Source of the DNA: Chthonomonadaceae bacterium
Lineage (GTDB): Bacteria > Armatimonadota > Chthonomonadetes > Chthonomonadales > Chthonomonadaceae
DNA length: 46,488 bases
NCBI GenBank assembly: GCA_025054835.1
Contig: JANWZQ010000186.1
Location: 1-46,488, forward strand
Reading direction: 5' to 3'
The notes beneath the pieces are model-generated. The model was not told the DNA's origin and did not search any database. It saw only the letters and a program-made list of their open reading frames with translations. The position numbers were made by a program, and so were the translations under genes. How positions within the stretch are numbered: the first letter of the stretch is position 1; each line of letters begins with the position of its first letter. Positions 1-46,488 of this stretch are shown here, piece by piece.

Positions 1-836
1 GAGACATTGTATACGGCCAGAGGCACATCGAATTCATCGCGTGCTTCCCGCAAAATATCCAGATAAGCCAGTCCCGGCTTTACCAGAATAATATCCGCCC
101 CCTCCTCAATGTCCAGCGCGATTTCACGCATCGCCTCACGACGGTTCGCGGGATCCATCTGGTAAGAGCGACGATCGCCAAATTGTGGCGCGCTCCCGGC
201 AGCCTCACGAAAAGGACCATAAAAGCTGCTGGCATACTTGGCGCTGTAGGCCATGATCGCCACATGCGCGAACCCGTTTGCATCCAGAGCGCCTCGGATC
301 GCGTTGACCCGGCCGTCCATCATGTCGGAAGGTGCGACCACGTCGGCGCCTGCCTGTGCATAACACACTGACGCCCTGACCAGCAATGGCACTGTCGCGT
401 CATTGACTATCTCACCATTCTCAACAACACCGCAGTGCCCATGCGTGGTGTACTCACACAGACACACGTCCGCCATCAACAGCAACGCATCGCCAAACTG
501 GCGTCGTAATGTTGACAGAGCACGCGCAACAATTCCATCCTCCGCGTATCCCTGACTGCCGACGGCATCCTTCTCCAGAGGAATCCCGAACAGAATGACC
601 CCGGGGATCCCCAGCTGAACCACTTCCTCTACAGCTCGGCAGAGGTCATCCAGGTTATACCTCCAGATGCCTGGCATGGAGGTGATCTCTCTGCTCTCAG
701 CCTCCTCCGTGACAAACACAGGGTAGATCAGGTCATCTCGAGTCACCTGATGTTCCCTGACAAGGCGCCGGATCGCTTCCCGGGAGCGCAAGCGACGTGG
801 CCGGTACCACGGAAGTTGGATTGCTACTTCTTTCAT
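1..836 (-). CDS. hemB: Porphobilinogen synthase (5-aminolevulinate dehydratase), 3' end outside window
   Basis: Condenses two 5-aminolevulinate molecules into porphobilinogen, an early cytosolic step of tetrapyrrole synthesis. About 278 N-terminal residues are visible; the stop lies beyond base 1. Seen: the zinc-site cysteine segment [14 protein letters not shown], the first conserved lysine region [18 protein letters not shown], and the Schiff-base lysine in [11 protein letters not shown]. The cysteines indicate the Zn-dependent class rather than the Mg-only class. The ATG at 836 overlaps the TGA of the upstream cobA-hemD gene by one base (TGATG at 834-838), so the two are almost certainly co-translated. 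The preceding fused gene supplies the next but one enzyme of the same pathway. Identification is secure. Confidence 0.95.
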
Positions 837-2419
837 CACTGTTGTCCGGAGAAATAGGTCTCAACAGCGGCTACCAGGCCGGGAAGCGTATGCTCCACGG
901 CGACTATTGCCGGTGTCAACCCATACTGACGGAGTGTATCTGCCGTCACAGGACCTATCGCTGCGATGGGAATATTGCCTACAATCCCCGAAACGGGCCC
1001 ACCTTCCCCCTCTGCCAGAGCTTGCACGAAGTTCCTGACAGTCGATGAGGCCGTGAAGGTCAGCAGATCCAGCTCCCGAGCGCGCAGGGATTGCCTCAAC
1101 GCCTCCGCGTCACCGCGTTCCATACGTGTCTCGTACGCCATCACAACGTCCACCTGAGCCCCCCTCTGGCGCAACCCTTCCGGTAACACATCACGCGCCT
1201 CCCGGGCGCGCGGTAGCAGGATGCGTGTATCACGCAAATCGCTCTCTGGCCACTCTGCGAGCACCGCCTCAGCGACGGCTTCTGAAGGCAGAAAGTCTGC
1301 GCACACGTTGAGCATACGTTCCATTGCCGCAGCAGTCGCCGGGCCGATCGCGGCGACTTTGCACCCCCCGAAAGCACGACTGTCCAGACCAAGAGAGCGC
1401 AGGCGCTCAGCCACCACATCCACCGTGTTAGCACTCGTGAACACGACCCAGGAATACTCCGATAGACGGCGCAACGCCTCGTCCAGCCATGTGTAATCTG
1501 CCAGTCGCTCGATGCGTATGGTAGGAAACTCCACAGGCTCGGCCCCACGACGCCGGAGCAAGTTAGACAACGCGCTCAGCTGTTCCCGTGCACGTGTCAC
1601 CAGAACGCGCTTCCCGAATAGCGGTCGTACCGCAGGATTGTCGAACCACCGGAGGCGCTCGCGCAACCGTACCACATCCCCGATCACGCAAACTGCCGGT
1701 GGAGCCAGAGAGGCCTTCTGCGCCTCCGTACAGATCGTGGCCAGCGTGCCGGTCACCACACGCTGGCGTGGCCACGTGCCCCACTGGATCAGAGCAACCG
1801 GCGTGTCAGGAGAGCGCCCGTGCTGCTGAAGTCGCTCCACGATTTCTGGTAGATTTTCCACGCCCATCAGGAAAATCAGAGTGTCTGCAGCCTGAGCAAT
1901 CCTGGCCCAATCACGCTTTTGCTCCGCAGTACCGGGCAGGCGCTTGCCAGAGTCGCGCCCATCATGGCGCTCGTGGCCCGTAATCACTGCGAAGGACGAG
2001 GCCGCATCACGATGCGTCACCGGGATCCCCGCGTAAGCCGGTGCCGCAATCGCCGAAGTCACACCGGGCACAATCTCGAAAGGCACTCCATGCGCCCGGC
2101 AGTACTCGGCCTCCTCACCGCCCCTTCCAAAGACAAAAGGGTCTCCTCCCTTGAGACGCACAACATTTTTGCCCTGCCGGGCTCGATCGACCAGCAGGGC
2201 ATTGATGTCCGCCTGTTCCAGAATATGCTGCGCGCTGGCCTTACCCGCGTACACCCGTTCCGCATCCGGGCGGACCTGATCCAGCAGGGATGGATGTGTC
2301 AGGCGATCGTAGACGACTGCATCCGCCTGCCTCAGGAGTTCGATCCCGCGCACTGTGATCAACCCGGGGTCCCCCGGGCCTGCGCCGACAAGGTAAACAG
2401 TTCCAGTTCGGGTCGCCAT
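836..2419 (-). CDS. cobA-hemD: Fused uroporphyrinogen-III C-methyltransferase / uroporphyrinogen-III synthase
   Basis: A 527-aa bifunctional tetrapyrrole enzyme. Residues about 1-245 are the SAM-dependent methyltransferase (CobA/SUMT), with the glycine-rich [10 protein letters not shown] near the N-terminus and [16 protein letters not shown] further on; this part makes precorrin-2 for siroheme or cobalamin. Residues about 250-520 form uroporphyrinogen-III synthase (HemD), beginning [14 protein letters not shown], with [10 protein letters not shown] and a late [11 protein letters not shown] segment. CobA-HemD fusions are known in Firmicutes and other phyla. The ATG at 2419 is chosen because the methyltransferase fold starts six residues later; a longer reading would run back into the ABC ATPase gene, which ends 7 nt upstream. 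The distal end overlaps hemB by one base. No hemC is present in this window. Confidence 0.95.
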
Positions 2420-2426
2420 GTTCCCG

Positions 2427-3173
2427 CTACACCAGAGCCTCTTCTCCTTCCATCTGGCCGATATTGATCTCAACGTCCGCCCGCTCCTCGATCTTGGCGA
2501 TCTTGCCATCCCGGATCCAGACAATACGATCCGAGACGTCCACCATTTTCAGGTCATGCGTTGCGGAAATGACGGTTACCCCCTGCTCCTTGTTCAGGCG
2601 CCGTAGCAGAGCGATGATTTCCTCACCCGTCTTGAGATCGAGGTTGCCCGTTGGCTCATCTGCCAGAATGATCGAGGGATGATTGGCCAGTGCCCGGGCA
2701 ATCGCCACACGTTGCTGTTGCCCACCGGACAGCTGGGCCGGGCGATGATGCAGTCGATGCCCGAGCCCCACGATGTTCAGTAGCTCGATCGCTCGCTCAA
2801 TCCCCTCGTCAGTCGGTGTCCCCGCAAAAACGGTCGGCAGCATGACGTTCTCCAGTGCCGTCATGACAGGGATCAGGTTGAACGATTGAAAGATATACCC
2901 GATGGTGTGACAGCGCAGGTAAGCCAGTTCGCGCGCATCCAGCTGCGCCATATCTACGTCGTTAATGAAAACAGACCCCTCATCGGGTCTGTCCAGACCG
3001 CCAATGGCGTTGAACAGCGTGGACTTCCCCGAACCTGACGGCCCCATGATGGAGATGTACTCCCCGCGCCGGATGTCGAGGTCCACCCCGTTCAACGCAC
3101 GAAGCACCTCGTCACCCATCGTATAAATCTTAACAAGTCCTTTTGTACGCACCACATACTCGTTAGCAGCCAT
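2427..3173 (-). CDS. ABC transporter ATP-binding protein, LolD/MacB type
   Basis: A 248-aa nucleotide-binding subunit that should power the FtsX-type permeases encoded just upstream. Seen in order: Walker A GPSGSGKST, Q-loop FQSFNL, signature LSGGQQQRVAIARAL, Walker B IILADEP followed by TGNLD, and the H-loop ATHD. The TGNLD segment and overall length are typical of the LolD/MacB/FtsE family, which drives mechanotransmission or lipoprotein extraction rather than simple solute import. The C-terminal tail after about residue 225 is acidic (VEINIGQMEGEEA) and longer than the minimal family domain. The start is supported by GGAAAGG 8 nt before ATG. It is the last gene of the transporter cluster; cobA-hemD follows after 7 nt. 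Confidence 0.92.
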   Translation of the reverse strand: MAANEYVVRTKGLVKIYTMGDEVLRALNGVDLDIRRGEYISIMGPSGSGKSTLFNAIGGLDRPDEGSVFINDVDMAQLDARELAYLRCHTIGYIFQSFNLIPVMTALENVMLPTVFAGTPTDEGIERAIELLNIVGLGHRLHHRPAQLSGGQQQRVAIARALANHPSIILADEPTGNLDLKTGEEIIALLRRLNKEQGVTVISATHDLKMVDVSDRIVWIRDGKIAKIEERADVEINIGQMEGEEALV

Positions 3174-3251
3174 TGACAGGACCTTTCCAACGATGCAGAA
3201 GTAGAATACCGAATGAACGTGCTGCCCTCCGGCAGTTCGCCTCTCCGGGAC

Positions 3252-3884
3252 TCAGATCTCAGAGCGCAACGCCGCGGCCGGAGGCATTCTGGCTACCCGA
3301 CTGGCCGGGGGGATTGCCGCTACCAGAGTGATCAATGTCCCGATACCCACAGCGGTTACCATCTGGATCAACGACCCGGTCAGGAAGTTCGGGCCGAAAG
3401 CTCTGACACCGTCCGTGAACAGACGGATTGTCACAGTGATCAGCCACCCGGCGAACCACCCGGCAATGGAGGCAACCACCCCCATCAAGGAGGCCTCGAT
3501 GAAGAACAGTTTCACGATGAAACTGTCCAGAGCCCCCAGACACTTCATTGTGCCAATTTCCTTGAAGCGCTCTGTAACCGACATCAGCATCGAATTCATG
3601 ATGCCCACGAAGCAGACCAGCAGGGCCATCACCGCCAACCAGGTCTGTCGGTTGGCCTCAGCGATTGCCTCTGGCCCCTCGCCGATCGGAAACAAGCTGG
3701 AGGCCCGCACCGAACTGTAGAAAGCAATCCCGAGGAAAATACCCCCGGCAGTAATGATCGACCGCGCAAGGCGTATCCGGATGCTGCGCACGCTGATCTG
3801 CCACGCCTTGCTGAAGGGAAGCTGTATCTGCTTCTGCACCCGCATCGGTGATTGACCGAATTGACTGATCGGTTCCGCACTCAT
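3252..3884 (-). CDS. Minimal FtsX/MacB-like ABC permease without large extracytoplasmic domain
   Basis: A 210-aa inner-membrane protein. A basic region near residue 20-35 is followed by a first transmembrane helix (about 40-60), a short loop, then three helices in the typical FtsX arrangement, including VGIMNSMLMSVTERFKEIGTMKCLGA (shown here as the family hallmark, residues about 92-117) and a final helix ending PPASRVARMPPAAALRSE. The usual periplasmic domain of MacB/LolC between helices 1 and 2 is reduced to roughly 25 residues. It probably pairs with the ATPase downstream and with the 1631-aa M28-FtsX protein of the same cluster. The ATG at 3884 is preferred (GGAG 11 nt upstream, no overlap with the previous gene); a start at 3947 would overlap that gene by 47 nt. 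Confidence 0.85.
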   Translation of the reverse strand: MSAEPISQFGQSPMRVQKQIQLPFSKAWQISVRSIRIRLARSIITAGGIFLGIAFYSSVRASSLFPIGEGPEAIAEANRQTWLAVMALLVCFVGIMNSMLMSVTERFKEIGTMKCLGALDSFIVKLFFIEASLMGVVASIAGWFAGWLITVTIRLFTDGVRAFGPNFLTGSLIQMVTAVGIGTLITLVAAIPPASRVARMPPAAALRSEI

Positions 3885-3900
3885 GGTACTCTGGACTCCA

Positions 3901-4338
3901 TCACGCCTTCTTGACCTTCCTGTAAAATCCGATGAAGTTGCGCTCATGTAACATTTGCAGAAACATCGTGACCGAGACTTCCGCCTCGCGACGGTTCATC
4001 TTGAATTGCCGGCTCGTCTTCTGAACAATGGCATCAATGGTGTGATTGCCATCACACAGTTCCCACACAAATCCCCCTACCTCATCCAGTTCCACGTATC
4101 GCTCGGGAGGCACGTTCATCCAGCGCGCCAGCGTGCGCGTCACAAATCCTGCTCTCTCGTTCTGGGGCACTGTAAGCAATACATCACCGGAGGGACGTTT
4201 CTCCCATTTCAGCAAGGAATTGCGACCCGGGCGCAGCACAAACACGGCGCTCCGGTCGATCTCTGGAGGACGTATCCTCAGAAAAGGCAACCAGCGCCCT
4301 GCTCTACAGTAAAGCCACATCTTCAGTGGCAAACGCAC
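3901..4338 (-). CDS. PqqD-like (RiPP-recognition-element-like) protein
   Basis: About 145 aa. The C-terminal half (from roughly residue 65) has the PqqD pattern: VELDEVGGFVWELCDGNHTI, then alternating helices QKTSRQFKMNRREAE and a terminal helix MFLQMLHERNFIGF. PqqD domains act as small winged-helix peptide-binding modules in RiPP pathways, but PqqD-like proteins also occur without any peptide-maturation enzyme, and no radical-SAM or precursor peptide is found here. The N-terminal 60 residues are basic and not recognised. Three starts are possible: GTG 4359 (37-nt overlap with the previous gene), GTG 4338 (GGGAG 9 nt upstream, chosen) and ATG 4320 (2 nt after the previous stop). It sits between an unknown protein and the small FtsX permease, suggesting a role with that transporter. 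Confidence 0.7.
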   Translation of the reverse strand: MRLPLKMWLYCRAGRWLPFLRIRPPEIDRSAVFVLRPGRNSLLKWEKRPSGDVLLTVPQNERAGFVTRTLARWMNVPPERYVELDEVGGFVWELCDGNHTIDAIVQKTSRQFKMNRREAEVSVTMFLQMLHERNFIGFYRKVKKA

Positions 4339-5360
4339 CGCTGCACGCTCCCTTTCCACACATCCAGATCGCAGGCTCTCAGGAAAGCCTGAATAGCGTA
4401 GATACGGTTAGACACATCACAATTCCAGATGCCTCCCGCATAGGCATCCGGGAACCTGCGCAGGGAGCCGCGCGCCTCGTAAAAAGCTCTCAGTTTGCCG
4501 GCAGGCGCAAGCACCCCCTCATAATACGCAATTTCGTGTCCGTTCAGGTCATCCCGCAGGGTCCGCGTGTAACGAGACAGATTGACAGCAGCATGGTTCC
4601 GGAGCCATTCGTCGCACGTGAACCGCTTGAGCGTCAGATTCGCCAGCCCCCACCGATCCAGAAAGATCCGTTCTCCCCCACGCGCGAACTCCAGATGCAG
4701 GTAGCCCGAAAGCAACTTCTGTGTATCGAGACGGAAATCTTCAGGGATCTGTATCTGCAGGTCATACAACGCCCACAGATCGTAACCACTCTCACCATGG
4801 CACCGTAGAGAACCCATCAGCTGCGAGGCGACAGCCCCGATTGCCCCTGCTTCCTGTGGCGCTCCTACCACCTGTGCGATCAGAACCCGATGGCAGGTCG
4901 CACAGTACCAGATCTTCCCCTGCCCCCGCCCGTTTCCAACCCAAGTGAAGTTAATCGCGGTCCGCTCCCCCTCGGATCTCTCCGGCTTGATGTCGGCACG
5001 AAAGTCCGTATGCGACCTGCGCGACTTCCTGGCAGTCTCTTTCAGCAGGTTATCCAGATTCGCCCGCAGGTCCGGGGCAATCACGGGCGGCTCCGGGCGG
5101 CGCGACCAGCGGCGGACCACAGCAGCTGCCAGATCGTAAAGTGTGCGTGGCCGGGATCGTGCCACATTCCACCAGCGAACCTGCACGACCAGAGAACCGG
5201 TTCCCGGTGCGTCCACTCGCAGATACCCGTTGTCCCGGTCCATGGAAAACCCGGATACGTTCCAATCCGCCGGCAACACACAACGCACGCCCTGCCAGCC
5301 CACAACAGTGCGCGCCTCCGCTTCCATCGGGGCAGAACGCTCGGAATGTGACGCTCTCAT
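4323..5360 (-). CDS. Unrecognised 345-aa protein of the transporter cluster
   Basis: I do not recognise this family. No signal peptide or transmembrane segment is evident, so it is probably cytoplasmic or peripheral. The N-terminal 60 residues look beta-rich (WQGVRCVLPADWNVSGFSMD, then a dipeptide-spaced GYLRVDAPGTGSLVVQVRWW). The middle has a CATC pair (WYCATCHRVLIAQVVG) and the C-terminal half contains many aromatics, ending in a Cys-rich tail (NCDVSN, RACDLDVWKGSVQRCVCH). The start codon overlaps the stop of the upstream H-X9-DG gene (ATGA at 5357-5360), implying translational coupling, and the PqqD-like gene begins at or near its end. Context suggests an accessory role with the FtsX/ABC proteins; no biochemical function can be assigned. 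Confidence 0.75.
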   Translation of the reverse strand: MRASHSERSAPMEAEARTVVGWQGVRCVLPADWNVSGFSMDRDNGYLRVDAPGTGSLVVQVRWWNVARSRPRTLYDLAAAVVRRWSRRPEPPVIAPDLRANLDNLLKETARKSRRSHTDFRADIKPERSEGERTAINFTWVGNGRGQGKIWYCATCHRVLIAQVVGAPQEAGAIGAVASQLMGSLRCHGESGYDLWALYDLQIQIPEDFRLDTQKLLSGYLHLEFARGGERIFLDRWGLANLTLKRFTCDEWLRNHAAVNLSRYTRTLRDDLNGHEIAYYEGVLAPAGKLRAFYEARGSLRRFPDAYAGGIWNCDVSNRIYAIQAFLRACDLDVWKGSVQRCVCH

Positions 5361-6193
5361 CGCTTCCCGGGCTCCACGGCTTCCACGTGCCCATCGCAGT
5401 ACAGCACGTAATTGCGTCCCTCATGACGCCCGGGCGAAGGCAAACTCGCGAATGCATCGTGGGCGTTCTTCTGCAGCGATGTCGAGTCGTAGAGCAGAGG
5501 CGTCTTTGCCGCCCCGGGCATTTCGCGCAACGATTTCCCGTTCAGAGACTTCCCGGCAATTTGCGTGTTGTATGCGTAGCCATAGCGATCATCCCGCCGA
5601 TTGGAAACTGCCGGGCAATGCATCCACTCATCTTTCACGATGCGCGATGCGATCTCTTCGTTGTCCAGCCAGTTCGCCGCCGGGGGAAGCGCGTCGTAGT
5701 CCTGTGCGTACATGGAGAAAGCCATGTACAGGCTTTTCAGGTTCTCCGCGCAGTCTTTGTACCGCTCCGGTTCGTACTTCCCCCCCTGACCGATCCCGAG
5801 TTCCTTTGCCCCGCGCGCCAGACGTTGCGCCGTCGCATACACCGAGTAGAGCAGGACCATCGTGATCAACAACGCTGGCACGACCGCCCCGTGATGCACG
5901 GGACGTCGGGCGCGGACCTGACGCCCGGCCCAGAGACCACCGATGTAGGCAAATGTGATCGCCGCAGCAACCGTAGCCGCCACACTGTCGATCACCGGAC
6001 CGATACGCGCGGCAATCGGACGCGCTCCCAGAATCAGAGCGAGGTCCAGCAGCAGTACCAGCACACCGGCAACACGCGCTACTGTCGAGCCTCTCTCTGC
6101 ACGTTGCCCCACCAGTACACCCGCTCCTGCCAGCAACAAAGCCAGCCCGACGGCCGCGTAGCATACGGCGTTGAGTATCGCTTCCAGTGACAT
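5357..6193 (-). CDS. Polytopic membrane protein with C-terminal H-X9-DG (DUF1559-like) domain
   Basis: 278 aa. The first 125 residues contain about four hydrophobic helices (LNAVCYAAVGLALLLAGAGV; VAGVLVLLLDLALIL; a glycine/alanine-rich one near 70-90; VVPALLITMVLLYSVYAT). The rest resembles the globular part of DUF1559 pseudopilin-like proteins: ENLKSLYMAFSMYAQDYDALPP, a region giving LREMPGAAKTPLLYDS, and an exact H-X9-DG signature (H, nine residues, DG) near the C-terminus. In the usual family this domain follows a prepilin cleavage/methylation motif; here that is replaced by the polytopic domain, which is unusual. H-X9-DG proteins are abundant in Planctomycetota, Armatimonadota and Lentisphaerota. 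It lies 7 nt after the OPT-like gene and overlaps the next gene by 4 nt. Confidence 0.8.
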   Translation of the reverse strand: MSLEAILNAVCYAAVGLALLLAGAGVLVGQRAERGSTVARVAGVLVLLLDLALILGARPIAARIGPVIDSVAATVAAAITFAYIGGLWAGRQVRARRPVHHGAVVPALLITMVLLYSVYATAQRLARGAKELGIGQGGKYEPERYKDCAENLKSLYMAFSMYAQDYDALPPAANWLDNEEIASRIVKDEWMHCPAVSNRRDDRYGYAYNTQIAGKSLNGKSLREMPGAAKTPLLYDSTSLQKNAHDAFASLPSPGRHEGRNYVLYCDGHVEAVEPGKR

Positions 6194-6200
6194 GGGTATG

Positions 6201-8255
6201 TCAGAAGGGCAGGTAGTTGACGGACTTGGCGATCAGCGCCAGCGCAATAGCGGCCATAGCAATCAGACCCGTGCCGCAGGAGAACCCTGCCAGCAGCACC
6301 GGGGCATACATCCGCCAGTTATCCAGTCCAAAACGTTTCTCAAAGTATCGCCTGCCCAGCCACGCGCCGAAAAAGGTCGGGATCGTATCCATGGGCCACG
6401 CGCCAGCTCCTCCGACAATCCCGTAGAACGTCAACAGAGGCCACTTGAACAATGTGAAAATACCGTACAACCCGAGCCCTGCAAGCACGCCCCCGGCGAT
6501 CCGGTTGAAGTTGATCGCCTCCTTGACCCAGGTGATCCCCCCGCCTTCCTGACGGTTGATGGTGTTGAACATCGCCTGGAACGTTGCATGGATCGGCCAG
6601 ATCTTCGAAGCGTAAGGATGTTGCGCGGACGGGATCTGACTGGTGTGCCAGAAAAACGCCCAGAAGATGAAGCTCGCCACCAGAATCACCGGGAGCATAA
6701 AAGCCTCTACCTTGACAACGCTTACGAACTTCGTCCCGGTCAATTCCACCTCGCGGAAGCGTTGCGCTACCCAGCCGAAGTCGTTCAACTGAATGGGCGC
6801 GTACCAGATGTCGGCATACGGGTAGCCCGACTTCATAATAGACACTTCCTTCAGGTACGGAAACGAGACGCCGGTGCCGGTGATACCGATCATACGGGCC
6901 GATACATACGAGTTGATCGGCGACCAGATCAGGCCATAGAAGACCAGCAACCACGTCGGAAACTGCACGGCACCGGGCTTCCCGCTCGGCCCGAGGCTCA
7001 ACAGGAACCGGGTGAGCAAAATATAGAAAACAGTCACGCAGAGCCAGATGGTGATCGGTATCCAGAGTGGCAGATCCCCTCGTCCCTTCGGCACGCTCGC
7101 CTTCAGGCCGCGGAAACGCGCCTCATGCCGCAGTCGCCCGAACGCCTTGAAAACACTGTAGAACCCGATCAAAGCCACCGCAACTTGAAGACCGATCCCG
7201 ACAGACATCCAGAACTTGATATCTGTCGCCTGCTTCGTAAAGATCGCATCCATGCCGGGCGTCCAGCCACTATCCTCCGAGGATCCGAATGCCCCGAGCC
7301 GGTACAGGAACGGGGCCGCAATCACACGGCAGGTTATTGAACCAATAACGGAGCCCAGAACAATCGGATAAGGGATGACAAAGCCAGTCAGGACTTTCGT
7401 CAGATCTCCAGAAATGCCTGTCAGAGCGCCCGGCAGTATCGACTCGGTATTGGGCGTCAGATCGAAAAACGGGATCGGGATCAACGTGAACGCTTGATTG
7501 AACACCACGCTGGTGAACACTGGAATTGCGATGTAGAAAAATCCAAACACCAGACCGACAACTGTACCGGTCGAAAAAACCCGCCAGCGCCATGACTCTT
7601 CCTTGCTTGCTGCCTCTGCCAGTGCCGTCGCGCCCGACGCCGCCACCGGTGCCATCGGAAACGGCAGTCGCTCGATATCCGAGGTCACCCGGAACAGGAA
7701 GTAGCCAGCGCTCATCCAGTTGAGACGCCCCAGGATCTCGCCGACAACCAGCAGAACGATGGGCCACGTCCACGCAGCATCAAAAAAGGTACGGTTCTGA
7801 AGTGCCGCAGACCCGGCCGGGGGAACAACCCACGAAGGAATATCTTTCGCCACGATGCTCGCTGGAGGTGATTGAATGAAATACTGGTTCCAGATCAGCG
7901 TCCCGAACGGCCCTCCGGAAATCCCCCGATCCTGCAGCACAACGTGTGTCAGAGAGGCGGCCACATAATACAGAATGTAAATCTCCTGCCGCTTCATGGG
8001 CAGGAAGGAGCGTCGCATAATCTCCGCGAAGAGGACGATGGTCACCCACTCAGCTGCCGGCCCCAGCCCCTGACCTGCCACAAGCCCCAGATAGAGCGCA
8101 CCGGGAAGCATAATGAACCCCACGAAGAGCGCGCCCACGATGGTTTTGCCACTGAACCCTTCCTCAAAGCGTCGCTCCTGGGTCTCGGCGCCCTCTTCCT
8201 GAGATTCGACCTCCACCTGTTCCCGAATACGCTCTATCTCTCTCTGTTCAGACAC
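6201..8255 (-). CDS. OPT-like (oligopeptide transporter superfamily-like) multi-pass membrane protein
   Basis: 684 aa with an acidic, glutamate-rich cytoplasmic N-terminus (about 35 residues) followed by roughly 14 hydrophobic segments. Features typical of OPT-like proteins of this size are seen: LPGALYLGLVAGQGLGPAAEW in the first helix pair, a long loop with MSAGYFLFRVTSDIERLPFPMAPVA, and a conserved-looking C-terminal region with FKWPLLTFYGIVGGAGAWPMDTIP. OPT transporters move peptides or metal chelates, but bacterial homologues of this divergent type are mostly uncharacterised, so the substrate is unknown. The start is GTG at 8255, with AGGGAGAG 8 nt upstream. It lies between the M28-FtsX fusion (54 nt upstream) and the H-X9-DG protein, within one probable operon. 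Confidence 0.78.
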   Translation of the reverse strand: MSEQREIERIREQVEVESQEEGAETQERRFEEGFSGKTIVGALFVGFIMLPGALYLGLVAGQGLGPAAEWVTIVLFAEIMRRSFLPMKRQEIYILYYVAASLTHVVLQDRGISGGPFGTLIWNQYFIQSPPASIVAKDIPSWVVPPAGSAALQNRTFFDAAWTWPIVLLVVGEILGRLNWMSAGYFLFRVTSDIERLPFPMAPVAASGATALAEAASKEESWRWRVFSTGTVVGLVFGFFYIAIPVFTSVVFNQAFTLIPIPFFDLTPNTESILPGALTGISGDLTKVLTGFVIPYPIVLGSVIGSITCRVIAAPFLYRLGAFGSSEDSGWTPGMDAIFTKQATDIKFWMSVGIGLQVAVALIGFYSVFKAFGRLRHEARFRGLKASVPKGRGDLPLWIPITIWLCVTVFYILLTRFLLSLGPSGKPGAVQFPTWLLVFYGLIWSPINSYVSARMIGITGTGVSFPYLKEVSIMKSGYPYADIWYAPIQLNDFGWVAQRFREVELTGTKFVSVVKVEAFMLPVILVASFIFWAFFWHTSQIPSAQHPYASKIWPIHATFQAMFNTINRQEGGGITWVKEAINFNRIAGGVLAGLGLYGIFTLFKWPLLTFYGIVGGAGAWPMDTIPTFFGAWLGRRYFEKRFGLDNWRMYAPVLLAGFSCGTGLIAMAAIALALIAKSVNYLPF

Positions 8256-8309
8256 GCTGCAGTCTCTCCCTCAATCCATACAGTAGAAAGCCCGTCTCAC
8301 CACTACCGC

Positions 8310-11300
8310 CTACGTGCCCGTTGCCGGCTGCGCCCCGGACATGGGTGGCACTGTCTGATCGGAACGCCGGTCCGCGTAGTCCGTCTGTCGGAGATAGCGC
8401 TCACGATCGGCCTGCTTGAGAGTGCGCCAGATCAGAAATTGCTTGCGCAACGTGTTCAGGAACCGCCGGTTCACACGCTTCCAGTTGGAGATATCCCCGG
8501 ACTCACGGTCGATCAAAAGTCGGATATCGAAAACGTCCTCTGTATCGGTCGGAGTCGTCTCTATGGTCACTCGCTGCGAAACACCCAGATCAAACGGCGC
8601 CAACCATGTCATACACTGGATCCGGTACGCCTTCCCGTTGGGGTGTTCAAACTCCTCTTGCTTCACATTCTGCGTTACGAAGTCGCCGATGCTATATTCC
8701 TCGTAAGCCTCAAACCACTCCCCGAGGAAAGAGTTCAAGCCGGAAGCCTGCTCGCCGGTCACTGCAAAAGGCAGTGGGATCACCCAGTGATCTCCATCCG
8801 GCTCCGGTACACGCCAGGAGCGCTCAATGGCCGGTGTGGCTACCTCCGCAGCCTTGCGCGCCGGATAGAGAGTTGACAACAACACGACCCCCACAACGAT
8901 CAACGTCGTCAGTACCGCGCTGACACTGGAGAAGTTCAGATACAGTTCAGGCAACCACCCGGTCCACACCAGAATCTTACTCGTGAACTGCCCCAGGAGG
9001 TAACCGGAAACGGACCCCAGAATGGCGTAGACCATCGCCTCCGCGATAAACAGCATGCCAATGTGAGCTGGAGCCAGCCCAATAGAGGAGAAGATATGGA
9101 TTTCCTTGATCCTCTCGAATACCGACCCGAGCATCGTGTTCAGAACGATGAGCGAAGCGATCAGGATCGGGAAGAACACCATTTCCAGCCCGCGTGATGA
9201 TGTGGCCGCTATTGCCGAGTAGCGCATGATGGTGCCTCGCTCACGCGGATCACGCGCCTCCGGGCGGGTGATCTGCCCGGCATAGAGGTTCAGCGCGAGC
9301 CGATGCATCAACGGATTGAGCCGCTCCATCACCTGCTTCGGATCCTGAAAGTCGATCGCGATGGAGCGCAGCTCGGCCCCAAGGTTCACTGCTGTCTGGT
9401 ACGGGATGAAGAAGACCATATCTGGCTCGAGATGCGTGTACTCCCGGAACCCCTGATCGCCCCCGCCGGCCCCCTGCCGACTCAACTTGTTCATGGCGAT
9501 GAAGTCTACCGGGGTGATGATCTCATTGTCCAGATCCGCAAACTCCTTGAGTTTCTGGCTGTCCAGAATGCCGATTACCGTGTACTCCACACCGCTGTAG
9601 GTGACTTTCGCCTTCCCAACATCCTCTGGTTCGATCCGCAGGGCCTGCGCGATGACATCGGGCAGGATCATGGTGTAGACGTCCCCCTCCTCGAACCACC
9701 GCCCGATCGGCTTGCCGGTCTTCTCATCTGTTAGCAGGGCCTCCTGAGGGCGCAACAGCTTCGCCTCAGCCGGCGACAGACCGGTAAGCGCTTTCGCTTC
9801 ATACTGCTTATCAGCGCGCCGCAGTGACAGGAAGGACTGCTCGCCCAGTTGCGTCCCGAAGAACCATGCCCGGGGCGCCACTGCGTAGTTACGCCCGAAC
9901 TCGTCCAGCAGCGTGCGGTACGCCGGTTCCTGAAGCGGCTCCCACATCGCCGTGCGCAACATGATCCCATTGTAACGCGGGCCATAATCGTTCGGTGCCG
10001 GCACCTGATTGAATCGCATCACCTGCACCACCGAGGTGAAAGAGAGCACCGTGAACGTCAGCAGGATCAGGGTCACGCAGGTGAGGAAGGTTCGCGCCTT
10101 GCGCCGGCGCATGTTGGAAATGCCCAGGTTGAACGCCGCCAGCGCAACCGATACCCGCCCGATATCGGCCCGATGCACCCCACCAATACTCTGGTTCAGT
10201 TGCTTCAACTGCTCTTCGAACTTACCTGCGATGAGTGCAATCACGATGCACGACAGCGCCAGCATGATGAACGCCAGAAGCACGATGATCGGATTCATCG
10301 TGATATCGAAGGCGGGGTGCACGTAGCGAAACAGCGCGAAGATGATCAGGAAGATAAGTCCGGCCACGCTCAGCTGCCGCTTCAGGTCAAAGAAACCAAA
10401 GAGCAAGCGCTCACTGAAATACGCGAAAGGCAACAGCAGTGCCAGGTAGAAAAGCACTCCCTGTACCACGTCGGTCGCAGTGCGTTGCACATCCGGATAA
10501 GCGCGCGACTCCAGACCCCACGCCTCCCGGGAAGCCGCATCGAAGGCCTCCCAGTCCTTCGCCTCACGCGCTTTTCTGGCGCGCTCGATGGCCTCCCGGG
10601 CCCGGTTGTGCAGCCCGGGAACTCCTTCCTTCCCGTTCATGTCCAGGATCCGGTACCGGGCCAGACGTTGCATGCGGTAGTCATCCAGCTTCCACATGTC
10701 CTCCGCCACATGCAACGCGGTATCGTAAATCGCGCCGGAGCGTGCGATCTCAATGGCCGGGTTGTAGTCCTTGATCCTGGCAACGCCCATCAGATCCGCG
10801 TTCTGCTGCTCACGCGGATCTCCAGCAACCAGATAGCCAATGCCCTCTGGCGCAAAATTGGGGTCCTGCTTCTTGTTGAACGGATCCGCAGGGTCGTAAA
10901 TGGAATTGATCAGCAACAGGCGAGTCGCTGCCGGGCCACTCTGCATCACGATCTTGAGCCGTGTACCGGGCTGGGAGAACAGTACGGCTACGTCCTCAAC
11001 GTAGGAGCCAACGATGCCGGGATCCAGAGGGTCGATGGCGTAACCGTACATGCGGGGCTCGCCGTTGGTCTCTCCATCGTAAACCGCAATCCCGGTCAAC
11101 GAACGCAACGACTGCTGGTCTACCAGATCGAAAATCGCCGTGGGAACGCACCGGAAGACGATGAGCGGCGTCTCCTTGACAGCAGTCGTCATCATCACAT
11201 CGAGCGGAATGTACTTTGCTCCGGAAGTACCCAGATCAGGGGCATAGTCGATCTCCCCATTGCGATCCAGGTGATATGCCGCCAGCATAGCCGGTTTGTT

Positions 11301-13205
11301 GATCCCGTAGGCTGTCAGTGGCGCCACACCATGAAAGGCGAAGAAGTTGGCTGGAGGCACCTCCTCACCTTTCTGATTACGCGCCATGCCATTCTGAACC
11401 ATCACCTCCCCGTTTGCATCACGCACCAGATCGCGCATCCGGTCCGGAGTCTGCCATTCGGTTCGCTGGATCATGTTGCCCCGCACGCCCATGAAGGACT
11501 TGTTCCGGTTACGCACAATCACCAGCGAGTCGGCAAGTCGCGGGTCCGAAGTAGCAATGAACGACTTCTTGGGGTCGAACAACTGCACGCGCCCCTGCAA
11601 CGTTGCGAAGCCACCCTGCAATGCCATACGCGCAAACCTGGACGGCTCGGTGATGGGCATCCGTTGCGCGTTGATATCTCCGGGCTCGTTCGTATCCGTA
11701 ACGATATGCCACATCAGGCAGTTGATCAGGCGCACCTGCTGGGCAAGATTGGCAATATTCACCCTGTCCGGCGTGTCAAACGGTGTGTCTACCAGAGCCC
11801 GACTGTCATCGGTTGTCGCGAACGTAACGCCGTTGCCACCTGCCATGGTAACCACTTCCGAGTCGAAAGCGGGCTTACCGGGAATGTAGTTGCGCCAGTT
11901 CTTGCCGTCAACCGGATTAACCCCGTCGTTGAAATAGCGTTTGGAGTTGAACCCCAGTGTGTTGCCAACCTTTTCCGCGTTCTCCCGACACACGCGGGCA
12001 ATGTCACTGAAGCGCCCCTGAATGTCCTCGCGATAGTCGTAGAACCACCCCTTGTAGAAGATCCCGAACGAGCGCGTCTGACTGGTCAGGTCCAGGCCGA
12101 CCCACAGGTAGATCCTGGTCTGTGGCGTAGCCCGTCGCTGGAACCACCCGGGCGCCTGCCACTCCTCCATGTGCCTGTGTACATACTCCCGGATCCCTTT
12201 GAGCGCTTGAAAGTGTCCGCTAGTTGCCACGAACATCATAGTGCGCTTCGGCGGGTTCGCTTTGAAGGCGCGCATCATCTCGAACATTGCCGCGATGCCA
12301 CAGGTCGTGTCCGCCCCGGGAGCCAGGGCAGGCACCACAGAAATGGTGTCGTAGTACGCCTGCACCACGATCACCTGATCGCGCATCTTCGGGTCCGTAC
12401 CCGGGATCCAACCGGTGATGTTGCGCACCGGCCGGGTCAACCACGGCATGCGGCAGGTCAGTTTAACTTTCGGTGGACGCCCGCTCGCACAGGCAGCCAG
12501 CAGAGGAGCTGCCTCTTTTTGCGTCATGTAGAAACGGGGAATGGAAATCGGAATGGAGATGAACTTCGCCTCGGCCTCGCCACGCATTGTGTCGGTCGGC
12601 GCCACGAAAATAACCGCTTTTGCACCCAGGCGGGGAGCGTTCAACCACTCGGAGGCACAGTTAAAGTCTACCATCACGATGGAACCGCTCACGTCCTTCC
12701 CATTGAAGTTACGGAGACGGCCGTCGCGCACGTAGATAACTGGCGCCGTCAGGCCCTCCTCGGGCAGTGTCGAAGTGCGTACCAGATTCGGCCAGAGGGG
12801 GTACATCCGCATTTTGCGCGGTCCTCCGGCCCCCCCCTCCACAAACTCGGCCGTTGCGCCCCTGGAAGGATCCTCCACTCCGGGGTCGAAGGGCACCGAA
12901 ACGTTGAACTCGTCTACGGTGATGCGTTCCAGGCCGATCGCGCGGAACTGTCTCTCCACATACTCCGCGGCCTTCCGGTCCCCGGGATACCCGGCAATCC
13001 GGGAACCAAACCCTGTCAGATCCCGGATGGTCCGGGACAGATTCGCCGGACTGACGCCCGCACTGAACTTCCGGTAGGCTTCCTTCTGCGCCTCGTTTTG
13101 CGCATCACAACGGGCGAAACTCTGAACCAGCAGTAGCGCGATGATTGCAAGATGAATGGCAATACCAGAGCAGATTTGAGGTCTTCGCAAGCCACAGTGC
13201 GACAT
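8310..13205 (-). CDS. Large fusion: degenerate M28 peptidase with PA-like insert joined to an FtsX-type ABC permease
   Basis: 1631 aa. A signal peptide (residues 1-34, ending near FARCDAQ) precedes an M28-like domain (about 45-500) with a PA-like insert (about 150-250). The expected metal ligands are altered: AHYD reads AYYD (Y284), the bridging Asp survives (D299), the catalytic EE pair reads HF (H331-F332), the next Asp survives (D372, GLDL), and the final His of HTPxDT appears as D473. It is therefore probably not a normal zinc peptidase. Three helices (914-994), a first FtsX helix (1037-1060), a roughly 280-residue extracytoplasmic domain and three FtsX helices (1343-1445) follow, with a C-terminal soluble domain of about 170 residues. 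ATG 13205 is preceded by GGAAGGGAAG. It is the first gene of the cluster and probably pairs with the small permease and ATPase. Confidence 0.85.
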   Translation of the reverse strand: MSHCGLRRPQICSGIAIHLAIIALLLVQSFARCDAQNEAQKEAYRKFSAGVSPANLSRTIRDLTGFGSRIAGYPGDRKAAEYVERQFRAIGLERITVDEFNVSVPFDPGVEDPSRGATAEFVEGGAGGPRKMRMYPLWPNLVRTSTLPEEGLTAPVIYVRDGRLRNFNGKDVSGSIVMVDFNCASEWLNAPRLGAKAVIFVAPTDTMRGEAEAKFISIPISIPRFYMTQKEAAPLLAACASGRPPKVKLTCRMPWLTRPVRNITGWIPGTDPKMRDQVIVVQAYYDTISVVPALAPGADTTCGIAAMFEMMRAFKANPPKRTMMFVATSGHFQALKGIREYVHRHMEEWQAPGWFQRRATPQTRIYLWVGLDLTSQTRSFGIFYKGWFYDYREDIQGRFSDIARVCRENAEKVGNTLGFNSKRYFNDGVNPVDGKNWRNYIPGKPAFDSEVVTMAGGNGVTFATTDDSRALVDTPFDTPDRVNIANLAQQVRLINCLMWHIVTDTNEPGDINAQRMPITEPSRFARMALQGGFATLQGRVQLFDPKKSFIATSDPRLADSLVIVRNRNKSFMGVRGNMIQRTEWQTPDRMRDLVRDANGEVMVQNGMARNQKGEEVPPANFFAFHGVAPLTAYGINKPAMLAAYHLDRNGEIDYAPDLGTSGAKYIPLDVMMTTAVKETPLIVFRCVPTAIFDLVDQQSLRSLTGIAVYDGETNGEPRMYGYAIDPLDPGIVGSYVEDVAVLFSQPGTRLKIVMQSGPAATRLLLINSIYDPADPFNKKQDPNFAPEGIGYLVAGDPREQQNADLMGVARIKDYNPAIEIARSGAIYDTALHVAEDMWKLDDYRMQRLARYRILDMNGKEGVPGLHNRAREAIERARKAREAKDWEAFDAASREAWGLESRAYPDVQRTATDVVQGVLFYLALLLPFAYFSERLLFGFFDLKRQLSVAGLIFLIIFALFRYVHPAFDITMNPIIVLLAFIMLALSCIVIALIAGKFEEQLKQLNQSIGGVHRADIGRVSVALAAFNLGISNMRRRKARTFLTCVTLILLTFTVLSFTSVVQVMRFNQVPAPNDYGPRYNGIMLRTAMWEPLQEPAYRTLLDEFGRNYAVAPRAWFFGTQLGEQSFLSLRRADKQYEAKALTGLSPAEAKLLRPQEALLTDEKTGKPIGRWFEEGDVYTMILPDVIAQALRIEPEDVGKAKVTYSGVEYTVIGILDSQKLKEFADLDNEIITPVDFIAMNKLSRQGAGGGDQGFREYTHLEPDMVFFIPYQTAVNLGAELRSIAIDFQDPKQVMERLNPLMHRLALNLYAGQITRPEARDPRERGTIMRYSAIAATSSRGLEMVFFPILIASLIVLNTMLGSVFERIKEIHIFSSIGLAPAHIGMLFIAEAMVYAILGSVSGYLLGQFTSKILVWTGWLPELYLNFSSVSAVLTTLIVVGVVLLSTLYPARKAAEVATPAIERSWRVPEPDGDHWVIPLPFAVTGEQASGLNSFLGEWFEAYEEYSIGDFVTQNVKQEEFEHPNGKAYRIQCMTWLAPFDLGVSQRVTIETTPTDTEDVFDIRLLIDRESGDISNWKRVNRRFLNTLRKQFLIWRTLKQADRERYLRQTDYADRRSDQTVPPMSGAQPATGT

Positions 13206-13352
13206 GGACGCTTCCCTTCCGCGGGGAAACGAGCGAACGCAGGCCGAAGGGGGAACGGCGTTGTTCTTCGTTTCTTCCGGCACAGCATGCCTGCAGGCTC
13301 TGTATTGCTGCAGTAGCTGTGAGAGAAATCTCATGGGGACAGTACGCTTCTC

Positions 13353-13361
13353 ATCTTATCA
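13353..13361 (-). promoter_or_regulatory. Possible extended -10 element for the M28-FtsX cluster
   Basis: On the minus strand the sequence TGATAAGAT reads as an extended -10 (TG-N-TAAGAT) about 150 nt upstream of the M28-FtsX start. No good -35 is visible. It overlaps the stop codon of the phosphodiesterase gene. This is the only sizeable gap in the minus-strand gene run between 18.1 kb and the left edge, so an internal promoter here is plausible but weakly supported. Confidence 0.3.
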
Positions 13362-14240
13362 CAGGGAGCTTAAAAAATCAAGAGAACAGCAACCAGATAT
13401 CCTGCCAGTGCGAGCAGTCTCCCTAACCGATTCTGGCACGCGCCCTAGCAGAAAATCGCGTAATCGGGATAGTTGATCCGTACTGATCAAATCCACACCC
13501 GCATCTCGCAACACACGCCAGCAACCCGGTGTCTCTGGCGTTGCCCAGAAACGCAGCTTCACTCCCCGCTCCCGCGCCTTCCGGACCAGCGTAACCAGCC
13601 GCATTCGCTCTGCAACGGGCATTTCACCGCTTCCAAACCACCGGAAGTGCCGGAGCCATGCATCGCTCACCAGGGGCATCAGATGGGGATCTACCTGCCG
13701 GTCCAGATCTTCCAGACGTCCGTCCACACCGAGGTACCGTACAGGATCCCGGGCAACCATCTCGATAGCACGATTCCCGGACAGGATCACCGTCACCGCT
13801 CTTCTGCGCACGCTACCCGGGCGAAATTCGGTCAGAATGTCAGTGTAGCAGCTCAGAACCTGCCTCAAGCGCACGTATGTCGCATGAGCCTCCGACTTGA
13901 CATCGATCAACAACAGGAACTCCGGACCACCCGGATACACAGTCCCTCTGTTGCGCCGCACGCGCTCCCGGAGCGGGTTGAGGTAAAGGGCCTCCAGGGT
14001 GCGGTGTGACTGTACCTGCGCTCGATCGTGTGCGACCAGCAACGCGTCATCTACCAGATGGATATCTGCCTCCACACTGCAGAAACCGTGTGCCAGAGCG
14101 TCCAGCAGAGGGTGTCTGTGCTCGTAGTCGTTGTGCGCATGCGCGCCAGGCAGCGGTGTGACTCCAGAGGCGCTCAACTGCCCCGCAACCACCAGAAGGA
14201 CCAGAAAGGCGGTCCAGAACAGAGCACCCCTTCGTTTCAT
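13359..14240 (-). CDS. Secreted GDPD/PI-PLC-like phosphodiesterase (AIM6-like)
   Basis: 293 aa with an N-terminal signal peptide (MKRRGALFWTAFLVLLVVAG, cleavage near residue 25). The mature start reads PLPGAHAHNDYEHRHPLLDAL, then SVEADIHLVDDALLVAHD, matching the active-site strands of the PI-PLC/glycerophosphodiester phosphodiesterase TIM-barrel family (His-Asn, Glu-x-Asp, His-Asp). FLLLIDVKSE and the late FWATPETPGCWRVLRDAGVDLISTD segments fit the same barrel. The substrate is unknown; phospholipid-derived phosphodiesters are likely from the family. The start overlaps the VanW-domain gene stop by 4 nt (ATGA at 14237-14240), so they are co-translated. The C-terminus contains a Cys pair (GCCSL) of unknown meaning. 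Confidence 0.82.
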   Translation of the reverse strand: MKRRGALFWTAFLVLLVVAGQLSASGVTPLPGAHAHNDYEHRHPLLDALAHGFCSVEADIHLVDDALLVAHDRAQVQSHRTLEALYLNPLRERVRRNRGTVYPGGPEFLLLIDVKSEAHATYVRLRQVLSCYTDILTEFRPGSVRRRAVTVILSGNRAIEMVARDPVRYLGVDGRLEDLDRQVDPHLMPLVSDAWLRHFRWFGSGEMPVAERMRLVTLVRKARERGVKLRFWATPETPGCWRVLRDAGVDLISTDQLSRLRDFLLGRVPESVRETARTGRISGCCSLDFLSSL

Positions 14241-15025
14241 TGCGCTGGCCTCGCCTCGGGCCAGCTTACGATGCGATCCATCGGCTGGTACAGGTCATCG
14301 CTCAGGCGCTCGCGACGCACCTCTCGTCCGTGCCTGCTGAAGACTCGATAGGTGATCACCCGGCACCCCATGGCACCGGGTTGCCGCAGAAATGCCTTAC
14401 TGTCCGCATAGCCCCCGGCATGTGTGCGTGTTAGACGTTTTGGCGCGGTCCGCGACACGACCTCTGAGATGACTTCTACCTGTTGCTCGGGCCGTCTCTC
14501 TCCCACAAGGCGGATCAGCAATAGATCCCCTTCCAGCCCGGTTTCGATGCGCACTGGAAACGGGTATGGGTTCTGAAAGCGCAGATCCACATGGTATTGC
14601 GCCACAGCGGCGTCCCTTCCCGGAGGAGCGTAGTGCGTTGCAAACACGTGCGGATGTCGTTCCAGGATCAGCATTCCGGCCAGGAGCGCGGCATTGTACA
14701 GGGTGGTGGCGGTCTGGCACACGCCGCCCCCGTAAGCTGGTATCATCTCCCCGTCGTAGCTCACCGGCGCTTTCATGTAACCACGGTCCCAGGTCCACGA
14801 ACGCACCGTTCGGTTGAATGAGAATACTGCCCCCGGTGCGATCACCGTGCCGTTCACCGTGCGCGCCGCTTTCTCCGCGTTGAAACGCTGTGCGCCGGTA
14901 CGACCACGCAGGGAGGTGGCGTATCCGGCGAGCACTACTTCCCGCTTCACAGGCAACGCCAGGATCAGGCAGAGACACCCTGCCCCTCCTGCTGCAAGAA
15001 CAAGCACAGCCAGCTTCTCTCTCAT
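14237..15025 (-). CDS. VanW-family membrane-anchored protein
   Basis: About 262 aa. An N-terminal hydrophobic helix (LAVLVLAAGGAGCLCLILAL) should anchor or export it. The VanW domain follows: RTGAQRFNAEKAARTVNG, then GAVFSFNRTV, then PAYGGGVCQTATTLYNAALLAG, which is the hallmark GGG[VI]CQ-STxLYxA region, and the later FQNPYPFPVRIE. VanW proteins occur across Gram-positive and other phyla, mostly with unknown function, and are often cell-wall associated; nothing here suggests vancomycin resistance. The start is uncertain: ATG 15025 is directly preceded by AGGGGAGGG (spacing short), and GTG 15070 would overlap the cupin gene by 19 nt. The end overlaps the phosphodiesterase start by 4 nt. Confidence 0.85.
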   Translation of the reverse strand: MREKLAVLVLAAGGAGCLCLILALPVKREVVLAGYATSLRGRTGAQRFNAEKAARTVNGTVIAPGAVFSFNRTVRSWTWDRGYMKAPVSYDGEMIPAYGGGVCQTATTLYNAALLAGMLILERHPHVFATHYAPPGRDAAVAQYHVDLRFQNPYPFPVRIETGLEGDLLLIRLVGERRPEQQVEVISEVVSRTAPKRLTRTHAGGYADSKAFLRQPGAMGCRVITYRVFSRHGREVRRERLSDDLYQPMDRIVSWPEARPAQ

Positions 15026-15051
15026 CCCTCCCCTTTCGCGCAGGGCCAGCT

Positions 15052-15423
15052 TCAAAGCAGAGAAGCGCACATCACGGTGTCGTCATCTGTGTAGGCAGGA
15101 ACGCAGCAGCAGAGAAACACCAGATCTGTCATACCGGTATTACGGATCTGGTGTCGCGCTCCGGGGGGAATAGCAATTGCATCCCCGGGAACCACTGTCC
15201 TGTGTTCGTGTTCTACGGCCATAAGCCCTTCACCGGAAAGCACGTAGTAGATCTCCTCGGTACCCGGATGGAAGTGCGCGTCGGTCTGTGCTCCCGGCGC
15301 CAGAGTCGCCTCCGCGAGGCTCTGTCGCTGGATCACGGAATTACGAGGCGCCAGCAACTCGCGGATAGTCGAGGTATCCTTCGTGATGAAAGCCCGGACC
15401 TGCCCGCGATTCACCACATCCAT
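15052..15423 (-). CDS. Small single-domain cupin protein
   Basis: 123 aa, essentially one cupin barrel. The first cupin motif is seen as PGAQTDAHFHPGTEEIYYVLSG, with H-x-H, the downstream Glu and the closing Gly; the second is PGDAIAIPPGARHQIRNTG with its metal-binding His. A mononuclear metal site is therefore likely. Substrate unknown: cupins of this size act as isomerases, dioxygenases or sugar/amino-acid binding proteins. ATG 15423 overlaps the TGA of the upstream thioredoxin-fusion gene by one base (TGATG at 15421-15425), so it is translationally coupled to it. The C-terminal LCCCVPAYTDDDTV contains three adjacent cysteines, uncommon for the family. Confidence 0.85.
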   Translation of the reverse strand: MDVVNRGQVRAFITKDTSTIRELLAPRNSVIQRQSLAEATLAPGAQTDAHFHPGTEEIYYVLSGEGLMAVEHEHRTVVPGDAIAIPPGARHQIRNTGMTDLVFLCCCVPAYTDDDTVMCASLL

Positions 15424-16754
15424 CAGCGTCTGCCTCCCGGCTTGCGCTTCCGCGCCAGTGCCTGCTCTACCACCCGGGCCAGATTGGGCCCACGCAGTTC
15501 GTCGCCCATGGCCAGTATCCTGCCAGTATCTCCATCTACCAGATAGGCCTGTGGTATTGCCTGCACGCCATACAGCTGTGCGATCTCGGCGTTCCAGTAG
15601 CCGCCGTCGTAGATCTGCGGCCACGCCATCCCGTACTCTCGCATGAACGCCCGCAACACCCCGGCAGAGTTCGCGCGATCCAGACTGACCCCCAGCACAT
15701 CAAAGCCTGCATCCCGATACTGCCGGTAGACCGATACCAGGCCGGGCATCTCCTCTCGACAGGGCGGGCACCATGTGGCCCAGAAATCCAGCAGCACGAT
15801 CTTGCCCCGGTAGTCATCGGGGAACGCGACGGATCTCCCGTCGATCAGGTCGGCTTCAAACTCAATCGCGCTGCCTCCTACGCGCAGATCTGCGGCGGAG
15901 ACACTGCTCCTCGCCTGCTGGTCCGACTTCTTCAGGACCATCTGCGTGCCGCGCGCATCGATGTGCGTCACCACATAGGTGCGCGCCCCGATGCGAAACG
16001 GCTTTGCCGCATCGTAGGCCTCGCGACGCACATCAAACGTACCATCACCATCGCGGTCCACCAGCACCGTCACGCGTGGAGGCGCATCGGCCTCATGCTT
16101 GAAGTTGTCGAAACGGCCAGACAGGTCCTGATCTACCAGCGCGATCCGGTAAGTACGTCCGTTGAGGTTCAGCGTGCCGATCCGATGGTACTCCCGGTTG
16201 TACGAGAGCTCGTTATCCCACCAGATGAACTGCAGCGCGCTCTCCACAGCGCCAGCGCGCCCCGGGATGTTGTAACGCACGATCACAGGCACCGTGACCG
16301 TCAGTCGCTCTCCTGCCAGCTGCGTCTCGTCACCGGAATTGCCGGGAACGGGGCTCGGCACCGATGGCGTCATCACATACGGCTTTTCATCCGTCAGGTC
16401 CCCGTTGCCATTGCTATCCACGTAGAGCCGCACGGTGCCTTTGCCCTCTGGCGCGTCCAGCACCACGACAATCCGATGATCACGCGCCTCGCCCAGAGTG
16501 AGAACGCCATATCGTGGCGTATAGCGGTACACGGGCTCGCGCGTCACGTGAGCGGGCCGCATCGTAGAGAGCGCAACAGGGCGCGGAGTCATGGCGCGTA
16601 TGCCTCCGGACGGTCTCGCTGTCAGCGTCACGACCACCGCTTCATCCGCACGAGCCAGCTCCGGGCTCACTCCGGTCACGCCACCGAGCCCGACCAGCAA
16701 GAGCATTGCCAGATCACCTCGTATGCGTTTGCCTCCAGGTCCCGCTACTCTCAT
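15423..16754 (-). CDS. TlpA-type thioredoxin-fold protein with EF-hand-like N-terminal region (copy 2, WCPPC)
   Basis: 443 aa, exported: basic N-terminus, hydrophobic stretch LAMLLLVGLGGVTG, probable cleavage near ARA-DE. Residues about 60-290 hold Asp/Gly-rich loops resembling EF-hands or dockerin-type calcium loops (DSNGNGDLTDE, DQDLSGRFDN, DRDGDGTFDVR). The C-terminal TlpA/ResA-like domain (from about 300) has LLDFWATWCPPCREE with the redox pair C329/C332 and the cis-Pro segment AIPQAYLVDG. It should act outside the cytoplasmic membrane on disulfides. It is a clear paralogue of the gene just upstream, with the same architecture, and the two overlap by 4 nt (ATGA at 16751-16754), suggesting tandem duplication and joint expression. 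Confidence 0.88.
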   Translation of the reverse strand: MRVAGPGGKRIRGDLAMLLLVGLGGVTGVSPELARADEAVVVTLTARPSGGIRAMTPRPVALSTMRPAHVTREPVYRYTPRYGVLTLGEARDHRIVVVLDAPEGKGTVRLYVDSNGNGDLTDEKPYVMTPSVPSPVPGNSGDETQLAGERLTVTVPVIVRYNIPGRAGAVESALQFIWWDNELSYNREYHRIGTLNLNGRTYRIALVDQDLSGRFDNFKHEADAPPRVTVLVDRDGDGTFDVRREAYDAAKPFRIGARTYVVTHIDARGTQMVLKKSDQQARSSVSAADLRVGGSAIEFEADLIDGRSVAFPDDYRGKIVLLDFWATWCPPCREEMPGLVSVYRQYRDAGFDVLGVSLDRANSAGVLRAFMREYGMAWPQIYDGGYWNAEIAQLYGVQAIPQAYLVDGDTGRILAMGDELRGPNLARVVEQALARKRKPGGRR

Positions 16755-18079
16755 CGTGTTTCCCCCGCTTTCTGCAAGCCTTCCAGAGCTTTCACCAGAG
16801 TCGTCTCCAGCGCCTCTCCGCGCAGTTCCGGCGTCACGGCAAGGATTTTTCCCGTTGTCCCATCCACCAGATAGGCCTGTGGGATGCTCTCGACTCCGTA
16901 GAGCTGCGCGATTTCTGCCTGCCAGAACTTGCCGTCGTAGATCTGCGCCCAGGGCATCCTGCGCTCTTTGAGAAAATTCCGGATTTTCTCTGCCTGACCG
17001 GGCTGATCCAGACTGACCCCGAGGATCTCAAACCCCTTGCGACGGTACTTTTCATAGTTCTTCACCAGGCCGGGGATCTCTGCCAGACAGGGCCCACACC
17101 ATGTGGCCCAGAAGTCCAGCAACACGATCTTGCCCTTGAAATCGCCGGGGAAGTTGACGGTCTTACCATCGAGCGTCTGGCGCGTGAAAGGAATTGCGGG
17201 TTTCCCAACGCTCAGGTCCGGCGGGATGGGCACTTCGGCAACACGTACGCTGGAACGTTTGAGCTTGAGCGTTGCTCCGTCCGGACTGACCACGTCGACC
17301 TCATAAACATTCCCTGCGATATTGAATGGTCGTGCCAGATCATACTGCTCGTAACGCATGTCGAAGCGCCCGTCGCCATTCCGGTCGACCAGCAGGCTGA
17401 CACGAGGAGGCTCGTTTTCCGGGTGCATTACTGTGCCAAAGTGCCCCGCAGCGCGCTCGTCGAGCAGCATCACAGTGTACTCTTTCCCCCCCAGCTTCAA
17501 CGTGCCGGCGCGTGCGTAGTCGCGATAGTACAGCAAAAGATCCTCAGGCAAGCCGCGCGACCGGGCGGTCTCGGGGGCAAACCGGTACAGACCTAACCCG
17601 AGTCGGCGCTCTTCCGGGTCTCCCGATCGGGTTGCGATGCGCACACTTCCTTGAAACAGGATCTGGTTCACATCATTGCCAGCACGGTCCTTCAGCTTAC
17701 TGGCCCGTCGCAACCAGTCTACCTTCTCGTCCTCAGTCACCTCGCCGTCGCCATTGGTGTCCACGTACAATCGGGCCTCGGAAGCATCCGGAGCTTCGTC
17801 CAGAACAATCGGTACCCCGTGCTCTCCCTGTCCGAAAGAGATCACTCCATACAGAGGCCTGTGCTTGCAGGCAGGTTCCTTGCGTATACTCTTTGGCCGT
17901 TCTCTGGAGAGCGTCAGGCGCTGCGGCAAGTAGTACCCTGCCCTCTGCATGGCGCCTGCGGGCACAAGGGATAGCTCGGCACTCACGCCCTCCTGTCCCG
18001 CAGCGCCACTTTCAATGATGAGGGCTCCGATTATGCTCAGAACGAGCGGAAGATATGGCCCCACAACTCTGTTTGACAT
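16751..18079 (-). CDS. TlpA-type thioredoxin-fold protein with EF-hand-like N-terminal region (copy 1, WCGPC)
   Basis: 442 aa, exported: N-terminal hydrophobic helix LPLVLSIIGALII with a probable cleavage near the GAAGQE segment. Calcium-loop-like segments DTNGDGEVTEDE (about 107-118) and DRNGDGRFDMR occur in the N-terminal region, which otherwise is not recognised. The C-terminal redoxin has LLDFWATWCGPCLAE (C328/C331) and SIPQAYLVDG. The active-site dipeptide is Gly-Pro, as in thioredoxin, whereas the downstream paralogue has Pro-Pro, so their redox potentials may differ. The start at 18079 has a strong GGAGG 5-6 nt upstream. It is the first gene of the minus-strand series that continues through the cupin, VanW and phosphodiesterase genes. 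Confidence 0.88.
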   Translation of the reverse strand: MSNRVVGPYLPLVLSIIGALIIESGAAGQEGVSAELSLVPAGAMQRAGYYLPQRLTLSRERPKSIRKEPACKHRPLYGVISFGQGEHGVPIVLDEAPDASEARLYVDTNGDGEVTEDEKVDWLRRASKLKDRAGNDVNQILFQGSVRIATRSGDPEERRLGLGLYRFAPETARSRGLPEDLLLYYRDYARAGTLKLGGKEYTVMLLDERAAGHFGTVMHPENEPPRVSLLVDRNGDGRFDMRYEQYDLARPFNIAGNVYEVDVVSPDGATLKLKRSSVRVAEVPIPPDLSVGKPAIPFTRQTLDGKTVNFPGDFKGKIVLLDFWATWCGPCLAEIPGLVKNYEKYRRKGFEILGVSLDQPGQAEKIRNFLKERRMPWAQIYDGKFWQAEIAQLYGVESIPQAYLVDGTTGKILAVTPELRGEALETTLVKALEGLQKAGETR

Positions 18080-18360
18080 TGAAACCTCCGTGCGTGCCTG
18101 CAGTTGCGCCAGTGCCGCCCTCATGTAGCGAGCGCCTCACGGCGTCATCTACCCGGTCCGCGATACAGTATGTGCATGATCTTCGCACCCACGGAAGCGA
18201 ATTCCTGCCGAAGCTTGCTACCCCCGGGATCCATTCCGGATAGCATGTCAGCGCAAACAGAACACAACAGGAAAAGCGACACACCGTGTGGAATGGACCT
18301 CTGTACCCGCACAGTAGATCCGTCAGATCCGGCGTTGTAAGGAAGTCAGGAGAGGAATTG

Positions 18361-18750
18361 ATGACAAAGCAAGCCGTACACACCGGGGCGCCGGTCGCCA
18401 GCGCCCCCTACTCGCCCGGTATCATCACAGGCAACCTGGTTTTTGTCTCCGGTCAGGTTCCCTACGACCCGGAGACCGGGCAGATCGTTCGCCACGATTT
18501 CGATGCCGCGGTGCGTCAATGCATCACCAACGTGGAACGCATCCTGAAGGCCGCAGGAACCGATCTGGAACACTGTGTGAAGGTAGTCGTCTTCCTGGCA
18601 GATATGGACAACTTCGATCGGCTCAACCAGATATACAACCAGTATTTCGGTGCGGTCAAGCCAGCACGTAGTTGCATTCAGGTTGCGCGCCTGCCACTGG
18701 ACGTAGACGTGGAAATCGAGGCGATCGCAGTGCTACCGGAACAGGCCTAG
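18361..18750 (+). CDS. ridA: RidA-family enamine/imine deaminase
   Basis: 129 aa, the usual length. RidA hydrolyses reactive 2-aminoacrylate and related enamines made by PLP enzymes, protecting the cytoplasm. Seen: APYSPGI near the N-terminus, FVSGQVPYDPETG, and the C-terminal RSCIQVARLPLDVDVEIEAIAV, which carries the conserved Arg of active RidA proteins. The start is supported by AGGAGAGGAATTG before ATG 18361. It is the only plus-strand gene in its neighbourhood; its TAG (18748-18750) overlaps the TAG of the convergent CBS-GGDEF gene within CTAG, leaving no room for a conventional terminator. Upstream lies the 281-bp divergent region shared with the thioredoxin-fusion gene, in which I see no convincing promoter hexamers. 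Confidence 0.93.
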   Translation: MTKQAVHTGAPVASAPYSPGIITGNLVFVSGQVPYDPETGQIVRHDFDAAVRQCITNVERILKAAGTDLEHCVKVVVFLADMDNFDRLNQIYNQYFGAVKPARSCIQVARLPLDVDVEIEAIAVLPEQA

Positions 18751-20162
18751 ATCCCTGCCCTCAGGCCGTCCAGTAATGCCAGTGCGGGAGCCGCTGCCGC
18801 ATCGGTCCCTGCGAACACCGTGCCGGCGAAGGCACGTGCTCCGGAAGCAGTGATCACCTGGCCAACTACAGTCACCAGCTTGCGCTCCTCCGCCGTGTAC
18901 TGTTCCAGCACCTCGGTGACGTGCACCCTGTGTCCATGCGGCATCAGACGTCGCAGGGCATCGGCAGTCGCCTCGGCAACGAGTAATGGTACTTCTTCCT
19001 CACTGGCGGTCCGTGTGATATCGCTGCAGTAGGTGATGCGCGCGGTGCCACCTGCCAGTGTACCCAGGTGGCCGTCTGCAAGAGGTTCCCCGTGCACGAT
19101 CCGAATGGGATTGTTGCGCTCCTCGAGCTGTACGCGCACGTTCACCGTGCGTTCCACGCGCACCACGCGCACCTCTTTCAGGCGAACATACCCCAGGGCA
19201 GTGGAGAGCTCCGCCGCGCTGTTGATGCTATCCCCTCTGGGAGCACTGCCCTTCTCAGGCTCTGGCCCGTTTCCAGACGGCAGCGTCTCCGCATACACCG
19301 CAGCGTTGCTCTTTTCCTCTGCAGTTACTGGGACACGCTTCCGCGATTTCGCTTCCATGCAATCTCGGCTGGCCAGATTGATCAGATTATTCAGCATTGC
19401 CACATAGTGTACATGCTCGCGCTCGCGTGTACGCTTGCCACCACGCATGCCGAGTGTCACCAGTATTTGCTGGTTCTGGATCTCCGGCATCTGGATCCGA
19501 TGGATGGCCTCCACAATCTGCCCACCAAACACGGAAGCCTCGGTCGCGTCACGTAGAGACGCGATGCAGAATTCGTCGCCACCGTACCGACACACTACTT
19601 CCCGTGTGGGATCGACGAGGGAGCGCACCGTCTCGGCAACACGACGCAGGACCAGATCACCGAGCACGTGGCCATGCAACTTGTTGAAGGCGCCAAAGTC
19701 GTCAATGTCGAGAAACAGCAGTGTAATCTCCCGCCCCGCTTGCAGCTGATCGATCGCCCACTCGCGCAGAGCATCGGACCAGGACAACCCGGTAATCGGG
19801 TCTACCGAGAGACGTAACTCTGCCAGCAGATCCCCGTCTGACAGAACCCCCAGCAACGCCCCCGATTCGTCGAGAACGGGCAGTACCTCCCGGCGATCTC
19901 GCAACATGACTTCTGCCGCCTCGCGCAGAGTCAGGTTTGCCCCGATGGCAGATACCTGCGCATCCATGACCTCGGACACTGTGGCCGTCTCGTCCGCACC
20001 GAGCACACAACGCCACAGTACCATACCCGCCAGGCGGTCACCGTCGAGTACGGGAAGTCCTTCCAGATCATAAGCGCGCATCAGCAGCAGGGCAGTTTCC
20101 AGACGATGTGAGGGGTTGAGCCATACGGGAACAGATCGCAGAATGTCGGCTACCGTCTTCAT
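18747..20162 (-). CDS. CBS-CBS-GGDEF protein with an unrecognised C-terminal domain
   Basis: 471 aa, soluble. Two CBS motifs (about 8-55 and 62-118) precede a GGDEF domain (about 120-265) with LDIDDFGAFNKLHGHVLGD and an intact GGDEF at 194-198, so diguanylate cyclase activity is plausible. The inhibitory RxxD site five residues before GGDEF is absent (PTRE instead), which predicts no product inhibition. CBS pairs bind adenine nucleotides or SAM, so c-di-GMP synthesis may respond to energy state (inference). A charged linker about 270-310 leads to a roughly 160-residue C-terminal domain (LSTALGYVRLKEVRVVRVERTVNVRVQLEE...) that I do not recognise. ATG at 20162; the stop overlaps ridA convergently. 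Confidence 0.88.
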   Translation of the reverse strand: MKTVADILRSVPVWLNPSHRLETALLLMRAYDLEGLPVLDGDRLAGMVLWRCVLGADETATVSEVMDAQVSAIGANLTLREAAEVMLRDRREVLPVLDESGALLGVLSDGDLLAELRLSVDPITGLSWSDALREWAIDQLQAGREITLLFLDIDDFGAFNKLHGHVLGDLVLRRVAETVRSLVDPTREVVCRYGGDEFCIASLRDATEASVFGGQIVEAIHRIQMPEIQNQQILVTLGMRGGKRTREREHVHYVAMLNNLINLASRDCMEAKSRKRVPVTAEEKSNAAVYAETLPSGNGPEPEKGSAPRGDSINSAAELSTALGYVRLKEVRVVRVERTVNVRVQLEERNNPIRIVHGEPLADGHLGTLAGGTARITYCSDITRTASEEEVPLLVAEATADALRRLMPHGHRVHVTEVLEQYTAEERKLVTVVGQVITASGARAFAGTVFAGTDAAAAPALALLDGLRAGI

Positions 20163-20540
20163 AAGTCACGCATCCTCATGCCCCTGGCCCGGGAGAGGCA
20201 CAGAGGCCACGCTTCACATAGGAGAACAACAGGAGACTGCTCAGCTAGCAGAGGATTACGGGCTTAAAAGTCCGGTAGACGGATGGTGCCCGCGCCTCAT
20301 GACAGCGATCAACGATAGCTACTACGGTACCTTCAGCACAACCGCAGCCAGCCGTTGTGCGACAGGGCACACGCACCGGGCGGATCGCGGAAACTGTCAC
20401 GGACGCATACAGGAGCTTCGAGTGGCTCAGGAATTCTGGAACGTGCCATTGCACGAGGGCGCCCCTCTGCGCCACATTCATAACAGTCCGGATCTGTCGT
20501 AACCGAAGATCGAGCGCATGCTGGAGATATTCTGAGCCCG
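20163..20540. other. 378-bp intergenic region between ftsY and the CBS-GGDEF gene, with two small hairpins
   Basis: No convincing gene is seen. At 20237-20276 the plus strand has two successive hairpins: CTGCT-CAGCT-AGCAG, and CGGGC-TTAAAA-GTCCG with one G-U pair. They recall the D and anticodon arms of a tRNA, but no T-arm, acceptor stem or CCA partner could be found, so a tRNA is not called. As the leader of the GGDEF gene this region could hold a riboswitch, but no known riboswitch consensus was recognised by eye. Confidence 0.4.
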
Positions 20541-21443
20541 TTAATCCCGGGCAAATAGATCGTTCACGAAGCGTTCCGGGTCAAACGTTTCCAGAGCATC
20601 CGGCTTCTCACCGACTCCGACCAGCTTGATTGGTATCCTGAGCTCATCCGCAAGCGTGAACACAACTCCCCCGCGCGCCGTGCCATCCAGCTTGGCCAGT
20701 ACCAGTCCTGTGAGCGGAAGGGCGTTCATAAACATGCGCGCCTGACTGATACCGTTCTGACCGGTCGTTGCGTCGAGCACCAGTAACGTCTCGTCCGCGG
20801 GCCGCCCCAGTTCGCGCTCGGCAACGCGATGGATCTTCTTCAACTCTTCCATGAGGTTGTAACGCGTGTGCAAACGCCCCGCCGTGTCTGCAATCACATA
20901 GTCTGCTTGCCGGGCTCGCGCGGCGCGGATTGCGTCGAAGATCACCGCTGAAGGATCCGTGCCTTCCCGGTGCTTCACGATCTCGGCACCGATCCGGCCG
21001 GCCCAGATCTCCAGCTGATCGATGGCAGCCGCACGGAACGTATCGCCTGCAGCAAGGATCACACGCTTCCCCTGCTTCTGCAGTCTGTATGCCAGCTTGG
21101 CGATCGTGGTTGTCTTCCCGACACCATTCACCCCGACAATCAGATACAGGGTCGGTGGCGTATCCGCAACTGTGAGGCCGCAGGACGCACGGTTTCCAGC
21201 CTGATGCAGCAGGGCAATTAATACCGACTTCAACCGGGCGATGACTTCCTCGCTACCGGCCATACGCTCTTCCTGAACGGCCTTTCGCACCTCGTTCAGC
21301 ACTGTGAGAGTCGTATGGACGTTGACATCTCCCTGTATCAGAAGAGCCTCTAACTCTTCAAAAAGCTCCTCGTCAATCCGCCCACGCCCTGTGAAGATCT
21401 GATCGATTTTCTGAATGACTTTTTTGAAGAAGCCGAAACGCAT
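20541..21443 (-). CDS. ftsY: Signal recognition particle receptor FtsY
   Basis: 300 aa. FtsY is the SRP-receptor GTPase that delivers ribosome-nascent chains to the membrane. The N domain (about 1-90) is followed by the NG GTPase: G1 GVNGVGKTTT, DTFRAAAIDQLE, G3 DTAGRLHT, LVLDATTGQNG, and G4 in the form LAKLDGTARGG, then LVGVGEKPDALETFDPE. The acidic A domain of E. coli FtsY is absent, as in many other bacteria, so a short amphipathic N-terminus (FGFFKKVIQKIDQIFTG) is the likely membrane-contact element. ATG 21443 has AGGAG upstream. It has its own extended -10 promoter and lies downstream of the zinc-ribbon gene. Confidence 0.96.
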   Translation of the reverse strand: MRFGFFKKVIQKIDQIFTGRGRIDEELFEELEALLIQGDVNVHTTLTVLNEVRKAVQEERMAGSEEVIARLKSVLIALLHQAGNRASCGLTVADTPPTLYLIVGVNGVGKTTTIAKLAYRLQKQGKRVILAAGDTFRAAAIDQLEIWAGRIGAEIVKHREGTDPSAVIFDAIRAARARQADYVIADTAGRLHTRYNLMEELKKIHRVAERELGRPADETLLVLDATTGQNGISQARMFMNALPLTGLVLAKLDGTARGGVVFTLADELRIPIKLVGVGEKPDALETFDPERFVNDLFARD

Positions 21444-21515
21444 GGCGGGACGGTTCTCCTACCCTGACCGTCGAAATCCTGTGCGGATACGCAGGGGGAA
21501 TGTGCAGTGCTTTGC

Positions 21516-21524
21516 ATTATAGCA
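21516..21524 (-). promoter_or_regulatory. Extended -10 promoter for ftsY
   Basis: On the minus strand TGCTATAAT gives a perfect TATAAT (21516-21521) with an upstream TG one base away, the extended -10 pattern. The -35 region 17 bases further (CTCGAA) is poor, as is normal for extended -10 promoters. Transcription would begin about 65 nt before the ftsY ATG. Confidence 0.5.
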
Positions 21525-21584
21525 TACCATATCTTTCTTTCGAGCATGCGGGGAATACCGGGTTTTTGCCAGGAGAGACCCCGG

Positions 21585-21824
21585 TCACATGTATTCCGCG
21601 GCGCCGATATGACCGCAGCGCGCGCAGTAAACGTCATCCGCAAGGGGACGGCTGGCCACGCCGCTTCCCGCTGCAAAATAGGGCAGCGGGGTGACATACA
21701 GGCTACCACAGCGAGCACAGCGAGCAAATGGGGGCAGGGGGGGAAACACACGCGGGACTTGCGGTGGGCTGGCGAGGGGATCTTCTGTGTCCTGCTCCAG
21801 CTTCCATGCGGGCTCGTCAGACAT
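21585..21824 (-). CDS. Small zinc-ribbon protein
   Basis: 79 aa. Two CxxC knuckles are seen: CARCGSLYVTP near the middle and VYCARCGHIGAAE at the C-terminus, a four-cysteine zinc ribbon. The N-terminal 35 residues are acidic and proline-rich (DTEDPLASPPQVPRVFPPLPP). The start at 21824 is chosen because AGAGGAGAG lies 4 nt upstream; it overlaps the end of the GNAT acetyltransferase gene by 8 nt, so the two are probably co-translated. Function unknown; such small ribbons often bind nucleic acids or act as protein adaptors. Confidence 0.7.
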   Translation of the reverse strand: MSDEPAWKLEQDTEDPLASPPQVPRVFPPLPPFARCARCGSLYVTPLPYFAAGSGVASRPLADDVYCARCGHIGAAEYM

Positions 21825-22386
21825 GCGGCTCTCCTCTGGATCGGCGCGGCTCCAACCATATGGCGTCTGCAACGCCCGGGCTATGATCGCCGCTCTCGGT
21901 GGTGTTCAAACGCAATAGCACAGCCACTTCTCCACAATCAGGAAACTTGGGACAGTACACACACTCCGTCCAGACCTTGCGCGGCAGGAGCGCCTTGTCC
22001 ACCACAGCAAACCCCGCTTTAACGAACAAATCCGGCACATATGTGAGCGCAAAGATCTGCGACAGTCCGATCTCGCCTCCCTCACGCACACAGGCCCGTA
22101 TCAGGCGCTTTCCATACCCGCGCCCCTGATAGGACTCGGCAACTGCCAGTGACTTGATCTCTGCAAGGTCCTTCCAGCAGACGTGCAATGCCGCACATCC
22201 GATGACTTCTCCCCCCTCTTCCACCACGAAGAAGTCACGGATGTTCTCGTAAAGCTCGCTCAGACTGCGGTGCAGCATGGCCCCGCGATCGGCAAAACGA
22301 TTGATTAACCTCTGCATGGCAAGCACGTCGGCTGTACGCGCCTTGCGCAACCGCCCGCCCGCCCGCAACTCTGTGTCAATCTCCAT
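21817..22386 (-). CDS. GNAT N-acetyltransferase, ArgA-like
   Basis: 189 aa. It matches the stand-alone GNAT form of N-acetylglutamate synthase-like proteins: RKARTADVLAMQRLINRFADRG, then FFVVEEGGEVIGCAALHV, AEIKSLAVAESYQGRGYGKRLI (acetyl-CoA pyrophosphate loop QGRGYG), LTYVPDLFVKAGFAVVDKALLPRKVW, and CVYCPKFPDCGEVAVLLRL with conserved cysteines. Such proteins often perform the first step of arginine synthesis, but N-acetylglutamate is not proven as product, so no symbol is given. The C-terminal 40 residues (after LLRL) are an unrecognised extension. ATG 22386 is preferred over the in-frame ATG 22416, which would overlap the likely -10 box. It runs into the zinc-ribbon gene. Confidence 0.85.
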   Translation of the reverse strand: MEIDTELRAGGRLRKARTADVLAMQRLINRFADRGAMLHRSLSELYENIRDFFVVEEGGEVIGCAALHVCWKDLAEIKSLAVAESYQGRGYGKRLIRACVREGGEIGLSQIFALTYVPDLFVKAGFAVVDKALLPRKVWTECVYCPKFPDCGEVAVLLRLNTTESGDHSPGVADAIWLEPRRSRGEPHV

Positions 22387-22414
22387 CTGACAGGTTCTCC
22401 CGGGATCTGCCCTC

Positions 22415-22443
22415 ATTTTACGCTAATCGCAGGATGAATGCAA
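22415..22443 (-). promoter_or_regulatory. Sigma-70-type promoter for the GNAT gene
   Basis: On the minus strand TTGCAT (22438-22443) and TAAAAT (22415-22420) are separated by 17 bp, close to the consensus. Transcription should begin near 22408, about 20 nt before the ATG at 22386. This placement excludes a GNAT start at 22416. Confidence 0.6.
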
Positions 22444-22596
22444 CCACTCCGGATTTGCAACAAGGACTCCCGGGTTTCCCTGGCCAAAGGAAATACAGCA
22501 GACAGGGGCACTCCAGTCCCCTGCGCGAACGGCATCAATGCGCATCGAGCGGGATGCCGCAGGTCAACGTCGTGTTCATCAGGAAAGGCATTACCC

Positions 22597-24381
22597 ATGC
22601 AGTTCGGTCTCTCAAGCCATCTCATACCTCGCACGCTTCTAATTGCCCTGCTTGCTCTGCCTCTGCCCCTGCGTGCGCAGGATCACCATTCCGGTCGGAT
22701 CGTCACCTCCCGCCCCGTTGCGCAGGGAGTCGAACTCACACAGGAGATCATCACCGGTGATACCCCTCTCATGGTGCACATCCTGCGCGTTCGATTGAAC
22801 GTGCCCGGCGTTCGAGTCCGCACCGGTCAGGCCTTCGATAGCATCAGCCTGCAGGGCCCCGGACAGGGGCGCGAGGGAGTGCATACCCTCGCGCGACGTC
22901 ACGGTGCCGTCGCCGCAATCAATGCGGACTTCTTCCCGTTCACCGGCGACCCGCTGGGCCTCGCCATCCGGGACGGAGAACTGCTCAGCGAGCCCACCCC
23001 GCACCGGGTATGTTTCGGCCTCACATCCTCCGGGCAGGTCCGGATGGATGTGCTCTCCTGTGTGGCGACCCTGCGCCTCGCGAACGGAACTGGCCTGCCA
23101 CTGGCCGGAATTAACCGCCTGCCTGCGGCGGGAGAGATCACTGTCCTCACACCCACATTCACGGCAACACCTGTCCTGCCAGCACCGGTGGTGGTCCTCG
23201 CGTTGCGAGGGGTCAATTTGCCCGTCAGGGTCTCCAGAGCGATGCGGGGCATCATTGCAACCATCCACTCTCTGGAAGCCGGAATTCCTCTGCCCCGACG
23301 CACCCCGGAGGAGACATGGATTGTAGCGGAGGGAAAGACTGGAGATGCCCTCAGGGAGCATTGCCAGCCGGGTGAGCCGGTGCATTTCCAGTTCGACCTG
23401 ACTCCCAGCGATCCCCCGGGCACACGTGGACGCTACGCGTCCAGGGCGTCTGCCCTCCGCGCGACTGATTTCACACCGGTCTGGAAAGATGTGGAGCAGG
23501 CAGTTGGCGGTGGCCCCTGGTTGGTACGCGATGGACAGATTTTCGTGGATGGAGAAGCGCAGGGTTTCAACCCGACGGCATTCGTGCAGGCACGCCACCC
23601 GCGCACCGCGATTGGCATCACAGCAGAACGTCATCTGCTGCTGGTCGCCGTGGATGGACGGCAGGCTGCCAGCAGGGGCATGAGCCTTCCAGAACTGGCC
23701 GCACTCATGAAACGATTGGGTGCTGTTCACGCCATCAACCTGGATGGCGGAGGATCCACCACGTTGTACGCTGGTGGCGGAATTGTGAACGCACCTTCCG
23801 ACGGCCGTGTCCGCCCGGTTGCCAATGCCTTGCTCGTCTTCGGCCGTCCTGTCAGGTCCCGTGCACGTCCTACCTACTCTATTCGCAGGTCAGGAGCGGA
23901 AGCCCCTACCTCGGTCGTTGCCGGCGAGACGCTTCCTCTGAAGCTGATCGAGGCATCTGGCAAAGAAGCACCTGCGAACCTCCCGGTCCTCTGGGGTACA
24001 GAAGACGGGCTGGGTTTTGTTACACAACAGGGTGTTTTTACCTCTTACCGGGCAGGCAAAGGGCAGATCAACGCTCGTATCGGCGCAGACGTTCCGCTGC
24101 ACTGCCCTGTTACCGTCTTACCCGGCCCCCTGGCACAGATCAAAGCAACAATCCAGCCCGGTAACGATCCGAACACAGGTGCGCTCACCATCGTCACGCA
24201 GGACCGTTTCGGCAACCCGGTGCCCGATCAGAACGTGACGGTTACCTTTTCCACAGGACGCTCTCTCACGCTGCAAACAGATGCCCGGGGACAGGTCTCC
24301 TGTGCCTTCCAGTGGCAGGAACAGGACACACAGATCACGCTGTCTTCTGGTAACGCCCCATCGGTCACTCTGCGGCGTTGA
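22597..24381 (+). CDS. Secreted phosphodiester glycosidase (NAGPA) domain protein with Ig-like C-terminus
   Basis: 594 aa with signal peptide (MQFGLSSHLIPRTLLIALLA, cleavage near LRAQ-DH). The NAGPA domain (about 95-415) shows GAVAAINADFFPFTGDPLGLAIRDGEL, NPTAFVQARHPRTAIGIT and the hallmark INLDGGGSTTLYAGG. NAGPA proteins cleave sugar-phosphate diesters and in bacteria are linked to exopolysaccharide or teichoic-acid-like polymers. The last 150 residues look like two Ig-like or invasin-type modules (one ends VPLHCPVTVLPGP, the other has NPVPDQNVTVTFSTG). ATG 22597 is favoured by AAAGG 8 nt upstream and by the signal peptide directly after it. moaA begins 54 nt downstream. Confidence 0.88.
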   Translation: MQFGLSSHLIPRTLLIALLALPLPLRAQDHHSGRIVTSRPVAQGVELTQEIITGDTPLMVHILRVRLNVPGVRVRTGQAFDSISLQGPGQGREGVHTLARRHGAVAAINADFFPFTGDPLGLAIRDGELLSEPTPHRVCFGLTSSGQVRMDVLSCVATLRLANGTGLPLAGINRLPAAGEITVLTPTFTATPVLPAPVVVLALRGVNLPVRVSRAMRGIIATIHSLEAGIPLPRRTPEETWIVAEGKTGDALREHCQPGEPVHFQFDLTPSDPPGTRGRYASRASALRATDFTPVWKDVEQAVGGGPWLVRDGQIFVDGEAQGFNPTAFVQARHPRTAIGITAERHLLLVAVDGRQAASRGMSLPELAALMKRLGAVHAINLDGGGSTTLYAGGGIVNAPSDGRVRPVANALLVFGRPVRSRARPTYSIRRSGAEAPTSVVAGETLPLKLIEASGKEAPANLPVLWGTEDGLGFVTQQGVFTSYRAGKGQINARIGADVPLHCPVTVLPGPLAQIKATIQPGNDPNTGALTIVTQDRFGNPVPDQNVTVTFSTGRSLTLQTDARGQVSCAFQWQEQDTQITLSSGNAPSVTLRR

Positions 24382-24435
24382 AAACGTGACTCTTGTTCAG
24401 GTACTTCCGAAACTGTATGCCGGGGCAGAACATAT

Positions 24436-25539
24436 ATGCCATTGGTCGATCCTTTCCAGCGACACATTATCTACTTGCGCATCAGTGTCACGGACCGTTG
24501 CAACTTCCGCTGCCTCTACTGCATGCCAGAGGAAGGCGCCCCGGTAGCGCCCCGGGATGACCTGCTCACCCGGGATGAGATCCTCCGTCTCGCGCGTATC
24601 GCTGCCAGCCTGGGCATATCTCGCATCCGCCTGACCGGAGGCGAGCCCCTGATACGCAAGGACATTGTGGAGATCGTGGCTGGCATTCGCGCCATTCCGG
24701 GTATTCAGGAACTGTCCCTCACCACAAACGGTTTTCTCCTGGAACAGTACGCGCTACCTCTGCGCCAGGCAGGCCTGCACCGCGTCAACGTCAGCCTGGA
24801 CACTCTGCGTCCGGAACGTTTCCGACGCATTGCACGGCGCGGTAACCTGGAAGCGGTGCTCCGGGGTATCGCTGCGGCCCGGCAACAGGAACTGGCTCCG
24901 ATCAAGATCAACTGTGTCACCCTGCGTGGATGGAACGATGACGAGGTGGTGGACTTTGCCCGCCTCTCGCTGGATCACCCTTTCGGGGTGCGATTCATCG
25001 AGCTGATGCCGATCAACTGGACACCGAGCCCCACCGAATCGCCTCGCCGCATCAGTATCCCGCTCATGCCTGTAGAGAACGCAGTGTCTCGCCGGCCCGA
25101 TATCTCCCCCGTTATAACTCCTGTAACGGGAGGGCAGCTGGATGCGATCTCCCTTCAACGCGCCTTCCTCTCCGTTGCGGAGGTCCGCGCGCGCATCGAA
25201 GCTGCACTCGGCCCGCTGTTGCCTGCCACCGAGGTCCACAATGGCCCGGCTCGCTCCTACCGTCTGCCCGGAGCGCGCGGGACCATCGGCTTTATCAGTC
25301 AGATCACCGCGCACAACTGCTCCCGATGCAATCGCCTGCGCCTCACTGCAGACGGGCATCTGCGCCCCTGCCTGATGGCAGACGGCGAGATCGATCTCCG
25401 CACCCTGCTACGCTCCGGAGCATCTGACCGGCAGATCGCAGAATGCTTCCGAACGGCGGTGCAGCACAAACCTGCAGAGCACCGGGTCAACGAGGGATCG
25501 CTGCCAGCAGGTCGCAACATGAGCCAGATCGGCGGGTGA
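24436..25539 (+). CDS. moaA: GTP 3',8-cyclase MoaA with an internal insertion
   Basis: 367 aa radical-SAM enzyme that starts molybdopterin synthesis. Seen: the N-terminal 4Fe-4S motif CNFRCLYC, RLTGGEPLIRKD, SLTTNGFLL, VSLDTLRPERF, the C-terminal second cluster (CSRCNRLRLTADGHLRPC) and the essential C-terminal Gly-Gly (MSQIGG). Between PINWTPSP and SVAEVRARIEA there is an insertion of about 45 residues (includes RRISIPLMPVENAVSRRPD and VTGGQLDAIS) not normal for MoaA. No other molybdenum-cofactor genes lie in the window. A Rieske gene begins 22 nt downstream, apparently in the same operon. Both clusters and the GG tail are present, so activity is expected. Confidence 0.93.
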   Translation: MPLVDPFQRHIIYLRISVTDRCNFRCLYCMPEEGAPVAPRDDLLTRDEILRLARIAASLGISRIRLTGGEPLIRKDIVEIVAGIRAIPGIQELSLTTNGFLLEQYALPLRQAGLHRVNVSLDTLRPERFRRIARRGNLEAVLRGIAAARQQELAPIKINCVTLRGWNDDEVVDFARLSLDHPFGVRFIELMPINWTPSPTESPRRISIPLMPVENAVSRRPDISPVITPVTGGQLDAISLQRAFLSVAEVRARIEAALGPLLPATEVHNGPARSYRLPGARGTIGFISQITAHNCSRCNRLRLTADGHLRPCLMADGEIDLRTLLRSGASDRQIAECFRTAVQHKPAEHRVNEGSLPAGRNMSQIGG

Positions 25540-25561
25540 AGGTCGAGTGAGGCACATACGT

Positions 25562-25885
25562 ATGAAAAGAAGACGTCAGGCGGTTGCGCGCCTTTCAGAT
25601 CTTGAGGCCGATCGGGGCCAGACAGTTCCTCTGGGAGAGGGACACTGCACGCTCTTCCTGCATCAGGGAAAGTGCTTTGCCGTCGGATCCATGTGCCCGC
25701 ATCAGAACGCGCCGTTGCACGGAGCGATCATCAGGGATGGACAGATCATCTGCCGTCGGCACGGATACCGCTTTGATGCCACCACCGGTAACTGCCTGAC
25801 AGCAGGCGGGTATGGTTTGCCTGTCTTCGCAACAGAGATTGAGGGTGATATGGTTTACGTTTCCTACTGGGAAGCGGACGGTTGA
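25562..25885 (+). CDS. Small Rieske [2Fe-2S] protein
   Basis: 107 aa, a single Rieske domain with no transmembrane anchor. The cluster-binding pattern is CPHQNAPLHGAII, then 15 or so residues later CRRHGYRFDATTG, giving the two Cys and two His ligands. It resembles stand-alone ferredoxin-like subunits (as of dioxygenases or nitrite-reductase small subunits). No oxygenase is nearby, so the partner is unknown; the adjacent MoaA could use it only by speculation. The start is either ATG 25562 (GAGG 9 nt upstream, chosen) or GTG 25547 (GAAGG 4 nt upstream). It begins 22 nt after moaA and is followed 29 nt later by the HsdR-N-like gene. Confidence 0.9.
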   Translation: MKRRRQAVARLSDLEADRGQTVPLGEGHCTLFLHQGKCFAVGSMCPHQNAPLHGAIIRDGQIICRRHGYRFDATTGNCLTAGGYGLPVFATEIEGDMVYVSYWEADG

Positions 25886-25914
25886 TCCCGGCAGGGATCA
25901 GGGAACGGGATGCC

Positions 25915-26868
25915 ATGCTCAGGTACAACGAGGCAACACGAGCGCGCATTCTGGATGGGATCAAAAAGTACAGCCGGATTGTTGCTCAGGCGCGGCAACG
26001 AGGGATGAACGAGCGCGACACCGCAGACATCGTGCGTGCGATGCTCGGTGACACGCTCGGCTTCGACCCATTCTTCGAAGTCCTCACAGATATCAGCGTC
26101 CGAGGAAATTACGCCGACTTCGCGGTCTTCAGCGGTGGCAAGCTCCTCTATCTGGTTTGCGTCAAGTCCATTCAGGCGCTCCCCAACGCCACACACCTGT
26201 TTCGACTGAGCGGGACTTCCACGCCTCCCTATGCCAGCTGGGTGGTTCTGACCAATGCCGACACATGGGCCACGTACCGACTCGGGATCGGTATGGACCG
26301 CCACCCGGAGCTGGTATGCCGTGTCAGCCTGCTGGAAACGACCACTCTGGAGGAACGAGCGGCTCTGTTCTACCTGATCAGCAAGGAAGGTGCCGAGCAA
26401 AATGCACTGGAACTGTACTGGGAACAGACGCATGTACTGCACCCCGGGCGTCTCGCTACTCTGATCCTCTCTACCGAGAGTCTGGACCTCCTGCGGCGGG
26501 AGCTGCAACGCACTCTCAACTACCGGATCGACCCGCAAGCGCTTCATGACCTTCTGGTACATCACGTGCTGCGCCCGGAAGCTGTGGCGTCCCGCTACGG
26601 CGCAGACGCATCCAGATGGCTCCCGCATTGCTTCGCCTACGTACGCGATCCGAACCGCCCCACGACCTGGCGACTTCACTACCGGAACCCCGACGGGTCT
26701 CCCAACCCGGATCTGTTGACACAGGCCGTTGCCGAGTTGAGCGCAGGATTCAACACGCTCGGTATCCCTGCAGATGATGTGCCACTCGTCGTCCAGCGCC
26801 TCCGACAGGCTTACACGGAGCTCGGAATTCCTGCGGAGGAACTACCGCCCATCCTGAGAAATACTTGA
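25915..26868 (+). CDS. Stand-alone HsdR-N-like protein with altered nuclease motif
   Basis: 317 aa. The N-terminal 165 residues resemble the N-terminal nuclease domain of type I restriction HsdR and its free-standing relatives: RDTADIVRAMLGDTLGFDPFFEV, then RGNYADFAVFSGGKLLYLVCVKS, WVVLTNADTWATYRLG. The PD-(D/E)xK core would need D-xn-ExK; the Asp of YADFAVF is present but ExK reads CVK, so the catalytic Glu is replaced by Cys. Residues about 170-317 are helical and unrecognised. No helicase, HsdM or HsdS is present, so this is not a restriction locus. ATG 25915 is preferred to TTG 25882. The stop TGA lies inside the -35 box of the queA promoter. Confidence 0.7.
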   Translation: MLRYNEATRARILDGIKKYSRIVAQARQRGMNERDTADIVRAMLGDTLGFDPFFEVLTDISVRGNYADFAVFSGGKLLYLVCVKSIQALPNATHLFRLSGTSTPPYASWVVLTNADTWATYRLGIGMDRHPELVCRVSLLETTTLEERAALFYLISKEGAEQNALELYWEQTHVLHPGRLATLILSTESLDLLRRELQRTLNYRIDPQALHDLLVHHVLRPEAVASRYGADASRWLPHCFAYVRDPNRPTTWRLHYRNPDGSPNPDLLTQAVAELSAGFNTLGIPADDVPLVVQRLRQAYTELGIPAEELPPILRNT

Positions 26869-26893
26869 CGGCTTCCGGATCCCCCGTTACAAT
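26865..26893 (+). promoter_or_regulatory. Near-consensus sigma-70 promoter for queA
   Basis: TTGACG (26865-26870), a 17-bp spacer, and TACAAT (26888-26893) form a strong promoter. Its -35 overlaps the TGA of the preceding gene. Transcription should start near 26900, leaving a roughly 55-nt leader before the queA ATG at 26954. Confidence 0.75.
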
Positions 26894-26901
26894 GGTAACG
26901 G
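26884..26901. promoter_or_regulatory. Perfect dyad over the queA -10 box
   Basis: CCGTTAC-AATG-GTAACGG is a 7-bp perfect inverted repeat with a 4-bp centre that covers the -10 hexamer and extends to the likely start site. Its position fits an operator for a repressor that blocks polymerase binding; no regulator can be named. Confidence 0.45.
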
Positions 26902-26953
26902 CGCGTGGCGAAAGCGAACCGTCACAGTGCTGGCATGCGGGCCTTCAAGCATC

Positions 26954-28003
26954 ATGCGCACGGACCTTTTCGACTACGAACTTCCTCCTGAGCTCATTGC
27001 GCAGACTCCAGCAGAACGTGGTACCTCCCGCCTGCTGGTGATGGATCGTCGCAGTGGCCAGATCGCTCATCGAAAGTTCGTCGACATCGTCGAGTATCTG
27101 CATCCCGGCGACTGTCTGGTTCTCAACAACACACGTGTTTCTGCACGGAGGCTTCACGCCACACGCGAGAACGGGCTGCCGGCAGAGATCCTGCTCCTGC
27201 ACCCGGTCGGAGATACTTGCTGGCATGTTCTGACGCGCCCCGGCAAGTCGCTGCGCCCCGGCAAGCGCCTGCAGATACAGAACCCGTCTGATGGCTCGAT
27301 CCTGCAGGTTGCCGTGATCGGTCAGACTGCTGAAGGGGGGCGCATTCTGGACTTTGGTAGCCGGGAGGCGCGCGATCAGGTAGCGCGCTGGGGAGAGGTT
27401 CCACTACCCCCCTACATCACCTGTCCTCTGCCCCCGGAGCAGGAGGAACGCTACCAGACCGTCTACGCCGCAGAGCCGGGCTCTGTCGCTGCGCCAACAG
27501 CAGGCCTGCATTTTACCCAAGACCTTCTGCAAGAACTCCAGCGGCAGCAGGTCATACTGGCGACCGTGACACTGCATGTCGGCATCGGCACATTTCGTCC
27601 GGTACGCACCGAAGAAATCGAAGCCCACGAAATGCACGCGGAAGTCTGCTTTCTTTCCGAGGAAACCGCACAGAGGATCAACAACGCTCCCGGGAAGATC
27701 ATCGCAGTGGGTACCACGTCAGTCCGAACGCTGGAGACAGCGGCGCGGGTTGCCCGGGCCACCCCGCGGCCAGAGTACCCACGTGTCGCGCCTTTCGCAG
27801 GAGAGACCAATCTGTTTCTATACCCGGGAACACCTTTTTACGCCACGGACGCGCTGGTCACCAACTTTCACCTGCCGCGATCGACCCTGCTGATGCTAGT
27901 CGCCGCTTTCTCGAGCCGCGAACACATCCTGAACGCCTACGCGGAGGCTATCCGGGAACGCTACCGGTTCTTCAGCTTCGGCGATGCCATGCTGATTCTC
28001 TGA
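26954..28003 (+). CDS. queA: S-adenosylmethionine:tRNA ribosyltransferase-isomerase
   Basis: 349 aa. QueA transfers the ribosyl part of SAM to preQ1 at the wobble position of Asp, Asn, His and Tyr tRNAs, giving epoxyqueuosine. Hallmarks seen: FDYELPPELIAQTPAERGTSRLLV at the N-terminus, LVLNNTRVSARRL, PLPPYI, TVYAAEPGSVAAPTAGLHFT, VTLHVGIGTFRPV, and the C-terminal TDALVTNFHLPRSTLLMLVAAF. ATG 26954 gives the conserved MRTDLFDYELP start. It is expressed from a near-consensus promoter with a dyad over the -10. Other queuosine genes (tgt, queC-E, queG) are not in the window. The helix-turn-helix, GT4 and DedA genes follow closely on the same strand. Confidence 0.96.
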   Translation: MRTDLFDYELPPELIAQTPAERGTSRLLVMDRRSGQIAHRKFVDIVEYLHPGDCLVLNNTRVSARRLHATRENGLPAEILLLHPVGDTCWHVLTRPGKSLRPGKRLQIQNPSDGSILQVAVIGQTAEGGRILDFGSREARDQVARWGEVPLPPYITCPLPPEQEERYQTVYAAEPGSVAAPTAGLHFTQDLLQELQRQQVILATVTLHVGIGTFRPVRTEEIEAHEMHAEVCFLSEETAQRINNAPGKIIAVGTTSVRTLETAARVARATPRPEYPRVAPFAGETNLFLYPGTPFYATDALVTNFHLPRSTLLMLVAAFSSREHILNAYAEAIRERYRFFSFGDAMLIL

Positions 28004-28032
28004 TTCCCCGCACGCCACAGGGAGGGGCAACC

Positions 28033-28815
28033 GTGCGACTGGAAGAATGGCAACGTTTTATCGAGTCCCAGTTTCTGGATGATGACCCGGCCAAACAGGC
28101 GCATGCATCAGCCCGGTCTGCCTCTACCCCTCTGGAGCGCGATCTGGAACGCTCGCCCGATCCCCACGGGCGTCCCGTGTTGTTCCCGGAATTTTTCCTG
28201 GAAGAACCGGATCTGCCGGCATTCGAACGTTACCTGCCTCCCTCTCGCCGCGAGGGATCGCCTCTGCAGAAAGACCTGGATGCGCTCCTGTCGCCGGGGA
28301 ATACCGCGAAAGCATCCCAGCATGGGCCTGCGCGGGCACGCCGGGCACGCAAGGTCCCTATCGCTCCTCCTGCACCCGGCGTGAGCCTCGAAGAGCTCTG
28401 GGCCCGGGTGCCCCGTCACATTCAAACCCTGCTGGCCATGGAGACGCCAGGGGCCCCGGAAATCGCACAGAACTCCTACAAGCGGCCCTTTGCGGAGCAG
28501 AGAAGGGAGCTCATCGAACGCTTGCTTGACCCGATCCTGACACTGGAACAGGTCGCACGCCTGCTGAACGTCTGCCCGGCAACGGTCCGGCGTTACACCA
28601 ATCAGGGCTTGCTCAACTGTTTTCGGAAAGAACCGGAGTGCACAACGGAGGTAAAATCCCGACCAACCAGAGAAACCCGCCAGCGGCGGTTTCGCCTGTC
28701 CGATGTAGTCGCTTTTCTGGAGACGCAGCAGAACGCATCTTCTGGAAAATCGCCCGGCACCGCACCGAGGGAGGGATCCACTCCTGGCGGAACACCTCCT
28801 GAGCACAGAGAGTAA
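28033..28815 (+). CDS. Helix-turn-helix (MerR/excisionase-like) protein with long N-terminal region
   Basis: 260 aa. Residues 1-150 are low-complexity, charged and proline-rich (HGRPVLFPEFFLEEPDLPAF, PSRREGSPLQKDLDALL) and unrecognised. Residues about 168-235 form a MerR/excisionase-like HTH: LTLEQVARLLNVCPATVRRYTN, then QGLLNCFRKEPE and RRFRLSDVVAFLE, which would bind DNA. The C-terminus is again disordered. GTG 28033 has GGGAGGGG 5 nt upstream, so the start is firm. It sits 29 nt after queA and only 5 nt before the GT4 gene, so it is operonic; it could regulate this operon, but no target site can be linked to it. Most of the protein lacks an identifiable relative. Confidence 0.78.
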   Translation: MRLEEWQRFIESQFLDDDPAKQAHASARSASTPLERDLERSPDPHGRPVLFPEFFLEEPDLPAFERYLPPSRREGSPLQKDLDALLSPGNTAKASQHGPARARRARKVPIAPPAPGVSLEELWARVPRHIQTLLAMETPGAPEIAQNSYKRPFAEQRRELIERLLDPILTLEQVARLLNVCPATVRRYTNQGLLNCFRKEPECTTEVKSRPTRETRQRRFRLSDVVAFLETQQNASSGKSPGTAPREGSTPGGTPPEHRE

Positions 28816-28820
28816 GTCCG

Positions 28821-30215
28821 ATGCTCCCCTCATCATCAGCATCCGATGTGCACATCCCGCCGCTCCGGATCGGTATTTTCTCGGAGAGCTTTGCCCCGGT
28901 GCAGAACGGGGTCACTACCTCCATACTGACCCTGGTTCATGGATTGCGTGCCAGACACCACCACGTGTCGGTGTTTGCCCCGGCTCACCAGCAGCAACAC
29001 AGTAACGAATTCAATGTGTTTCGCTTCCCCTCTTTCGTCACAGTTTTCAACCGGGACTACCCTGTCGCCTACCCTTTCCTCCCACGGATCACGCTGGCGA
29101 ACCACTTTCATCGGCTCAAACTCAACATTGTGCACACTCATACGCCCTTCGTGCTGGGACTGACCGGAGCGAATCTGGCCCTTGCATCTCACATACCGCT
29201 GGTCTCCACGTTCCACACGCTCTACACCCGGTACGCGCACTACGTGCCTCTCCTGCCCGAACAGATTACAACGACGTTGCTGGAGCACTACGTCCCGTGG
29301 TACTACAGCCGGTGCTCTGTGGTCATCTGCCCCTCGGAAGTCGCCGCGCACTACCTGCGTAGCCGGGGAGTAACCACCCCCATCGCAGTCATTCCGACGG
29401 GTATTCCCCTGCCCCCGGAAAGCATCCGCACCGCGGAGTCCCGGCGACGTGTCCGGGAGCAATATCATCTCCCTCTCGACGCACCGCTCCTGCTCTACGC
29501 CGGTCGGCTGGCGCGTGAGAAAAATCTGGAATGGCTTCTGGAGGTCTTTCAACGCGTCCTCATCGCGTTGCCTGCAGCGCTCCTGGTGATGGCCGGTGGC
29601 GGTCCCCATGCTGCCGAGCTACAGTCCCGGGTTGCCGCACTCGGCCTCGAAGAGCGCGTGCGCTTCCTCGGACCAATCGACCATCGGGAAATGCCTGCCC
29701 TTTTCGCAGCATGCGACGTGTTCTGTTTCCCGTCGCCATCAGAAACGCAGGGGCTGGTCGTTGGTGAGGCCAGAGCAGCAGGAACCCCCTGTGTGGTTGT
29801 CGACGCAGGCGGAGCTCCCGAAACGGTCGTGCATGGCGTCGACGGCTTTCGTGTTCCTCCAGATGCCCCGGACATTTTCGCCGCACGCGTCATCGAGATC
29901 ATCCAGAACCCGCAACTGCGCCTGTTCCTGCAACAGAACGCCCTGCGCAACGCCCTCCACTTCACCCCCGAACATATGATCGAGCGCACGGTTCAGGTCT
30001 ACCGGCAGGCGTGTGCTCTGGAGCGTCGCTCACAGGATCATCTGTCCGCGCTGTCAACAGAGAAGCAGAACCGCTTCGAGGACCTGTTGCTGCGCAACAC
30101 CACAGGTACGTTGAGCACCGAAGAACACGAGGAATTGAGCGCCATCGCCTCCGAGTTTGAGGCACTCCGTCGCGCGACCCCTGTTCATGACCCGGCAGAG
30201 TCGGAACGGGGTTAA
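28821..30215 (+). CDS. Family 4 glycosyltransferase with C-terminal helical tail
   Basis: 464 aa, cytoplasmic or membrane-associated GT-B enzyme. The N-terminal Rossmann half starts RIGIFSESFAPVQNGVTTSI (glycine loop) and contains VHTHTPFVLGLTG and TFHTLYTRYAHYVPLLP. The C-terminal half has LLYAGRLAREKNLEWLLE, VMAGGGPH, and the E-x7-E nucleotide-binding region SPSETQGLVVGEARAAGTP. The pattern resembles diacylglycerol glucosyl- and mannosyltransferases that build glycolipids or lipoteichoic-type anchors, but the acceptor cannot be fixed from sequence. The last 65 residues (EKQNRFEDLLLRNTTGTLSTEEHEEL) form a helical tail not typical of the core family. It lies 5 nt after the HTH gene and upstream of dedA. 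Confidence 0.88.
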   Translation: MLPSSSASDVHIPPLRIGIFSESFAPVQNGVTTSILTLVHGLRARHHHVSVFAPAHQQQHSNEFNVFRFPSFVTVFNRDYPVAYPFLPRITLANHFHRLKLNIVHTHTPFVLGLTGANLALASHIPLVSTFHTLYTRYAHYVPLLPEQITTTLLEHYVPWYYSRCSVVICPSEVAAHYLRSRGVTTPIAVIPTGIPLPPESIRTAESRRRVREQYHLPLDAPLLLYAGRLAREKNLEWLLEVFQRVLIALPAALLVMAGGGPHAAELQSRVAALGLEERVRFLGPIDHREMPALFAACDVFCFPSPSETQGLVVGEARAAGTPCVVVDAGGAPETVVHGVDGFRVPPDAPDIFAARVIEIIQNPQLRLFLQQNALRNALHFTPEHMIERTVQVYRQACALERRSQDHLSALSTEKQNRFEDLLLRNTTGTLSTEEHEELSAIASEFEALRRATPVHDPAESERG

Positions 30216-30282
30216 GACAGGGCCTCTTCTGACCGACAGTATTAGGAGGCCACCCGGATCACTTCACAGGAGCCAGAAGCAT

Positions 30283-30960
30283 ATGGATTTCAAGTTCATA
30301 GCCGATCTCTTCCTTCATCTTGACAGAACGCTGGGAGAGGTAATCAGGCAGTACGACACATGGACATATCTCATTCTCTTTCTGATCGTTTTCGCGGAGA
30401 CCGGTCTGGTAGTAACGCCGTTCCTCCCCGGTGACTCGCTCCTGTTTGCTGCAGGCACCTTCGCCGCAACCGGTCAGCTGCAAATCGCTCTGGTCTTCTT
30501 CCTGCTTGTGGTGGCTGCCATACTCGGAGACACGATCAACTACGCGATCGGCAAGTACCTCGGCCCGAAGATCTTTCATAGCGACGGAGGACGTTTCCTC
30601 AGGAAGGAATACCTCGACCGTACGCATGAGTTCTACGAGAAACACGGCGCCAGGACCATTATCCTGGCGCGCTTCGTGCCGATTGTCCGCACTTTTGCTC
30701 CCTTTGTGGCAGGTATCGGCCGCATGTCCTATGGACTGTTTGTTACCTACAACGTGGTGGGCGCGTTCCTGTGGGTGACCATCTGCACGTTCGCCGGCTA
30801 TTTCTTCGGCCGGATTCCTGTGGTGCAGAAGCACTTCAGTCTGGCGATCCTTGCTATCGTGGCCCTGTCCGTCGTTCCCATGCTTCTGGAGATTGTCAGG
30901 CACCGCGCAGCGCGCCGTGCGACCGAAGGCCGGGCCCTGCAGCAGGAGGCCAGATCCTGA
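30283..30960 (+). CDS. DedA-family membrane protein
   Basis: 225 aa with about five hydrophobic segments. DedA proteins act in membrane homeostasis; several flip undecaprenyl phosphate or phosphatidylethanolamine, and many need proton motive force. Seen: FAETGLVVTPFLPGDSLL with the conserved Glu and PGD, AAILGDTINYAIGKYLG, and LARFVPIVRTFAPFVAGIGRM, which holds the conserved arginines of the family. The ATG at 30283 is preceded by AGGAG 10 nt upstream. It follows the GT4 gene by 67 nt in the same direction, so the two may serve the same envelope-lipid process (inference). The C-terminus is basic. Confidence 0.93.
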   Translation: MDFKFIADLFLHLDRTLGEVIRQYDTWTYLILFLIVFAETGLVVTPFLPGDSLLFAAGTFAATGQLQIALVFFLLVVAAILGDTINYAIGKYLGPKIFHSDGGRFLRKEYLDRTHEFYEKHGARTIILARFVPIVRTFAPFVAGIGRMSYGLFVTYNVVGAFLWVTICTFAGYFFGRIPVVQKHFSLAILAIVALSVVPMLLEIVRHRAARRATEGRALQQEARS

Positions 30961-31090
30961 TCGGGTCTTACCGCTTTTCCGGTTGAAGTACGGTCTGTAA
31001 ACTCGTAAGAATACACACGGAACGGGAGAAACAGAGAGGAACAACAGAAATAGATCGTCGCTCAATGCGATCCGGACAGGGAGGGTTCGC

Positions 31091-31870
31091 ATGATAGGAT
31101 TGTCTGGAAGCAAGGAATTGTTCGTGATACAGTCGTTGCAGGCCGCTACCAGAGAGCGCGACTATTCTCTGCAATCTCTGGCCTCTGGCCGTCGTGCGCG
31201 CCTGGCCCCGGCTGAGCTGGTGCTGGCCACACAACTGCAAACGCAGGTAGACAGTATTGAGCAAGCGATCGACAACGTGGAAAGTGCGGAGAACCTCTCG
31301 CAGGTCGCTCAGGGCTCCCTGCAACAGGCCCAGGACAACATCCGGGAAGCGCGTCGCCTGGCGGTTGCCGCGGCCAACACCGGCGTTTACGATGTAGAGG
31401 CACGGGAAGCGTTGCAAGCACAGGTACAGGCCGGAGTGCAGGCTGCCGAGCGTTTCATGCAATCTGCAGCACTCAACAACGGCCAGTTCCAGATTGGCCC
31501 GGATCCCGGTCAGGCTATTCCAGCCATACTGACCGATCCTGCTTCGGTCACCACGCCACTGCAGGGCATCACCGTACTTACCGAGCAGGGGAGTTACAAC
31601 GCCATGCAGGCCACGGATGCCGCACGCGTGGAGATCTCCCGACAATCCGCCCGTATCGGCTCCCTGCAGGCCGATACCCTGCGCCCCGCCGCCAGGTCTC
31701 TGCGCATCCGTCAGGAAGCGTTGATGCGGTCGCACTCCACGATTGCGGACACCGACTTTGCCCGCGAGACTACCCGTTATATCCAGAAAAAGATCCTGGT
31801 GGAAAGCGGGATCACCGTGATCAGCCGCGCGGTCATCGCCCGACAACGCGCTCTCGCAACGTTGCCCTGA
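31091..31870 (+). CDS. Divergent flagellin-like protein
   Basis: 259 aa, a short flagellin with both terminal domains and almost no central region. The N-terminal module (about 25-115) follows flagellin D0/D1: SLASGRRARLAPAELVLATQL, IEQAIDNVESAENLSQVAQGSL, REARRLAVAAANTGVYD, AALNNGQF. The C-terminal module (about 170-259) includes ARIGSLQADTLRPA, HSTIADTDFARETTRY and a helix QKKILVESGITVISRAVI ending ALATLP, as flagellins end in LLxL. The very first residues (MIGLSGSKELFVI) differ from the usual MRINxN. GGGAGGG lies 5 nt before ATG. No other flagellar gene is in the window, so it may be an orphan flagellin or a hook-associated-type protein (FlgL-like); flagellin is preferred. Confidence 0.8.
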   Translation: MIGLSGSKELFVIQSLQAATRERDYSLQSLASGRRARLAPAELVLATQLQTQVDSIEQAIDNVESAENLSQVAQGSLQQAQDNIREARRLAVAAANTGVYDVEAREALQAQVQAGVQAAERFMQSAALNNGQFQIGPDPGQAIPAILTDPASVTTPLQGITVLTEQGSYNAMQATDAARVEISRQSARIGSLQADTLRPAARSLRIRQEALMRSHSTIADTDFARETTRYIQKKILVESGITVISRAVIARQRALATLP

Positions 31871-31963
31871 TCCAGTCTGTTCTGCCACGGCTACGCTTCC
31901 GCTCCGAACGGGTCCTGTCCTGCGCTTCCAGCACGCTACTGCCCTCTCCCTGCCTCCTTGAGG

Positions 31964-31969
31964 TATAAT
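31964..31969 (+). promoter_or_regulatory. Probable -10 box for pdxS
   Basis: A perfect TATAAT lies 34 nt before the pdxS ATG. The region 17 bp upstream has no recognisable -35, so the promoter is called from the -10 alone. A start near 31976 would leave a leader of about 28 nt containing GAGAGGAG. Confidence 0.5.
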
Positions 31970-32003
31970 GAGACCCGGAGCACGCACGAGAGGAGCAGTG
32001 AAG

Positions 32004-32900
32004 ATGAGCGATTTCGAGGCGCAGAAGTCCACATGGCGCACCAAGGTTGGCCTTGCGGAAATGCTGAAAGGTGGCGTCATTATGGACGTGGTCACACCGG
32101 AGCAGGCGATCATTGCAGAGGAAGCAGGCGCAGTAGCGGTTATGGCCCTCGAACGTGTGCCTGCGGACATCCGCAAGGAGGGTGGAGTCGCACGGATGTC
32201 GGATCCGGCCATGATCCGCGAAATCATGAACGCGGTCACCATTCCGGTCATGGCCAAGTGTCGCATCGGGCACTTCGTCGAGGCTCAGATCCTTGAAGCG
32301 CTCGGCGTGGACTTCATCGACGAGAGCGAAGTGCTCACGCCAGCTGACGAAGAAAATCACGTCAACAAGCACGCATTCAAAGTGCCCTTCGTGTGCGGGT
32401 GCCGCGATCTCGGGGAAGCGCTGCGACGGATCGCGGAGGGTGCTGCCATGATCCGCACCAAAGGAGAAGCAGGTACCGGCAATATCGTGGAGGCGGTGCG
32501 TCATATGCGCACTGTGATGAAGGAAATCCGCCGCATTCAATCCATGCGCGAAGATGAACTGATGGTCGCGGCAAAAGAACTGCGCGCTCCCTATGAACTG
32601 GTTGTTGAAGTCCATCAGACCGGCAAGTTGCCCGTGCCCAATTTCTCCGCGGGAGGTGTGGCAACTCCTGCCGATGCCGCGCTCATGATGCAACTGGGTG
32701 CAGAGGCTGTGTTCGTTGGCTCCGGTATCTTCAAGTCCTCCAATCCCAAGGCGCGTGCACGCGCCATCGTGGATGCTGTCACGCACTACAACAACCCGGA
32801 GGTCCTGAAGGAAGTCTCCATGGGTCTCGGCGACTGCATGCCCGGTCTGGACGTGCGCACCCTTTCTGAGGCCGAGCGCATGGCAGTACGCGGGTGGTGA
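32004..32900 (+). CDS. pdxS: Pyridoxal 5'-phosphate synthase lyase subunit PdxS
   Basis: 298 aa. PdxS makes PLP from ribose 5-phosphate, glyceraldehyde 3-phosphate and ammonia, working as a dodecamer with the glutaminase PdxT. Strong identity is visible along the whole length: [78 protein letters not shown] (several catalytic lysines and acids), [15 protein letters not shown], and [23 protein letters not shown]. The family size is normal (about 290-300). pdxT is not adjacent, which is less usual than the common pdxST pair. The ATG at 32004 has GAGAGGAG upstream. It converges on the GH15 gene through a shared hairpin. Confidence 0.97.
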
Positions 32901-32943
32901 CGCGGCTCCTGCTCCCTTCTACTCGATGGAAGCTCCCGGCGCA

Positions 32944-32973
32944 GCGGAGGTAGTACATTCTGTCTACCTCCGC
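32944..32973. terminator. Shared hairpin terminator between pdxS and the GH15 gene
   Basis: GCGGAGGTAG - 10-nt loop - CTACCTCCGC is a perfect 10-bp stem between two convergent genes. It directly abuts the GH15 stop codon at 32974. There is no strong T-run on either side, so termination may be partial or factor-assisted, but position and symmetry fit a bidirectional terminator. Confidence 0.65.
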
Positions 32974-34968
32974 CTATTCCAGAGAGCCCTGTTGTAACTC
33001 CCACAACCGGTCCAGGTACTGCACCGTCGTGGACACAAATTCGGCATGGCTCCACGTCAACGGGGATACAGAAAGATGTTCGCCGGTGAAAGGGTGCACT
33101 TGCTCGGGCAGGATCCCGCTCTCTGTCGCACGGGCAGCGGCCCAGAGTAACAGCCCCAGAGGTGTGTCCAGATCACGTTTCTCCCGCGCATGCGCGATGT
33201 AAAACTGCGCGGCCCAGAGCGTGCAGATGATCCACGGGTTGCCCGGTACACGCCCCACGTCCTCACTGCGCCGGAAGTAGTAGTCGTTCTCGTAGCGAGC
33301 CATCCCACCGATCTCGGTCTGCACCCACAACCGGGACAGCGTCTGCCGCATCGTCTGCTCCACGCGCGGGTCACTGGCGGAAAAGGCGCCAAATGCGAAC
33401 AGAGCATACAACGCCGAGTCCAGTGTCAGGTCTCGTTCGATACTTCCGTCCTGTTGTAACAGGATCCGTCGCGCAAATCGCCCGGCTTCCTGGTCCCAGA
33501 GGTGCTGTTCCATGCCCTGTCGCACTTCCTGAGCCGCCTGCGCGTAGGTCGCCGCCCGCTCGTCGTGAAACACCCGGGCAAACTGCGCCGCAGCCTCCAG
33601 CGCGCCAAACACGGTGCCACAGGTATAGGCGTTGATCCCCCGGCGCTCTTCCCAGAGGTCGTAAGACGGTAGCGGGAGCCCGGTGTGCGGATCGCGATAA
33701 CGCGCCATGAAATCGGCAGTCGGTATGATGAAATCCTCGTAGAGGCCCTCGATGAACTCCAGATCCCGGTAACGCTCATAGTGCCGCCACAGGGCCCAGA
33801 GCACCAGCGCCGTACTATCCTGCTGGAACGGCACCTCCTTCGCGCCGTCCACTACCCAGGGGTGCCATGTAGCTCCCCAGGAACCGTCCGCGCTGTACTT
33901 GTGCATGAAGACGGCCTGTTCTCTGGAACGGTCCTCCAGAAGTAGCCTCCGGCAGAAGCGGAAGAACTGACGGGTGATGTGCTGATAACCCAGGCGATCC
34001 AGCGCAAACGCCACCAATGCCCCATCACGCGGCCACATGTAGGCGTAATGAGCCCGCGCCGTGACCATGATATCCGAGTCATTGGCTGCAATCACCGCGC
34101 CCCGATTGTCTATCTGCGTTCGAATGATCAGCAGACTGCGCCGAAAAAGCTCCGCTATCTGCGGGGGCAGCGTGCGTATGCGTTCTTCCTCGGCCTCATT
34201 GCGCGACCATGCCATCCAGTAGGTGCGCGTCTGCTCCTGAATGACCTCGAACCCCCGATCCAGTACCTGCCGGTGCAACTGTGCTACCTCGGCCAGCGTG
34301 CGTCCCGCGCACAACCACACCTGAATGCACTGCTTTTTACCGGCAGGAACACGCGTCTGAAAACTCACCGTGGAGTCGACCGAGCCCTGCTCCACAGGAT
34401 GCATGGACAACCATCCGTCTTCCGCATCACGCCAGGTGCCCTCTGCGCCATTGAACCCTTTGACACCTGTTGTGTATTGAAAGATCCCCTCGCTCCCGGA
34501 ACGTCCGCTGATCAGAAAGTAGTTATCGCGCTTGTAGTGCACCACCGCGTCCAGAAAAGGATGGTAAAAAGCGGTGTCCCCGATATCGGTCTCGGCAATG
34601 TGAAAGTTATGGCTGAGGAAAAGACGAACCTCACGCTCATGATCCGAGCGGTTTTCGACCTCGAAGGCGCGCAGCAGGATATTGTCCCGATGAGACACGC
34701 AATCCGAGACAATCAGTCGCACTTTCATCCCCGGGTGCACGCATTCCGACCGCGTTACCAGCGTGTCTGGCTCGTACCGCGGCTCTATCCGCCAGGCAGG
34801 TGCATCCAACCACGCGAACTGCCCGGACACCCACAATCCGATCCGGATCGGATGCCCGCTCAGATGATTCAGCAGACCAATGTAGGGAAAAGTCAGGTCC
34901 CGGATGTACAGGTGCTTATCACAGGCGACCAGCAGATTTCCGTTGGCAATCACAAGGGGTCGTGGCAT
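32974..34968 (-). CDS. GH15 glucoamylase / glucodextranase-like glycoside hydrolase
   Basis: 664 aa, no signal peptide seen, so probably cytoplasmic. Bacterial/archaeal GH15 layout: an N-terminal beta-sandwich (about 1-265, starts RPLVIANGNLLVACDKHLYIRD) and an alpha/alpha barrel (about 280-664). Barrel hallmarks: YMWPRDGALVAFALDRLG, a region with VPFQQDSTALVLWALWRHY, the general acid segment PSYDLWEERRGINAYTCGTVFGAL, and GNPWIICTLWAAQFY, with a second acidic segment LPEQVHPFTGEHLSVSPLTWSHAEF. The enzyme releases glucose from alpha-glucans or trehalose-like substrates by inversion; the exact substrate is open. ATG 34968 is chosen by AGGAAG upstream. It diverges from the tricorn gene. Confidence 0.93.
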   Translation of the reverse strand: MPRPLVIANGNLLVACDKHLYIRDLTFPYIGLLNHLSGHPIRIGLWVSGQFAWLDAPAWRIEPRYEPDTLVTRSECVHPGMKVRLIVSDCVSHRDNILLRAFEVENRSDHEREVRLFLSHNFHIAETDIGDTAFYHPFLDAVVHYKRDNYFLISGRSGSEGIFQYTTGVKGFNGAEGTWRDAEDGWLSMHPVEQGSVDSTVSFQTRVPAGKKQCIQVWLCAGRTLAEVAQLHRQVLDRGFEVIQEQTRTYWMAWSRNEAEEERIRTLPPQIAELFRRSLLIIRTQIDNRGAVIAANDSDIMVTARAHYAYMWPRDGALVAFALDRLGYQHITRQFFRFCRRLLLEDRSREQAVFMHKYSADGSWGATWHPWVVDGAKEVPFQQDSTALVLWALWRHYERYRDLEFIEGLYEDFIIPTADFMARYRDPHTGLPLPSYDLWEERRGINAYTCGTVFGALEAAAQFARVFHDERAATYAQAAQEVRQGMEQHLWDQEAGRFARRILLQQDGSIERDLTLDSALYALFAFGAFSASDPRVEQTMRQTLSRLWVQTEIGGMARYENDYYFRRSEDVGRVPGNPWIICTLWAAQFYIAHAREKRDLDTPLGLLLWAAARATESGILPEQVHPFTGEHLSVSPLTWSHAEFVSTTVQYLDRLWELQQGSLE

Positions 34969-35126
34969 CGTTCTTCTTCCTGTAGAGAGTCGCAGCACAC
35001 TATTTTCGGTTTCTACATGCCCGATCCTGTGCGTTTTCGGGCCTCTTTCCTTCTCATCCTGTGTTTCATAACGCGCCTGTGTGGTACATTATTCGTCATC
35101 ATTCTTCATCTCAGTGATCCGGTGTC

Positions 35127-38100
35127 ATGCGCATGAGAAGTCTGTTGCTTGTCCTGATGTTGTGCCTGCCGGCCCCTGGCGTACTGTCCCGGGCTCCTGC
35201 ACACCGTCCGATTCGATTTCCCAGACATCCTGCCCTCTCTCCGGATGGAACCTTGATTGCCTTCTCTTATCACGGAGACCTCTGGATTGTGCCTTCCGAT
35301 GGGGGTACAGCCCGCCGCCTGACCATACATGAGGCGCACGATCAATTGCCCTCATGGTCTCCGGACGGTCGATGGATCGCCTTCTCCTCCCGGCGAGACG
35401 GCAACTACGACGTCTTCCTCATTCCAGCGGAAAGTGGGCGAGCACGTCAGCTCACCTTTCACTCGGCTGACGACCTGGTTGGCGGATGGTCGCCGGACGG
35501 CAAAGAGGTTCTTTTCACTTCAAGTCGCGAAACAACGCGCACCTCCAGTATCTACGCTGTCAATGTTGTCACGGGTAGCACACGACGAATCGCCACAGAT
35601 GATTTTGCTCTGGCCCACCCCGTCTTCACTCCGAACGGAACCGCTGTCGCAGCAACACGCGGCGGTTCGTGGACCCGACGCGGCTACCGCGGCAGCGGCA
35701 ACGCCAATCTTGTCCAGTACCCGGCCACAGGCGGACCGGGCACCTGGCTCGCGCGGGAACCAGAGAACGAACGCTATCCTCTCTTCTCACCGGATGGCCA
35801 GACGCTTTACTTTGTCTGCGACCGCGGGGATGCAGCGAACATCTGGCGCAAGCCCGCTGGTGGCAAAGCAACCCCTTTGACCCGGTTTCAAAATGGCAAT
35901 ATCTTCTATCCAACCATCGATCGCAGCGGGACCCGGATCGTTTTTGAACGGGAGTTCGCCCTCTGGTCACTGGACATTCGCAGGGAACAGGCAAAACGTA
36001 TCGATATCTTTGCGCCTACCGACGAACGAACCAATAATCTGCGACGCGAGACGTACCGCAACAATGTGCAGGAAGTCGCTCTGTCGCCGGATGGTAAGAC
36101 GCTTGCTCTCGTGGTGCACGGTGAGATCTTTCTCCAGCCAGTTAGTGGCGGAGAGACCACTCGCCTTACAGAAACGCCCCAGCGAGAACAGGACGTAGCG
36201 TGGTCGCCAGATGGCACCCGGCTCGCTTTCGCCTCTGATCGTACTGGCGACTCCGACCTGTATGTCGCTGATGTGAAAACACGGCAGGCCCGCGCTCTAA
36301 CCACCACAGCTGGCATCGCCGAGCATAGTCCGGCTTTCTCCCCTGACGGCCAGTTGATCGCCTTTCTGCGTGGCTACAACGGTGCGGAACTCTGCGTGAT
36401 GCCTGCAGCGGGCGGAGCCTTCCGATGCTTGTTGAAAGATCCCTCGTTGCGCAACATCGCATGGTCACCGGATTCGCGCTGGATTGCCTGTGAGCGGCTC
36501 AAGTCCCACTCTGCCGGATCACTCTCGGACCTCTTTCTCATATCGGTCGACACAGGCACCGTGCACAACCTGACCCGATACCCGGTCCTCAACAGCAGTC
36601 CCGTCTGGTCCAGCGATGCGACTCGCATTTTCTTCCTGTCCGACCGGACCGGTAACACCAACCTCTACAGCATCAGTCTGCAGGAGGAGAAGGATCAGGA
36701 AGACACGGAACGCAATGAGTCCGGAACTGCACACCCCTCCCCGAAGAAGCCCGTGCAGGTTGCGCTCGATCTGCCGGACATCCATCGCCGCGCCCGACAG
36801 GTCACACGCGTGGAGGGCAATATCTCTGGATTTGCGCTCTCCCCCGACGCAAAAACTCTTGTCTTTGCCCTGTCGCAGGCAGGAAGAACGGACCTCTGGC
36901 GTATTGCGGCAGATGGCGAAACTCCTCCGGTACGCCTGACCCAGAGCGGCGCCGAGTCCGGCACTGCGTTGCAATTCACTCAGGATGGCGCTCGTGTTCT
37001 CTACCTCGCTGAGGGTAGCGTGCGCAGCCTGACGCTCAATGCCAGTGCAGTAACTCCTATCACCGTGATCGCGCGCATGGACGTGGATACACGTCTCGAG
37101 ATGTTACAGCTCTTCGACGAGGCATGGCGCAAGATGCGCGACGGCTTCTACGACCCACAAATGCATGGTGTGGACTGGAATGCCGTAAAGGCTCGCTACC
37201 GACCGGTTGTGGAAGACATTGCTGCCCGAGAGGATTTCTATGTGCTTTTCAATCTAGCTCTGGGTGAGTTGAACGCCTCACACACAGGCATTGCGCCCCC
37301 TGCCTCACGCGCACCGGAAGGCCCGGCTACTGCCTCTCTTGGCGTTGAGTTCGACGACACCTATCATGGCCGGGGAGTGCGCATCCGCTCGGTGATGCCG
37401 AAAGGCCCCGCAGATCGCGAGGAGAGCCGTCTGAAGCCCGGCGACATCATTCTCAAGATCGACGGCAAGCCAGTCGAAGGCAATGAAAGGGTCTACTTGC
37501 AACTCGCGGATCGAGCTGGAAAACGTCTGGAACTTCTGGTCAATACAGAAGCCCGTGAGGAAGGAGCGCGCACCGTCAGGATCCGTGCGATCACGCAGGC
37601 AGCCTATCGTCAGCTAGAATACGAAAGGTGGCAGAAAGAGCGTGCGACCACGGTCGAGCGCCTTTCCACCGGTCGTGTCGGCTACCTGCACCTGAACGCG
37701 ATGGGCCCGGAGCAGTTGGAGAAGTTCCGGCGCGAGGTTTTCGGCGATCTGCAATCCTGTGAGGGCCTGATACTGGACCTCCGCTTCAACAGCGGGGGGA
37801 GTATCGCCGACGAGATCCTTGCCATTCTGCAGGACCGGGTGTTCGCCTACCGGACTCTGCGCGACGATCCTGTCCGTTCTACTGCTCCATTGAAGGCGTG
37901 GAACAAGCCTGTCGTGGTTCTTATTAACGAAGCCTCCTTCAGCAATGCCGAGGTGTTCCCATGGGGCGTGAAGGAGTTGAAGCTGGGCAGAGTGGTGGGT
38001 ACACCCACTTTCGGAGGCGTTATCGGCACAGGTAGCACCACCCTGATTGATGGAAGCACCCTGCGTATTCCTGCGGTAGGCACCTACACGCTCGGTGGCA

Positions 38101-38396
38101 TCAATCAGGAAAACAATGGCTGCCCTCCGGACATCCTGGTCGAGAACACCCTGGAAGACTGCTACAATTCCCGGGATCGGCAGCTGGAACGCGCTGTTGA
38201 GGAGATCCTGAAGGTCATCCCGCGTTCTGCAGCAGTCTCCTCCAATCGTTCATTGCACTGTACACCGGACAAAGAAGAATCCCCTGCCCCATCCGGGGCA
38301 GGGGGGTCAATGACCTGCATCTACTCCGAGAGTCGCTCCGGCGCAGTGCCGATCTGGGTGATGATGTACTCTCCGTCCATTTTCTCCAACACGTAG
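35127..38396 (+). CDS. Tricorn-type protease: beta-propeller, PDZ and S41 serine protease, exported
   Basis: 1089 aa. A signal peptide (MRMRSLLLVLMLCLPAPGVL) is followed by repeated TolB/WD40-like propeller blades (many SPDGxxIAF and WSPDGTRLAFASDR repeats, about 30-620), a linker region with acidic stretches, a C1 domain, a PDZ domain (about 740-815) and the S41 catalytic domain (about 845-1025). Tricorn catalytic elements are seen: the ASHTGI segment (Ser-His), the nucleophile in NEASFSNAEVF, and the Glu region NQENNGCPPDI. It should degrade oligopeptides outside the cytoplasm. The final 58 residues after LKVI do not belong to the family; the last part overlaps the convergent gene and a hairpin. 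No strong SD is seen, so ATG 35127 or 35133 could be used. Confidence 0.92.
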   Translation: MRMRSLLLVLMLCLPAPGVLSRAPAHRPIRFPRHPALSPDGTLIAFSYHGDLWIVPSDGGTARRLTIHEAHDQLPSWSPDGRWIAFSSRRDGNYDVFLIPAESGRARQLTFHSADDLVGGWSPDGKEVLFTSSRETTRTSSIYAVNVVTGSTRRIATDDFALAHPVFTPNGTAVAATRGGSWTRRGYRGSGNANLVQYPATGGPGTWLAREPENERYPLFSPDGQTLYFVCDRGDAANIWRKPAGGKATPLTRFQNGNIFYPTIDRSGTRIVFEREFALWSLDIRREQAKRIDIFAPTDERTNNLRRETYRNNVQEVALSPDGKTLALVVHGEIFLQPVSGGETTRLTETPQREQDVAWSPDGTRLAFASDRTGDSDLYVADVKTRQARALTTTAGIAEHSPAFSPDGQLIAFLRGYNGAELCVMPAAGGAFRCLLKDPSLRNIAWSPDSRWIACERLKSHSAGSLSDLFLISVDTGTVHNLTRYPVLNSSPVWSSDATRIFFLSDRTGNTNLYSISLQEEKDQEDTERNESGTAHPSPKKPVQVALDLPDIHRRARQVTRVEGNISGFALSPDAKTLVFALSQAGRTDLWRIAADGETPPVRLTQSGAESGTALQFTQDGARVLYLAEGSVRSLTLNASAVTPITVIARMDVDTRLEMLQLFDEAWRKMRDGFYDPQMHGVDWNAVKARYRPVVEDIAAREDFYVLFNLALGELNASHTGIAPPASRAPEGPATASLGVEFDDTYHGRGVRIRSVMPKGPADREESRLKPGDIILKIDGKPVEGNERVYLQLADRAGKRLELLVNTEAREEGARTVRIRAITQAAYRQLEYERWQKERATTVERLSTGRVGYLHLNAMGPEQLEKFRREVFGDLQSCEGLILDLRFNSGGSIADEILAILQDRVFAYRTLRDDPVRSTAPLKAWNKPVVVLINEASFSNAEVFPWGVKELKLGRVVGTPTFGGVIGTGSTTLIDGSTLRIPAVGTYTLGGINQENNGCPPDILVENTLEDCYNSRDRQLERAVEEILKVIPRSAAVSSNRSLHCTPDKEESPAPSGAGGSMTCIYSESRSGAVPIWVMMYSPSIFSNT
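38281..38304. terminator. Strong hairpin terminator of the convergent minus-strand gene
   Basis: CCCCTGCCCC-ATCC-GGGGCAGGGG is a perfect 10-bp GC-rich stem. On the minus strand it is followed by a T-rich tail (ATTCTTCTTTGT) and lies 17 nt after the stop of the coiled-coil gene, the layout of an intrinsic terminator. It lies within the 3' coding tail of the tricorn gene, which is odd. Confidence 0.8.
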
Positions 38397-39568
38397 GAGA
38401 CCAGAACCGTCCGTGACTCCCCTTCCCGGTCCCGGTACACATGCTTGCCCGAGACAGTGTAGATGTTCGCCTCTTTACGCTCGATCCGGTCCAGCGTAAA
38501 CTTCACCGTGTTCGCCACATTCAGGGCATCGCGCGTGATGTCCAGATAGTCGGTAGCATCCAGAGAGTACTGGTACTTGCCCCGTAGATAAACGGCAATC
38601 CGCACATCACGGCGCACATGCTTTGCCAGCAGTTGAATATTCTTGTCCGTCCAGGTCCGGCAGATATCGTCCACAGCAATGCGCAGATCACGATCCGGGC
38701 GACTGGCATTCTCCTCACGTTGCCGCAATTCGCGCTCTCGTCTGTCCAGTTCCTGCTCGCGTTGCCGGAGACGTTCTTCTTTCTGTCGCAGGCGCTCGAT
38801 CTCCCGATTCAGGTAGTAGTCGTCCACATCATCCCGGCGCCACCCGCTGTACACTCCGTTGACATAGACCGGGATCGGCACATAAGTGTACGGTGGGGGC
38901 GCGTAGTCTCCCACATTCACACTCATGAAGGTTGGAAACAGGCCCACATAGAAAGCGTAAGGCGAGAGCGTCGTCACTCCCTGCACAAATCGCGGATAGT
39001 AGTACGGGAAGAAGGCCATGCCACTCGGGAAGAACAGTTCGCCCCATCCCAGATAGTAACAGATCTGATTGCGTCCGAATAGACCGTTCTGGTATCGGAA
39101 CTGAAAGCCCTCTTGCGTCTGATTGAAACGATTGAAACCAGACGGGTAGTTGAAGCGATCCACCTGTGGTGGTTGATACGTCATGAACGGCGAAAGAGGC
39201 CCGGTATAAGGCCCGGATACTCCGTTCCGTGCCCGCCGCTGGTAGTCCTGAGGGCGATAGGCGAAAGGCGACATGGGTCCGGTGTAACTGTGCACCTCAT
39301 TGTCGAACGGGTACCTGCTGCGCGTTGTCAACGACTGTGTGCGCCCTCCCGTTGCAGTCCCTCCATCGCGCCGCGCCGAACCGGCACTCTGCGACGCGCT
39401 GGAACTGCCCGCGCTCTGACCGGAAGCTGGAGGCGCCGGAGGACGCGAGCGATTGATCTGGGCGCCTGCACACACAGGCAGCAGAACCAGTGCCAGACCT
39501 CCGCACAGAAACATGGACCGGAAGCCGGGCGTACCATCTTTCCGTAAATTGATTGCGTGCTTGCACAT
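38321..39568 (-). CDS. Secreted coiled-coil protein with YTGPxSPF repeats, unrecognised
   Basis: 415 aa. Signal peptide after a short basic start (FLCGGLALVLLPVCAGA, cleavage near AGA-QI). A low-complexity Ser/Gly/Ala region (about 40-75) is followed by two imperfect repeats, SYTGPMSPFAYRP and PYTGPLSPFMTYQP, then an aromatic-rich segment (FFPYYYPRFVQGVTTLSPYAFYVGLFPTF gives the flavour, about 165-195) and a charged coiled coil (about 245-285, E/R/Q heptads such as RLRQKEERLRQREQELDRR). The C-terminal 120 residues form a globular domain ending YVLEKMDGEYIITQIG. Not recognised; probably an envelope protein. ATG 39568 has GAGGAGG 8 nt upstream, so the start is firm; an upstream hairpin lies next to the ribosome-binding site. 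Confidence 0.78.
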   Translation of the reverse strand: MCKHAINLRKDGTPGFRSMFLCGGLALVLLPVCAGAQINRSRPPAPPASGQSAGSSSASQSAGSARRDGGTATGGRTQSLTTRSRYPFDNEVHSYTGPMSPFAYRPQDYQRRARNGVSGPYTGPLSPFMTYQPPQVDRFNYPSGFNRFNQTQEGFQFRYQNGLFGRNQICYYLGWGELFFPSGMAFFPYYYPRFVQGVTTLSPYAFYVGLFPTFMSVNVGDYAPPPYTYVPIPVYVNGVYSGWRRDDVDDYYLNREIERLRQKEERLRQREQELDRRERELRQREENASRPDRDLRIAVDDICRTWTDKNIQLLAKHVRRDVRIAVYLRGKYQYSLDATDYLDITRDALNVANTVKFTLDRIERKEANIYTVSGKHVYRDREGESRTVLVSYVLEKMDGEYIITQIGTAPERLSE

Positions 39569-39582
39569 TGTGTGAACCTCCT

Positions 39583-39600
39583 CATGCGCCGGAACGCATG
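39583..39600 (-). promoter_or_regulatory. Hairpin adjacent to the ribosome-binding site of the coiled-coil gene
   Basis: On the minus strand CATGCG-TTCCGG-CGCATG is a perfect 6-bp stem placed directly before AGGAGG and 14 nt before the ATG. It may shield the ribosome-binding site or stabilise the mRNA; this is a positional inference. Confidence 0.35.
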
Positions 39601-39891
39601 ACATCGGTAACGCGCTACCTGCTGTTTGGACGCTGTGGTTTTTCCACAGGTTACGCAGTTGCAGGGCCAGTCTGTGCCTGATTACTACCAGAGCCCTCTC
39701 AAACTGTCCATGATCACAGCCGAGAGGAGATGCCTGCCGTGCCGACAGGCGGTCCCTGCTTGAATTACGATCCCGGACGCCGTATGTGACACAGAGCGCG
39801 CGCGCGCTCACACCTGCTTCTGCCTCACTCGGGAGCCGTCACAACGACATATCCCCTGCGTCACAGGATTGCAGGGAGCTACTTCCCCGTT

Positions 39892-39919
39892 TTGCGTGCA
39901 CGCCCGATTATGGTATAAT
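39892..39919 (+). promoter_or_regulatory. Promoter with perfect extended -10 for the zinc-ribbon/sixA operon
   Basis: TGGTATAAT gives a perfect TATAAT (39914-39919) with TG at the extended position. TTGCGT (39892-39897) lies 16 bp upstream as a weak -35. Transcription would begin near 39926, giving an unusually long leader of about 120 nt before the zinc-ribbon ATG. Confidence 0.55.
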
Positions 39920-40047
39920 GACGTACAGAGGGGAAGAAGATATTCCCAACACGAAGACGCCCATAGCGTTCCGTGTTGCCGCCGCCCTCGCACGGGCTTA
40001 CGATCTCGCACGGAGTCACGTGCTGCGGCACGGAGGATTACAACGGG

Positions 40048-40374
40048 ATGAAGACTGGTCTGTTGTGTCGTTGCGGCCAGCGGATCACGCGGCGTGACGT
40101 CATGCAGCAAGGCATCTACATGCGGCAATCCGGGCCAAACTATGTCTACATCAAATACCGTTGCTCCCGATGTAAGAAACTGGGCGAACTCTACATCAAA
40201 CATGAGGACTGGAAAGAAAGCCTTCTCCTGGATAACGCCAGCGAGCAATCTCCCAGAGAGCGGCGCCGGTTCGCCCGCATGGGCGTGATCACACTGGAAG
40301 AAATGCGCCGCTTCCACCATCAGCTGGAAGCGCTCAAAACCTTCCCTGATCTGTCGGTAGAGGAAAGCGAGTAG
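40048..40374 (+). CDS. Zinc-ribbon protein
   Basis: 108 aa. Cysteine knuckles CRCGQRITRRDV near the N-terminus and YRCSRCKKLGELYIKHEDW around residue 35-50 form a probable zinc ribbon. The C-terminal half is charged and helical (ERRRFARMGVITLEEMRRFHHQLEAL). The function is unknown; small ribbons of this type are found as adaptors or transcription-associated proteins. ATG 40048 is supported by GGAGG 11 nt upstream and gives the conserved-looking MKTGLLCRCG start. It is followed 27 nt later by sixA on the same strand, and it is preceded by a long leader from an extended -10 promoter. Confidence 0.75.
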   Translation: MKTGLLCRCGQRITRRDVMQQGIYMRQSGPNYVYIKYRCSRCKKLGELYIKHEDWKESLLLDNASEQSPRERRRFARMGVITLEEMRRFHHQLEALKTFPDLSVEESE

Positions 40375-40401
40375 GCGCGGTCGCATACAGGGGTTCTGCC
40401 G

Positions 40402-40884
40402 ATGCACCTCTTCCTCCTGCGCCACGGGGATGCAGAAGAACGCTCTCATTCCGGGCGAGACTTCGATCGCTGCCTCACCCCGGAAGGCGTTGAGCGCCTC
40501 CGCGCGGAAGCGCTGGGCATGCAACGCCTCGCCCTGAGAATCGATCGGATCTACACCAGTCCTCTTGTGCGTGCCCGACAGACGGCAGAGATTGTTGCCG
40601 AGATCCTGCAACTCCCCGCACCTGCTATCGACTCCCGTCTTGCCTCAGGCCGGCTGGATCATGATACGCTCCAGAGCCTTCTGCTCGAGCTGCAGGCCGA
40701 CGATCGGGTGCTCCTGGTAGGACACCAACCCGACATGAGCGAAGTCATCCAGCAGGTCACGGGAGGCTCCGTTGAGATGAAGCGGGGTGCTCTGGCAGCC
40801 ATTGAGCTGGACTGCATCGCGCCCCCGGCAGGCACGTTGCGCTTTCTTCTACCACCCCGTTGCCTGATCCAGATAGCCCATTGA
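40402..40884 (+). CDS. sixA: Phosphohistidine phosphatase SixA-like
   Basis: 160 aa histidine-phosphatase superfamily. The N-terminal RHG active site is seen in MHLFLLRHGDAEE, followed by LTPEGVERLRAEA, IYTSPLVRARQTAEIV (second Arg), and the second catalytic His in RVLLVGHQPDMSEVI. In E. coli SixA removes phosphate from histidine-containing phosphocarriers and Hpt domains. A histidine kinase gene with receiver domain is encoded 251 nt downstream on the same strand, so a link to phosphorelay control is attractive but unproven. The gene follows the zinc-ribbon gene by 27 nt. Confidence 0.88.
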   Translation: MHLFLLRHGDAEERSHSGRDFDRCLTPEGVERLRAEALGMQRLALRIDRIYTSPLVRARQTAEIVAEILQLPAPAIDSRLASGRLDHDTLQSLLLELQADDRVLLVGHQPDMSEVIQQVTGGSVEMKRGALAAIELDCIAPPAGTLRFLLPPRCLIQIAH

Positions 40885-41039
40885 CCCACCCTGCCCGGCG
40901 TTTTGAAAGCCTCTGCGCACGCCACAACGACTGCCAATCTGCGTGACCAGTCTGAAAAAAAAACCTGTTTTTCCGATTTTTAATATGCAGGAACATAGAG
41001 TAGAACACCCGGGTTCCCGCGTGCTGCCTGCCAGAGAAA

Positions 41040-41057
41040 CAGTACTGGTCAGTACTG
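41040..41057. repeat. Two tandem CAGTACTG palindromes upstream of the hybrid kinase
   Basis: CAGTACTG occurs at 41040-41047 and 41050-41057, separated by GT. Each 8-mer is itself a perfect palindrome, so the pair reads as two tandem operator half-sites on the same face of the helix (10-bp phasing). It lies about 80 nt before the likely kinase start. Confidence 0.5.
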
Positions 41058-41135
41058 CTGTCCTGCTACGTGATGCAGGTTTCGAAGCACATCGATGGAG
41101 CAGGTGGAGACATCCACCGGAATGGAAGTATCACT

Positions 41136-42767
41136 ATGAAACAATGCCCGGTGGCGAGTGGTCCTCTGGAAATCGGTCATATCCGGCAGCACCGGGATTC
41201 GTATCCATACCCTCTGTCCTGCCCGCTTCCGCCGACACACGCCGGCGGAACCACCTACTATCTGGACTTTGCCACAGGCAAGCACTACCATCAGGATAGC
41301 ACCATCGCGGATCTCATCGGTATCCCCTGCGACCGCATTACGGAAGCGATCTGGTGCCGTCTGGTGGAACGCGTGGAACTTCAGGGCCCTCTGGCCACAC
41401 TCTCTCTGGATGAGGCCATCGCCCGCCGTCGTTCAGGGATCGAACCTTTCTGGAATGCGCACTACCTGATCTACAGTGTCGACGGCGATCCCCGATGGAT
41501 CTCCGATATTTCCATCGTAGTCTCCAATGCGTCCGGGGAGCCGGCAGGCTCTTTCGGCGTCCTACGCGACATCACGCAGGAGAAGAAACACCTGCAATCC
41601 ATGTACCGGATACAGAAGCTGGAGAGCATCGGCAAAATCGCCAGCAGCATCGCACATGACTTCAACAACGTGCTCACCGCTGTGATTGGCTACGCGGACC
41701 TGATCCGCCACCACATCAGCGAGGGACACCCTGCTCACCACTACCTCGACTGCCTGCAGATGGCCACCCAGAAAGCCTCCACCCTCACGCGCCAGCTGCT
41801 GGCTTTCGCCCGACAGCAGACCGCGCAACCCCGTGTGCTGGACATCAACCACCTGATCCAGGCCAACGCCTGCATGCTCCGCACCGTGCTCGGAGAACGC
41901 GCCCACATGACTCTCACCCTGCACCCGGAACCCCTCTACGTCCATCTGGATGCGGATCAGTTTGAACACGTCCTGATCAACATGGCAGTGAACGCCCGTG
42001 ATGCCATGCCGGATGGTGGAGAATTCGCGATCGCCACAGCACCGTACCTCCTTGACGCCCAGCAACAGGAATATGGCCCCGAACTGCAACCCGGGGAGTA
42101 CGTCCGCTTGACCCTGAGCGACACCGGCATCGGCATGTCTGATCACGTGCTGCGACACCTGTTCGAGCCCTTTTTCACCACAAAGCCCAACGGCGCGGGC
42201 ACAGGCCTGGGACTGGCAACCTGCTACAGCGTCGTCAAGCAGGCAGGGGGCCACATCACAGTAGAAAGTCAGCTGGGTGCCGGCACCTGCTTCTCGATCT
42301 TTCTGCCCCGCACGCACGCGCCTGCCTGCGAGGCTCCAGAAACTGAAGTGCCCATGCACACCAACGGCACCGAGACGATCCTGCTGGTCGAGGATGAGCC
42401 ACAGGTGCGTGAGATCACGGTGCGCGCCCTGCAACGCCGGGGCTACCATGTTCTGGCGGCAGGCAACGGCCCGGAGGCTCTGCGAACAGCGATCGAGTTC
42501 CCGCGTAACATCCATCTGATCGTATCGGACGTCGTGATGCCCGGTATGGACGGGCCAGAGTTGATCTACCGTCTGAGCGCCGTCCACCCGGAGGCACGTG
42601 TTCTGCTCGTCTCCGGCAACCTGGACGAGCTGAATACTCTGGCACGCCCGGAGGGTCGCATCGCACTCCTGTGCAAGCCATACACCATGGATACACTGGC
42701 CCTGAAAATCCGGCAGGTTCTGAGTGAGCCCGCATCGGTTCCTGCTCCTGCCAGCGTGCGGGGATAA
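41136..42767 (+). CDS. PAS-like sensor histidine kinase with C-terminal receiver domain
   Basis: 543 aa cytoplasmic hybrid kinase; no transmembrane segment. A PAS/PAC-like sensor lies at about 40-150 (YYLDFATGKHYHQDSTIADLIG, SGIEPFWNAHYLIYSVDGDPRWIS, GVLRDITQEK). The dimerisation box has the phosphoacceptor H174 in SSIAHDFNNVLTAVIGYADL. The ATPase core shows the N box NMAVNARDAMPDGG, G1 DTGIGMS, and G2 GAGTGLGLATCYSVV. The C-terminal receiver (about 420-530) carries VEDEP, the phosphoacceptor in IVSDVVMPGMDGPE, and the conserved Lys in LLCKPYTMD. It has no separate response-regulator partner nearby. The start is chosen by GGAAG 7 nt before ATG 41136; an in-frame GTG 41070 is less supported. 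Confidence 0.92.
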   Translation: MKQCPVASGPLEIGHIRQHRDSYPYPLSCPLPPTHAGGTTYYLDFATGKHYHQDSTIADLIGIPCDRITEAIWCRLVERVELQGPLATLSLDEAIARRRSGIEPFWNAHYLIYSVDGDPRWISDISIVVSNASGEPAGSFGVLRDITQEKKHLQSMYRIQKLESIGKIASSIAHDFNNVLTAVIGYADLIRHHISEGHPAHHYLDCLQMATQKASTLTRQLLAFARQQTAQPRVLDINHLIQANACMLRTVLGERAHMTLTLHPEPLYVHLDADQFEHVLINMAVNARDAMPDGGEFAIATAPYLLDAQQQEYGPELQPGEYVRLTLSDTGIGMSDHVLRHLFEPFFTTKPNGAGTGLGLATCYSVVKQAGGHITVESQLGAGTCFSIFLPRTHAPACEAPETEVPMHTNGTETILLVEDEPQVREITVRALQRRGYHVLAAGNGPEALRTAIEFPRNIHLIVSDVVMPGMDGPELIYRLSAVHPEARVLLVSGNLDELNTLARPEGRIALLCKPYTMDTLALKIRQVLSEPASVPAPASVRG

Positions 42768-42829
42768 TACAGTTTCTCCTCCTCTCCAATCCAGACCGGG
42801 CAGACTGCAAAGGACTTCCACCAGGATCG

Positions 42830-42858
42830 TTGACAACTGTGCCAGAGAATGCTATGAT
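42830..42858 (+). promoter_or_regulatory. Strong sigma-70-type promoter
   Basis: TTGACA (42830-42835), a 17-bp spacer, and TATGAT (42853-42858) give a near-perfect promoter. Transcription should start near 42865, about 70 nt before the ATG at 42936, which has AAGGAG 9 nt upstream. It is one of the two strongest promoter matches in the window, yet the gene behind it is frameshifted. Confidence 0.8.
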
Positions 42859-42935
42859 TTCACTGGAGCGTTGCATCTTTTCTGCATAAGAAAACTTCAC
42901 GTAAACGCCCGGTACCTGGAAAGGAGTTCGTAATC

Positions 42936-43410
42936 ATGCTGCCAAGAGCTTCATCGTTGTTCGGATCGTTCTGTCTGCTTCTTCTCCCCCCCCAATAGCA
43001 AGTGCCCATGTGCCTTCTGCTGGTTTCATCAGTGATCCTCCCCTCACGGCAACGGGACCAGCCAGCCTGATCACCGTTAAGAAAAACACTTTTTCTCCTA
43101 CAGTGTTTCTGCGACTGACGCCGACTCCCTGCTCATTGGCGGTGTGATCGCCGGCAGCTTCTTCGACACACCCACTGCAGTGGAAATCTTTCAGGGATTT
43201 CTCCGTAGTATGGTTGCCGGATATACTTACACACGGGCAGGAACATCAGGCAATACGGTAACTTTCCTCATCAGTGGTACTGCCCCGAACGTTGCAGTGG
43301 ATACCACATTCGTTGACTGGTATCAGGCCTTCAACCAGCTTCCCAATGGCCATGCCAGGCGCGATACACCACAGGGTTTCATGGTGCAGGTTCGCGTCAC
43401 GGCGCAGTGA
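42936..43410 (+). pseudogene. Small secreted-protein gene interrupted by two -1 frameshifts at homopolymers
   Basis: Begins with a good ribosome-binding site (AAGGAG, 9 nt) and a signal-peptide-like start MLPRASSLFGSFCLLLLPP, then hits TAG. Just before, a run of eight C (42986-42993) allows a shift to the frame IASAHVPSAGFISDPPLTATGPASLITVKKNT, whose ASA-H matches a signal-peptidase site. A second -1 step at the run AAAAACACTTTTT (43082-43094) leads to FSYSVSATDADSLLIGGVIAGSFFDTP and on to the TGA at 43408-43410. The rebuilt protein has about 155 residues, and the last 100 form a long coherent frame. Both shifts are consistent with single-base losses in homopolymers, so sequencing error is a real alternative to a pseudogene. 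Family unknown. Confidence 0.7.
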
Positions 43411-43426
43411 AATGGCCTGTACTCCC

Positions 43427-43455
43427 GGGGCAGGCAGGTGTCGTACGCCTGCCCC
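43427..43455 (+). terminator. Hairpin between the frameshifted gene and the STN-like gene
   Basis: GGGGCAGGC and GCCTGCCCC form a 9-bp perfect stem with an 11-nt loop, followed by TCTGTTG. It may be a partial terminator or processing site that lowers expression of the downstream gene relative to the strongly promoted first gene. Confidence 0.5.
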
Positions 43456-43481
43456 TCTGTTGCGGTATTCAGGAGTTCACC

Positions 43482-44519
43482 ATGGCGTTTCCAGTGCATG
43501 TTCTCTGTGCGTTTCTGATCCTCTGTCATCTGATCAGCGTGCCCCCGGCAAGTGCGCGTTCTCCGCAGTCTCCCTCGAAAGGATCTGTCCTGCCCCCTGT
43601 TGAGATCGAAAATGCGACACTTGCAGAGGCGCTGGCTGCTATCAGTAAGGCGTGGAAGATCAATATCCTGTCCGACGTGTACGTCGGGGAGCTAAAAATC
43701 CTCAAACTCTCCTTGCGCGAGATACCGGAAAAAGACATCCTTGCGACCCTGCAGGGGCTGGGCAAAGGCTCCCAGAGAGAGGTGTATCAGGTCAACGGGG
43801 TTTTTATCCTGCGATACCGCCACTGGCCTGTTCGACTCGAGCAGGACAGGACACTCCAGCGCGAGTTCGGGTTGCGATGGGAAGATATGGGGGTATCCCT
43901 GCGGATCCTTCGGCTCGATGAGAAGAAAGAAGAGAACATCCTCCAGTTTCGCGCGGACGCCACTGGAAATCGGGTCACTTTCCCGGCACGTTCACTCTCA
44001 CTGGATGTGCGCAACGCCTCCATGGAAAGTGTATTACGCCAGTTCTCTGCCGTGAGCGGGTGGAAAGTTGCCATCAGCAGGCAGCTGAGCGAACGGCGCA
44101 TTATTGCGCAGATGCCCGAGGCATCCCCCGGGCAGGTGATGGAGGCCCTGACGTTTTTGATGAACGCCAGCCAGCGTTTAACGATTGAGCAGACGGATAC
44201 GCAGCAGGCAATCGAAACCGAAATCATGGATCAACGGCCACTGCGGGGCAAGATGTCGGATGAGTTGATGAAGAAACTGCTTCCTCTCCTGACCCCGGAG
44301 CAACGCGCAAAGCTCGGCCGACAGGAGATATCGATCCCTGTGAAATCTCTGCCCCGTGACATTCAGAAGCTGGCCCTGCGCTACGTCGACGTCGCCAGAG
44401 CAGGCCTGCCGGTAGACACCACGCGGCTCCTGGAGAGTTCTATCGTCTTTCTGCCTGCGCCTGCTACCGGGCTTGGGATTGACGCTTTCATGCCGGACGG
44501 TTCGCCCATCAAGTTCTGA
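43482..44519 (+). CDS. Exported protein with two STN-like (secretin N-terminal) modules
   Basis: 345 aa. Signal peptide of 25 residues (FPVHVLCAFLILCHLISV, cleavage ASA-RS). Two modules resemble the STN domain that precedes secretins and TonB receptors: residues about 40-112 (VEIENATLAEALAAISKAWKINI, KLSLREIPEKDILATLQG) and about 170-236 (LSLDVRNASMESVLRQFSAVSG, EASPGQVMEALTFLM). No secretin beta-barrel follows; the C-terminal 110 residues are unrecognised and end in APATGLGIDAFMPDG. AGGAG lies 6 nt before ATG 43482. It probably shares the strong promoter of the frameshifted gene 72 nt upstream, with a hairpin between, so the two small exported proteins may work together. Confidence 0.75.
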   Translation: MAFPVHVLCAFLILCHLISVPPASARSPQSPSKGSVLPPVEIENATLAEALAAISKAWKINILSDVYVGELKILKLSLREIPEKDILATLQGLGKGSQREVYQVNGVFILRYRHWPVRLEQDRTLQREFGLRWEDMGVSLRILRLDEKKEENILQFRADATGNRVTFPARSLSLDVRNASMESVLRQFSAVSGWKVAISRQLSERRIIAQMPEASPGQVMEALTFLMNASQRLTIEQTDTQQAIETEIMDQRPLRGKMSDELMKKLLPLLTPEQRAKLGRQEISIPVKSLPRDIQKLALRYVDVARAGLPVDTTRLLESSIVFLPAPATGLGIDAFMPDGSPIKF

Positions 44520-44643
44520 CCAACCCACAGTGCGCCATTGCGCTCACCATGGCGCACACCACGGTGCCAGAGAACGTGCATAACGCCTTCCGGCTCCTAT
44601 CCGGTCAGGTTACTGGCTGGAGGGGTGGTCTGTCCGGTCCATC
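44520..44643. other. Non-coding stretch between convergent genes, next to a dispersed repeat copy
   Basis: Between the STN-like gene (plus) and ald (minus). It contains a short inverted sequence GTGCGCCATTGCGCTCACCATGGCGCAC (arms GTGCGCCAT / ATGGCGCAC, at 44530-44557), which is a plausible terminator stem for the STN-like gene. The rest is not recognised. Confidence 0.5.
44530..44557 (+). terminator. Hairpin after the STN-like gene
   Basis: GTGCGCCAT and ATGGCGCAC form a 9-bp perfect stem with a 10-nt loop, starting 10 nt after the stop codon. No T-run follows (ACCACGG), so factor-independent termination is uncertain. Confidence 0.5.
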
Positions 44644-44712
44644 TGAGTGGCGTCTGTCGACGGCATCAGATCCTGTGCCACTGGATCGCCCGATGGGATT
44701 GCTCTGGTCATG
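44644..44712 (+). repeat. 69-bp repeat, copy A (inverted relative to copy B)
   Basis: Matches the reverse complement of 46239-46307 with 62 of 69 identical bases; the first 30 are perfect. Copy B contains the last codons and stop of the PqqC-like gene, so copy A is a detached fragment of that 3' end plus downstream sequence. It ends exactly across the ald stop codon (44708-44710). Confidence 0.8.
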
Positions 44713-45826
44713 CAGCAATCAGTTCCTCTGCCGGTGTGTAGGGGTAGCCGAACTGCTCCGCAATGTCGCGCAGTGTCACCCGGCCATGCGCCACGTTCAA
44801 CCCCTGCAACAGCGCATGGTTCTCCCGCATGGCCTGTTTCCATCCCTTATCCGCCAGCAATCGAGCGTACCGGAGCGTTTCATTGGTCAGGGCATAGGTT
44901 GAGGTCCCGGCCACCGCCCCGGGCATGTTGGCCACGCAGTAGTGCACCACGCCCTCCACGATGTACGTGGGCGCGCTGTGCGTTGTCGGGTAGGTGGTCT
45001 CAAAGCATCCCCCCTGATCTACTGCCACATCCACGACCACAGCCCCACGCTTCATGGTCTTGAGCATCTCGCGCGTCACCAGAGTCGGCGCTTTCGCCCC
45101 GCGCCGCAAGACCCCACCGATGACCAGATCGGCCTGTGGCAGCAGTTGCGCGATGTTGCGCCGGTTCGAAAAGATCGTCGTCACGTTGGGGGGCATGACA
45201 TCATCCAGATAGCGCAATCGCTCCAGATTGATATCCAGGATGTAGACGTTGGCTCCAAAGCCAGCCGCGATTTTCGCCGCATTGGATCCTACAACGCCTC
45301 CTCCCAGTATCACCACATTGGCGGGAGGCACCCCCGGAACGCCTGCCAGCAGGATCCCTCGCCCTTCCATGGGCCGCTCCAGATACTTGGCTCCTTCCTG
45401 CACCGCCATGCGCCCGGCTACTTCGCTCATGGGCGTCAGCAACGGTAACGTCCCGTCAGGCATCTGAATGGTTTCGTAGGCAACGCAGACCACACCGCGA
45501 TCTACCATGGCGCGGGTCAGCATTTCGCTGGCAGCGAAGTGGAAGTAGGTGAAGAGGATCTGCCCCTCGCGCAAAAGGTCGTATTCGGAAGGTTGTGGCT
45601 CCTTGACCTTGACGACCATCTCGGCTCGTCGGAACACTTCCGGACCGGAGGACACGATCTCCGCACCCGCCGTCCGGTATTCCTCGTCTTCGATCCCTGT
45701 TCCCAGTCCCGCGCCTGTTTCGATCAGAACCGTATGTCCCGCTTCAACCAGCGTTTCCACCCCGGAGGGCACCATCGCAACCCGGTACTCATTGTCTTTG
45801 ATCTCTCTGGGTACTCCGACGATCAT
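44708..45826 (-). CDS. ald: Alanine dehydrogenase
   Basis: 372 aa. NAD-dependent interconversion of L-alanine with pyruvate and ammonia. Seen: MIVGVPREIKDNEYRVAMVPSG at the N-terminus, the catalytic lysine in MVVKVKEPQ, the catalytic His in FTYFHFAAS, the Rossmann loop ILGGGVVGSNAAKIAAGFGA, and DVAVDQGGCFET with the conserved Asp. The normal length is about 370. The start at 45826 is supported by AAGGAG 7 nt upstream. The last two codons lie within the 69-bp repeat copy A, so the extreme C-terminus could have been altered by the event that placed the repeat. The coiled-coil gene lies 57 nt upstream on the same strand. Confidence 0.97.
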   Translation of the reverse strand: MIVGVPREIKDNEYRVAMVPSGVETLVEAGHTVLIETGAGLGTGIEDEEYRTAGAEIVSSGPEVFRRAEMVVKVKEPQPSEYDLLREGQILFTYFHFAASEMLTRAMVDRGVVCVAYETIQMPDGTLPLLTPMSEVAGRMAVQEGAKYLERPMEGRGILLAGVPGVPPANVVILGGGVVGSNAAKIAAGFGANVYILDINLERLRYLDDVMPPNVTTIFSNRRNIAQLLPQADLVIGGVLRRGAKAPTLVTREMLKTMKRGAVVVDVAVDQGGCFETTYPTTHSAPTYIVEGVVHYCVANMPGAVAGTSTYALTNETLRYARLLADKGWKQAMRENHALLQGLNVAHGRVTLRDIAEQFGYPYTPAEELIAA

Positions 45827-45883
45827 CCTCGCGCTCCTTCCCGAAGACAAAACTTCCACGCCTCCTCCACAATATGGTTCCGC

Positions 45884-46174
45884 TCAGTCCGGTTCTTTCA
45901 ACAGGGAGACGCGCACCGAGGCTTCGACAAATGCTGTGATCTCTTCTTCCTGCCGTAAGATGGCGATCTGTTGTTCCAGCTCAGCGAGCTTTTTCTCCAG
46001 AGCCTCCCGCTCCTGCGCATTGCGACAACGGTCGCGCTCACGGGTCATGGCGTCTTTCCGCTGTTCCAGCACAGACCGCATCTGTCGCAACTCGCGCGCA
46101 CGAGGATGCTCCCCGAGGATTTCCTCTATTACTGCTTCTGCGTCCACACCCTGTGCTCTGTTCTGACCCTGCAT
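45884..46174 (-). CDS. Small coiled-coil protein, unrecognised
   Basis: 96 aa. After a short N-terminus (MQGQNRAQGVDAEAVIEEILGEHP), most of the protein is a charged coiled coil (about 25-75: RARELRQMRSVLEQRKDAM, REALEKKLAELEQQIAILRQEEE), ending in ITAFVEASVRVSLLKE. The pattern is that of small YlbF-like or regulatory coiled-coil proteins, but no family is assigned. ATG 46174 is preferred because GGAAGG lies 7 nt upstream; ATG 46198 would add 8 residues. An 11-bp hairpin separates it from the PqqC-like gene upstream, and ald follows downstream. Confidence 0.65.
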   Translation of the reverse strand: MQGQNRAQGVDAEAVIEEILGEHPRARELRQMRSVLEQRKDAMTRERDRCRNAQEREALEKKLAELEQQIAILRQEEEITAFVEASVRVSLLKEPD

Positions 46175-46205
46175 GCGCCCACCTTCCCAAAAGGCCATAA
46201 AGTCT

Positions 46206-46240
46206 TGCGCTCTGTCCCGACGTCGACGAGACAGAGCGCA
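46206..46240 (-). terminator. 11-bp hairpin between the PqqC-like and coiled-coil genes
   Basis: TGCGCTCTGTC and GACAGAGCGCA form a perfect 11-bp stem with a 13-nt loop that itself contains GACGTC. It lies 28 nt after the PqqC-like stop and its edge coincides with the edge of repeat copy B. A weak T-rich stretch (AGACTTTATGG) follows on the minus strand, so it may be a terminator or attenuator. Confidence 0.5.
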
Positions 46241-46307
46241 TTGCCAGAGCAATCCCGGCCGGCGATCTAGTGGCACGGGATCTGATGCCGTCGACAGACG
46301 CCACTCA
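46239..46307 (-). repeat. 69-bp repeat, copy B
   Basis: Reverse-orientation partner of 44644-44712 (7 mismatches in 69). In this copy the sequence is coding: it holds the last 12 codons of the PqqC-like gene (LSGVCRRHQIPCH then TAG), followed by 29 nt of 3' untranslated sequence up to the 11-bp hairpin. Confidence 0.8.
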
Positions 46308-46488
46308 GAATGTTCCAGACCGCGTCCAGCGCGCGCGAGGCAGCGTCAACAGCCGCTTCCGCCTCTGTTGTGTTCGTCACCAGGCGTTGCAACAGCTCGC
46401 GCTCCTGCGTCCGGTGGACCTCGTCGGCTTCCACATGCACTACGAAGTAGCGGAGCGTCTTTTCGTCGGTTATCCCGTAGTGCTGCTT
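46268..46488 (-). CDS. PqqC/CADD/TenA-like haem-oxygenase-fold protein, 5' end outside window
   Basis: Only the last 73 residues are seen. They read QHYGITDEKTLRYFVVHVEADEVH, then RELLQRLVTNTTEAEAAVDAASRALDAVWNILSG, the C-terminal helices of the PqqC / CADD / TenA family, with the conserved FxxHxxxDxxH pattern that binds iron or substrate (FVVHVEADEVH). Members include PqqC, the CADD self-sacrificing p-aminobenzoate synthase and TenA thiaminase; which one cannot be decided from this piece. The final codons are inside repeat copy B, whose second copy lies next to ald. Confidence 0.75.

Follow-up and report, generated by a model that had tools for sequence, protein, structure and literature searches.

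The hallmark of peptidase family M28 is a set of five zinc ligands, H-D-E-D-H, together with a catalytic Glu. In the aminopeptidase of Aeromonas (AAP, 1amp) the residues of this site are His97, Asp117, Glu151, Glu152, Asp179 and His256. The same fold is found in B. subtilis YwaD/BSAP (6hc6) and in the Aneurinibacillus enzyme (2ek8), both of which carry a PA-type insert. Nicalin and the transferrin receptor, the latter also with a PA-type domain, are M28 relatives without known peptidase activity, and transferrin receptors are described as non-enzymatic (PMC10794815). In MacB-type transporters, ATP-driven movement is transmitted through the membrane helices to the periplasmic domains, a process named mechanotransmission (review, PMC5985334).

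The fusion protein studied here shares features with each of these systems. Its extracytoplasmic head has the fold of the M28 aminopeptidases, with the YYDS/HYDS, PGA and DTP/HTP motifs in register and a PA-type insert as in YwaD and 2ek8; unlike in these enzymes, the zinc ligands and the catalytic Glu are replaced and an FtsX permease is attached. The transferrin receptor and nicalin were compared at the level of fold and profile; these two proteins are eukaryotic and stand outside any ABC permease. With the type VII ABC systems (MacB, LolCDE, FtsEX) the locus shares the FtsX domain, the ERxxEI motif, a nearby LolD/MacB-type ATPase and perhaps a periplasmic PCD-like domain, but the fusion adds a head of about 880 residues on three extra transmembrane (TM) helices, and the partner FtsX of the window cluster is almost without periplasmic domain. 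Pseudo-M28 proteins are known from eukaryotes, and no report was found of a bacterial one in an FtsX permease; literature searches that combined FtsX with M28 or with Armatimonadota returned nothing relevant.

Layout of the fusion protein and its M28 fold

The window, that is the whole stretch of 46,488 nucleotides analysed from a Chthonomonadaceae bacterium, contains an ORF which spans 8310-13334 with its longest start, the ATG at 13205 giving the residue numbering of the first-pass annotation. That annotation had placed an M28 domain and an FtsX permease in one ORF at 8310-13205, and both the ORF scan and the Pfam scores agree: Peptidase_M28 (PF04389) reaches 34.0 bits for a cut-off of 21.3 (residues 262-347) and FtsX 53.7 bits for a cut-off of 25.5. 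The MacB_PCD match (23.8 bits) stays below its cut-off of 27, and the Pfam scan of the whole fusion protein found no family for residues 546-912. The topology, predicted from hydropathy only, begins with an N-terminal helix, followed by an extracytoplasmic stretch of about 880 residues and then by three TM helices; the FtsX unit comes next, with four TM helices and a predicted periplasmic domain between helices 1 and 2, and the tail is cytosolic (Table 1). The opposite strand also has a 1095 aa ORF (9849-13136, +), which was taken as a high-GC by-product.

Table 1. Features of the fusion gene and of its cluster, in window coordinates.
Feature	Position	Strand	Basis
Putative pseudo-M28/FtsX fusion protein, 1631 aa	8310..13205	-	ORF, Pfam
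N-terminal signal/anchor helix, residues 11-29	13119..13175	-	Hydropathy
M28 aminopeptidase fold including PA-like insert, residues 36-545	11571..13100	-	AlphaFold2 model, PDB matches
PA-like insert, residues 153-233	12507..12749	-	Pfam, below cut-off
Y284 at first Zn-ligand His; Y61 F6 N3 H1 of 71	12354..12356	-	hhalign, homologue alignment
D286, retained as second-shell Asp of HxD; 71/71 scored	12348..12350	-	Homologue alignment
D299 close to bridging Asp; loop shorter by one residue; 62/72 have Glu	12309..12311	-	hhalign, homologue alignment
H331 at catalytic Glu151 position; 72/72	12213..12215	-	Homologue alignment, PDB profile
F332 at Zn-ligand Glu152 position; F 53/72	12210..12212	-	Homologue alignment
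D372, kept Zn-ligand Asp; 72/72	12090..12092	-	By-eye LDL/NMDM match and invariance
E450, invariant new acidic residue at canonical SDH motif; 72/72	11856..11858	-	hhalign, homologue alignment
D473 at last Zn-ligand His; 70/72, Asn in 2	11787..11789	-	hhalign, homologue alignment, PDB profile
Second extracytoplasmic region, residues 546-912, beta-rich then helical	10470..11570	-	AlphaFold2 model
Three predicted TM helices, residues 913-991	10233..10469	-	Hydropathy
MacB_PCD-like periplasmic domain and its first TM helix, residues 1039-1238	9492..10091	-	Pfam, below cut-off
FtsX permease domain, residues 1343-1453, with invariant ERxxEI coupling motif	8847..9179	-	Pfam, alignment
Predicted OPT-fold transporter, 684 aa, next gene downstream	6201..8255	-	AlphaFold2 pLDDT 82; 7wsr Z 21.2
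Pilin/DUF1559-like protein, 278 aa, 4 predicted TM segments; found in close family	5357..6193	-	Pfam, hydropathy
Conserved protein, 345 aa, CxxC motif, no recognised family	4323..5360	-	Locus comparison
PqqD-like protein, 152 aa, 57 bits	3901..4359	-	Profile match
Short FtsX subunit with hardly any periplasmic domain, 231 aa	3252..3947	-	Pfam, hydropathy
LolD/MacB-type ABC ATPase, intact Walker A/B and LSGGQ	2427..3173	-	Profile matches, motifs

An AlphaFold2 model of residues 36-912, built from 47 aligned family members, has a mean pLDDT of 90.9 and a pTM of 0.90. The top Foldseek matches of this model are M28 aminopeptidases (2ek8, E 5.8e-26), and the structural aligner superposes it on 1amp over 269 residues (Z 29.6, rmsd 2.5 Å) and on the human transferrin receptor (3kas, Z 27.3). 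Searched against the PDB, the family profile retrieves 2ek8 (E 7.9e-23) and nicalin (E 4.7e-9), and hhalign pairs it, with a probability of 99.8 (E 3e-30), with M28 enzymes from this and related genomes whose site is intact. Because the model, Foldseek, the structural aligner and the PDB profile matches converge, the M28 homology of the head is not in doubt; the fold that had been called recognisable from the letters is that of an M28 family member, by structure as well as by sequence profile.

Residues of the former active site

The five-ligand set H-D-E-D-H with its catalytic Glu is absent from the window protein and from 72 homologues; in its place stand Y, E/D (on a short loop), F, D and D, together with a His. 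In hhalign, AYYDT is paired with AHMDH, GHF with GEE and VDTPFDT with YHRPTDT, and the PDB profile search agrees on the placement of Y284, H331-F332 and D473. Relative to the Aeromonas aminopeptidase the changes are His97 to Tyr, Glu151 to His, Glu152 to Phe and His256 to Asp, so that the substitutions read by the first-pass annotation (first His to Y284, Glu-Glu to H331-F332, last His to D473) hold in profile alignment with intact M28 enzymes. Its further claim, that both ligand Asp residues stay, stands in part. D372 is kept in 72/72 homologues; hhalign leaves a gap in this region, and the pairing with the retained Asp was made by eye (LDL/NMDM) and by invariance. The retention of D299 is doubtful, because the loop after PGA reads PGA-(4 residues)-G in the homologues, one residue less than the canonical PGADDNASG, because Glu occupies the position in 62/72, and because the aligners disagree, hhalign matching D299 to the first Asp and leaving the bridging one unpaired, HMMER matching it to the bridging Asp itself. 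The idea that intact ligands lie nearby and were merely mis-aligned was ruled out by the agreement of hhalign and HMMER on Y284, H331-F332 and D473; in this check D299 alone is ambiguous between aligners, and D372 was read by eye.

Conservation of the altered pocket

The 72 distinct homologues extend down to 38% identity with the window protein over the alignment, and none of them has a canonical site. H331, D372, E450, D467, R469 and D477 are invariant. Of the 8 former-site positions, 5 reach an identity of at least 97%, as do 26 of the 328 in the domain core, a difference beyond chance (Fisher p 1e-4), the site positions being taken from the M28 family with the exception of E450, which was added after the alignment had been seen and without which the count is 4 of 7. 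The altered residue set is also shared by second copies of the gene in the same genome, which are 39-42% identical to the first. One homologue (L036:2345-6940) has the canonical first His (AHYD), its other altered positions being as in the rest.

Whether homologues conserve the same changes had been proposed as a check, and canonical ligands in homologues as a refutation: H331 and D372 are kept in 72/72 and D473 in 70/72, position 284 is mostly Tyr or Phe, and homologues with canonical ligands number none among 72. A recent mutation of a single genome is ruled out by these 72 homologues, and decay by ORFs of about 1500-1900 aa with invariant pocket residues throughout. Since the altered set is itself conserved, sequence comparison indicates a long-standing selection on a repurposed pocket rather than decay, in agreement with the earlier proposal of a pseudo-peptidase selected for a non-canonical role. 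The invariance of E450, D467 and R469, the conserved operon and the ATPase come in addition to that proposal. Conservation at the scale of the phylum would make the head an exceptionally clear example of an active site repurposed under selection, with single residues open to mutation, in a phylum that has cultured members.

Permease half and gene cluster

In the FtsX half, the Glu and Arg of the coupling motif ERxxEI (E1364 and R1365) are present in 72/72 homologues and E1368 in 71/72; the FtsX domain and this motif are those of a type VII ABC (MacB/FtsX) permease. Downstream of the fusion follow, in this order, the 684 aa membrane protein, the pilin-like protein, the 345 aa protein, the PqqD-like protein, the 231 aa FtsX and the LolD/MacB-type ATPase. 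The best match of the ATPase is LolD, with 232.4 bits for a curated cut-off of 307.75, and the lolCE score of 16.2 lies below the curated cut-off of 362. The cluster minus the pilin-like protein also follows the fusion in distant Armatimonadota (L063, L065, L066, L067 and L116). The short FtsX and ATPase genes are downstream of the fusion in most loci and directly upstream of it in others (L046, L047). As side observations, the 345 aa CxxC protein lies between the OPT and PqqD genes wherever the cluster is complete, and locus L116 has an insert of about 250 residues.

The 684 aa neighbour itself has no Pfam match. In structural comparison its model (pLDDT 82) aligns over 550 residues with YS1, an OPT transporter of barley (7wsr), at a Z of 21.2, the runner-up, an unrelated protein, having 3.8, and a homologue in L035 hits the OPT profile PF03169 with an E of 1.4e-5, yet with 24.5 bits for a cut-off of 25.8. 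According to the model, this prokaryotic neighbour has the OPT fold, shared with barley YS1 at 12% identity.

The OPT gene is directly downstream of the fusion in 52/72 loci. A second, divergent paralogue clade (L050, L051, L052, L110, L114, L118) has no OPT gene alongside and keeps the altered pocket. Over 201 Armatimonadota genomes, 146 have both fusion and OPT, 45 neither, 7 the fusion only and 3 OPT only, and at least one of the 10 discordant genomes is explained by a split contig (G015, with the N-terminal half of the fusion). Several families (f14, f15, f19, f8) each repeat the both-or-neither pattern. In f14, both genes occur in eight genomes and neither in six, and a single genome has only a weak match to the fusion; the cluster is dispersed in this family, and in the six genomes whose gene positions were compared, fusion and OPT lie on separate contigs or at a large distance from each other. 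The Fisher p values, 1e-33 over the 201 genomes and 0.0014 in f14, both ignore phylogeny, the profiles not being independent counts. The permease and the OPT gene are inherited together, with near-perfect co-occurrence. This co-occurrence and the cluster shared with the short FtsX and the ATPase suggest that Armatimonadota have an envelope machine not yet described.

Possible role of the head

Our preferred explanation, to which we give a probability of about 0.6, is a non-catalytic receptor head, a pseudo-aminopeptidase, on a type VII ABC machine that works with the OPT transporter. The M28 fold would have been kept while the two-zinc catalytic site was dismantled and the pocket rebuilt around D286, H331, D372, E450, D467, R469 and D473. 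The head would then be the extracytoplasmic ligand-binding part of a MacB/LolCDE/FtsEX-like machine, with the old active site as its pocket. As partner of the FtsX half, the short FtsX subunit is the most likely candidate, and the cluster's own LolD-like ATPase would power the permease. Mechanotransmission would relay the ATP-driven movement of the membrane helices to the head, which would bind or release its ligand; the machine might serve uptake through OPT, release or signalling. The paralogue clade with no OPT gene alongside and the dispersed cluster of f14 speak against this explanation. The fold and the OPT partner would suggest a peptide or a protein N-terminus as the most plausible ligand, which the head, cooperating with the OPT-fold transporter, might hand over to it. 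Since the fusion is inherited with a peptide-type transporter and its zinc site is lost, it probably holds a ligand without cleaving it, and the tight link with OPT makes peptide binding more plausible. The fuller proposal, an ATP-driven peptide machine in which the aminopeptidase-derived pocket captures periplasmic peptides and passes them to OPT, is unlikely as it stands; if true, ATP-powered mechanotransmission would drive or gate an otherwise secondary transporter.

From the residues at the site we infer a lack of peptidase activity in the M28 domain, for which H331 is not the best argument. The PDB entry 2anp is titled as a functional Glu151-to-His mutant of the Aeromonas aminopeptidase, and it scores 47.9 bits with the family profile, above the 42.2 bits of the wild type because of its His at 151; H331 alone need not abolish hydrolysis, and the loss of His97, Glu152 and His256 is the stronger argument. 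The pocket, invariant and rich in acids and bases, may yet have a catalytic role or hold a single metal. Another metal geometry, the alternative offered by the first-pass annotation, may still apply. A site rebuilt into a different enzyme, either with a mononuclear metal (E/D299, H331, D372, D473) or as a metal-free acid/base pocket, acting on a peptide or a modified amine, would fit the functional title of 2anp and the invariance of H331, D372, E450, D467 and R469, which look catalytic rather than merely structural. We consider it rather unlikely, two of the three Zn2 ligands (E152 and H256) being now Phe and Asp and H97 now Tyr, with a Phe unfavourable in a metal pocket and position 299 ambiguous.

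The invariance of the old active-site positions also bears on a role as protein-protein scaffold only, in which the M28 fold would hold the FtsX/ABC partners with no small ligand in the pocket: such a scaffold does not need these positions to stay invariant, which makes it quite improbable despite the large second domain and the kinship with the transferrin receptor (3kas, Z 27.3) and nicalin. The LolD match of the ATPase (232 bits) and FtsX halves resembling LolCE/MacB would suit a Lol-like lipoprotein-release system of Armatimonadota, the M28 head gripping lipoprotein N-termini. We hold this to be highly improbable, since the LolD cut-off of 307.75 is not reached, the LolCE matches are weak, ten further FtsX matches outside the cluster could fill the role in the bacterium's own genome, and about a quarter of the genomes are without the cluster, which is unexpected for an essential system.

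Distribution and gene neighbourhood

A pattern scan of 84,980 species, which finds close relatives only, gave matches only in Armatimonadota or unnamed MAGs, and on plasmids isolated M28 enzymes were found and no fusion. In the tree of the 72 homologues, the window protein is placed among Chthonomonas and Chthonomonadaceae MAGs. The C-terminal 300 residues of the fusion are carried by 153/201 Armatimonadota genomes at E <= 1e-8, and the fusion protein is kept across most of the phylum. Directly upstream of the fusion, the window has GDPD-like and VanW-like genes (13359-15070), which are beside the fusion gene in none of the relatives checked. Redoxin-like genes occur repeatedly near the cluster (window 15423-18124, L061:10923-12080, L057:13833-14372), and in some relatives they are located between the fusion and the OPT genes.
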